In this document: piece by piece, positions 1-36,987 of the stretch
Numbering within the stretch: the stretch's first letter is position 1
How the letters are laid out: each line of letters opens with the position of its first letter
Source of the DNA: a bacterium
GTDB taxonomy: Bacteria > BMS3Abin14
Direction: 5' to 3'
Assembly (NCBI GenBank): GCA_029210965.1
Contig: JARGFZ010000025.1
Span: forward strand, 1-36,987
DNA length: 36,987 nucleotides
Notes under the pieces: generated by a model
Told to the model about the DNA's origin: nothing
What the model saw: only the letters and a program-made list of their open reading frames with translations
Database searches by the model: none
Translations under genes and position numbers: made by a program

Positions 1-534
1 TAAGGAGACACCGTATACCAGTACCACCTGCCCCAGATACCCTTTGGATCGAAGACAGCCGTTATTCGGAACTCTGATCTGGCGAAGGGTGAACTGGAGA
101 TGTTCCGAAAGAACCTGGACGATATAGGTATCCGCTTGAAGCCCGTCTTCGTGAAAACATGGGAGGAGTTCGAAAAGGGGCTCGAGGAAGGCCAATATGA
201 TCTCTTCCGATATGCTATTCATGCCGATGTTCCTGATCCCGATGACCTGTTGTCCGATATAGTGGAAACTGGAGGCTCCCACAACTTCACGGGATATGGA
301 AACAAGGAAGTTGATTCTCTCATCAGGAGAGGCAGGGGCGAATCGGACCCGGTTAAACGGATGACGCTCTACCGTGAAGCCGAGCGTATAGTCCTCAATG
401 ATGCTCCGCTCATCCCGGTGATCTTTCTGTCCACTCAGGTAGCCTTTCAAAAGAACGTGCGGAACATCGATCTCCCCGCTACCGGTACCCCATACCTTCC
501 CCTGAACAAAGTAACTCTGGCTGACGGTCCCTGA
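1..534 (+). CDS. C-terminal part of a periplasmic peptide-type solute-binding protein (SBP_bac_5 family)
   Basis: Only the last ~175 codons lie in the window. The reading frame gives the family's C-terminal lobe pattern: a segment ending in NLDDIGIRLKPVF (the 'L..iGI.v' strand), then TWEEFEKGLEEGQYDL, DPDDLL, a YGNKEVDSLIRRG helix and the closing EAERIVLNDAPLIPV segment seen in DppA/OppA-like proteins. Family members bind oligopeptides, nickel or similar ligands outside the inner membrane for an ABC importer. The frame carries a TAA at nt 1-3, and the first ATG is at 100, far too late for a complete protein. Upstream there is therefore either a true nonsense mutation or an indel just outside or at the window edge. 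The gene ends with two consecutive stops (TGA TAG), and the histidine kinase starts 13 bp later, suggesting one transcript and possibly a sensory role for this binding protein. The ligand cannot be told. Confidence 0.75.
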
Positions 535-547
535 TAGCGGCACGCCA

Positions 548-2365
548 ATGAGCCGCACGACCATACAACGCAGACTGACCCTCCTGTTCGGGATAACCAT
601 CGTCCTCGTTGTTGCCCTGGTGGGGTGGCTGGTTTCCCGCCAGATGTCCACGGAGATGCTTCTCCAGGCCAGGCGCACAGGGATCGCCCTTGCGGCAGGC
701 ATTGCCTCCTCCTCCTCCAACGACTTTTACAGCTATAACTACGTTGCCCTGGAGCAGAATGCTGAAGAGGCGGCCCGGGACCCCGAGATTGCCTACGTTG
801 TCCTTTACGACAAGGAAGGGACTGTAGCGGCATTTTCCGGCCAGGGAAAACCGGATGTTGAAAAAGCCTTTCCCCCTTTAAATGAAAAGGATCTGAAAGG
901 CGTGGAAACTTCTGTCGTTGCTGGTCTGGTTTCGAGTGAAGACCGGCGGGGCTTTGACATTCTGATGCCTGTCACCATGCCTGGGAGCGGAACCCGCTGG
1001 GGTTCGGTTCGTCTTGGGCTCAAGCTGGACCATATGTATCTTGAGATTCAGCGAACAAGGTTATTCATCTTCATGCTGGGTCTTATTGGGGTTTTATTAG
1101 GGTGGGTGCTGGCGGCAACCTTTACCAGAAGGATCACGATCCCTTTAAAGGACCTGGTCAAAGCGACGGTGGAGGTATCTGAAGGAAAATATGATGTCGA
1201 TCTGAGTATCAGTACAGGTGATGAGGTACAGGACCTGGCTGAAAATTTTCAGCAGATGGTCTACAGGATCAGGGAAGGAAGGGAGGCCCTCGAGGCCAAC
1301 CTGAAGGAAATAAGGGATCTGAAGCATTTCAGTGACCTTATCATCCTCTCCATAACCAACGGTCTGATGACCCTCGATGAAACGGGCAAGATCGTAACGT
1401 TTAACAGAAAAGCTGAAGAGATCCTCGCAGTCACCTCGGACGATGTTCTGGGAAAATCACCCGATTCAGTGTGGGGAAAAGACCACGAGATCAGCCGCTT
1501 TGCGAGGGAGGGGTTTGTCGGCGGCGGGACAGTCTCTGGTCGGGAACTACAACTTACAGTGGCTGGTGTTCCGCTTATCGTGGAACTTACCACTTCACCG
1601 ATAATAGAGGCGGGTGGGCTGTCCAAGGGCCTTCTTGTTCTCTTTGATGACCTGACTGAGAAGAAAGCTCTCGAGAATCGGGTCAGACGCGCCGACCGAC
1701 TCGCGGCCATGGGTACCCTGGCTGCGGGCCTTGCCCATGAAATTAAGAACCCATTAACAGCGGTGAGGGCTTTCGTTCAGATGTTCCCGGGAAAGTACGA
1801 GAAAGAGGAGTTTCGAGATAAATTTAACAGAATCGTTCCCAAAGAGCTCGACAGAATGAACGGGCTGCTTGAGGATCTCCTCGACCTGGTCAGAAAGCCA
1901 AGGTTAAGGATCAATGCCCTGAAAGCATACGATGTTATCGACCATGTCCTTGAATCCCTGGAACCGGAGATCGATAAACGTAATGTCCAGGTCAGCTGCC
2001 TGAACAAAGAGGCCGGGCACGAAGTGCTTGCGAATGAATCCTATCTCGTCCGGGCTGTGCACAATGTTGTACTCAATGCGATCCAGGCAATGCCGCCCGG
2101 TGGGTTTCTGACAATCGATACCAGTTCCGTGGCTACCGCGGATGGAAAAGATATGGTTGAAATAACAGTTACGGATACCGGGCCTGGTATCCCCGCTGAA
2201 CAGGTGGACGATATCTTCAATCCCTTTTTCACCAGCAAGGAGAAAGGAACCGGCCTCGGTCTTGCTGTAACCAACAAGATCATCGAGGATCAGGGGGGCG
2301 AGGTTCGGGTCCAGAGTGAAAGAGCTCAAGGCACCGCTTTCACGATCAGCCTTCCGTCCTCCTGA
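548..2365 (+). CDS. Membrane-bound PAS-domain sensor histidine kinase, NtrB/AtoS-like
   Basis: A 605-residue sensor kinase. Hydrophobic segments at residues ~10-29 and ~172-191 bracket a ~140-residue extracytoplasmic sensor region. A HAMP linker follows (~192-245), then a short coiled stretch and a PAS domain (~258-370). The catalytic core has H397 in the H-box LAAGLAHEIKNPLTA, N510 in the N-box, the G1 box DTGPGIP (~543-549) and the F/G2 boxes NPFFTSKEKGTGLGL (~558-572). The H-box form HEIKNPL is typical of NtrB/AtoS/ZraS-like kinases, which often act on sigma-54 regulators, but no such regulator is encoded nearby. The nearest receiver is the single-domain protein 238 bp downstream. Its position 13 bp after a solute-binding protein gene suggests that the two may sense one ligand together; this is inference. 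The ribosome binding site is weak, consistent with translational coupling. Confidence 0.93.
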   Translation: MSRTTIQRRLTLLFGITIVLVVALVGWLVSRQMSTEMLLQARRTGIALAAGIASSSSNDFYSYNYVALEQNAEEAARDPEIAYVVLYDKEGTVAAFSGQGKPDVEKAFPPLNEKDLKGVETSVVAGLVSSEDRRGFDILMPVTMPGSGTRWGSVRLGLKLDHMYLEIQRTRLFIFMLGLIGVLLGWVLAATFTRRITIPLKDLVKATVEVSEGKYDVDLSISTGDEVQDLAENFQQMVYRIREGREALEANLKEIRDLKHFSDLIILSITNGLMTLDETGKIVTFNRKAEEILAVTSDDVLGKSPDSVWGKDHEISRFAREGFVGGGTVSGRELQLTVAGVPLIVELTTSPIIEAGGLSKGLLVLFDDLTEKKALENRVRRADRLAAMGTLAAGLAHEIKNPLTAVRAFVQMFPGKYEKEEFRDKFNRIVPKELDRMNGLLEDLLDLVRKPRLRINALKAYDVIDHVLESLEPEIDKRNVQVSCLNKEAGHEVLANESYLVRAVHNVVLNAIQAMPPGGFLTIDTSSVATADGKDMVEITVTDTGPGIPAEQVDDIFNPFFTSKEKGTGLGLAVTNKIIEDQGGEVRVQSERAQGTAFTISLPSS

Positions 2366-2403
2366 ATCAGGTGAGCAGGGAGGGGGGTATGTTGAGGAGG
2401 ATG

Positions 2404-2431
2404 CAGGGTGCCCACAATCGTGTGCACCCTG
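2404..2431 (+). other. Hairpin in the kinase-regulator gap
   Basis: Arms CAGGGTGC (2404-2411) and GCACCCTG (2424-2431) are perfectly complementary around a 12-nt loop. A second small stem (TGCC/GGCA) follows at about 2433-2444. There is no T-run, so it is not a canonical terminator. It could be an attenuator, an mRNA-processing site or a binding site. The rest of the 238-bp gap (2366-2603) shows no gene. Confidence 0.35.
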
Positions 2432-2603
2432 TTGCCGCCAGGCAGCACTAAATAATTTGGCCGGGTCAAAAAAGGGAGCCTGCTTAAGAGCCAGTAGAGG
2501 GTTTTTAACACTCTTCCGGGGTTGGTTTGAATCTTGCTAGAGACAGTTCAGAAAGAAATAACGAGGAGTTAACTGTAAATGGGATCCAGCCGAAGGAGGC
2601 GTT

Positions 2604-2963
2604 ATGGATAAAGGGAAAAAGGTTATATTGATAGTGGATGATAATGAGGCGTTAGTCGATGCCCTGGAAGTGCTTCTTTCTGAAGATTACGAGGTGATCC
2701 CGGCGACGAACGCTTATCAAGCCCTCGAGGTACTCAACTTCATGGTGCCCGATCTTATTTTTCTCGATATGTTCATGCCCGGATATAATGGGATCCAGCT
2801 GCTCCGCGAGATCCGGCAGATGAAACTTGCTTCAAGGGTCGTGATCATCACCGCCGCGGAAGCATATCTGTTGGGGGACGAGATCCAGAAGCTGAATGTT
2901 GACGGGTTCCTGCGCAAACCGTTTAATGTCCAGGATATTGAGGGCTTCGCTGCGGCAGCGTAA
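2604..2963 (+). CDS. Single-domain response regulator (CheY/Spo0F-type receiver)
   Basis: A 119-residue protein consisting only of a receiver domain. The acidic pair D12/D13 lies in ILIVDDNEAL, the phosphoacceptor is D55 in LIFLDMFMP, the conserved Thr is in VVIITAAEA, and the Lys is in FLRKPF. The start follows a good GAAGGAGG ribosome binding site. There is no output domain, so it must act through protein contact, as CheY does, or pass the phosphate on, as Spo0F does. The most likely phosphodonor is the kinase encoded just upstream (H397), but the 238-bp gap leaves room for separate transcription. A phosphorelay partner with an output domain is not in the window. Confidence 0.9.
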   Translation: MDKGKKVILIVDDNEALVDALEVLLSEDYEVIPATNAYQALEVLNFMVPDLIFLDMFMPGYNGIQLLREIRQMKLASRVVIITAAEAYLLGDEIQKLNVDGFLRKPFNVQDIEGFAAAA

Positions 2964-3044
2964 AGGCAGAATGGAGAATATAGAACACAGAATAAGGCCA
3001 AGTGTTCTCAATCCATTACTAAACACCGTTTATTTAATACGCCT

Positions 3045-3065
3045 GGAACCCGGAACCCGGAACTC
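3045..3065 (+). repeat. Heptamer array, 3 units of GGAACCC
   Basis: Two exact GGAACCC units and one GGAACTC unit sit head to tail, upstream of the small membrane protein gene. A CCATCC/GGATGG hairpin (3065-3079) follows immediately. This is one of many period-7/8 arrays in the gaps of this window. Confidence 0.7.
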
Positions 3066-3099
3066 CATCCTTTGGATGGGGTACTGAAAAACAGGGCCC

Positions 3100-3333
3100 A
3101 TGCTTATCTGGCTGATCATTTCCATCACCCTTGCTCTTCTTGGCGTTATTGAGCTGCTCCTCGACTTCACGATCCCATTTATTGAGTTGAGGATCGTCCT
3201 GCTTTTCCTCCTCGTCCTCGGTATGGCTTATCGGCTTTACATAATGGAGCGGAGCGGTGAAAGGGAATCCTTAAAGAGCCGTATCCGGGAGCTGGAAGAC
3301 AGGATACGAGAGAAGGAGATGGGGGGAAAGTAG
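3100..3333 (+). CDS. Small membrane protein with a charged coiled-coil tail
   Basis: A 77-residue protein of unknown family. The sequence shows two hydrophobic stretches (about residues 2-22 and 27-47, the second ending in GMAYRLYIME). A strongly charged, probably helical tail follows (ESLKSRIRELEDRIREKE), with heptad-like hydrophobic spacing. The likely topology is a two-pass inner-membrane hairpin with both ends in the cytoplasm. Phage-shock PspB/PspC-like and LapA-like small proteins have a comparable layout, but I see no diagnostic motif and do not assign it. The ribosome binding site is poor (ACAGGG close to the ATG). A GTGAACA heptamer array begins at the base after the stop codon. Confidence 0.6.
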   Translation: MLIWLIISITLALLGVIELLLDFTIPFIELRIVLLFLLVLGMAYRLYIMERSGERESLKSRIRELEDRIREKEMGGK

Positions 3334-3347
3334 GTGAACAGTGAACA
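3334..3347 (+). repeat. Heptamer array, 2 units of GTGAACA abutting a stop codon
   Basis: Two perfect GTGAACA units start at the first base after the stop of the 77-residue ORF. The reverse complement of this unit (TGTTCAC) forms another array at 10639-10659, so unit types recur in the window. Confidence 0.65.
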
Positions 3348-3381
3348 GTTATTTCCTCCTGGACGCGGGGAAGAAAATACT

Positions 3382-3413
3382 CCGTGTCTCCGGTTCCCCG
3401 AGTCTCCGTGTCA
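3382..3413 (+). repeat. Octamer array, 4 units of CCGTGTCT type
   Basis: Four degenerate 8-nt units with consensus CCGnGTCT. The same unit type recurs at 19833-19856. Confidence 0.6.
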
Positions 3414-3431
3414 AACGGTTTTTTCCAGACA

Positions 3432-3599
3432 CTAGCAGCGTGTCGGGAAACCATCCCACGCTGCTAGATATGTTTGCCGAAAGGCGTGTCCTTTAATAAA
3501 GGCGATTCTAACTGCTTAATTTACCTGGCCTTTTAAGAACGCTATTTTCCGGCAAACTCCAGCTAGGAGCCTGAATGGGGTTCTCCGACAGGCTCCTAG
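3432..3599. repeat. MITE/REP-like nested palindromic element flanked by CTAG
   Basis: The left end is itself a palindrome: CTAGCAGCGTG (3432-3442) pairs perfectly with 3457-3467. The right end is a second palindrome: CTAGGAGCCTG (3563-3573) pairs perfectly with 3589-3599. Read inward, the two ends are alike (both carry TGTCGG followed by AACC after CTAG), so they form imperfect terminal inverted repeats. Inside them GTTTGCCG (3472-3479) pairs with CGGCAAAC (3550-3557). No ORF fits inside. The whole behaves as a 168-bp mirrored structure bounded by CTAG, the same tetranucleotide that flanks the IS5-family element in this window. It may be a non-autonomous transposon or a bipartite REP element. 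Confidence 0.7.
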
Positions 3600-3697
3600 A
3601 GAAGCCTTAAAAGATAACTGCTGATATTATTTCGGTCACTTTCTTGAATGGGTCCGTCCGACGGTATGTTCGAAAGGTCACTTTTCACTGTTTTTCA

Positions 3698-3749
3698 AAT
3701 CACGAATCACGGACTTTTTCCGATTACTGATTACCGATCACGGATCACT
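3698..3749 (+). repeat. Heptamer arrays ending two bases from the rel stop codon
   Basis: Two AATCACG units lie at 3698-3711. After a short break, four units of consensus GATyACn lie at 3722-3749. The array ends 2 nt from the 3' end of the minus-strand rel gene at 3752. Confidence 0.7.
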
Positions 3750-3751
3750 GC

Positions 3752-5914
3752 CTATTGCGCCTTGATCCTTTCCACCGATATAACACCTTTCACCCCTGTG
3801 AGCCTGCTAATAAGAGCCTTAAGTTGGCTGACATCCTCAACCTCTACATCAAAGGTGTTGATGGCCCTGTCATCTGCACTCGTCCTGATATCTGCGTGGG
3901 TAATATTGATGTTCCTCTCCGAGATTATTCCTGTCATTTCTGCCAGAATGCCCTTGATGTCCTCCGATGTTATTTTGATGCTCACTTTTCGTGGGACTTT
4001 GGCCTTGTCATCCCAGTTAATTTCAACGACGCGATCGCTGTCGTAGCGCTCAGCTTCTATATTGGGACAATCAGCGGTGTGGACCGATATGCCCCTGCCC
4101 CGGGTGATAATCCCTACAACTTCGTCTCCCGGCAACGGATTGCAGCAAAGGGCAAAACGGACCATGAGATCGTCCAGACCATCCACAACGATCCCCTCTT
4201 TTCTCGCTTTTGCCTTGGCTTTGCGGACCAGGGCTTTAACTTCGGCTACCTGACCAAGTTTGTCTGCCACTTCCTCCTCGGGGAACAGTCGGCCCAGGAC
4301 CTGCCTCGGAGAGTATTTACCGAAACCTACGGTGGCAATGAGGTCTTCTACCTTGTGAAAACCAAAAGCTGTGGCCGTCTTGGCCATTTGCTCGGTTTTT
4401 CTCATTTTTTTCAGGGTCGTACCCATCTTCCGCAGCTCCTTGTCAAGGAGCTCCTCGCCAATCTTCAGGCTTCTTTCCCTTTCTTCTCTCTTAATGAAGC
4501 TGCGGATCTTCGATTTTGCGCTGTTGGTGCCTGCAAGCTTGAGCCAGTCCTTGCTGGGTTTGTGCCCCTTGGAGGTAATAATTTCGGCCACATCCCCGTT
4601 TTTGAGTTTGTACTTCAGCGGTACCATCCTGCCGTTGATCCTCGCGCCAACACACTGATTTCCCACATCTGTGTGAATGCTGTAGGCAAAATCGATGGGG
4701 GTGGCGCCGGCAGGGAACTCCTTCACATCCCCCGTGGGGGTGAATACGTAAACTTCGTCCGGGAAAAGGTCTGTTCTGACCGTCTCCATGAGTTCCCTTG
4801 GATCCTCCACCTCGGAAAGCTCTTCCAGGATCTGCTTGAACCACTTAAACCGCTTTATGTCCTCCTCGGGCAGAGTGTGATCCTCTGATTTATAGCGCCA
4901 GTGGGAGGCTATGCCGTCTTCTGCCGTGTGATGCATTTCCCCGGACCTGATCTGCACTTCCATCCTTTCACCCACAGGTCCTATAACGGTGGTGTGCAGG
5001 GATTGATACCGGTTTGATTTGGGAACACCGATGTAGTCTTTAAATCGACCGGGCACCGGTTTGAACATGGAATGGATAAGACCGAGAACGCCATAACAGT
5101 CCCTCACCGAATCCACAACGATCCTGAAGGCGATAAGATCATAGATCTGGTCAAAGGGCAGCCCCTGTCTTTGCATCTTGTTGAATGTACTCCACAGATG
5201 CTTGACCCTGCCGGTCACCTCCCCCTTGATATCGTGATCATCGAGAACTTTGCTGAGAATCAGTATGACCTTCCTGATGTAGGTATCGTATTCATTGCTT
5301 CTTTCTTCGACCTTCTGCTCCAGGTTCTCATAGGCTTCAGGGTAGAGATACTTGAATGAAAGGTCCTCAAGCTCACTCTGCATCCACGAGATCCCCAACC
5401 TGTTGGCTAGAGGCGCATAGATATCCATTGTTTCCTGGGCTATCTTTATCCTTTTCTCAGGCCTGAGATGCTCGAGTGTCCTCATGTTGTGCAGGCGATC
5501 CGCCAGCTTTACCATGATCACCCGGATGTCCTGGGCCATGGAAAGGATCATGCGCCGCAGGTTCTCTGCCTGTTGATGGACCCGTGTCTCAAAATCCAGT
5601 CTGCTGATCTTGGTCAGACCTTCAACAAGGAAGGCGACCTCGTCGCCGAATAGTTTCAGCAGATCCTCTCTCGTAACCTCGGTGTCTTCAACAGTATCGT
5701 GCAAAAGACCCACGGCAATGGTCGTTACATCCATCTTCATATCGCTCAGGATGCCCGCCACTTGTAATGGGTGTATGAGGTAGGGCTCCCCGGATTGGCG
5801 TACATGGCCCGCATGGGCTTTGGCAGAGTAAACATAAGCCCTGTTGATCAGCTCAAAATCCGCTTTCGGGTTGTACTCACGAACCTTTTCGATTATGTCA
5901 TCGAGTCGTATCAT
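3752..5914 (-). CDS. rel: Bifunctional (p)ppGpp synthetase/hydrolase (Rel/SpoT family)
   Basis: A 720-residue protein that makes and degrades the stringent-response alarmone (p)ppGpp in the cytoplasm. An intact HD hydrolase domain is visible near the N-terminus (HPLQVAGIL, GLLHDTVEDT). The synthetase domain has the RFKDYI motif, the RxKD form found in bifunctional enzymes rather than the ExDD form of RelA, followed by MEVQIRS and AEDGIASHW. A TGS domain (VYVFTPTGDVKEFPAGATPIDF), a Cys-containing RIS region (ALCCNPLPGDEV) and a C-terminal ACT domain (ISERNINITHADIRT) complete the standard layout. I chose the ATG at 5914 (MIRLDDIIEKVREYNP) because it matches the family N-terminus; the frame is open to a TTG at 5929 without a better ribosome binding site. 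It follows gmk and rpoZ, which is the common gmk-rpoZ-spoT order. Confidence 0.96.
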   Translation of the reverse strand: MIRLDDIIEKVREYNPKADFELINRAYVYSAKAHAGHVRQSGEPYLIHPLQVAGILSDMKMDVTTIAVGLLHDTVEDTEVTREDLLKLFGDEVAFLVEGLTKISRLDFETRVHQQAENLRRMILSMAQDIRVIMVKLADRLHNMRTLEHLRPEKRIKIAQETMDIYAPLANRLGISWMQSELEDLSFKYLYPEAYENLEQKVEERSNEYDTYIRKVILILSKVLDDHDIKGEVTGRVKHLWSTFNKMQRQGLPFDQIYDLIAFRIVVDSVRDCYGVLGLIHSMFKPVPGRFKDYIGVPKSNRYQSLHTTVIGPVGERMEVQIRSGEMHHTAEDGIASHWRYKSEDHTLPEEDIKRFKWFKQILEELSEVEDPRELMETVRTDLFPDEVYVFTPTGDVKEFPAGATPIDFAYSIHTDVGNQCVGARINGRMVPLKYKLKNGDVAEIITSKGHKPSKDWLKLAGTNSAKSKIRSFIKREERERSLKIGEELLDKELRKMGTTLKKMRKTEQMAKTATAFGFHKVEDLIATVGFGKYSPRQVLGRLFPEEEVADKLGQVAEVKALVRKAKAKARKEGIVVDGLDDLMVRFALCCNPLPGDEVVGIITRGRGISVHTADCPNIEAERYDSDRVVEINWDDKAKVPRKVSIKITSEDIKGILAEMTGIISERNINITHADIRTSADDRAINTFDVEVEDVSQLKALISRLTGVKGVISVERIKAQ

Positions 5915-5986
5915 TTCACTCAGGACCAATCCCGGTCACAAAAACACAAAAATCCCCGACCCAAAATTGAGCCAGGGGTGGAAAGT

Positions 5987-6143
5987 TGATGACTTCACAA
6001 AAAGTCATCAATGCGCCCCGCGCGGGGCATCCAAATCAATGACTCCGGATATAAGTCATTGATTTGCAAGGAAAGGGAAAACGACGCTTTTGCCTTTCTG
6101 AGGAGCAAAAAGCCGATTACGGACTTTTTGCGACCCTGTCAAA
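5987..6143 (+). repeat. Hairpin-rich dispersed repeat, copy A
   Basis: A 157-bp element between rpoZ and rel. It is a chain of hairpins: TGATGACTT/AAGTCATCA, a C/G palindrome around GCGCCCCGCGCGGGGC, then ATCAATGACT/AGTCATTGAT, and it ends in GGACTTTTTGCGAC. The reverse complement of 18377-18534 aligns along its whole length with only scattered mismatches. No ORF is supported inside it. Confidence 0.85.
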
Positions 6144-6174
6144 GTTAATAATGCGAGAGGACTACCAGATCCCT

Positions 6175-6543
6175 CTAACTCTCTACAGGATCTCCCTTGG
6201 GAGGAGCTCCCTCGGAAGAATTTCCGCTGGAATGGGCACTGGCATAGGAATCGTCACTATCCTCTTCAGCCTGAAGACCCTCCTGCTCCGCTATCCGGAG
6301 CGCGCGATCCCTCACAACCCTTTTAGCATTTCTGATCCGCTTCATCTCATCGTGAGTAGCCGGCAAAACCAATCCTTCGGCTATCTCCCTCAAAGCAAGT
6401 ACAACAGGCTTTGCCTGCTCCTCATTAAATACGAGGGCGGGTTCCCCTTCATTAAGTTCCTTTGCTCGCGCTACCCCCATCATGGTGAGTTGAAACCTGT
6501 TCGGGTGAGATTTCAGTGCCATTTCCATTGTTTTCAGTTTCAT
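6175..6543 (-). CDS. rpoZ: RNA polymerase omega subunit
   Basis: A 122-residue omega subunit, which helps assemble the beta' subunit into RNA polymerase and in many bacteria is part of a ppGpp-binding site. The family signature is clear in the first half: HPNRFQLTMMGVARAKEL and KPVVLALREIAEGLV. Residues after ~85 form an acidic, Ser/Gly-rich tail (EEDSDDSYASAHSSGNSSEG) that makes the protein longer than the usual 70-90 residues. An AGGAGG lies 11 nt upstream of the ATG at 6543. Its first 92 nt overlap the 3' end of the gmk reading frame in another frame. It lies between gmk and rel, the usual order. Confidence 0.9.
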   Translation of the reverse strand: MKLKTMEMALKSHPNRFQLTMMGVARAKELNEGEPALVFNEEQAKPVVLALREIAEGLVLPATHDEMKRIRNAKRVVRDRALRIAEQEGLQAEEDSDDSYASAHSSGNSSEGAPPKGDPVES

Positions 6544-7180
6544 TCCCTTTATTTCCTCCTGATGCCTGAATTGCAGTTTTGGACCGATTCCGGCATCTTT
6601 CAGCCCTGATGATGGACTTCACGGTTTCCACTGCGGTTTTTATATCATCGTTAAGTACAGAGTAATGGTATTCGTTAATGAAGGCAAGCTCCCGTCTTGC
6701 CGCTTCCAGTCTCAAACCCAGCTCATGATCGTTTTCTGTACCGCGACCCTTCAACCGTCGTTCCTGCTCCTCGTCTCCAGGGGCAACGATGAATATCAGG
6801 ATTGAGTTCTTCTCCTTTTCCTTAACCTGCATGCCCCCCTGAACGTCAATGTTCAGAAGGACATCAAAACCTTCTCTTGCTAAGGAGTCAACTGTACTTT
6901 TTGAGGTCCCGTAAAATTGACCATATACCTGAGCCCATTCCAGAAAAAACCCCTCATCTATCATCATCTTGAAGCGGTTTTTATCTACAAAATGATAATC
7001 TCGGCCTTCCATCTCCCCGGGACGGGGTTCCCGGGTGGTATGGGATACGGACATGCGCAGGTCCCCCAATACTTCCATCAGCTCCCTGATCACGGTGGTT
7101 TTCCCGCCGCCGGACACAGAGGAGATAACGAAAAGGAGGCCCTTCCCGGTAAGTCCATTGTCGATAGAAGTCAGGTCCAT
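6452..7180 (-). CDS. gmk: Guanylate kinase with a C-terminal extension overlapping rpoZ
   Basis: Phosphorylates GMP to GDP using ATP. The P-loop is SSVSGGGKTTV, and the GMP-binding segment has SHTTREPRPGEMEGRDYHFV. LLNIDVQGG, the lid region RLKGRGTE and the C-terminal INEYHYSVLNDDIKTAV-IIRAERCR follow in the normal order. I start at the ATG at 7180 with AAGGAT upstream; an in-frame TTG at 7213 lies in repeat DNA and is unlikely. The enzyme normally ends soon after RAERCR, but here the frame runs on ~40 residues in a Gly/Asn/Ser-rich tail that overlaps the first 92 nt of rpoZ. In the alternative frame a TAA lies five bases before the rpoZ ATG, so a single indel would give a normal-length enzyme. 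Confidence 0.93.
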   Translation of the reverse strand: MDLTSIDNGLTGKGLLFVISSVSGGGKTTVIRELMEVLGDLRMSVSHTTREPRPGEMEGRDYHFVDKNRFKMMIDEGFFLEWAQVYGQFYGTSKSTVDSLAREGFDVLLNIDVQGGMQVKEKEKNSILIFIVAPGDEEQERRLKGRGTENDHELGLRLEAARRELAFINEYHYSVLNDDIKTAVETVKSIIRAERCRNRSKTAIQASGGNKGNETENNGNGTEISPEQVSTHHDGGSASKGT

Positions 7181-7201
7181 TGAAAGATCCTTGTCTATGA
7201 C

Positions 7202-7229
7202 CTCAGATCTCAAATCTCAGATCTCGAAA
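7202..7229 (+). repeat. Heptamer array, 4 units of CTCAnAT type
   Basis: Units alternate CTCAGAT and CTCAAAT, with a decayed fourth. The array ends about 20 nt upstream of the gmk start, just beyond its ribosome binding site. The same unit class recurs at 21567, 23805 and 30634. Confidence 0.7.
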
Positions 7230-7297
7230 ATTCTTGAAGAAGGAATATGGAAGGTGGAAGGTAGAATAAATAACTGGTGCAGCAGTGAATAAACAGG

Positions 7298-7376
7298 TGC
7301 ATGAGTGCACTCCCTGCACTATTGCACTAATACACTTTTCGTTCTTCCTTATTCCCTATTCCATATTGCTTATTCC
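7298..7376 (+). repeat. Octamer then heptamer array abutting the YicC stop codon
   Basis: Positions 7298-7337 hold degenerate 8-nt units around TGCACTA. Positions 7342-7376 hold five 7-nt units of consensus yTATTCC. The last unit ends at the base before the 3' end of the YicC gene (7377). Together with the array at 7202 this fills almost the whole gmk-yicC gap. Confidence 0.7.
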
Positions 7377-8264
7377 TCACTCGATGTTCTGCACCTGTTC
7401 ACGGACCTTTTCCAACCCGGTCTTAAAATCAACGACCCGTTCTGAGATCTCCGGGATCCCGGACTTTGATCCGATGGTATTGATCTCGCGCTGAATTTCC
7501 TGGATCAAAAAATCCAGACGCCTCCCGATCACACCGCCTTTTGACATAGCTTCCCGAAATGAATCCTGGTGGGTACGAAGACGAGTGATCTCCTCCGTTA
7601 CATCTGATCGCTGGGCCAGCATAGCTACTTCCACCTCAAGCCTTTGAGGCTCCACCCGTTCACCCAGGTCCAGGTCCGCCAGAAACTTTATAATACTCTG
7701 TCTGGCTCTTTCGGGAGCATCCGGGGCTATTTCTTCAATACCTCTGGATATCCCAGTCAATTCATCCATCCGCTGAACAAGGTCCTGGGCCAGAACGTCA
7801 CCTTCACCGTGCCTGTGTTTAACCATTTCATCCAGAGCCTGACCAGCGGTTTTCAGAATAACGGAATTGATCTCTTCATCTGCTTCCCTCTCGTTGCTCT
7901 GAACGATATCACCGGCCGCAAGGATGTGATCAAGACGGACCTTGTCGCCTATGGACGCGGCCACACTTTCGAGAGCTTTGGCCACAGCAAGAGCCCTGTC
8001 AGTGTCGACAACGAATTCCAGTGGGCGATCCTCAAGGATCAGAAATATCTCAACCTTTCCCCTGGATACGCGTTTTCTGGTCATGTTGCGCAGCTCAGGA
8101 TCCAGATGCATCAGGCTGCGAGGCGTCCTGACCATTACATCGAGATGCCTGTGGTTCAAGGAACGTACTTCCACAGTAATACGGCCAAACCCGGTCTCCC
8201 CGGTGGACCTGCCGTATCCGGTCATGCTTGCTACACCGCTCTTTTCCTTCGATGGTTTGTTCAA
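7377..8264 (-). CDS. YicC/YloC-family endoribonuclease
   Basis: The N-terminal signature SMTGYGRS and the following EVRSLNHRHLDVMVRTPRSL mark the YicC/YloC family. The C-terminal DUF1732-type part ends in MSKGGVIGRRLDFLIQEIQREINTIGSKSGIPEISERVVDFKTGLEKVREQVQNIE, which is strongly conserved in the family (shown here only as its key stretch IQREINTIGSKS). Members cleave RNA and take part in sRNA turnover. I start at the TTG at 8264, which overlaps the TGA of the DUF4416 gene (TTGA), giving 295 residues and translational coupling; the ATG at 8225 within SMTGYG is the alternative. It lies directly before gmk, as in many deltaproteobacteria. Confidence 0.88.
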   Translation of the reverse strand: MNKPSKEKSGVASMTGYGRSTGETGFGRITVEVRSLNHRHLDVMVRTPRSLMHLDPELRNMTRKRVSRGKVEIFLILEDRPLEFVVDTDRALAVAKALESVAASIGDKVRLDHILAAGDIVQSNEREADEEINSVILKTAGQALDEMVKHRHGEGDVLAQDLVQRMDELTGISRGIEEIAPDAPERARQSIIKFLADLDLGERVEPQRLEVEVAMLAQRSDVTEEITRLRTHQDSFREAMSKGGVIGRRLDFLIQEIQREINTIGSKSGIPEISERVVDFKTGLEKVREQVQNIE

Positions 8265-8782
8265 GTCAACAGAGCTTCCTTTCTGATCCTGCTGAAAAAT
8301 TCCATCACCACAGACTTTCGATAATCCGGGTATGTCCACTCCAGCAGATCGACCCCGCCATCCTTCCTGAACATATAGGAAAGCTCCCCGTAAATGCCCT
8401 TTGAAAGGTATATGCGATGGGAGTACGGTTTTGTCGTGGCCAGAACCAGGGATTCAAGTGACAGCAATCCGGGGTCCAGGTTTACGGTTCTCTTACTCCC
8501 AATGCTCATTTTCTTCTCGATGCGGTTTGTAACCAATTTGGCTTCTACAAGTGCGGCACGCACCACAGGTTCTGCAAAGACCCAGTAAGACCTTAAGAGG
8601 TTAGGACCCATCTCCCTTTCATAATAACTGGTGAAACTTTGGAAAACTTGCGGATCTGTTTTCCGGAGCAAGGGGCCAAACACATCTTCTGTTCTCGATT
8701 CAGCTTCACTAAGTGCCTCTTCCGACCTGGACAGGACACCCATCACAAGAAGAGCTGGTCCAGGGTGCTGTTGTATCCCCAC
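8261..8782 (-). CDS. DUF4416 family protein
   Basis: A 173-residue protein of a family with no known function. Conserved landmarks are visible in order: FTSYYEREMGPNLLRSYWVF, LVEAKLVTNRIE, VNLDPGLLSLESLVLATTKPYSHRIYL, SKGIYGEL and LEWTYPDY. I start at the GTG at 8782, which has AAGGAA at good spacing and lies two bases after the stop of the upstream gene. Its stop overlaps the proposed TTG start of yicC. Tight packing with yicC and gmk suggests a housekeeping role linked to RNA or nucleotide metabolism, but that is inference from context only. Confidence 0.85.
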   Translation of the reverse strand: MGIQQHPGPALLVMGVLSRSEEALSEAESRTEDVFGPLLRKTDPQVFQSFTSYYEREMGPNLLRSYWVFAEPVVRAALVEAKLVTNRIEKKMSIGSKRTVNLDPGLLSLESLVLATTKPYSHRIYLSKGIYGELSYMFRKDGGVDLLEWTYPDYRKSVVMEFFSRIRKEALLT

Positions 8783-8784
8783 CT

Positions 8785-10581
8785 TTATTCCTTTTTCTTT
8801 TCCAACTGCTCCTTGAGGTGCACTGCCTCTTCTTCCAATTCCCGGACCCTGGTGCTGTAATATTCCTCAAGCTGGTTGTGGCTTTTCAGGATCCTTGCAA
8901 CCTTGCTTCTCACGATGGCGTCGATACGTTTTTCATCGAAGCTCAGGGCCTGATTTTTCCGCCCCATGGCAACCTTCGGGGAAGAATTGTGAAGCTGGAC
9001 GATATTTTCCAGAACACTTTTATCTATAGGCGCGAACACCCTGTGGTCAAAATCTTCCAACACACCCTCCAGCTTTGATTTCTCTTTGGTCATCAGGACT
9101 GTTGTCGTCGATCGAAGATCAAGTAAACCTTTGAGGAGACAAGCAGCTGCAGAAGATTCCAGACCAGGTAATGAATCGGCGATTAAAATGATATCAGGCA
9201 ACTCCCTGTTAAGGGATTCGACAAGCTGTTGAGGATCTTTTGCTATCTGAAGCCTGATTTCCTGCTGGGTGCAAAATTTCGTAACTTTCCCGGCGAGGTC
9301 GCCATCAGATTCCGAAATCACCAACATTTTTAAAATACCAGATTGTTTTCCTTCGATCTCGGGTACCGTTAAAGGCAGGTACTTGGGAGCTTCCCTGGCG
9401 TTTTCAGCCATCCGGTTGAACACCTGCAAAAATTCTGAGATCTGGAACGGTTTATCCAGGTATTCATCAACATTGTATTCTTCCTGGACCTTTCCCTTAT
9501 ATTTATACTTTTTGTATACAGCAGTCAGGATCATAACCTTGGCAGTGTTGTCAGATTCCTCCTTGATCCTTCGGCAAAGTTCAAACCCATGGAGCTTGGG
9601 CATCATCGCATCGGTCACCACAAGGGGCGGCCTTTCTTTCATGTAGACCAGGAGCCCCTCCTGCCCATCCATTGCCGTAAAGACATTGAAACCTTCACCG
9701 GTCAAGATCTGTTCCAGAAGCAGTAGAATTTCACGTTCATCATCTACCACCAGGACCTTGGTGCCGGCATACTTCCCCGTTTTCGGTTGTCCCTTTTGCA
9801 AATCATCGAAACCCGTTGTATCCTCACCACCCGAGTGCATCCTGATTATTTCTGCGGCTTCCAGAGCCTCCTCCTCAAGGGCGGTTCCTTTCAGCAGATC
9901 CAGGAGCATGAGGGCCTGCTCATATTGGCCGTTTCGATCCACCTCCTTAGCCAATTGGAGGATTTCAGCCTCGTGTACTGATTCCGTCTCACCCGATCCT
10001 GCCAGGATTCGAAACAGTTCCTGGGCCTCTGTGTTTTCTGAATCCAGTTTAAGGGCCTCAATAACCAACCCCACAGCAGGTTCACCTTTCTTCGTCTTCA
10101 GACCCAGGGATGCTGCCTGAACAAAGGCCTGAGCTGCGTGAAACGGCATACCCGCGTCCCGGTTTAAAGTGGCGAACTGTATCCATTTTTCCATATCCTC
10201 GGGATCGACGCTGATAACCTTGTCGAAGACCGATACGGCCATCAAATGTTTGCCTTCCTTCCGATAGATATTGGACAGCTGGCCATAAACCTCTTTAGCT
10301 TCCTCATGGTTATCCATCTCCTCCAGAATTTCAGCGAGGAGATAGTAGGATTCGTGTTGAGACGGAAAGTCCCTCTCCATTTTTCTCAGGATGGCAATGG
10401 CTTTGTTCAGGTTGCGATGAGGACTGTCCGGGACTGAAAAAAGGCGTGCTGCCGCGAGGAAGTGTTTGGAAGCTTCTGCAACGTCACCCTTTTGTTGATA
10501 TAATCCGCCAAGGGAATTGTGCAGGTCGGGGCGGTTGGGGTGCTTTCTAAGTTGTTTTAAAAGTCCTTTTATCTGTTCCAT
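8785..10581 (-). CDS. TPR protein with an intact receiver and a degenerate second receiver
   Basis: A 598-residue cytoplasmic protein without signal peptide or membrane segment. Residues ~1-250 are helical TPR-like repeats (for example LHNSLGGLYQQKGDVAEASKHF and AIAILRKMERDFPSQHESYYLLAEIL). Residues ~275-390 form a receiver domain with VVDDE (acidic pair at 280/281), D324 in VVTDAMMP, a Thr in ILTAV and a Lys in YLDKPF. Residues ~417-530 fold like a second receiver: DIILIADSLPG keeps an Asp (469), but the lysine position reads VFAPID, so it is probably inactive. The last ~60 residues form a charged coiled coil. It is the downstream member of a four-gene group with an exported TPR protein, a tandem-receiver coiled-coil protein and an AMIN protein, and is best read as a phosphorylation-controlled scaffold. 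Confidence 0.85.
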   Translation of the reverse strand: MEQIKGLLKQLRKHPNRPDLHNSLGGLYQQKGDVAEASKHFLAAARLFSVPDSPHRNLNKAIAILRKMERDFPSQHESYYLLAEILEEMDNHEEAKEVYGQLSNIYRKEGKHLMAVSVFDKVISVDPEDMEKWIQFATLNRDAGMPFHAAQAFVQAASLGLKTKKGEPAVGLVIEALKLDSENTEAQELFRILAGSGETESVHEAEILQLAKEVDRNGQYEQALMLLDLLKGTALEEEALEAAEIIRMHSGGEDTTGFDDLQKGQPKTGKYAGTKVLVVDDEREILLLLEQILTGEGFNVFTAMDGQEGLLVYMKERPPLVVTDAMMPKLHGFELCRRIKEESDNTAKVMILTAVYKKYKYKGKVQEEYNVDEYLDKPFQISEFLQVFNRMAENAREAPKYLPLTVPEIEGKQSGILKMLVISESDGDLAGKVTKFCTQQEIRLQIAKDPQQLVESLNRELPDIILIADSLPGLESSAAACLLKGLLDLRSTTTVLMTKEKSKLEGVLEDFDHRVFAPIDKSVLENIVQLHNSSPKVAMGRKNQALSFDEKRIDAIVRSKVARILKSHNQLEEYYSTRVRELEEEAVHLKEQLEKKKE

Positions 10582-10593
10582 AGGTAAATTCCA

Positions 10594-10659
10594 GTGAACG
10601 GTGAAGGATGACGGGTGAGTGGGAAAAAACGTACAGTCTGTTCACTGTTCACTGTTCAC
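10594..10659 (+). repeat. Two heptamer arrays filling the gap between two TPR genes
   Basis: Positions 10594-10621 hold four degenerate GTGAnnG units, ending 13 bases before the ATG of the TPR-receiver gene. Positions 10639-10659 hold three perfect TGTTCAC units, ending five bases from the 3' end of the exported TPR gene (10664). Confidence 0.75.
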
Positions 10660-10663
10660 CTGT

Positions 10664-11212
10664 TTAGTAGTTCCCCTTCGCCTTGTTGTATTCTGACTCG
10701 GCCTTGCTGTATTCCTCCAACTCCATGTAGACCTCGCCAAGGTAAAAATGGATCTCCGGGTTTGACCCATCCTCAACGACTGCCTGGAGCAGGACCTGTT
10801 CGGCTTCCCTATATTTCCCCTCCATGAAGAGACTTAACCCTCGTTCAAGCAGCCCGCTTGATCGAGTGGTTTCCCTGCTCAGTCGCTCTTCAATGACCCT
10901 GACTCTTCGGGCTGCGTCGTCCCGTTGTATACCCGGCCGGCCAAGATCCATAAAACGTCTAAAATGCCTCAGGGCATCCCTGTCTTTGCCCCCATCTTCG
11001 TAAATCAGTCCCATCCTGTAGTGGGCTCTCATATCGTTTAGCCCCAACGCTTTTCGATAATACTGGAGAGCTGTCCTGTAGTCCTCGCTGGCGAAGTATT
11101 TCTCGCCCATTTCGTAGGGGTCCTTCCCCTTGTCTCCACCGGCCTGCACCTGCTGAGGCAACATCACACAGACCAGCAGTAGTGCTGTCAGGAGACGGAA
11201 AACAATTTTCAT
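10664..11212 (-). CDS. Exported TPR-repeat protein
   Basis: A 182-residue protein with a typical Sec signal peptide (MKIVFRLLTALLLVCVMLPQQVQA, cleavage expected after VQA) and no lipobox cysteine. The mature part holds TPR-like helices: PYEMGEKYFASEDYRTALQYYRKALGL, AHYRMGLIYEDGGKDRDALRHF, LLERGLSLFMEGKYREAEQVLLQAV and IHFYLGEVYMELEEYSKAESEY. I chose the ATG at 11212, preceded by AAGGAG, over the upstream GTG at 11236 that directly follows the neighbouring stop. It is probably a periplasmic interaction module. The preceding gene's product has a domain in the same compartment, so the two may bind each other; this is inference. Confidence 0.85.
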   Translation of the reverse strand: MKIVFRLLTALLLVCVMLPQQVQAGGDKGKDPYEMGEKYFASEDYRTALQYYRKALGLNDMRAHYRMGLIYEDGGKDRDALRHFRRFMDLGRPGIQRDDAARRVRVIEERLSRETTRSSGLLERGLSLFMEGKYREAEQVLLQAVVEDGSNPEIHFYLGEVYMELEEYSKAESEYNKAKGNY

Positions 11213-11236
11213 GTACTGCTCCTTTCCCGGAGTCAC

Positions 11237-14200
11237 TTACAAAAGCGACCCTATGCCGGACATGTCCCAGGTAAGTACCCGCATGGGAACCGCTCCAATA
11301 TCATAAAGAACGAGCTGCAGACCTGAAGGCTTAACTGCAAGCTCCTCTCTGGAAAATGCTACCGTCAAACCTACCTCATACAGGAAAACGGGGTTCATTT
11401 CTTTTCCTGCTGCGGACACCCGGCTTGATATGAATTTGCTCCCTTCAAGTTCTGCGGGGAAATGAGCCCTGATTTCCCTGCCGGAATGATCCCTTAACGC
11501 AATATGCTGTTCAAAACTATCGGCATAACCCGGGTAACCGCTCTTCAGATTTTTGTTGTAAACCGTAATGTAGTAGGCCCCTGAAAGGTTGTATGTCTTT
11601 GCCATATCGGTCATGGCTTTTTCCGTCTTCTCGCTGGTCCAACCCTCTTTTGCTGCCGTGTATTTTATAGCCGCCTCCAGCTCCTCCCTTGTATGAAGGG
11701 TGGCCTGGATCATCATGTCATCTGATACCGATTGTACCGTATTCCTGCGCCAGAGTTCTTCATAGGTCTCCTCAGGCCCCGAACTCGCGATCCAGGGTTT
11801 TGGAGGTTTGCCGGCCGGGATCTGCGGATCTGGAACAGCAGCTATGCCCGGCAGCGGTATGGCAACTTGACCCGAGCCGGCATCGTTCCGTGTTTTGGCC
11901 AGATATCCACCGGCAAAAATAACAAGGGCGGCGACCGCCGCAATGGCCGCTACTCCATACTTGCCCTTCCAGGTGACGACTTCGAGATATCGGCTGCGAC
12001 CAGGCATATGCATCGGGTAGATCCGTGCCGCTTCCTCGCCCATTAACCGGCGGCTTTCCCTGAGAGCGTCCTGGAAGGATTCCTTGAGCTCGCTCTCTTT
12101 TTCACTCCACATCGCCCTATCCTTACGGTAAGCCGACTTTTCCTCTTCCAGAGCTCTCATAAGGGATTCAACACTTTTCTCAAGGGCTGTTTCCTTGTCC
12201 TTCTGTTCCCTGAGAACATTTTGAGCTTCCAGAACCGTTTTCCCAAGCACCTCTTCCAACTGATCAAGACGGTCATCCAGATGAGAATTGCCCCTTGCCG
12301 CTGCTTGAGGTTCATCGTCCAGAACGGCTTTTCTTTGCTCCTCTTTCTTCTCTAACTGCTCACAGCGATTCCGGGTCTCTCGCAAAACAGCCTTTAGCTC
12401 CTTGTTATCCTTTTCCAGCAGCCCGATCTTTTCATCTTCCTTGGCAAATTCCAGAAACTGGGCCTTGAGTTCTTCGATCTTTCTATCGGCAGCGTTACGC
12501 AACTCCCTTTCAGATTCCAATTTTTTTTCCAAATCCAGGATCTTGTCATCAGCTTCATCACCCTCGTCCAGCTGACGTTTGGCTTGGGCAAGTTCATCTG
12601 CGAGGAACGCTTTTTCTTCAGCCTGACGGTCCAGCTGGCCCTCAAGATCCATACGTGCCTCAGTCTCACTGGCAGCAAGCTTTTGACTCTGCTCTCCCTC
12701 TTCCTTCAACACTTCAATCAGATTTTCCAACTCTAAATTTCTGGATCGAAGTTCATCCATATCTCCCTGGGAACCGGACAGTGTGTCTTTCTCTTTCTCG
12801 AGAAAATCAGCTCTTTTAAGAGCCTCTGCCAGTTCGTCCTTGAGAGCGGACAGTTCAGCTTTAGTATTGGCAGGCAAGGCATCCAGCTGCTTGCGAAGCT
12901 CGCTGGTTTCCGATTGAGCCTGCTCCAGCTGGGATTTGACCTCGTCAAGCCACTGGACATTGGACTCCGCTTCAGCAATGCGGGAGATAAGCTTCTGGTT
13001 CTCTTCTCCGGCCTTTTCCAGCTGCTGCTTGAGTGCGGCGGCGGTATCATCTTCTTTTTCCCTGTTCTGGATGATAGAATTTGCCTGGTCCTCAATCTCC
13101 TTTTTAGCCGCAATGGCAGCTTTAAGATCCCTGGTTAAACCTTCGATTACTTCCTGTAGCTTTTGGCGATCAGGCCCATTATCCCCGGGATCAGGTATCT
13201 CCCGGGACTTGAGTTCTTCAATTTCACTGTTAAGGAGTCTGTTCCGATTCTCCAGCTCCAGAGTCGCGGCATTGGCTTCTTCCAGCTTGCCAGCAAACTC
13301 TGTCAGCTGGGACTTTAACTCAAGGTTGGAATCAGCCTCCAGGTGTTTATCTTTTAACGCCACATTTTCACTCATCAAGGCGTCCAGCTCTTCCTGTTTT
13401 TCCTTCAGTTTCTGTTCTAACTTCCGGCCAAGCTCCTCAAGCTCCACTCGTCCCTGACCATCGGAAGACACCTCCACCAGCCTGGCCTGCAGTACACGGT
13501 TTTCCTCGGCCAGCCTCTCGGATTCGTTTCTGGACTCCTCAAATCGCTGCGTAGCAAGGGTGAGCTTGTCATGAAGACCACCTTGGGTCCCCTCCACCGT
13601 TTTCCTCATTTCAAACAGTTCAGCTTCCAACTGATCCTTTGTTTTTCTCACATTATCCAGATCAGCTTCCAGCTGAGCCTTTGCACTCTTCATACCCTTC
13701 AGATCACCTTCCAGCTGTAATTCCCTGGCAACCTTACCTTCCAGCTCCGCCTTTGCTTTTTCAAGCTTCCTCAAGAGTTGTGGATCACCGCCTTCTATAG
13801 CTGAAGCTATGGTTTCACCAGGTATGTCCGCGTCCTCCAACGGCACGAAAAATCCTGTTTTTCTCTCTATATTAATTGGAGCCACCTCCCCTAAAGAGGT
13901 GAATCGGCGAACGAGTTCATGGAGTTCCGATTTCATAAACGGTTTCTGCAGGTATGCGTCGGCGTGATATCTGAGCTTGGAGTGGCGCTCAAAGGATTCA
14001 TCATCAACCACCGCTGACATGAGGATGATGGGGATACTTTTTGTGCTTTCAAGCTTTCGAAGCATCTCGCAGACCACAAAACCGTTCAGATTGGGCATCT
14101 GGACATCCAGCAGGACCAGATCAGGCAGAAGTTCACCGGCCTTTTTATAGCCGACCTCTCCATCAGAAGCGATTTCGGTCCTGACGCCCAACTCTTTCAG

Positions 14201-14785
14201 GAAATCCGTGGTGATATCACAAATGTACCGGGAATCGTCCACAACAAGTATGGTGAGTTCCCCTGTTTCAACATGGACCTGTGCAGAATCCTGAGGTGCC
14301 TCAACAGGGAACTGTGAGATCTCGTGAGCATTTTGGGTCTCGGCAGGTTCTGGATGGTCCAGGGGTTCCTCAGCATCCGGCGTGATCGTCACTTCCGAAA
14401 ACCCAAAGTCATCACCAACAATACTCCGGATCATGTCAATGAGTACCTGGCCGCTGAACGGTTTAGGCAGGTAGCCTTCGGCATGTATACTCAGGCTGGA
14501 ATGTCTGTCAAGAAGCGCTTTTTCAACCTTCCCCGACATCATGATCACTGGAATATTTCTGGTTTCAGAGCGCTCTCTGAGTGCCTTGAAGAGGACAAAC
14601 CCCTGGATCTTGGGTATTTCAATGTCGGTGATGATGAGATCAGGCTGTTCTGCAACAGCCAGGGCAAGACCTGTCTCCCCATCCTGGGCGTTGACGATAT
14701 CGACATCGCTATCGGCCAGCAGGTCGTTTACGTAGGTTTGATAGAAGAGGTCGTCCTCAATTACGAGGAACTTCAGCTTTGCCAT
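11237..14785 (-). CDS. Tandem-receiver, giant coiled-coil membrane protein (FrzS/AglZ-like layout)
   Basis: An 1182-residue protein. Residues 1-125 are a receiver with the acidic cluster EDD (10-12), D54 in IITDIEIP, a Ser in MMSGK and a Lys in YLPKPF. Residues ~176-298 are a second receiver with VVDD (181-184), D227 in LLDVQMP, MSAVV and YLQKPF. Both carry an insertion of the form RHSxLxxHAxxYLxKPF, similar to receivers of Myxococcus FrzS/AglZ-type proteins. Residues ~320-925 are Glu/Lys/Leu/Gln-rich coiled coil. A single membrane segment follows at ~943-960 (GVAAIAAVAALVIFAGG), then a Pro-rich linker and a ~180-residue C-terminal domain of unknown type, placed outside the inner membrane by the simple topology. 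It is probably a phosphorylation-responsive polar or envelope scaffold. The difference from FrzS and AglZ is the tandem receivers plus membrane anchor. Homology to them is by layout, not proven. Confidence 0.85.
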   Translation of the reverse strand: MAKLKFLVIEDDLFYQTYVNDLLADSDVDIVNAQDGETGLALAVAEQPDLIITDIEIPKIQGFVLFKALRERSETRNIPVIMMSGKVEKALLDRHSSLSIHAEGYLPKPFSGQVLIDMIRSIVGDDFGFSEVTITPDAEEPLDHPEPAETQNAHEISQFPVEAPQDSAQVHVETGELTILVVDDSRYICDITTDFLKELGVRTEIASDGEVGYKKAGELLPDLVLLDVQMPNLNGFVVCEMLRKLESTKSIPIILMSAVVDDESFERHSKLRYHADAYLQKPFMKSELHELVRRFTSLGEVAPINIERKTGFFVPLEDADIPGETIASAIEGGDPQLLRKLEKAKAELEGKVARELQLEGDLKGMKSAKAQLEADLDNVRKTKDQLEAELFEMRKTVEGTQGGLHDKLTLATQRFEESRNESERLAEENRVLQARLVEVSSDGQGRVELEELGRKLEQKLKEKQEELDALMSENVALKDKHLEADSNLELKSQLTEFAGKLEEANAATLELENRNRLLNSEIEELKSREIPDPGDNGPDRQKLQEVIEGLTRDLKAAIAAKKEIEDQANSIIQNREKEDDTAAALKQQLEKAGEENQKLISRIAEAESNVQWLDEVKSQLEQAQSETSELRKQLDALPANTKAELSALKDELAEALKRADFLEKEKDTLSGSQGDMDELRSRNLELENLIEVLKEEGEQSQKLAASETEARMDLEGQLDRQAEEKAFLADELAQAKRQLDEGDEADDKILDLEKKLESERELRNAADRKIEELKAQFLEFAKEDEKIGLLEKDNKELKAVLRETRNRCEQLEKKEEQRKAVLDDEPQAAARGNSHLDDRLDQLEEVLGKTVLEAQNVLREQKDKETALEKSVESLMRALEEEKSAYRKDRAMWSEKESELKESFQDALRESRRLMGEEAARIYPMHMPGRSRYLEVVTWKGKYGVAAIAAVAALVIFAGGYLAKTRNDAGSGQVAIPLPGIAAVPDPQIPAGKPPKPWIASSGPEETYEELWRRNTVQSVSDDMMIQATLHTREELEAAIKYTAAKEGWTSEKTEKAMTDMAKTYNLSGAYYITVYNKNLKSGYPGYADSFEQHIALRDHSGREIRAHFPAELEGSKFISSRVSAAGKEMNPVFLYEVGLTVAFSREELAVKPSGLQLVLYDIGAVPMRVLTWDMSGIGSLL

Positions 14786-14811
14786 CGAGATCCGGTTTCC
14801 CTTTAGCTGCG

Positions 14812-14836
14812 CAGCTCCTGTGTATACCAGGAGCTG
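14812..14836 (-). promoter_or_regulatory. Hairpin in the leader of the tandem-receiver gene
   Basis: Perfect 9-bp arms CAGCTCCTG (14812-14820) and CAGGAGCTG (14828-14836) around a 7-nt loop, 27 nt upstream of the ATG. There is no T-run. It could control translation or mRNA stability, or bind a regulator. Confidence 0.4.
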
Positions 14837-14879
14837 TCCCGTGGGAAAAGTAGGTGAGAGGAGGAACTATCCTGATGCC

Positions 14880-14930
14880 CTCGCAAAAAATCTCTTCGAG
14901 CCATTTTGCGAGATGGATTTCTTGCGAGCC
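14880..14930 (-). repeat. Short relative of the TTTTTGCGA repeat family
   Basis: CTCGCAAAA (14880-14888) pairs with TTTTGCGAG (14904-14912), with TCTCTTCGAGCC between them. The same TCTTCGAGC and TTGCGA blocks occur in the longer elements at 17024-17190 and 29288-29410. It lies directly after the AMIN gene. Confidence 0.5.
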
Positions 14931-14936
14931 CATCAA

Positions 14937-16793
14937 TTACTGTGTGGTGACCTTCAGGACTACGGACTGTCCTTCCTGGTAAACGTCATATCCGATCCTG
15001 GTTGGCAGGATCTCAATAGAGACCCTGACCCCGCGGCCATCTCCTGCCAACGGCTCCACATATACCTCGCCAACGATCTTTTCACCACCGCCTATGCGGT
15101 CAGGCAGTTCCACCAACATGTCCGGAAACTCTATGTCTATCCACTTTCGGGACAGCTTTGCCGAGGTTGTAACATTGTAATCTGTCATTCCGTTGGTGGA
15201 GAAGGTGATCAGCGCTTTACTTATATCCTCAACTACAGCGATCCTGTCCAGAATCCCGGGACGCAGGGGCCTTATATTGGCAACCACAGGAGAGGGGCTC
15301 TCGGGGGTTTTAACTGGTGCTGTTTTCTTGACCTGTGGTTTTCTTTTTACCGGAGCAGGTGCCTGGGCTTGGGGCCTCGACGACAGTGTCGTCTGTTCAG
15401 AAACCCGTTTCTCCATCAACCTGGATTCCCGGCGAGCTCTCATCGCCTCCTCCCTGGCCTTCTGCGCGGACATCCGCGCCTGTTCCTTTTTGTCTACAGG
15501 CGATGCCGCAGGCACGGTCTTTCCTGAACCTTCCAGACTTGCTGTGATCTCGAAAGATTCCGCCTTTTCATATGAAACTTTCAGTTTGGCCACACCGTCT
15601 TTAAAGGCGCCTGGCATAATTACGTTCGGATTGAGGATCCCGGTCCCTGTTGAATTTAACCTGACAATGGACCCCGGGGGAATCGATGATGTCTTGTTAC
15701 CGAACTCATCCTCGGAAGTGATCCTGATCTCAAACGGTTCACCCGCCATGGCAGAATCAGGTGTAAGTATTCTGAGGTTTTTGACCCCGGCGGGAACTAT
15801 GAGAACGCTGAAATCACCGGAGATATTACTCTGAAGCTCAGATATTTTGACAGTGTGCTCCCCTGCCGATCTCATGACGATCCCGACTCTCGCGACACCA
15901 TCACTGAACGCAGAAGGTGGTATCAGGTCAGGGGCAGTTTGAGCATCTCTGGAATAAAGACGAACACCCTTGTAGCGGCTGCCGTAATCGGTCACCAGGT
16001 TGCCATAGGAATCAAGTGCACGGATCGTTAGAGCGAATTCCCTTCCCGCAACAGACTGGCCGGAAGCGATCTTTATATCGAAGGAGCCAAGGGGCGCGGG
16101 GAGAACCTTTATAGAGGCAGAGGATCCGGACAACCCTCTTTTCTTGTCCCGCAGGTTTACAGATTGTTCCCCGTGAGCTCTGAACCTGATGGGGAGTTCA
16201 TAAACCCCTCCGGCCCTGCTGATAATCTCCCCGACCACTGAGGCAGCACTATCCTCCAGAGAAATGGATTGGGCCTGCGGGAGGTATCCATAGGCGATGT
16301 TACCATGAGCATCAACAGCCTGTATGGACATGATAACTTCCTCCCCCACTTCAGCCCTGGGAGGAAGGTCAACCCGTAGTTCCACAGGACGGCCTGTTTT
16401 TATCGTCAGGTTCCATTGGTCCAGTACCTTGCCCTTGTCATCACGAAGAAACAGGGTCAGTTCCCCCATTTTCTCCGTGCGGACACTATACTGAAATCCT
16501 GGGACATAGTTTTCGGGGGTAAGTATGGATGGCTGCACACTGGCCGCCTGAGAAACACTGAGCGTCAGGGAAGTTTCAGGTTTCCAGTTTTCAGCCATGA
16601 GGTTCCCATAACGGTCAACAAAGGTGACAGCCACCTCAAACTCTACTCCAGCCATGACCTCCTCCGGCACGCTGGCCACAATATGGTCAAAGGCAGCTGG
16701 TTTTATGGTGATACTCTGAGCGGTGTTAGGAGTGAATGATAAAACACTTATAACGGCAAGAACGGCAAGACAGCCAGCCCGTCTGAAGGACAT
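14937..16793 (-). CDS. Exported protein with Ig-like repeats and a C-terminal AMIN domain
   Basis: A 618-residue envelope protein. The start at 16793 follows AAAGGAGAG and gives a signal peptide (FRRAGCLAVLAVISVLSF). The body contains about four Ig/filamin-like beta modules, each with a DxYGN or DxxGN turn (DRYGN, DAHGN, DSYGN, DEFGN). An Ala/Arg/Lys/Pro-rich, probably unfolded linker precedes residues ~513-618, which match an AMIN domain (IAVVEDISKALITFS, WIDIEFPDMLVELP, VYVEPLAGDGRGVRVSIEI, GQSVVLKV). AMIN domains bind peptidoglycan or target proteins to sites in the periplasm, as in AmiC and PilQ. No amidase or secretin domain is present. As the first gene of the four-gene group, it probably anchors the complex to the cell wall. 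Confidence 0.87.
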   Translation of the reverse strand: MSFRRAGCLAVLAVISVLSFTPNTAQSITIKPAAFDHIVASVPEEVMAGVEFEVAVTFVDRYGNLMAENWKPETSLTLSVSQAASVQPSILTPENYVPGFQYSVRTEKMGELTLFLRDDKGKVLDQWNLTIKTGRPVELRVDLPPRAEVGEEVIMSIQAVDAHGNIAYGYLPQAQSISLEDSAASVVGEIISRAGGVYELPIRFRAHGEQSVNLRDKKRGLSGSSASIKVLPAPLGSFDIKIASGQSVAGREFALTIRALDSYGNLVTDYGSRYKGVRLYSRDAQTAPDLIPPSAFSDGVARVGIVMRSAGEHTVKISELQSNISGDFSVLIVPAGVKNLRILTPDSAMAGEPFEIRITSEDEFGNKTSSIPPGSIVRLNSTGTGILNPNVIMPGAFKDGVAKLKVSYEKAESFEITASLEGSGKTVPAASPVDKKEQARMSAQKAREEAMRARRESRLMEKRVSEQTTLSSRPQAQAPAPVKRKPQVKKTAPVKTPESPSPVVANIRPLRPGILDRIAVVEDISKALITFSTNGMTDYNVTTSAKLSRKWIDIEFPDMLVELPDRIGGGEKIVGEVYVEPLAGDGRGVRVSIEILPTRIGYDVYQEGQSVVLKVTTQ

Positions 16794-16958
16794 CCGGCAC
16801 TCTCCTTTTCTCATCACTTGCGGGGTCTTCCCGGTAAAATGCCTTGCGAAACCAAGCTCCCCCGAGTGCGACAAATCCATAGCGGCTCGGCCACGATGGA
16901 CCCACCCGATTCCTGATTTCAACAAACCATGTAAATTCCTACATAACTAACATATTGC

Positions 16959-16975
16959 CCTTGACCATGTCAAGG
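16959..16975 (-). promoter_or_regulatory. Palindrome over a -35-like TTGACA upstream of the AMIN gene
   Basis: CCTTGAC and GTCAAGG form a perfect 7-bp palindrome around CAT. On the minus strand it includes TTGACA (16973-16968), a perfect sigma-70 -35 hexamer. No convincing -10 lies at the right distance (TATGTT is too close), so this may be an operator with or without a promoter for the AMIN-receiver gene group. Confidence 0.35.
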
Positions 16976-17023
16976 TTTATCGCCTGTTTAAATCGCTGTA
17001 AACCTTCAAAATATTTAAGTTTT

Positions 17024-17190
17024 ATGGATGATGGAATCGCAAAATATCCATCAATCAGGATGTAGGCCTAGCGTGCATCCTGGGGTGGGGGCCACGCCAA
17101 TGGCGTGGGGCGGATTCACTTCGCCTGGCGGGGGAGTCACGCCAGCGGCGTGACCGCCCTTCAGATGGCTCGAAGAGATTTATTGCGAAG
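17024..17190 (-). repeat. Multi-hairpin element, diverged member of the TTTTTGCGA family
   Basis: The argC-AMIN gap holds a chain of hairpins: GATGGA/TCCATC (17030-17052), CAGGATG/CATCCTG (17056-17082), CCACGCC/GGCGTGG (17092-17108) and GTCACGCC/GGCGTGAC (17136-17154). It closes with TCGAAGAGATTTATTGCGA. On the minus strand it begins with TTCGCAATAAATCTCTTCGA, like the elements at 14880 and 29288. There is no ORF; together with the AMIN leader it accounts for the gap 16794-17206. Confidence 0.55.
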
Positions 17191-17206
17191 TGATTAATAT
17201 AGCCGC

Positions 17207-18250
17207 TCAAGGATGCAGGGCCGTTTGCCGGATGCCAGTTGTTTCAGGAAACCCCATCATGAGGTTCATGTTCTGTACAGCCTGTCCTGACGCCCCTTTT
17301 ACCAAATTGTCAATACACGACACAATAACGACCGTACCCGTCCGGGTATCCAGCCTGGGTCCAATCCAGCAAAGATTAGTACCTCTGACGTCCTTTAATG
17401 AGGGAAGGATAACATCGGGACCGTTTACCCGAACGAATAATTCCTCCTTGTAATATTCCAGGAAGGCCGAAAACAGCTTACCGTCATCAAAGTTTCCTGA
17501 AGGCTTGACATATATAGTGGACAGTATTCCTCTGCTTACAGGGAGCAGATGAGGTGAAAATGTAATTCTGACATCAACTCCAGCCAGGCTGCTCAATTCC
17601 TGTTCCATCTCGCCTATGTGCCTGTGGTGACCGGCAATGTTGTAGGCAGAAAAGTTACCAGCGGTTTCCGGGAAATGTAAACCGGGCGCGGGTACACGCC
17701 CTGCGCCGCTGACACCTGATTTACTGTCCACCACTATGGTCCCTGGATCCACCATTCCCTCCGCAAGCAGAGGGGCCAATCCGAGGATGACGCTGGTGGG
17801 ATAACAACCAGGGTTTGCAACCAGATCTGCTCCAACGATCTTCTCCCTGTAAAGCTCCGGCATTCCGTATACCGCTTCAGCAAGCAGATCAATGCGTGTG
17901 TGCGTACCGTACCATTTTTCGTATCCTGAGAAATCGTTAAAACGAAAATCAGCAGATAGGTCCACAACCTTTAAACCCGCCTCCCTTAATACCCCGACCG
18001 TTTCCATCGATTCGCCATGAGGCAGGCACACAAAGAAGAATTCAGCCTTATCAGCGGCATCGGCAGCATCAAAGCTTGAAAGAACCAGTTCCAGGGATTC
18101 AGCAAGATGAGGGATAGCATTGCCTATCCTTTGTCCTGCCCAGGATCTTGAGGTCGCATAAGTAAGCTGGACTCCCGGATGTCCATGAAGGATCCGGACA
18201 AGTTCCATTCCCGTATATCCGGAAACCCCAACAATACCTGCATTTAACAT
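17207..18250 (-). CDS. argC: N-acetyl-gamma-glutamyl-phosphate reductase
   Basis: Third step of arginine synthesis: NADPH-dependent reduction of N-acetylglutamyl phosphate to the semialdehyde. The 347-residue length is normal. The nucleotide-binding turn is GIVGVSGYTGMELVRIL, the catalytic Cys is C149 in VANPGCYPTSVILGLAPLL, and HHRHIGEMEQEL carries the conserved His. LSADFRF and KSGVSGAGR are also present. The ATG at 18250 has GGGGAG upstream. No other arginine gene is nearby; an argC downstream of rplM-rpsI is common in deltaproteobacteria. The terminator and repeat B separate it from the ribosomal genes, so it probably has its own promoter. Confidence 0.95.
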   Translation of the reverse strand: MLNAGIVGVSGYTGMELVRILHGHPGVQLTYATSRSWAGQRIGNAIPHLAESLELVLSSFDAADAADKAEFFFVCLPHGESMETVGVLREAGLKVVDLSADFRFNDFSGYEKWYGTHTRIDLLAEAVYGMPELYREKIVGADLVANPGCYPTSVILGLAPLLAEGMVDPGTIVVDSKSGVSGAGRVPAPGLHFPETAGNFSAYNIAGHHRHIGEMEQELSSLAGVDVRITFSPHLLPVSRGILSTIYVKPSGNFDDGKLFSAFLEYYKEELFVRVNGPDVILPSLKDVRGTNLCWIGPRLDTRTGTVVIVSCIDNLVKGASGQAVQNMNLMMGFPETTGIRQTALHP

Positions 18251-18376
18251 GATCTAACTCCCCTCTCTGTTTGAATTCTCAGATCCCGCGGGACAAAGTT
18301 ATCATTTAACACTCCCTATGCATAGCGAGATTCAGTGATTCGTAAATCTTGAAAGGGGAAAAATCGCCTGCCTATG

Positions 18377-18534
18377 TTTGATAGAGTCGCAAAAAGTCCA
18401 ATCTGGGACTTTTCGCTCCAGGGAAAGTGAAAAGCGTCGTTTTCCCTTTCCTTACAAATCAATGACTTACGGAGTGAGTCATTGATTTGGGCGCCCTGCG
18501 CGGGGCGCGTTGATGACTTTTTGCGAAGTCATCA
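18377..18534 (-). repeat. Hairpin-rich dispersed repeat, copy B
   Basis: A 158-bp element in the argC-rpsI gap, inverted relative to copy A at 5987-6143 and matching it end to end. Its minus strand begins TGATGACTTCGCAAAAAGTC and ends GGACTTTTTGCGACTC. All hairpins of copy A are kept, and several differences look compensatory or fall in loops. The rest of the gap (18251-18655) holds the argC leader and the rpsI terminator. Confidence 0.85.
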
Positions 18535-18602
18535 TGTTTGGAATTCCTGATCAGAAATTACCGATAACAAGTCCCGGCTTGTAACAAATCACGGCCTCTA
18601 AC

Positions 18603-18635
18603 AAAAAAAGGGAAGGGCTCTCGCCCTTCCCTTTT
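18603..18635 (-). terminator. Intrinsic terminator of the rplM-rpsI operon
   Basis: On the minus strand, AAAAGGGAAGGGC and GCCCTTCCCTTTT form a 13-bp stem with a 4-nt loop, followed by a run of T (7 in a row including the stem end). It starts 20 nt after the rpsI stop codon. The A-run on the other side could let it work in both directions. Confidence 0.9.
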
Positions 18636-18655
18636 GATCTCGTATACTGCTCTGA

Positions 18656-19048
18656 TCAACGTTTGCTGAACTGGAAGCGTGCCCGTGCACCTCGCTGGCC
18701 GTACTTTTTCCGCTCGACCTCACGTGCGTCGCGAGTCAGGTATCCGGCTTTTTTCAGCGGCTTCCTGTAATCGTCGGAGACTTTAAGCAACGCTCTGCTG
18801 ATACCGTGCTTAATAGCGCCAGCCTGACCACTGATGCCGCCGCCGTTCACATTGATGCTGACATCATATTGGCCAGTGGTCCCAGTGAGTTCAAAGGGCT
18901 GCATGATGATCATCTTCAGGGTTTCCCTCATCAGATAGGCATCCGCATCCTTTTTGTTGATGATTATTTTGCCATCACCGGGCTTGAGGTAAACTCTGGC
19001 AACGGATGTCTTCCGCCGACCTGTGCTGTAAAACTTATTTTCAGTCAT
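18656..19048 (-). CDS. rpsI: 30S ribosomal protein uS9
   Basis: A 130-residue protein with the full family pattern: [39 protein letters not shown] and the C-terminal [24 protein letters not shown], whose basic tail reaches the decoding site of the ribosome. It lies 15 bp after rplM in the standard operon and is followed by a strong terminator. Confidence 0.98.
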
Positions 19049-19063
19049 ATCAATTATCCCCGG

Positions 19064-19492
19064 TTAAATTACGATCTTTTCAGGCTGCTGCGCCGAGTGC
19101 GGATGATCGGGTCCGGCATACACCTTGAGCTTGGTTATCACCCGTGATGCGAGCCGGTTTTTGGGAAGCATCCCTTTTACCGCGATCTTGATGACCTGCT
19201 CCGGTTTACGATCGAGCATCTCTCTTGCACTCATACCTTTGATCCCGCCCGGATAACCTGAATGCCTGTAATACACTTTTGCATCCAGCTTATTGCCGGT
19301 CAGGCGCACCTTCTCGGCATTAACAATAATAACGAAATCGCCCGTATCCACATGATTTGTGAAAATAGGCTTGTGCTTTCCTCTGAGGATAGTAGCGACC
19401 CTGGTAGCAAGACGACCCAGGACCTGATCCTGGGCATCGATGACTACCCACTGCCGCTCGATGTCCTCTTTCTTTGCTGAATAAGTCTTCAT
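19064..19492 (-). CDS. rplM: 50S ribosomal protein uL13
   Basis: A 142-residue protein starting [15 protein letters not shown] at 19492, with GAGGT upstream; the frame is open further but has no better start. Conserved stretches include [55 protein letters not shown] and [12 protein letters not shown]. It binds 23S rRNA early in large-subunit assembly. It is the first gene of rplM-rpsI, and a sigma-70-like promoter lies 42-71 bp upstream. Confidence 0.98.
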
Positions 19493-19533
19493 AATATCTA
19501 CCTCTATGCTGGAGTCGTTCACGGCGAACAGGA

Positions 19534-19563
19534 ATAGTTAGTACAAATAGAGACGTATGTCAA
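19534..19563 (-). promoter_or_regulatory. Sigma-70-type promoter for rplM-rpsI
   Basis: On the minus strand a perfect TTGACA -35 (19563-19558) is followed, after an 18-nt spacer, by AACTAT (19539-19534), which keeps the A, A and T most important for a -10. Transcription would begin near 19527, giving a leader of about 35 nt. Confidence 0.5.
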
Positions 19564-19588
19564 CAGGAGAACGTTGACACAGGAGAAC
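19563..19588. repeat. 10-bp direct repeat at the rplM promoter
   Basis: ACAGGAGAAC occurs at 19563-19572 and again at 19579-19588, a 16-bp period, at and upstream of the rplM -35 hexamer. It could be a regulator site or another duplication product. Confidence 0.4.
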
Positions 19589-19640
19589 TGGTTATGTAGT
19601 CAGTTGACAGCGTAATCAGTTGCTATGCGCCTGATTCCCC

Positions 19641-19713
19641 AGTGTAGAGTGCAGAGTGTAGAGTGCAGGGTGTAGAGTGCAGAGGGAAAACAGTGCAGGA
19701 GTGCAGAGTGCAA
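19641..19713 (+). repeat. Heptamer array, about 9 units of AGTGyAG
   Basis: The longest array in the window. Six head-to-tail 7-nt units alternate AGTGTAG and AGTGCAG with one G change; after a short break three more AGTGCAG-type units follow. It lies in the rplM-Mut7-C gap (19523-19941), which has no supported gene. Confidence 0.8.
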
Positions 19714-19832
19714 AAGACAGTCAAAGGCAATTTTAGGGCGGAGTATGCCACATACGCCAAGGCTATGGCGGACAAATGTCTCATATCTCAAAAAAGGCTG
19801 ATTCAAGATTCTAGAATAATTAGGATCTTTCA

Positions 19833-19912
19833 CCGCGTCTCCGTGTCTCCGCGTCAAGCGGTCTTAAAGTTCCATTCTCCCATGCTCCCAAGCGCCAACG
19901 CTCCCATGCAGG
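19833..19912 (+). repeat. Two octamer arrays upstream of the Mut7-C stop
   Basis: Positions 19833-19856 hold three CCGnGTCT/A units, the same class as 3382-3413. Positions 19873-19912 hold five degenerate 8-nt units of consensus CATGCTCC. They end 29 bases from the 3' end of the Mut7-C gene. Confidence 0.65.
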
Positions 19913-19941
19913 AATACAGTTCGCCCCTGGTCGAGCTGCCC

Positions 19942-20415
19942 TTAGCCCTCCATGGCCCCCCTCATCCACCTCACCACCTCCTCCATCCTCTCACTGTGCG
20001 TCCCTTTCCAGAAAACCTTTCCACAGGATGGACAATGGGTAAATATTTTCTGAGATTGGTAAATAAACGGCGGGACCTTGCCCTGGGCCTCGGTCGGGTC
20101 CATGGACAGGAGCAGGTTGTTGCATTCAAGACACCTGGAAAAGGGTACAAGAAGATCGCAGAAAGGCTTTAATTTTTCTGCGATGGAGAGGAATTCTTCC
20201 CTGATATCCTTGCCTGTGACAGGCCAGGCAAGGTCGTCCAGACTTCTGGAAAGGTCAATATTCCTGGTTAAAAGAATTCGGTTCTGGTTGCGGACAAGAT
20301 ACTTGAGCTCGCTGTCATCAGCATCGCCGGCATAGGCAGTGTCGATGCCGAGCAGCCTGAGTTTTTTCGCCAGGGAGCCGAGCATGCGGTCTGCGAGGAA
20401 GCGCGGCCGATCCAT
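19942..20415 (-). CDS. Mut7-C RNAse domain protein with zinc-ribbon cysteines
   Basis: A protein of about 157 residues starting MDRPRFLADRMLGSLAKKLRLLGID, the typical opening of the Mut7-C domain (PIN-related fold, predicted RNase). Acidic residues in DRML, DADDSEL and TRNIDL fit the PIN-like active site. The C-terminal half carries CLECN and CPSCGKVFW, two CxxC knuckles that probably bind zinc. I chose the ATG at 20415 by family match; an ATG at 20436 is possible, and further upstream the frame runs into octamer repeat DNA. The substrate is unknown. It may pair with the UPF0173 hydrolase upstream only by location. Confidence 0.82.
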   Translation of the reverse strand: MDRPRFLADRMLGSLAKKLRLLGIDTAYAGDADDSELKYLVRNQNRILLTRNIDLSRSLDDLAWPVTGKDIREEFLSIAEKLKPFCDLLVPFSRCLECNNLLLSMDPTEAQGKVPPFIYQSQKIFTHCPSCGKVFWKGTHSERMEEVVRWMRGAMEG

Positions 20416-20441
20416 GGGATCAACCCGTCGGCCCATGTATC

Positions 20442-20594
20442 GGGGTGTCGGCGTCTCGGCGTGCCTGGGTAAAATAAAAAAAACCTCAATTGCTCTTCGT
20501 CGATACCCCGTTACTCCGAAACCCCGATACATTTGCCTGTACCTTGTGGCCGTTCTCTCGCCGATACCCCGACACCCCGTTCCGCCGATATCTG
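20442..20594. repeat. Three octamer arrays in the Mut7-C / UPF0173 gap
   Basis: Positions 20442-20465 hold three GGnGTnTC units, positions 20502-20533 hold four GATACCCC-type units, and 20563-20594 hold four more of the same class ending 4 bases from the UPF0173 stop (20599). The first array is roughly the reverse complement of the others. The same unit recurs at 31926-31957. Confidence 0.7.
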
Positions 20595-20598
20595 GCCC

Positions 20599-21255
20599 TT
20601 ACGGCAGGTTCGCCGGATTCAAAACAAGGACACCCTCTGGAAGGTTTCCCGCTGTGACCTCTACCTCCGATCCCCCTTCCCACGAAACCTCTTTCCGGCC
20701 GGCAAGGAATTCGTTCACCGGCGCAATGGGAAAATCCGCACCTTCTGTTTTAAAGTGCATGGGGATCACCAGCCCCGGCCTCAGGGAATCGATGAGAGAA
20801 TCCGCCTCGTGGCTGCCTATGGTGAAAAACCCGCCCACAGGCAGCATGAGGATGTCCACGGGCCTCAGCTGATGAGCTGTGGCATCGTTGAGAGTGTGTC
20901 CAATATCCCCCATGTGGCACAGGGCAATCCCATCCACCTCGAAACGAAAGATGATGTTGCCGCCTCGTTCCGACCCTTGGGAGGTGTCGTGGTAAGTGGA
21001 AACACCGAGGATTTTGATCCCGTCAACGGTTTTTGCACCCGCCTCATCCACAACCAGGGGGTTACCGGAAACGCTGGCGATGTGGTTGTGGTCCGAATGG
21101 CCATGGGAGACGAAAACAATTTCCGCCTCCTCCCCCACCAGCCGATACTTTACCGCCCCATCGTAAGAGCCCGGTTCGTAGGGATCAGTTATGATCCTGG
21201 TTCCGTTGTCCGCGGTCACGAGAAAGCATGAGTGTCCGATATATTTGATCTTCAT
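20599..21255 (-). CDS. UPF0173-type metallo-beta-lactamase-fold hydrolase
   Basis: A 218-residue protein with the metallo-beta-lactamase fold. It opens MKIKYIGHSCFLV as UPF0173 members do, then shows the metal motif VSHGHSDHNH, a second ligand region in STYHD, MGDIGHT and the late His in VIPMHFKTE. These bind two metal ions in related hydrolases. The substrate is not known for this family. No signal peptide, so it is cytoplasmic. The length is normal. Confidence 0.9.
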   Translation of the reverse strand: MKIKYIGHSCFLVTADNGTRIITDPYEPGSYDGAVKYRLVGEEAEIVFVSHGHSDHNHIASVSGNPLVVDEAGAKTVDGIKILGVSTYHDTSQGSERGGNIIFRFEVDGIALCHMGDIGHTLNDATAHQLRPVDILMLPVGGFFTIGSHEADSLIDSLRPGLVIPMHFKTEGADFPIAPVNEFLAGRKEVSWEGGSEVEVTAGNLPEGVLVLNPANLP

Positions 21256-21372
21256 TTCTTACCCCCAGTTCTATTAAGGATCCTCGTGAAAAGGGGAAGA
21301 GGAGAGGAGGAGAAAAGGAGACATAGCAAGGCTACCGTGACCCCCTTTTCACCTCTTCACCTTTTCTCCTCT

Positions 21373-21540
21373 TCATGCCTGATCCGATTCGACCTCCTTT
21401 TCCTCAGCCGGATCAGCGATCTCCTCCTTATGGACAGCGATAATACTGCGCACTGTGATCCCGGCTCCCTCAAGGGCTTTTTTCACCTCCGGCATCTTTG
21501 CGTCCGTTACCTTCACCAGAAAATTGCTGTTTGTAGCCAC
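21373..21540 (-). CDS. Small uncharacterised protein, 55 residues
   Basis: A short ORF with a textbook ribosome binding site (GGAGGT, 6 nt before a GTG start at 21540). The product opens MATNSNFLVKVTDAKMPEVK, continues KALEGAGITVRSIIAVHKEE and ends in an acidic tail (DPAEEKEVESDQA). The first ~40 residues look like a beta-alpha-beta unit, reminiscent of half an ACT or ferredoxin-like fold, but the match is too weak to name. It lies between the OmpA lipoprotein and UPF0173 genes, and its upstream gap consists almost wholly of heptamer arrays. Confidence 0.6.
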   Translation of the reverse strand: MATNSNFLVKVTDAKMPEVKKALEGAGITVRSIIAVHKEEIADPAEEKEVESDQA

Positions 21541-21566
21541 TGTAGTACCTCCGTTGCTTAGTTACG

Positions 21567-21692
21567 ATCTCAAATCTCAGATCTCAAATCTCAAAGGAAT
21601 CCAAAGTCCAAGATTCAAAATCCAAAATAAGATCTGGTGATTGGTTATTTATGACAAATGATTGGTTTTTCCATTCACCATTCACCATTCAA
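21567..21692 (+). repeat. Gap built of four heptamer-period arrays
   Basis: Four blocks in one 156-bp gap: ATCTCAA units at 21567-21594 (4 units); AnTCCAA-type units at 21599-21626 (4 units); TGATTGGTT repeated at 21638 and 21659, a 21-nt distance equal to three heptamers; and CATTCAC units at 21672-21692 (3 units) ending 4 bases from the OmpA gene stop. Only the ribosome binding site of the 55-residue ORF is left free. Confidence 0.8.
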
Positions 21693-21696
21693 ACAT

Positions 21697-22722
21697 TTAT
21701 TGCGTAGATTCCTGCGCCTCCGAGGTCCGCTCATAGGGGGGCAACAGAACGATCTCGATCCTTCTGTTGGCAGCCTTGCCTTTAGCTGTATCGTTCAGAG
21801 CCGTGGGCTGATACTCGCCGTACCCGGCCCCTGAGAGCTTCTGGGCGTCGATACCCACCTCACTTTGAAGGAAGTGGACCACCGCAAGCGCACGGCTGGC
21901 TGAAAGCTCCCAGTTCGTCGGGAATTTTTCCTGTAATTTCCCGCCGATGGGGTCGTTATCGCTGTGACCCTCGATCTGTATACGCTTGCCCTCAACCTTG
22001 GCAAGCTGGGCACCGACTCTCCTGAGAACCTCTATCCCGGAACCCTTCAGATCCGCCTTGCCGGAATCAAACAGGACCTTCGACTCCAGGTTAACGGATA
22101 GTCTGTCCTTCATCCTCCGGATCTGGATCTCGCCGGCCTCGATCTCACCTTTGAGGCTCCCAACCAGTTCATCGTAGGTGGCTTTGAGCTTCTCCAGTTC
22201 AACCTCCTTCTGTCTTTCCAATTCGCTGGTGCGGGCTTGAGCTGCGGCCAGATCACTTTTAGTCCTCTTCGCTTCGGCCTCGCGGACGGCAAGTTTTTCC
22301 CTGAGCTGGGCATTGGTGCCCTGGAGCTCCTTGCTGATCAGCATTGTCTCCTTGATCACCGCGGATTGGGATACCTCCTTTTTCTGGAGGATATCGCTCA
22401 ACCTCTCGTTCTGAGACTTGAGTTCCTGGTTGACCGCCTTTTCAACAGTCAAATTATTCTGCAGCAGGTCCCGCTCGTCACTCACACTCCCCAGACTCGC
22501 GGTCAGTTCATTCACCCTTTTCCCTGAAGAGGCGAGATCGTCCTGGCACCTGGAAAGCTCGGTTCGAAGAGCCTTGTTGTCCTCCACCTGTAAGGTAAGT
22601 CTTTCGGCACAACTCCTGGCTTCACCTTCCTTTAACAGGTATTCTTTTTTACTGACGATACAGCTCGACAGGGAGACTGTAAGGGCAAGTATCAGAAGCA
22701 TGGGTTTATATATAGTTTTCAA
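21697..22722 (-). CDS. OmpA-family lipoprotein with a coiled-coil stalk
   Basis: A 341-residue protein. The start is the TTG at 22722, fixed by a perfect AAAGGAGGT six bases upstream. A lipoprotein signal (LLILALTVSLSSC, lipid on C21) leads to residues ~25-215 of charged coiled coil. The C-terminal OmpA domain follows (VLFDSGKADLKGSG, RIQIEGHSDNDPI, NWELSASRALAVVHFL, LSGAGYGEYQP, KAANRRIEIVL), with the Asp and Arg that bind peptidoglycan. It probably tethers the outer membrane to the cell wall. Pal is shorter; this long-stalk form resembles MotB/YiaD-like OmpA lipoproteins without a beta-barrel. Confidence 0.92.
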   Translation of the reverse strand: MKTIYKPMLLILALTVSLSSCIVSKKEYLLKEGEARSCAERLTLQVEDNKALRTELSRCQDDLASSGKRVNELTASLGSVSDERDLLQNNLTVEKAVNQELKSQNERLSDILQKKEVSQSAVIKETMLISKELQGTNAQLREKLAVREAEAKRTKSDLAAAQARTSELERQKEVELEKLKATYDELVGSLKGEIEAGEIQIRRMKDRLSVNLESKVLFDSGKADLKGSGIEVLRRVGAQLAKVEGKRIQIEGHSDNDPIGGKLQEKFPTNWELSASRALAVVHFLQSEVGIDAQKLSGAGYGEYQPTALNDTAKGKAANRRIEIVLLPPYERTSEAQESTQ

Positions 22723-22738
22723 GGGCAGACCTCCTTTT

Positions 22739-22764
22739 GGTTAGTTTAACCGGGATACTATCCC
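22739..22764. promoter_or_regulatory. Adjacent palindromes upstream of the OmpA-lipoprotein gene
   Basis: GGTTA/TAACC (22739-22751) and GGGATA-C-TATCCC (22752-22764) are back to back, about 20-40 nt upstream of the TTG start. The position suits an operator. No promoter could be placed with confidence. Confidence 0.3.
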
Positions 22765-22908
22765 AAATCATGTGGAAAGAGTCCAGAGGGAACAAATGTT
22801 ACGTGTGTGCGTAGAGCGTGCCTGCGTTCATGCGTGAAATCTATAAAGCATCTGATTAGCGCCATAATACAGGGACCCACGTACGCATCTACGGAATTTC
22901 TCTGGACA

Positions 22909-22929
22909 TTGGTCTTTGGGCTTTGGACT
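22909..22929 (+). repeat. Heptamer array, 3 units of TTGGnCT overlapping a stop codon
   Basis: Three 7-nt units end at 22929, overlapping the stop codon of the site-2 protease homologue (3' end at 22928). Weaker 7-nt spacing of GCGT is visible at 22809-22836. The gap 22723-22927 has no gene. Confidence 0.65.
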
Positions 22930-23806
22930 AGAGAATTGAAAACGGTGCGGGTACAAAGGTCAGAACGAATATGGCCAGTGCGCAATAACCTATTTTTCGC
23001 CTTCTGTCGTCCAGGGAGATCTGGGGAAGGAGAACCGGTGGATGCCGGACTCCGATAAAAACCAGCAGGAGGGCCCAGATAAGCCACCCTTCCCAGAAAA
23101 ATACACCCATGGCGAGAAGACCAATGTGTACGACACGGGCTATGATGTTAAAGCAATCAGGGAAAAGGGCCATGGCGATGTGGCCGCCGTCCAGCTGCCC
23201 CACGGGCAGGAGGTTAAGAGAAGTGACGAACATCCCGATCCACCCGGCAAAAGCGACGGGGTGAAGAATAAGATCCGCGTTTATGGGAAGGTCACCCAAT
23301 ACAAATCTTTCCAGTAACAGCATCAGCAGGCTGTCCCCGAGAATGATTCCTCCTTCACCATTTCCTCCCGGAACGACCTTGGACATGGTCAACCCGACGA
23401 TCAGGGCCGGGAGGGCCAGAAGGAACCCGCCGATGGGCCCTGAAGCTCCAATGTCCAGAAGGGCTCGTCTGTCCCAAATGGCCCCTTTCATCCGGATCAC
23501 GGCGCCGAAGGTCCCGATGATGGATGGTGCGGGTATAAAGAAAGGGAGGGTGGAAGGGACTTTATGGGACCGTGATGCCAGGTAGTGAGACATCTCGTGC
23601 ACCATCAGGATTCCCATAAGTGTTATGGAGAAAGGAAGTCCCTGGAATATGCCCATGGGCTGTTTCAGGAGGTTTACCCCCTGCTGGATCGCTCCGGCAG
23701 AGGTCGTAGTCAGAAAGGTGGTAACAAACAGAAAACCGGGGAGCCAGCGGCGCTCGGGCCTGGGGGTGGGGTCAGGAGTGACGTCGCGAAGGGACTCTGA
23801 ACTCAT
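22928..23806 (-). CDS. Site-2 protease family membrane metalloprotease (M50)
   Basis: A 292-residue multi-pass membrane protein. The zinc motif HEMSH lies in the first hydrophobic third (ILMVHEMSHYLASR), and the third ligand region is NLLPVGQLDGGHIA in a later segment, both typical of M50 intramembrane proteases. Between them are a Pro-rich loop (PSTLPFFIPAPS) and GAIWDRRALLDIGASGPIGGF, also seen in this subfamily. It has no PDZ domain, so it is of the EGY1/YdiL-like type rather than RseP. I start at the ATG at 23806; the frame opens to a TTG at 23818 inside an ATCTCAA array, and no clear ribosome binding site exists because the array occupies that position. Confidence 0.9.
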   Translation of the reverse strand: MSSESLRDVTPDPTPRPERRWLPGFLFVTTFLTTTSAGAIQQGVNLLKQPMGIFQGLPFSITLMGILMVHEMSHYLASRSHKVPSTLPFFIPAPSIIGTFGAVIRMKGAIWDRRALLDIGASGPIGGFLLALPALIVGLTMSKVVPGGNGEGGIILGDSLLMLLLERFVLGDLPINADLILHPVAFAGWIGMFVTSLNLLPVGQLDGGHIAMALFPDCFNIIARVVHIGLLAMGVFFWEGWLIWALLLVFIGVRHPPVLLPQISLDDRRRKIGYCALAIFVLTFVPAPFSIL

Positions 23807-23825
23807 CTCAAATCTCAAATCTCAA
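23805..23825 (+). repeat. Heptamer array running into a start codon
   Basis: Three perfect ATCTCAA units on the plus strand, read TTGAGAT on the minus strand. The last unit supplies two bases of the ATG of the site-2 protease homologue (23806-23804). Confidence 0.75.
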
Positions 23826-23856
23826 AAGTTCTTTAGTGCACATGTGTACCGGTGCA

Positions 23857-25195
23857 CTAGCAGGCCGTTGAAAAATTGGTCTTTAGCCAGCCTTTTTTCT
23901 CGTAATGTACTTTTTTTCTGATCTTTGACAATTTGTTTTCGTTGGTTTTGAGCTGTTAACACCTTATTTAAGAGTGATGTTTTGTTGTTTTGTATCTCCT
24001 TATCCTAAGGTGCCCTGATCAGGTTGCGCATTCGAACCAGGTTGTAGGCCCTTGCTGTCAGTGTAAAAACACTCTCGACGCGATCAAGGCCTCGATGGCG
24101 TGTCTTACGCAAATACCCTGTCGTCTTGATCCAACCGAAGATTTCTTCAACCCGCTTGCGCACCTTCTGACTCACCTGGTAGCCCGCATGCCGTGTTGTT
24201 CGATCGTCGATGGCCTTACTGTTTACTTTCTTAGCCACATGAGGCGTTGCCGAGAGCCCACGCAAGCCGTTCACAAAATTCGGGACATCATAACCTTTGT
24301 CAGCTCCGACCGTTACGCGATGAGTGCCAGGGATATCTTCAACCATATCGAGACCAGCATCCCATTCGGCGGTTCCGTTGGCCAAGGTTAAGCGGCTGTC
24401 TACAATCAGACCGTTGCGGTTCTCCATCAGGGCATGGCCCATGAAGCAGATTTTCGACTCCTTGCCTAATCCCTTTCTAAGCAGCCTGGCGTCTGGATCC
24501 GTAATTGATTGATGGGTGTCGTTCTTGCGCTTTTACCCTTTGAAATCGACATCGGAGTTTCGCCCGCCGCTTGTTGGAGGAACCTGGTTGTTCTCGTCCT
24601 TGGGCCGAAAGCTCTTCATTGAAGCCCACGCTTCGATCAAGGTGCCATCAACAGTAAAATGTTCGTTTGACAGTAACCCTGCGCGCTCAGCCTGACCTTT
24701 AATTGCTTGAAAGAAAGCTGTGGCCACGCCATGCTGGATCAAACGGTCCCGGTTCTTGGAAAAAGTGGAGTGGTCCCAGACCTTATCGTCCATGGACATG
24801 CCCACGAATCAACGAAATAACAAATTGTAATCCAGTTGCTCGACCAGCATCCGCTCGCTGCGGATCGTGTAGAGCACTTGCAGCAATAAGGCACGCAGCA
24901 ACTGTTCCGGAGGAATAGACGGACGGCCCACTTCAGAATACATGTCCTTGAATAACGGGGCCAGATCAGAAAAAGCTGTATCCACCATGTTCCGGATGGG
25001 TCGTAACGGATGGTCCTTGGGAACACGTGCTTCCGGTGATATATAACTGAACATGCCTTGCTGTTGTCTGTCCTCGCCGCGCATAACGTTTCTCCTTTAA
25101 TAACAAACGGTTATGCGTATATTTATAACGAAAAAACAGCCATTACTCCAGTAAATTCAATAAATCAGATGGGCTGTTTTTCAACAACCTGCTAG
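23857..25195 (-). mobile_element. IS5-family insertion sequence with CTAG target duplication
   Basis: Terminal inverted repeats CAGGCCGTTGAAAAA (23861-23875) and TTTTTCAACAACCTG (25177-25191) differ at two of 15 positions. CTAG directly flanks both ends (23857-23860 and 25192-25195), so the element is 1331 bp with a 4-bp target duplication. It contains one transposase frame, now broken by two stops. The flank at 23834-23859 carries a TAGTGCAC/GTGCACTA palindrome that may have been part of the target. Confidence 0.9.
24005..25084 (-). pseudogene. IS5-family transposase broken by two nonsense mutations
   Basis: A single uninterrupted frame of 360 codons with two in-frame stops. It opens MRGEDRQQQGMFSY and has the family stretches PKDHPLRPIRNMVD, GRPSIPPEQLLRALLLQVLY and LDYNLLFR. 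A TGA at 24811-24809 follows, where relatives have Trp (LLFRWFVG), so TGG became TGA. FTVDGTLIEAWASMKSFRP carries the first catalytic Asp. A TAA at 24535-24533 stands where relatives have Glu (FHGEKR), so GAA became TAA. GADKGYD and RVEEIFGWIKT supply the second Asp and the Glu. No indels are seen, which points to point-mutation decay after insertion. Confidence 0.9.
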
Positions 25196-25223
25196 GGCAC
25201 TAAATCGCTTTCTTGTTAGCCTT

Positions 25224-25251
25224 ATTCTACGTTCTACATTCCACATTCTGC
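25224..25251 (+). repeat. Heptamer array abutting the HAD gene stop
   Basis: Four units of consensus ATTCTAC with period exactly 7, ending at the base before the 3' end of the HAD phosphatase gene (25252). Confidence 0.7.
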
Positions 25252-25965
25252 CTAGTCCAGCCCGAGCATCGCGGCGAGATCCCCCAGACTCCCCCTGGCG
25301 TCAGGCTCGAGGTTCGATTTTCCCCGACTGATAATATGCCCCTCAACAAGAAACGTTCCCATTCCCGTTTCTGAAGCCGGCAGGTCCTGCTCCATGTCGT
25401 TCCCCACCATGAGACACTCAGAAGGGTCCACACGGAGGATAGAGCACAGCTCCATGTAATAATCTATTCTGGGTTTGCATGTGCTCATTGTCTCCAGCCC
25501 GGGAACGAAGCTAAAGGCATCAGGATCCACTCCGGACCACCGGAGCCTCTCGATTACCGCCAACGTCGGAAAGATGGGGTTAGTAGCCAGGCACAGGGTG
25601 TAACCCTCCGCCCCAGCCCTGGCAATAAATTGAGAAGCACCGGGTGCGGGCTTTCCATAACGACTCAGTGTTGGAAAAACATCCGTGTAGAACTGACGGA
25701 ACCGTTGTTCAATATCGGGTATATCCATTCCGGTATAGTTTGAGAATGTACGGTTGAAACCTTCCAGGTTGGTCTCGCCATCGGATCTCGCCTCGACCAT
25801 GATCGCTTCGGTGCCGCCGAACAGACCATTTCTGAACCGGTCCATGTCAAGAATATCCCGGAAGCATTGGTGCATGGCCTCAACCATGGGGCCGAGAAAA
25901 AAGGAAACCTCGATGTCAAGTAGGGTGCCATCGAGATCAAGAAGCAGGGTTGTGTACTTTTTCAT
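25252..25965 (-). CDS. HAD-superfamily hydrolase (phosphatase)
   Basis: A 237-residue cytoplasmic protein. Motif I is LLLDLDGTLLD with nucleophile D10 and general acid D12. Motif II is in TLCLATNP (Thr), the Lys is in the KPRIDYY segment, and motif IV is LMVGNDMEQDL. The helical cap between residues ~20 and 100 fits a class C1 HAD phosphatase acting on a small phosphorylated metabolite. The gene lies 30 bp after fabF, probably on the same transcript, but the substrate cannot be inferred. The ribosome binding site is weak. Confidence 0.88.
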   Translation of the reverse strand: MKKYTTLLLDLDGTLLDIEVSFFLGPMVEAMHQCFRDILDMDRFRNGLFGGTEAIMVEARSDGETNLEGFNRTFSNYTGMDIPDIEQRFRQFYTDVFPTLSRYGKPAPGASQFIARAGAEGYTLCLATNPIFPTLAVIERLRWSGVDPDAFSFVPGLETMSTCKPRIDYYMELCSILRVDPSECLMVGNDMEQDLPASETGMGTFLVEGHIISRGKSNLEPDARGSLGDLAAMLGLD

Positions 25966-25995
25966 ATTGTGAGCAACGTTACCGCCCGGTAAATA

Positions 25996-27243
25996 TCAGA
26001 GTACGAACTTCCTGAAAACCAGGCTGCCGTTGGTGCCGCCGAAGCCGTAGGTGTTTGACAGTGCCACATCCACGACCGTATCCCTGGCAGTATTGGGAAC
26101 GTAATCGAGATCGCATTCCGGGTCCGGCTCTTCATAGTTAATGGTTGGAGGCAGCTTGTCTTCCATGACGGTCTTGATCGCCGCAACGGCTTCAACACCG
26201 CCAGCCGCACCCAGAAGGTGGCCGGTCATGGATTTCGTCGAACTGACAGGAATTTTGTAGGCTGCCTCACCGAAAAGACCCTTGATGGCCATCGTCTCGT
26301 ACATGTCATTGTAATAGGTACTCGTTCCATGGGCATTTATGTAACTGACCTCTCCCGGATTGATCCTGCCATCACTTAACGCCGCCTTCATACACTGGAT
26401 CGCACCAGCCCCACCCTCGGCAGGTGAGGTTATATGGTAGGCATCACCTGACATTCCGAACCCTGTGATCTCTGCCAGGATCTCGGCACCTCTTGCCCGT
26501 GCAAACTCAAGCTCCTCCAGGATGATAACGCCGGCTCCTTCTCCCATGACGAAGCCATCCCTGCCCTTGTCGAAAGGCCGGCTGGCAAGTTCAGGCTCGT
26601 CGTTACGGGTAGAAAGCGCTTTCATGGAATTGAACCCGGCAAAGGCCAAAGGTGTGATGGTGGCCTCAGTTCCGCCGGCAATGGCTGCATCCGCGTCACC
26701 GTACTGGATCATGCGGTAGGCCGTCCCGATGCTATGGGTACCCGTCGCGCAGGCTGTGACCACGCAGCTGTTAGGACCTTTGGCGCCGGTGATGATAGAG
26801 ATGTGTCCTGCCGCGAGGTTGGCGATGGTCATGGGAATAAAAAAGGGTGTGACCTTTCGCGGCCCTTTTTCTCTCAGTACAGCGGCATACTTTTCAATGT
26901 ATGGAAGGCCACCGAGGCCTGCTCCCACAACGACAGCGACGCGTTCAGCGTTGGTGTCATCGATGATCAGGTTCGAATGTTCCAAAGCCTCCAGTGCTGC
27001 GAAAATACCAAAGGGAATGAAAAGATCCATCTTGCGCAGATCTTTCCGATCGATCCTGAGCTCCGGATCGAACCCCTTAACCTCCGCGGCAATCGTAGTG
27101 GTGACCTGCTCTTCGTCGGCATCGAACCTGGTTATAGGGCCCACGCCGGAACGCCCCGCAAGCAAGCTGTCCCATGTAGCTTTCACATCAAGACCCAGGG
27201 GCGTTATCGCTCCAAGCCCAGTGACAACAACTCTTCTTCGCAC
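25996..27243 (-). CDS. fabF: Beta-ketoacyl-ACP synthase II
   Basis: Condenses malonyl-ACP with a growing acyl-ACP. The 415-residue length is normal. The Cys-His-His triad is complete: C165 in VVTACATGTHSIG, H305 in NAHGTSTYYND and H342 in KSMTGHLLGAAGG, with K337. The start is a GTG at 27243 with AAGGG upstream. It follows acpP by 24 bp, in the standard fabD-fabG-acpP-fabF order. Confidence 0.97.
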   Translation of the reverse strand: MRRRVVVTGLGAITPLGLDVKATWDSLLAGRSGVGPITRFDADEEQVTTTIAAEVKGFDPELRIDRKDLRKMDLFIPFGIFAALEALEHSNLIIDDTNAERVAVVVGAGLGGLPYIEKYAAVLREKGPRKVTPFFIPMTIANLAAGHISIITGAKGPNSCVVTACATGTHSIGTAYRMIQYGDADAAIAGGTEATITPLAFAGFNSMKALSTRNDEPELASRPFDKGRDGFVMGEGAGVIILEELEFARARGAEILAEITGFGMSGDAYHITSPAEGGAGAIQCMKAALSDGRINPGEVSYINAHGTSTYYNDMYETMAIKGLFGEAAYKIPVSSTKSMTGHLLGAAGGVEAVAAIKTVMEDKLPPTINYEEPDPECDLDYVPNTARDTVVDVALSNTYGFGGTNGSLVFRKFVL

Positions 27244-27267
27244 AATAATTACCCTTTTGGAGTGTTA

Positions 27268-27501
27268 TTAGGCGTTTTTTCCCTCGACATAGGTAATGGC
27301 ATCCTGAACAGTCTGCATTTTTTCAGCATCCTCATCCGGGATCTCCAGATCGAAAGCTTCCTCGAAAGCCATGACCAGTTCCACCACATCCAGGGAGTCC
27401 GCTCCCAGATCGTTCACGAAGTGGGCCGTGTTGCCAATTCCTGCGGCGTCCTGGTTCAGCTGCTCTGCGATGATCTCTTTGACTTTTGCTCCAACGTCCA
27501 T
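27268..27501 (-). CDS. acpP: Acyl carrier protein
   Basis: A 77-residue acidic protein. The phosphopantetheine attachment site is S36 in the DSLDVVEL motif ([16 protein letters not shown]). The ends [10 protein letters not shown] and [17 protein letters not shown] are typical. A strong AAGGAGG precedes the ATG. It carries the growing acyl chain for the neighbouring Fab enzymes. Confidence 0.98.
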
Positions 27502-27526
27502 TTGAATTCCTCCTTATATTCAGTTT

Positions 27527-27596
27527 CTAGTGACTTGTTCCTAGTGAAGTGGTTTTTCAAAGTACCGGGTACCGGGTTTTAAGTGCTGAGTACTGA
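27527..27596 (+). repeat. Heptamer-period arrays filling the fabG-acpP gap
   Basis: CTAGTGA recurs at 27527 and 27541 (distance 14). Positions 27562-27596 hold five 7-nt units, two perfect GTACCGG followed by three degenerate GTnCTGA-type units. The array ends two bases from the fabG stop (27599). Only the acpP ribosome binding site lies outside the repeats. Confidence 0.75.
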
Positions 27597-27598
27597 TA

Positions 27599-28342
27599 TC
27601 ACATATACATCCCGCCGTTAACGTGCAAAACCTGTCCGGTGATATAGGAAGCGTCCTCCGAAACCAGAAACCTGACAGCAGCGGCAACGTCTTCAGGGGT
27701 TCCAAGTCGCCCGTTGGGTATCAGGTTGACAAGTTCCTCTCTGGCTTTATCCGGCAGGGCGTCAGTCATGGCGGTCTGGATAAAACCTGGCGCAACAGCG
27801 TTGACCGTGATCCCTCTTGCCGCCACCTCCCTTGCCAGGGACTTGGTGAAGCCAATAATACCAGCCTTGGAGGCCGCGTAGTTCGTCTGCCCGGCGTTAC
27901 CCATGGCCCCCACCACAGAGGAGATATTTACGATCCGCCCGTCCCTTTGCTTCATCATAACGCGAATAACCGCTTTGGAGCACAGATACGTCCCTGTAAG
28001 GTTGATGTCTATTACCGACTGCCATGCGTCATCCGCCATCCTCATCATCAGTGAGTCCCGAGTGATACCGGCGTTGTTTATAAGGTAGTCGATACGCCCG
28101 TACTTTTCCGTAACTTTACTGGCCAACGCCTCAACATTGCCGGCATCCGCCACGTTAAGTTCAAAGGCAAGAGGGACACAACCGGCTGCAACTACCTCTG
28201 CCGCCGCCGCTTCCGCCGCTTCCAGATTGATGTCGGCAATAACCACATTGATGCCTGCCTCAGCAAAATCAAGGGCGATGGCCCGGCCGATACCCTGTCC
28301 ACCTCCTGTAACAATGGCCAATTTCCTGTCCGACATCATCAA
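27599..28342 (-). CDS. fabG: 3-oxoacyl-ACP reductase
   Basis: NADPH-dependent reduction of beta-ketoacyl-ACP. A 247-residue short-chain dehydrogenase: cofactor motif TGGGQGIG, NNAG in LINNAGITRDSLMMRM, catalytic Ser in NISSVVGAMG and Tyr/Lys in TNYAASKAG. The C-terminus SYITGQVLHVNGGMYM is typical of FabG. The gene begins with three ATG codons in a row (28342, 28339, 28336), and the first overlaps the fabD stop as ATGA, indicating coupled translation. Confidence 0.97.
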   Translation of the reverse strand: MMMSDRKLAIVTGGGQGIGRAIALDFAEAGINVVIADINLEAAEAAAAEVVAAGCVPLAFELNVADAGNVEALASKVTEKYGRIDYLINNAGITRDSLMMRMADDAWQSVIDINLTGTYLCSKAVIRVMMKQRDGRIVNISSVVGAMGNAGQTNYAASKAGIIGFTKSLAREVAARGITVNAVAPGFIQTAMTDALPDKAREELVNLIPNGRLGTPEDVAAAVRFLVSEDASYITGQVLHVNGGMYM

Positions 28343-29277
28343 ACCTCCAGAAATTCAACAGTAGATCCCAGATCCTCCGGGGCACCGAAGGATGCCGCGG
28401 CAACTTGTTTATCTATCCTTTTGATGAGACCTGCCAAAACCTTTCCAGGACCCAGTTCAAGGAAAGCTGTCACTCCCCGCTCAACCATTGCATTCACTGA
28501 ATCCTCCCAAAGGACCGGGGAGGTTACCTGCCGGACGAGAGAGGGGACAACTTGAGTTCCCTCTTTAATGGCCACAGCTTCAGCGTTGTTTATCAGAAGG
28601 GTCTTTGGACTGTCAATCCGAATGTCCTTCAGGACCTTCTCCATACGTCTGGCGGCAGGTTCCATCAAAGCACAATGAAAGGGTGCGCTTACCGGTAACT
28701 CCACCGCCCGCTTTCCACCACGCTCTTTGAAAAGATCGATGGCACCGAGGACACCTGCCCTGTGACCTGCAATAACGATCTGTCCCGGGGCGTTGTAATT
28801 TGCTGCAGCCACCACCACTGAATCAGAGGATACTGCGTCACAGATATTGATAATTTGATCCCTGTCCATCCCGAGGAGCGCGGCCATGGCACCTTCGCCT
28901 GCAGGGACAGCTTCCTGCATGGCCCTGCCCCTTTCTCTGACTGCCTTAGCAGCATCTGTAAAACCGATGCTCCCGGCAGCAACGAGGGCCGAATATTCCC
29001 CCAGGCTGTGGCCGGCCACACATGCTGGTGCAAGGTCGATCTCCGCACCCAGGGCTCGCCAGGCAGCTACACTTACTGTCAGTATAGCCGGTTGGGTATT
29101 TTCAGTCAGGCGAAGATCCTCTTCGGGACCCTCAAAACACAAGCGGCCAAGGCTGAAACCCAGCGCTTCGTCGGCTTCAAGGAACGTATCCTTTGCCGCA
29201 GCAGACCACTGGGCCAGGTCCTTCCCCATTCCCACATACTGTGAACCCTGACCTGGGAAAACCAGTGCGAGAGTCAC
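28339..29277 (-). CDS. fabD: Malonyl-CoA:ACP transacylase
   Basis: Loads malonyl groups onto ACP. VFPGQGSQYVGMGKDL near the N-terminus, the nucleophile Ser in VAGHSLGEYSAL and the His in SAPFHCALMEPA are all present. I chose the GTG at 29277 (MTLALVFPGQG), with GAGG upstream, over the TTG at 29286; this gives 312 residues, a normal length. Its stop overlaps the fabG start. Upstream lies a hairpin-rich repeat that separates it from etfA. Confidence 0.96.
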   Translation of the reverse strand: MTLALVFPGQGSQYVGMGKDLAQWSAAAKDTFLEADEALGFSLGRLCFEGPEEDLRLTENTQPAILTVSVAAWRALGAEIDLAPACVAGHSLGEYSALVAAGSIGFTDAAKAVRERGRAMQEAVPAGEGAMAALLGMDRDQIINICDAVSSDSVVVAAANYNAPGQIVIAGHRAGVLGAIDLFKERGGKRAVELPVSAPFHCALMEPAARRMEKVLKDIRIDSPKTLLINNAEAVAIKEGTQVVPSLVRQVTSPVLWEDSVNAMVERGVTAFLELGPGKVLAGLIKRIDKQVAAASFGAPEDLGSTVEFLEV

Positions 29278-29287
29278 TATATACAAC

Positions 29288-29410
29288 CTCGCAAATGTAT
29301 CTTCGAGCAGTTAGCAGGGCGGTCACGCCTTGAGAGTGATCCCATGCCAGCCCCGCCGCTGGCCGGGCCGATGGCGGGACTATTTGGATGGTTTTTTTGC
29401 GACTCCATCA
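29288..29410 (+). repeat. Hairpin-rich element between etfA and fabD
   Basis: It begins CTCGCAAATGTATCTTCGAG and ends GGATGGTTTTTTTGCGACTC, with GATGG (29387-29391) pairing with CCATC (29405-29409). The middle is C/G-rich with GCCAGC and GGCGGG blocks. Both ends match the layout of the elements at 14880 and 17024, and the TTTTTGCGACTC end matches repeats A and B. Confidence 0.55.
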
Positions 29411-30613
29411 CTATTGCCCTCTCGAGGCGTTCACCGAGCGTATGATCTCGGGAATTATCTGGAATGCGTCACCCACAAGGCCGTAGGTGGCCACATCAAA
29501 AATGGGGGCATCGGCATCCTTGTTGATAGCCACGATGACGTCCGAGGCCTGCATGCCCGCAAGGTGCTGGACAGCGCCAGATATGCCGCACGCTATGTAA
29601 AGCTTTGGCTGGACCGTCTTACCAGTCTGGCCGACCTGATGACTGTATGGGATCCACCCTGAATCTACCGCGCTGCGTGACGCACCCACAGCTCCGTTCA
29701 GAGCGAGGGCGAGTTCCTCAATGATCTTGAACCCTTCAGGACCACCCAGCCCGCGCCCCCCGGAAACGATGATATCGGCCTCTGCCAGGTTCACGGTGTC
29801 AATGATATCTTCTACCACCTCCAGAACCTTTGTCCGGTTATCCATCCTGTTCTCATCAACACCGCTTATCGTGTGAACCTCACCTTTATGATGAGAGTCC
29901 TTTACCGCCGCAGCCATGACCTTGTGGCGTACCGTTGCCATCTGGGGTCTGTGCAGCGGACAAACGATAGTAGCCATGATATTTCCGCCGAAGGCTGGCC
30001 TCGTCTGCATGAGATCACCCGTTTCAGGATCGATATCCAGGGCGGTACAGTCAGCTGTTAGTCCCGTGTTCACACGGGATGCGACCATAGGGATGAAGGA
30101 GCGCCCCATAAAAGTGGCGCCAGCAAGGACGATGGATGGCTTTCGCTCCTCAATGAGATCGCTCAAAACAGACGCATAAGGTCCGTCATTGAACTGGGCA
30201 AGAGAAGGATCATCGACATACAGGACTTCATCGGCGCCGTAATGAACCAACTCTCGTGCCGCTTCCTCCATGGCATGACCTAGGAGGACAGCGGTGAGCT
30301 TTTCCCCCGTCTTTTCCGCCAGTTTTCTTCCAGCGCCCAGAAGTTCCATGGCCACTGTGGAGGTTTTACCGTTCCGCTGTTCGGCAAAGATCCAGATCCC
30401 CGAATAAGCATTTTTATCAAGATCGGGCAGTTCTACCTTGCTCTCTTCCTGGATAATGGCCTCAACAGGGCACGCCTCGATGCAGGCCAGACAAATGGTG
30501 CACTTTTCGTTTATCCATGCAGCACCATCCACCATCTCGATGGCTTCGTAGGGGCAGGAGGCCAGACACGCTTCGCAACCGTTGCACTCTTCTTTGATGA
30601 CGATAACAGCCAT
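29411..30613 (-). CDS. etfA: Electron transfer flavoprotein alpha subunit with N-terminal 2x[4Fe-4S] ferredoxin domain
   Basis: A 400-residue EtfA. The first ~60 residues are a two-cluster ferredoxin: C10, C13, C16, C20 in [12 protein letters not shown] and C38, C41, C44, C48 in [12 protein letters not shown]. The ETF alpha part follows, with [11 protein letters not shown] in the N-terminal half. The FAD-binding stretch of the C-terminal half runs through [46 protein letters not shown] and [11 protein letters not shown]. The start at 30613 has AGGAG upstream. Ferredoxin-fused EtfA occurs in anaerobes, for example in the bifurcating caffeyl-CoA reductase complex. Here it sits between etfB and fabD, and probably passes electrons from the nearby acyl-CoA dehydrogenase to, or from, an iron-sulfur partner. 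Confidence 0.95.
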
Positions 30614-30633
30614 TAGAAACTCCTGAAAAAACA

Positions 30634-30710
30634 ATCTCAAATCTCAAATCTCAAAAAGATAAAAACCTGGTTCTTTTTTAAACTTGAAACCTGAAACTTG
30701 AAACCTGGTT
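30634..30710 (+). repeat. Two heptamer arrays filling the etfB-etfA gap
   Basis: Positions 30634-30654 hold three perfect ATCTCAA units starting 21 bases beyond the etfA start codon. Positions 30683-30710 hold four units alternating CTTGAAA and CCTGAAA, ending on the last base of the etfB stop codon. Confidence 0.8.
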
Positions 30711-31495
30711 TATAGAATTTTCTGTTCCTTCAGCCCTTTTACGAGCTTTACAGCCATTTCTGCAGGCTCCTCCTGCCACTTCACACCGGAGCGCGACAGG
30801 TCGGGGGAGAAGATCTTCACAACACGGGTCGGGGAACCGTCGAGGCCGAGGTGAGGATCCTTCACATCCAGGTCCTCCCTCGTGAAGGTGGTGATCTCGG
30901 CTTTTTTCGCCTTCATTTTGCCTTTAAGGGAGGGCATCCTGGGTTCGTTTATCTCTTTGACCACTGTTATGAGTCCCGGAAGAGGAAGGTTCACAACCTC
31001 GTAGCCTTCTTCGAACATCCTCTCCACCACCATCTCATTGGAGCCAACTGTGTGCACCTTTTTGATGAAAGCTACGAAGGGGATCCCGAGCTGATCGGCA
31101 AGAGACGGGCCCACCTGGGCGGTATCTCCATCAATGGCCTGCTTCCCGCAGATAATGAGGTCGATCGGTCCCATCTTCCTGATAGCGGCAGCCAGGGTGT
31201 ACGCTGTTGCCCAGGTGTCGGATCCGGCGAAAGCGCGATCGCTCACCAGGTAAACCTCATCAACGCCCAGGGCCACCGCCTCCCGCAGGGCCGTCTCCGC
31301 CTGGGGAGGACCCATGGTCAGCACCTTGACAATACCGCCGTGCTCTTCCCTGAGTCGGACACCCTCCTCGATAGCGTACATGTCGAAGGGGTTTATTATG
31401 CTCTCGACACCTTCCCTCATCAGGGTGTTGGTTTCGGGGTTTATTTTGACTTTTGTCGTCTCGGGAACTTGCTTTATACACACAACAATATTCAT
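30710..31495 (-). CDS. etfB: Electron transfer flavoprotein beta subunit
   Basis: A 261-residue EtfB. The N-terminus MNIVVCIKQVPETTKVKI, NPFDMYAIEEGVRL, VLTMGPPQAETALREAVALGVDEVYLVSD, the nucleotide-binding region ICGKQAIDGDTAQVGPSLAD and LPGLITVVKEINEPRMPSLKGKMKAKK are all family hallmarks. It pairs with EtfA to accept electrons from acyl-CoA dehydrogenase. The DGDTAQVGP form of the binding loop does not by itself show whether the complex bifurcates. AGAGGT precedes the ATG. It is separated from the dehydrogenase gene by a 462-bp repeat-filled gap. Confidence 0.96.
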   Translation of the reverse strand: MNIVVCIKQVPETTKVKINPETNTLMREGVESIINPFDMYAIEEGVRLREEHGGIVKVLTMGPPQAETALREAVALGVDEVYLVSDRAFAGSDTWATAYTLAAAIRKMGPIDLIICGKQAIDGDTAQVGPSLADQLGIPFVAFIKKVHTVGSNEMVVERMFEEGYEVVNLPLPGLITVVKEINEPRMPSLKGKMKAKKAEITTFTREDLDVKDPHLGLDGSPTRVVKIFSPDLSRSGVKWQEEPAEMAVKLVKGLKEQKIL

Positions 31496-31563
31496 GGGGA
31501 CCTCTGGTTTAATACGGCTCGCCTTAGCACGGCATCTTCTGCCTCTAATCGTTAATTTTAAAC

Positions 31564-31655
31564 GATCTTCTTTCCCCTTGAGGGGGGAAGACCGAGATGG
31601 GGGTGATAGATTTCACCCTCCCCTCAATCCCCTCCTCTCAAGGGAGGGGAAGATC
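31564..31655. repeat. C/G-rich 92-bp palindromic intergenic repeat
   Basis: Outer arms GATCTTC..CCCCTTGAG (31564-31582) and CTCAAGGGAGGGGAAGATC (31637-31655) pair with a small bulge. Inner blocks GGGGGTGA and TTCACCCTCC pair around TAGAT. The element forms one long imperfect hairpin. It is the kind of dispersed palindrome often repeated in bacterial genomes; only one copy is in this window. Confidence 0.6.
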
Positions 31656-31788
31656 AAGGAATCATCTACTTGAAAGGCCTCCGGTTTCCTCGGAACTCTG
31701 GCCTTGAATCTACCCTACTCTGACAAGCCTCAAATCATTGGTTTATGCGGTGCGCGATAAAAGGCAATCTGCTGCAATTCGAGTCCTA

Positions 31789-31957
31789 AGAGATAGGTGA
31801 TAAGAGATAAGAAAAATCCGATGCTCACTTATCACTTGTACCTGGCACCTGGGACTTCGAAATACCCGTTCTCCCACACCTGTTTTAAGATAAAAATAAG
31901 TATCGGTGTATTGGTGTTTAACCCCGACACCCCCATACCCCGGCACCCCGTTACAGG
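31789..31957 (+). repeat. Run of heptamer and octamer arrays ending at the dehydrogenase stop
   Basis: Four blocks: AGAGATA heptamers at 31789-31816 (4 units), CACTT/CACCTG-type heptamers at 31824-31858 (5 units), ATyGGTGT octamers at 31902-31917 (2 units), and GACACCCC-type octamers at 31926-31957 (4 units) that end at the base before the acyl-CoA dehydrogenase stop (31958). With the palindrome at 31564 they account for most of the 462-bp gap 31496-31957, which has no gene. Confidence 0.75.
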
Positions 31958-33115
31958 TTAACTTTTCCTGGCGTACTCCTTAATGAGTGCTGCCCCGATG
32001 ACGTTACGCTGGATCTGGTTGGTTCCCTCGTAGATCTGGAGGATCTTGGCGTCACGCATCATCTTCTCCACCGGGTACTCCTTCATGTATCCGTAACCAC
32101 CGAGGACCTGAACCGCGTTGGTTGTGACCTCCATGGCCACGTCAGACGCATACAGTTTTGTCATGGCCGAGACCTTGGATATATCCTTGGCTCCGCTGCC
32201 GACATACCGGGCCACCGCATAGGTGAGGGCCCTGGCAGCTTCTGTCCTGGTGGCCATGTCCGCCAGCATGTGCTGAACTGCCTGGAACCCGATGATAGGC
32301 TGACCGAACTGATGCCTCTCACGAGCGTAGTTAACGGCAACATCCAGAGCTCCCTTGGAAACTCCCACGCCCTGGGCTGCAATACCAGGCCTGGACATGT
32401 CCAGGGTCTTCATGGCCACCATGAACCCCATGCCTTCCTTTGAGATCAGGTTCTCGGCCGGAATGCGGCAGTCCTCGAAGACCAGCTCACGGGTGGCCGA
32501 AGCCCTGATACCCATCTTGTTCTCCTTCTTGCCGAAGGAAAAACCTTCTGTACCCTTTTCGACGATAAACGCGGACGCACCCCTGGCACCCTTGGACTTA
32601 TCGGTGATAGCAATAACAGTGTAAATCTCGGCCTCACCACCGTTGGTGATCCACTGTTTGGTCCCGTTAAGGATATAGGAACCACCATCCTTGACGGCCG
32701 TCGTCCTGACTCCGCCTGCGTCGCTGCCTGCGTTGGCCTCAGTCAGACCGAAGGCAGCCAGTTTTTCCCCGGAGGCGATATCTGGAAGGTATTTACTTTT
32801 CTGTTCTTCGTTGCCGTACAAAAGGATGGGGTAAGCGCCCAACCCCGAGGCGGCGAAGCTTACAGAAACAGCCAGACACGCTGTGGACAGTTCCTCAACT
32901 GCGATAGTAGTGTCGAGTGTGCCAAGACCCATCCCGCCATACTCCTCCGGGATGTTAATACCGAAGAGATCTGACTGTCCGCAGATCTTCAGGATCTCCG
33001 TGGGGAACTCCTGGGTTTCGTCCAGTTCCTCCCGGACAGGAACAATCTTCTCCTGAGCGATCTGCCGGGCTATTTCCTGGATGGCTTGCTGCTCTTCTGT
33101 AAAAAAGTAGTCCAT
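31958..33115 (-). CDS. Acyl-CoA dehydrogenase
   Basis: A 385-residue FAD enzyme. Characteristic stretches are FGINIPEEYGGMGLG, AAFGLTEANAGSDAGGVRTTA, KQWITNGG, RERHQFGQPI, VQVLGGYGYMKEYPVEKMMRDAKILQIYEGTNQIQR. The catalytic base is E363 in YEGTNQ, the position used by short- and medium-chain enzymes. It oxidises an acyl-CoA to the trans-2-enoyl-CoA, or runs backwards as a reductase, with ETF as electron partner. Chain length cannot be set from sequence alone; the size suits butyryl- or branched-chain-type enzymes. GGAGGT precedes the ATG. It lies between fabH and etfB inside the fatty-acid gene cluster. Confidence 0.95.
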   Translation of the reverse strand: MDYFFTEEQQAIQEIARQIAQEKIVPVREELDETQEFPTEILKICGQSDLFGINIPEEYGGMGLGTLDTTIAVEELSTACLAVSVSFAASGLGAYPILLYGNEEQKSKYLPDIASGEKLAAFGLTEANAGSDAGGVRTTAVKDGGSYILNGTKQWITNGGEAEIYTVIAITDKSKGARGASAFIVEKGTEGFSFGKKENKMGIRASATRELVFEDCRIPAENLISKEGMGFMVAMKTLDMSRPGIAAQGVGVSKGALDVAVNYARERHQFGQPIIGFQAVQHMLADMATRTEAARALTYAVARYVGSGAKDISKVSAMTKLYASDVAMEVTTNAVQVLGGYGYMKEYPVEKMMRDAKILQIYEGTNQIQRNVIGAALIKEYARKS

Positions 33116-33215
33116 TTAGAACCTCCATGCCTTCCTTCAAGACTGAATTTTCCCTGCTCTCTTCCTGGGACCAGGTCGAAGACAACGTAATGAAAAAAAT
33201 ATTGATTAAAGTGTT

Positions 33216-34220
33216 TTACCAGCGGACCAGAACGGCCCCCCATGTGAGTCCGCCGCCAAAAGCCTCAAGAAGTACCATGTCGCCTTTTTTGATCCGTTTG
33301 CTTCGTACCGCTGCGTCGAGGGCCAACGGTACCGATGCGGCTGAAGTGTTGCCATGTATGTCAACGGTGACGATGACCTTCTCCATGGGTAATTTAAGCT
33401 TCCTGGCGGTGGCCTGGATTATCCTCAGGTTGGCCTGGTGGGGAACCAGGAAATCAATGTCCTCCTCACCGAGGCCATTTGCTTCCATAACCTCGTCAAC
33501 AACCTCGCTCAGTCGGGTAACAGCCACCTTGAAAACCTCGTGACCGCGCATCTTGAGCGTGTTGAGCTTCTGATCAATGGCTTCCTTGGAGATGGGCATC
33601 CTTGACACACCGGCCGGCACGTAAAGGAGCTCTGCCATGCTTCCATCGCTATGGAGATGGGTCGAAATGATGCCCCTTTCCGAATCCTCCCCCGGTACGA
33701 GCACTGCCGCTCCGGCGCCGTCGCCGAAAAGTATGCAGGTGTCCCTGTCCTCCCAATCCAGAAACTTGCTGAGCACCTCCGCTCCTATTACAAGCACCTT
33801 CTGGTAGGTACCGGTCTTAATGAAAAGATCCCCTACTGTCAGAGCATAGATGAATCCGGTACAGGCCGCCTCCAGATCAAAAGCTGCCGCCTTGGCAGCT
33901 CCCAGGTTCCGCTGGACAAAACCCGCAGTTGAAGGGAAATAATGATCAGGGGTCAGGGTCGCCACGATTATCAGGTCCAGTTCCGCCGGGTCCACTCCCG
34001 CCATCTCCAGGGCAGCTCGTGCCGCCTTGGTGGCCAGGTCGGAGGTAGCTTCTTCGGGCGACGCCAAATGCCTTTCGCGGATACCTGTCCTGGAAATGAT
34101 CCAGTCAGCAGAGGTATCGATCATTTTCTCCAGGTCGAAGTTGGTCAGAACCTTCTCCGGAAGGTATGACCCTGTTCCCGCAATAACCGTTCTGGTATTC
34201 ATGGATGCGATATCAGTCAC
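33216..34220 (-). CDS. fabH: Beta-ketoacyl-ACP synthase III
   Basis: Starts fatty-acid synthesis by condensing an acyl-CoA primer with malonyl-ACP. The triad is complete: Cys in AACTGFIYAL (C120 from the GTG start), His in LVPHQANLRII and Asn in HGNTSAASVPLAL. GTGSYLPEKVLTN is the usual N-terminal stretch. The start is either the GTG at 34220, which overlaps the plsX stop by 8 nt, or the ATG at 34202; neither has a strong ribosome binding site. The primer used (acetyl-, propionyl- or branched acyl-CoA) could be linked to the adjacent acyl-CoA dehydrogenase, but that is inference. Confidence 0.96.
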   Translation of the reverse strand: MTDIASMNTRTVIAGTGSYLPEKVLTNFDLEKMIDTSADWIISRTGIRERHLASPEEATSDLATKAARAALEMAGVDPAELDLIIVATLTPDHYFPSTAGFVQRNLGAAKAAAFDLEAACTGFIYALTVGDLFIKTGTYQKVLVIGAEVLSKFLDWEDRDTCILFGDGAGAAVLVPGEDSERGIISTHLHSDGSMAELLYVPAGVSRMPISKEAIDQKLNTLKMRGHEVFKVAVTRLSEVVDEVMEANGLGEEDIDFLVPHQANLRIIQATARKLKLPMEKVIVTVDIHGNTSAASVPLALDAAVRSKRIKKGDMVLLEAFGGGLTWGAVLVRW

Positions 34221-35313
34221 CCCTGTCTGGGGAATTCGAGTCTTTCAGGTCCATGTCCATCTTTTTTTCCTTTATATGATCGATGACCTGATGGACCTTT
34301 TCCCCGAAACTCTGCCGGAGCTCCGCACTGGATTCCACCTCTTCACGGACACGCATGGCCACCTTCGTCCTTGCATAGTCGAAGGAGATCCTGATGGCGT
34401 TCTTGATCGCTACCGGGTTGGAGCGGCCATGGGCGATCACCCCTATACCGTCAAGTCCAAGGAGGAGGGCGCCCCCGGTCTCGGAATAATCAAACCGCTG
34501 CTTGAAGCGCTTTAAGGCAGGCCGCATGAAAAGGTAACCGAAGCGTCCCAGCAGTGAGGCCTTGATCTCCGCTTTCAATCGGGTAGCGAGGACCTGAACC
34601 ACACCTTCCCCTGTCTTGAGCGCAACATTTCCCACGAAACCATCACATACGATAACGTCCACAACATCATTGAAGATGTCCCCTCCCTCGACGTTACCGT
34701 GAAAGTTGAGGTCGCTCTTTTTCAGTATCTTGTAGGTGGTCCTGACAACCTCGTTCCCCTTCCCAGCCTCTTCACCGATACTCAGGAGCCCGACTTTGGG
34801 ACGGTCTATACCGAGGGCGTAACGGGCAAGAGCATGGCCCATGAAAGCGAACTGCACAAGATTGTGCACCTTGCTGTCAACGTTGGCTCCAGCGTCGAGA
34901 AGAACAACTTTTCCGTTTGCCGTGGGGAGGACCGATCCGATACAAGGCCTGTCCACGCCGGGCAGTGTGCCCAGGACGATGAGTCCTGCGAGCATTGCTG
35001 CACCGCTATTGCCCGCTGACATGGCGGCGTCGGCTTCGCCTGACTGGACCAGTTCAAAGATCCGCTTGATGGAGGCATCGTGTTTGTGGTTCAGGGCCTT
35101 GCGGGGAAACTCATCCATGCGCACGACCTCTGAGGCGTGCTTGATGATGATCTTCCCCTCGGGATGGGAATGATTTGCCAGAAGAGGCTCGATCACTTCC
35201 CGGTCACCCACCAGGATGACCGTACAATCGAGTTCGCGCACGGCAAGTGCAGCTCCCTCAACGACAGCTTGGGGAGCGTGGTCGCCTCCCATGGCATCAA
35301 CTGCGATCTTCAC
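34213..35313 (-). CDS. plsX: Phosphate acyltransferase
   Basis: Makes acyl-phosphate from acyl-ACP for phospholipid synthesis. The 366-residue protein has the classic opening MKIAVDAMGGDHAPQAVVEGA, MDEFPRKALNHKHDASI, AMSAGNSGAAMLAG, VDRPCIGSVLPT, LLDAGANVDSK, KVGLLSIGEEAGKGNEV and GNVEGGDIF. The start is a GTG at 35313, 21 bp after rpmF. The order rpmF-plsX-fabH is widely conserved. Confidence 0.97.
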   Translation of the reverse strand: MKIAVDAMGGDHAPQAVVEGAALAVRELDCTVILVGDREVIEPLLANHSHPEGKIIIKHASEVVRMDEFPRKALNHKHDASIKRIFELVQSGEADAAMSAGNSGAAMLAGLIVLGTLPGVDRPCIGSVLPTANGKVVLLDAGANVDSKVHNLVQFAFMGHALARYALGIDRPKVGLLSIGEEAGKGNEVVRTTYKILKKSDLNFHGNVEGGDIFNDVVDVIVCDGFVGNVALKTGEGVVQVLATRLKAEIKASLLGRFGYLFMRPALKRFKQRFDYSETGGALLLGLDGIGVIAHGRSNPVAIKNAIRISFDYARTKVAMRVREEVESSAELRQSFGEKVHQVIDHIKEKKMDMDLKDSNSPDRGD

Positions 35314-35334
35314 GGCTGTCTATCCGAGGGCTTT

Positions 35335-35517
35335 TCAGACCTCTTTGATCTCCATAACCTTCCGGTCACGGTAGAATCCACAGTGGTTGCAGACCCTGTG
35401 GGGCATCTTGGCCTCCCCGCACTTTGAACACACGCTCGTAGCAGGTGATGGCAGGGCATCGTGAGACCGCCTTCGTCTCGTGCGGGATTTTGCCATTTTT
35501 TGCTTTGGGACTGGCAT
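35335..35517 (-). CDS. rpmF: 50S ribosomal protein bL32, zinc-binding form
   Basis: A 60-residue protein: MPVPKQKMAKSRTRRRRSHDAL, then CSKC and CNHC, the four cysteines of the zinc-binding type, and GFYRDRKVMEIKEV. AAGGAGA precedes the ATG. It lies in the usual DUF177-rpmF-plsX order. Confidence 0.98.
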   Translation of the reverse strand: MPVPKQKMAKSRTRRRRSHDALPSPATSVCSKCGEAKMPHRVCNHCGFYRDRKVMEIKEV

Positions 35518-35561
35518 AGTATTCTCCTTCTCCTAGCCTAATGCACACCTTGGTGCCCGGC

Positions 35562-36089
35562 TCATTTCTTATGGTCAATCTGAAATTTAAGATCTTTGAG
35601 GGCGCTCCACCGCGGATCGGTTTCCGGCTCGCATCCACAGGTTCCCAATGTCTTATCCGTTCCGCATTCAGGACAGATCCCGCGGCAGTCGTCCTGGCAC
35701 AGCGGTTTCATCGGAAGGCTGAGGGAGATCTGCTCCGCGGCAAGGTGACCTATATCCAGGGTATCACCGCGAAAGAACGCAACATCAAGATCGTCCGAAC
35801 CCAGTTCTTTTTCATGGGCAGTTCTATCCAGATCCAGAACAGGCCTGAGTTCAATATCAACCTTTTCATGGATCTCGGCAATAAAATCCTTCAGGCAGCG
35901 GGCACACGTTAACTGTACTTTACCACCGACATTTCCGCGAACAAAAACCTCTTGTCCTATTTTCTTTATCTGAAGGGAACCTTTAACCGGTCCCAGGATA
36001 TTCATTTCCTGGACTGCCGGATCATCGGAATCCAGTTCAAGCTCAATTTCCATTTCCTCCTGGAGTATATCCTCAAGATGTATCAGCAT
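35562..36089 (-). CDS. DUF177 (YceD-type) protein
   Basis: A 175-residue protein of the DUF177/YceD family, which is linked to rpmF by gene order and to 23S rRNA/ribosome maturation in plants and bacteria. Landmarks are VRGNVGGKVQLTCARCLKDF, LDIGHLAAEQISLSLPMKPLC and the cysteine-rich C-terminal stretch CRGICPECGTDKTLGTCGC, probably metal-binding. GGAGG lies just before the ATG at 36089, and a good promoter lies 27-55 bp upstream, so it is probably the first gene of the rpmF-plsX-fabH operon. Confidence 0.93.
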   Translation of the reverse strand: MLIHLEDILQEEMEIELELDSDDPAVQEMNILGPVKGSLQIKKIGQEVFVRGNVGGKVQLTCARCLKDFIAEIHEKVDIELRPVLDLDRTAHEKELGSDDLDVAFFRGDTLDIGHLAAEQISLSLPMKPLCQDDCRGICPECGTDKTLGTCGCEPETDPRWSALKDLKFQIDHKK

Positions 36090-36115
36090 TATAGTCCTCC
36101 GAAGGTGAATAGAAA

Positions 36116-36144
36116 TAGATACCGGATGAATAACCCTTTGTCAA
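36116..36144 (-). promoter_or_regulatory. Sigma-70-type promoter for the DUF177-rpmF-plsX-fabH operon
   Basis: A perfect TTGACA (36144-36139) is followed after exactly 17 nt by TATCTA (36121-36116) on the minus strand. The predicted start near 36109 leaves a leader of about 20 nt with the ribosome binding site. Confidence 0.6.
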
Positions 36145-36179
36145 TTGAGGAACATGAGCTTGTGAATAGGTTAACTTCC

Positions 36180-36207
36180 GTGATTGGTGACTGGTGATTC
36201 GTGATTA
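36180..36207 (+). repeat. Heptamer array, 4 units of GTGATTn
   Basis: Four 7-nt units, GTGATTG, GTGACTG, GTGATTC and GTGATTA. It lies upstream of the DUF177 promoter. Confidence 0.75.
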
Positions 36208-36710
36208 GAAAAATAGCTGATCCCATGAGAGCGGTTATTTTTACCGCAGAGGACGCGGAGGAGGTCCCAGGTCCAGGGGAAAAAACATTTCCCTTGATTG
36301 CGACAAAAACCTTAACGCAGAGGGCCGCCCATTAAGAGGCACCTTGTCAAGGCACAAAAAAATTTATTACATGAGCCTGTGCCCTGCATTTTCGTATCTG
36401 ATATAAGCTCACTCGTTGCACCCTTGTTTTCATCATATCAGGCGTCAGCCTCAGCTGCACCAGCCACCCATCAGGATCAAGACCAGTCATTCAGGTCCCT
36501 GTCACATTCCGTGACCCAGAAAACCTTCGGTTCCGTCCCGCATCCAATATAAAAACGCGCACACAGCTAATGGTTATTAACCAGCCTCATTTCGGCTTAC
36601 GGGACAGGCAGCGAGGATCTTTCTATCAGTTATGTATTGGCGGGAACCGTTTCCAATCACAGGTAGTGGTTTTTCCACCCTCTGCCGTGGTTCCCCGTTC
36701 CCGCCAAGCC
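36208..36710. other. Non-coding stretch between the DUF177 promoter and the IS110-type gene
   Basis: About 500 bp without a supported ORF. The part next to the transposase contains GGCGGGAAC (36639-36647) pairing with GTTCCCGCC (36697-36705), and a GGTGG/CCACC stem inside it (about 36665-36679). In IS110/IS1111 elements a structured non-coding end encodes the bridge (seeker) RNA, so this may be such an end; the element boundary cannot be placed. Nothing else stands out at 36208-36630. Confidence 0.35.
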
Positions 36711-36987
36711 CTATGCGAACAGTTTCTCCGGATCAAAGGGCACATGGTCGCGCATGATGTAATAAACTGCCCTTGCCAATTTGTGAGCCAGTGCCGTATG
36801 TGCAATCATTCTATTGGTTTTATTCATCTTGCGGTCGTAATAGGCTCGAACCGTATGTTGTCTCGGCGGGCACACTCCGAGGCCTCAGAGAAAGCCCAGG
36901 CCAGATACTTGATCCCGTTTTTTATGTTGCCTTTGCCCTTGCGCTTGTCGTTGCTCGTCCATCGGCTGGGAACCTTCCGACAGTAAG
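36711..36987 (-). pseudogene. C-terminal part of an IS110-family transposase with a frameshift
   Basis: Reading from the window edge, one frame gives RWTSNDKRKGKGNIKNGIKY then LAWAFSEASECARR, the conserved C-terminal domain of IS110-type transposases. At about 36843-36853 the match jumps to another frame: AYYDRKMNKTNRMIAHTALA, HKLARAVYYIMRDHVPFDPEKLFA, ending at the TAG at 36713-36711. A single missing base explains it. The N-terminal DEDD part lies outside the window. This is either a decayed element or a sequencing error. Confidence 0.8.

Follow-up and report, generated by a model that had tools for sequence, protein, structure and literature searches.

Do four adjacent genes of a bacterium encode the parts of one scaffold that spans the cell envelope and is controlled by receiver domains? 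This question is raised by positions 8785-16793 of the window (the whole stretch of DNA that was analysed, 36,987 nucleotides), where the first-pass annotation had proposed such a scaffold.

Organization of the locus

The four genes, named A to D in transcription order, were recovered as Open Reading Frames (ORFs) within this interval, all on the minus strand as annotated; every feature located below lies on that strand. Gene A (14937..16793) encodes an exported Ig-repeat protein of 618 aa with a C-terminal AMIN-like domain, and gene B (11237..14785) encodes 1182 aa in the order receiver, receiver, coiled coil, transmembrane (TM) helix and periplasmic domain. Gene C (10664..11212) encodes an exported TPR protein of 182 aa, and gene D (8785..10581) a cytosolic TPR-receiver-pseudo-receiver protein of 598 aa. 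The gaps between them are short, as had been described (A-B 151, B-C 24 and C-D 82 bases). Against a congener, dN/dS is 0.10-0.23 for the four genes, at or below the values of the neighbouring argC and yicC, which indicates that the ORFs are under purifying selection.

On the 5' side the locus is flanked by argC, rpsI and rplM, and on the 3' side D is followed by a DUF4416 gene (8261..8782), yicC, gmk, rpoZ and relA in this order. The DUF4416 gene, which is separated from D by 2 bases and is a conserved flank along with yicC and gmk, probably lies outside the module. Promoter and terminator scans gave signal no better than shuffled sequences, and no conserved kinase neighbour of the cluster was found. 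A defence system was also considered and rejected, the PADLOC matches being confined to receivers.

Domain structure of the encoded proteins

Protein A starts with a signal-peptide-like N terminus (residues 1-26; 16716..16793), judged by hydropathy and sequence. Four Ig-like repeats follow (15504..16715), in which a D-x-x-G-N motif recurs every ~101 residues, at 60, 161, 261 and 362; their match to Big_1 is weak and under the cut-off. A charged helical and proline/lysine-rich linker (15270..15503), seen by direct reading of the sequence, leads to a C-terminal domain of ~110 residues (509-618; 14940..15269). The cut-off of the Pfam AMIN model (PF11741) was passed by 0 of 8 A family members, and a PDB sequence search with this domain gave chance-level matches only. 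Compared profile to profile, it scored 31.4 against PF11741 (24 domains), collinear across the whole domain, while the maximum of 60 column shuffles was 16.7, the reversed profile scored 10.2 and an unrelated control 12.2. A structure model built from the eight-sequence alignment (pLDDT 89.8) found E. coli AmiC (4bin) as its best solved match (Foldseek E 2.6e-3, TM 0.64) and also matched the PilQ B2 domain (4aqz; E 4.1e-2, TM 0.69); none of the matches reached 1e-3, and the Campylobacter flagellar scaffold PflA and small heat-shock proteins score nearby. On profile similarity and predicted fold we call this domain a divergent AMIN. The earlier description of A as an exported Ig-repeat protein with an AMIN domain is thus borne out, with the AMIN resting on profile and fold and not on Pfam. 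AMIN domains bind the cell wall, which is their established role, and position PilQ (PMC10653833).

Protein B contains two receivers recognised by Pfam (PF00072, 1e-42, above the cut-off), both of which carry the acidic pair, the phospho-Asp, the Ser/Thr and the Lys. In receiver 1 (14420..14776) EDD, D, S and K are intact in all phylum members where readable, and the phosphorylation residues of receiver 2 (13910..14251) are likewise intact in phylum members but degenerate in a second phylum. Residues 326-920 (12026..13810) form a coiled coil with 3.5-residue periodicity, for which the heptad power is 4.54 while none of 500 shuffles exceeded 2.15. The only hydrophobic span of B is a TM helix (residues 940-965; 11891..11968), and the topology places the receivers in the cytosol and the last domain in the periplasm. 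Pfam, periodicity and hydropathy therefore agree with the annotated two intact receivers, ~600-residue coiled coil, membrane anchor and extracytoplasmic domain. The orphan periplasmic domain (residues 1008-1182, ~175 residues; 11240..11764) has no Pfam match, and a PDB sequence search gave chance-level matches only. Its structure model is of low confidence (pLDDT 63), and the best fold match, 3fjv (E 3e-3, TM 0.57), was discarded as a structural-genomics protein of unknown function.

Protein C has TPRs by Pfam and an N-terminal signal-like span, in line with an exported TPR protein; its best NCBIfam matches include PilW/Tgl-like TPRs, far under the cut-off. Protein D consists of a TPR region (9832..10581; Pfam), an intact receiver (9421..9756; Pfam 5e-25, above the cut-off) with the acidic pair, phospho-Asp, Ser/Thr and Lys and an invariant TAVYKKYKYK motif, and a degenerate receiver (8992..9339) followed by a conserved charged helical tail. 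The second receiver lacks residues expected of PF00072, as the acidic pair and the Lys are absent in 8 of 8 sequences, and it is a pseudo-receiver under the definition of PMC12632262. Pfam and residue inspection accordingly confirm the annotation of D, a cytosolic TPR protein in which one receiver is intact and the other degenerate.

Distribution within the home phylum

To summarize the conservation of the cluster, 12 genomes of uncultured bacteria from the small home phylum (one family, eight genera) were compared. Every one of them carries B, and 11 also carry D, the exception (G002) having an N gap at that place. A is present in 9 of 12 and absent from G005, G008 and G010; it carries Ig repeats in five genomes (G000, G001, G002, G004 and G006) and is a short protein of signal peptide and AMIN in G003, G007, G009 and G011. 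C was found in 4 of 11 determinable genomes (G000, G001, G002 and G006), where the search covered nine of the 12 and the B-D junctions were read directly in the others. The periplasmic domain of B occurs in 6 of 11 (G000, G001, G002, G006, G007 and G011, with G004 left out), and B stops shortly after the TM helix in G003, G005, G008, G009 and G010, so a trans-envelope arm is not universal. Where contigs allow, the genes run argC, A, B, (C), D, (DUF4416), yicC, gmk, except that no argC was detected directly before B in G005.

In G002 and G004 the genes appeared to lie apart, but we rejected this reading: the breaks coincide with 100-N scaffold gaps, which truncate A and C in G002 and B and D in G004, and so give no evidence of gene separation. 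The distances of B and D track those of Gmk and YicC (r 0.89-0.96), as for vertical inheritance. The neighbourhood, whose conservation the first-pass annotation had proposed to check, is kept across the phylum and partly in a second one, while the complete four-gene unit is the exception (C in 4 of 11, A in 9 of 12). B and D make up the constant core, of which the four-gene set is the fullest form.

Occurrence outside the phylum

Full-length D was not found outside the home phylum in 386 genomes, which gave receiver-level matches only. In a genome-collection scan, all records with D-type proteins were uncultured and bore the titles bacterium, Proteobacteria or Pseudomonadota, with two further matches that were weak and limited to the receiver. 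The periplasmic domain of B, present in six phylum members, did find a match beyond them, in a single genome, G158, which belongs to a different phylum (E 1.5e-33).

The G158 contig (8.6 kb) carries an A relative, a B relative and a TPR protein on one strand and in the same order as at home. The A relative (30% identity, E 2e-23) includes the end of the Ig part, the charged part of the linker and an AMIN-like domain. The B relative combines two receiver-like domains with a long coiled coil, a TM helix and the periplasmic domain; the phospho-Asp is missing from both receivers, the Pfam receiver score is just under the cut-off (27.8 of 30.2 bits), and one frameshift, perhaps an assembly error, falls within the coiled-coil part of the coding sequence. 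The third gene encodes a TPR and coiled-coil protein of 1033 residues with a signal-like start, which overlaps B by 4 bases. A nitrilase-like gene, so named from its sequence alone, comes next in place of D, and no D was found in this phylum. Contamination from the home phylum was rejected on GC, tetranucleotides and 33-36% identity, and the composition of the contig fits the G158 genome. The other examined genome of that phylum gave no match.

The label "receiver-controlled" is plausible in the home phylum, where the phosphorylation residues are kept, whereas they are gone from the second-phylum B. This loss suggests, on the thin evidence of one genome, that docking rather than phosphorylation may be the older or more constant role of the receivers.

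A candidate membrane hub and its alternatives

By analogy with FrzS-SgmX, PodJ and HubP, we read B as an inner-membrane hub, D as an effector recruited through receivers, and A and C as an optional wall-binding arm, a reading on which our opinion is evenly balanced. B would dimerise or bundle via its long coiled coil, be held by its one TM helix, and expose both receivers in the cytosol, where they would serve as docking surfaces to which D is recruited. The intact receiver and the pseudo-receiver of D may tune or multimerise the B-D contact, and in the home phylum orphan kinases would probably set receiver occupancy by phosphorylation. In the periplasm, the C-terminal domain of B and/or C could contact A, whose AMIN might bind peptidoglycan or another AMIN partner. 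The hub would then be fixed at a site on the envelope such as a septum, a pole or a machine, with location and any output being conjectural. This reading is supported by the near-constant presence and adjacency of B and D in the phylum and their vertical inheritance, by the conserved receiver sites, by the AMIN fold and the coiled-coil, TM and signal-like spans, and by the A-B-TPR arrangement, which is repeated in a second phylum among other neighbouring genes. Counting against it, A, C and the periplasmic domain of B are dispensable in several genera, G158 combines degenerate receivers with the lack of a detected D, and the cluster has no conserved kinase neighbour.

Three other explanations were weighed against the hub. 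Inherited synteny would make A-B and D unrelated genes caught in the conserved block rplM-rpsI-argC ... yicC-gmk-relA. The flanking block is indeed conserved, and since the 12 genomes are related, the adjacency seen in them does not count as independent evidence; however, A and B are also linked in another phylum, away from this block, and B and D have a receiver architecture in common. We consider this explanation unlikely, although for D alone it may still hold. A soluble-to-membrane phosphorelay hub, in which B and D are non-structural phosphate sinks or signal integrators next to which A and C lie by chance or in loose linkage, agrees with three intact receivers that have no enzymatic output, with the many receiver proteins in the genome and with the variability of A and C. 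Such a sink needs neither a ~600-residue coiled coil nor a TM helix, and the A-B-TPR linkage recurs in another phylum with B receivers that have no phosphorylation site. We judge the phosphorelay to be, by a small margin, the least probable of the three.

The module could also serve specifically to localise or regulate a type IVa pilus or another secretin machine, A being the AMIN-bearing partner of PilQ. Most phylum members have multi-AMIN proteins, the congener G001 has a PilQ with AMIN repeats in a pil-like operon as well as an AMIN amidase, and the PilW/Tgl-like matches of C, though far under the cut-off, point the same way. Yet the home genome (99% complete) holds the full module, and searches of its genome-wide content found only two secretins, one within a T2SS-like operon and the other at a Tad-like locus, with neither a PilQ-type secretin nor a PF11741 match. 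Besides, A is missing in G005, G008 and G010 despite AMIN-bearing proteins there, and the block contains no pilus gene. The first-pass annotation had named pili as one example of a target; a link to type IVa pili is not supported in the home genome. Provided that no pilus genes are hidden in assembly gaps, the module can do without such a pilus, and we regard the pilus explanation as improbable, nearly to the same degree as inherited synteny.

Comparison with known systems

No system described in the libraries and literature searched has this layout, which the first-pass annotation had not recognised either. Most of what is known of envelope landmark scaffolds comes from a few model proteobacteria. 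The cluster may be an undescribed trans-envelope landmark system of uncultured phyla, in which a membrane coiled-coil hub with tandem receivers is joined by a TPR effector that has receivers of its own and by a wall anchor (Ig/AMIN) in a further protein; the docking pair of receivers in the hub would be phosphorylatable in one phylum and consist of pseudo-receivers in another. We put this forward as a tentative proposal, more doubtful than the hub itself. If true, the direct coupling of receivers to a membrane coiled coil, extended in part of the module's range by an AMIN wall anchor, would be new as a layout, and phosphorylatable and phospho-dead receivers could be compared naturally within one architecture. 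SgmX is a TPR protein; D differs from it in carrying receivers of its own. The question of phosphorylatable versus phospho-dead receivers is called open in a review of pseudo-receivers, which also describes how, in Myxococcus, pilus activation is brought to the pole through binding of the activator SgmX by the FrzS pseudo-receiver (PMC12632262).

Recruitment of a partner via a receiver face is thus common to FrzS/SgmX and the proposed B/D pair (PMC12632262). Myxococcus xanthus FrzS resembles B in joining an N-terminal receiver and a long coiled coil in one chain, and is described as having one pseudo-receiver, a 258-residue coiled coil and a C-terminal tail, with no mention of a TM helix (PMC1974792). 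B differs in its two intact receivers, ~600-residue coiled coil, TM helix and periplasmic domain, and its two intact receivers and TM helix set it outside the FrzS/AglZ type (single pseudo-receiver and coiled coil); the G158 relative is like FrzS in having no phospho-Asp. As for A, its domain has the predicted fold of the AMIN of AmiC and PilQ and a collinear profile match, but is below Pfam detection and stands behind a signal peptide alone or Ig repeats, without amidase or secretin.

PodJ (PMC8980812) and HubP (PMC8789113) are coiled-coil/TM scaffolds placed by wall-binding periplasmic parts. The coiled coil and single TM helix of such hubs are seen in B, while the wall-binding candidate is a separate protein, A. 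Caulobacter PodJ is like B in its cytosolic coiled coils and one TM anchor, and its periplasmic part binds the wall (PMC8980812); it has no receivers, and the periplasmic TPR and peptidoglycan-binding domain that it holds in one chain are divided among B, C and A in the present cluster. Vibrio HubP and Pseudomonas FimV are like the cluster in that a membrane hub unites wall binding in the periplasm with TPR functions in the cytosol, and one of the partners recruited by HubP is VC2232 (MotW), a periplasmic protein with Ig repeats (PMC8789113). HubP/FimV have LysM in place of AMIN, the TPR is fused in the hub, and receivers are absent. In conclusion, the cluster is real and conserved, and its parts are related to known hub and receiver-coiled-coil proteins, although it could be assigned to none of the systems compared.

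Genes flanking the cluster

The DUF4416 gene (window 8261-8782) adjoins D, which encodes the cytosolic TPR-receiver protein, and some relatives in which D and yicC still lie near each other (G009 and G010) are without it. Past relA, a sensor histidine kinase with sCache, HAMP and PAS domains is encoded on the plus strand (window 548-2365). No such kinase was found beside relA in the relatives whose relA neighbourhood was read, and therefore nothing ties it to the receivers of B and D. The argC-A intergenic region (413 bases) contains GC-rich imperfect direct and inverted repeats (window 17079-17158), for which Rfam gave no match. A DDE transposase fragment of 145 aa is located amid housekeeping genes (window 24005-24442).

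The cluster and AMIN proteins in other genomes

In the single-scaffold genomes G002 and G004, 100-N joins fall inside the A-D gene cluster (L071:9330-9429; L072:6541-6640; L069:6376-6475 and 11354-11453), so that synteny from these two genomes is unreliable. In G158, a genome of a second phylum, the reading frame of the B relative (L154:4302-7690) is disrupted at a single point, within the part that encodes the coiled coil and is rich in GC, by a frameshift.

Searching the whole home genome revealed neither a match to PF11741, the Pfam AMIN model, nor a PilQ-type secretin, which may reflect either a real loss or an assembly gap, whereas the congener G001 encodes a PilQ carrying AMIN repeats and an AMIN-type amidase (compare L155 and L156).
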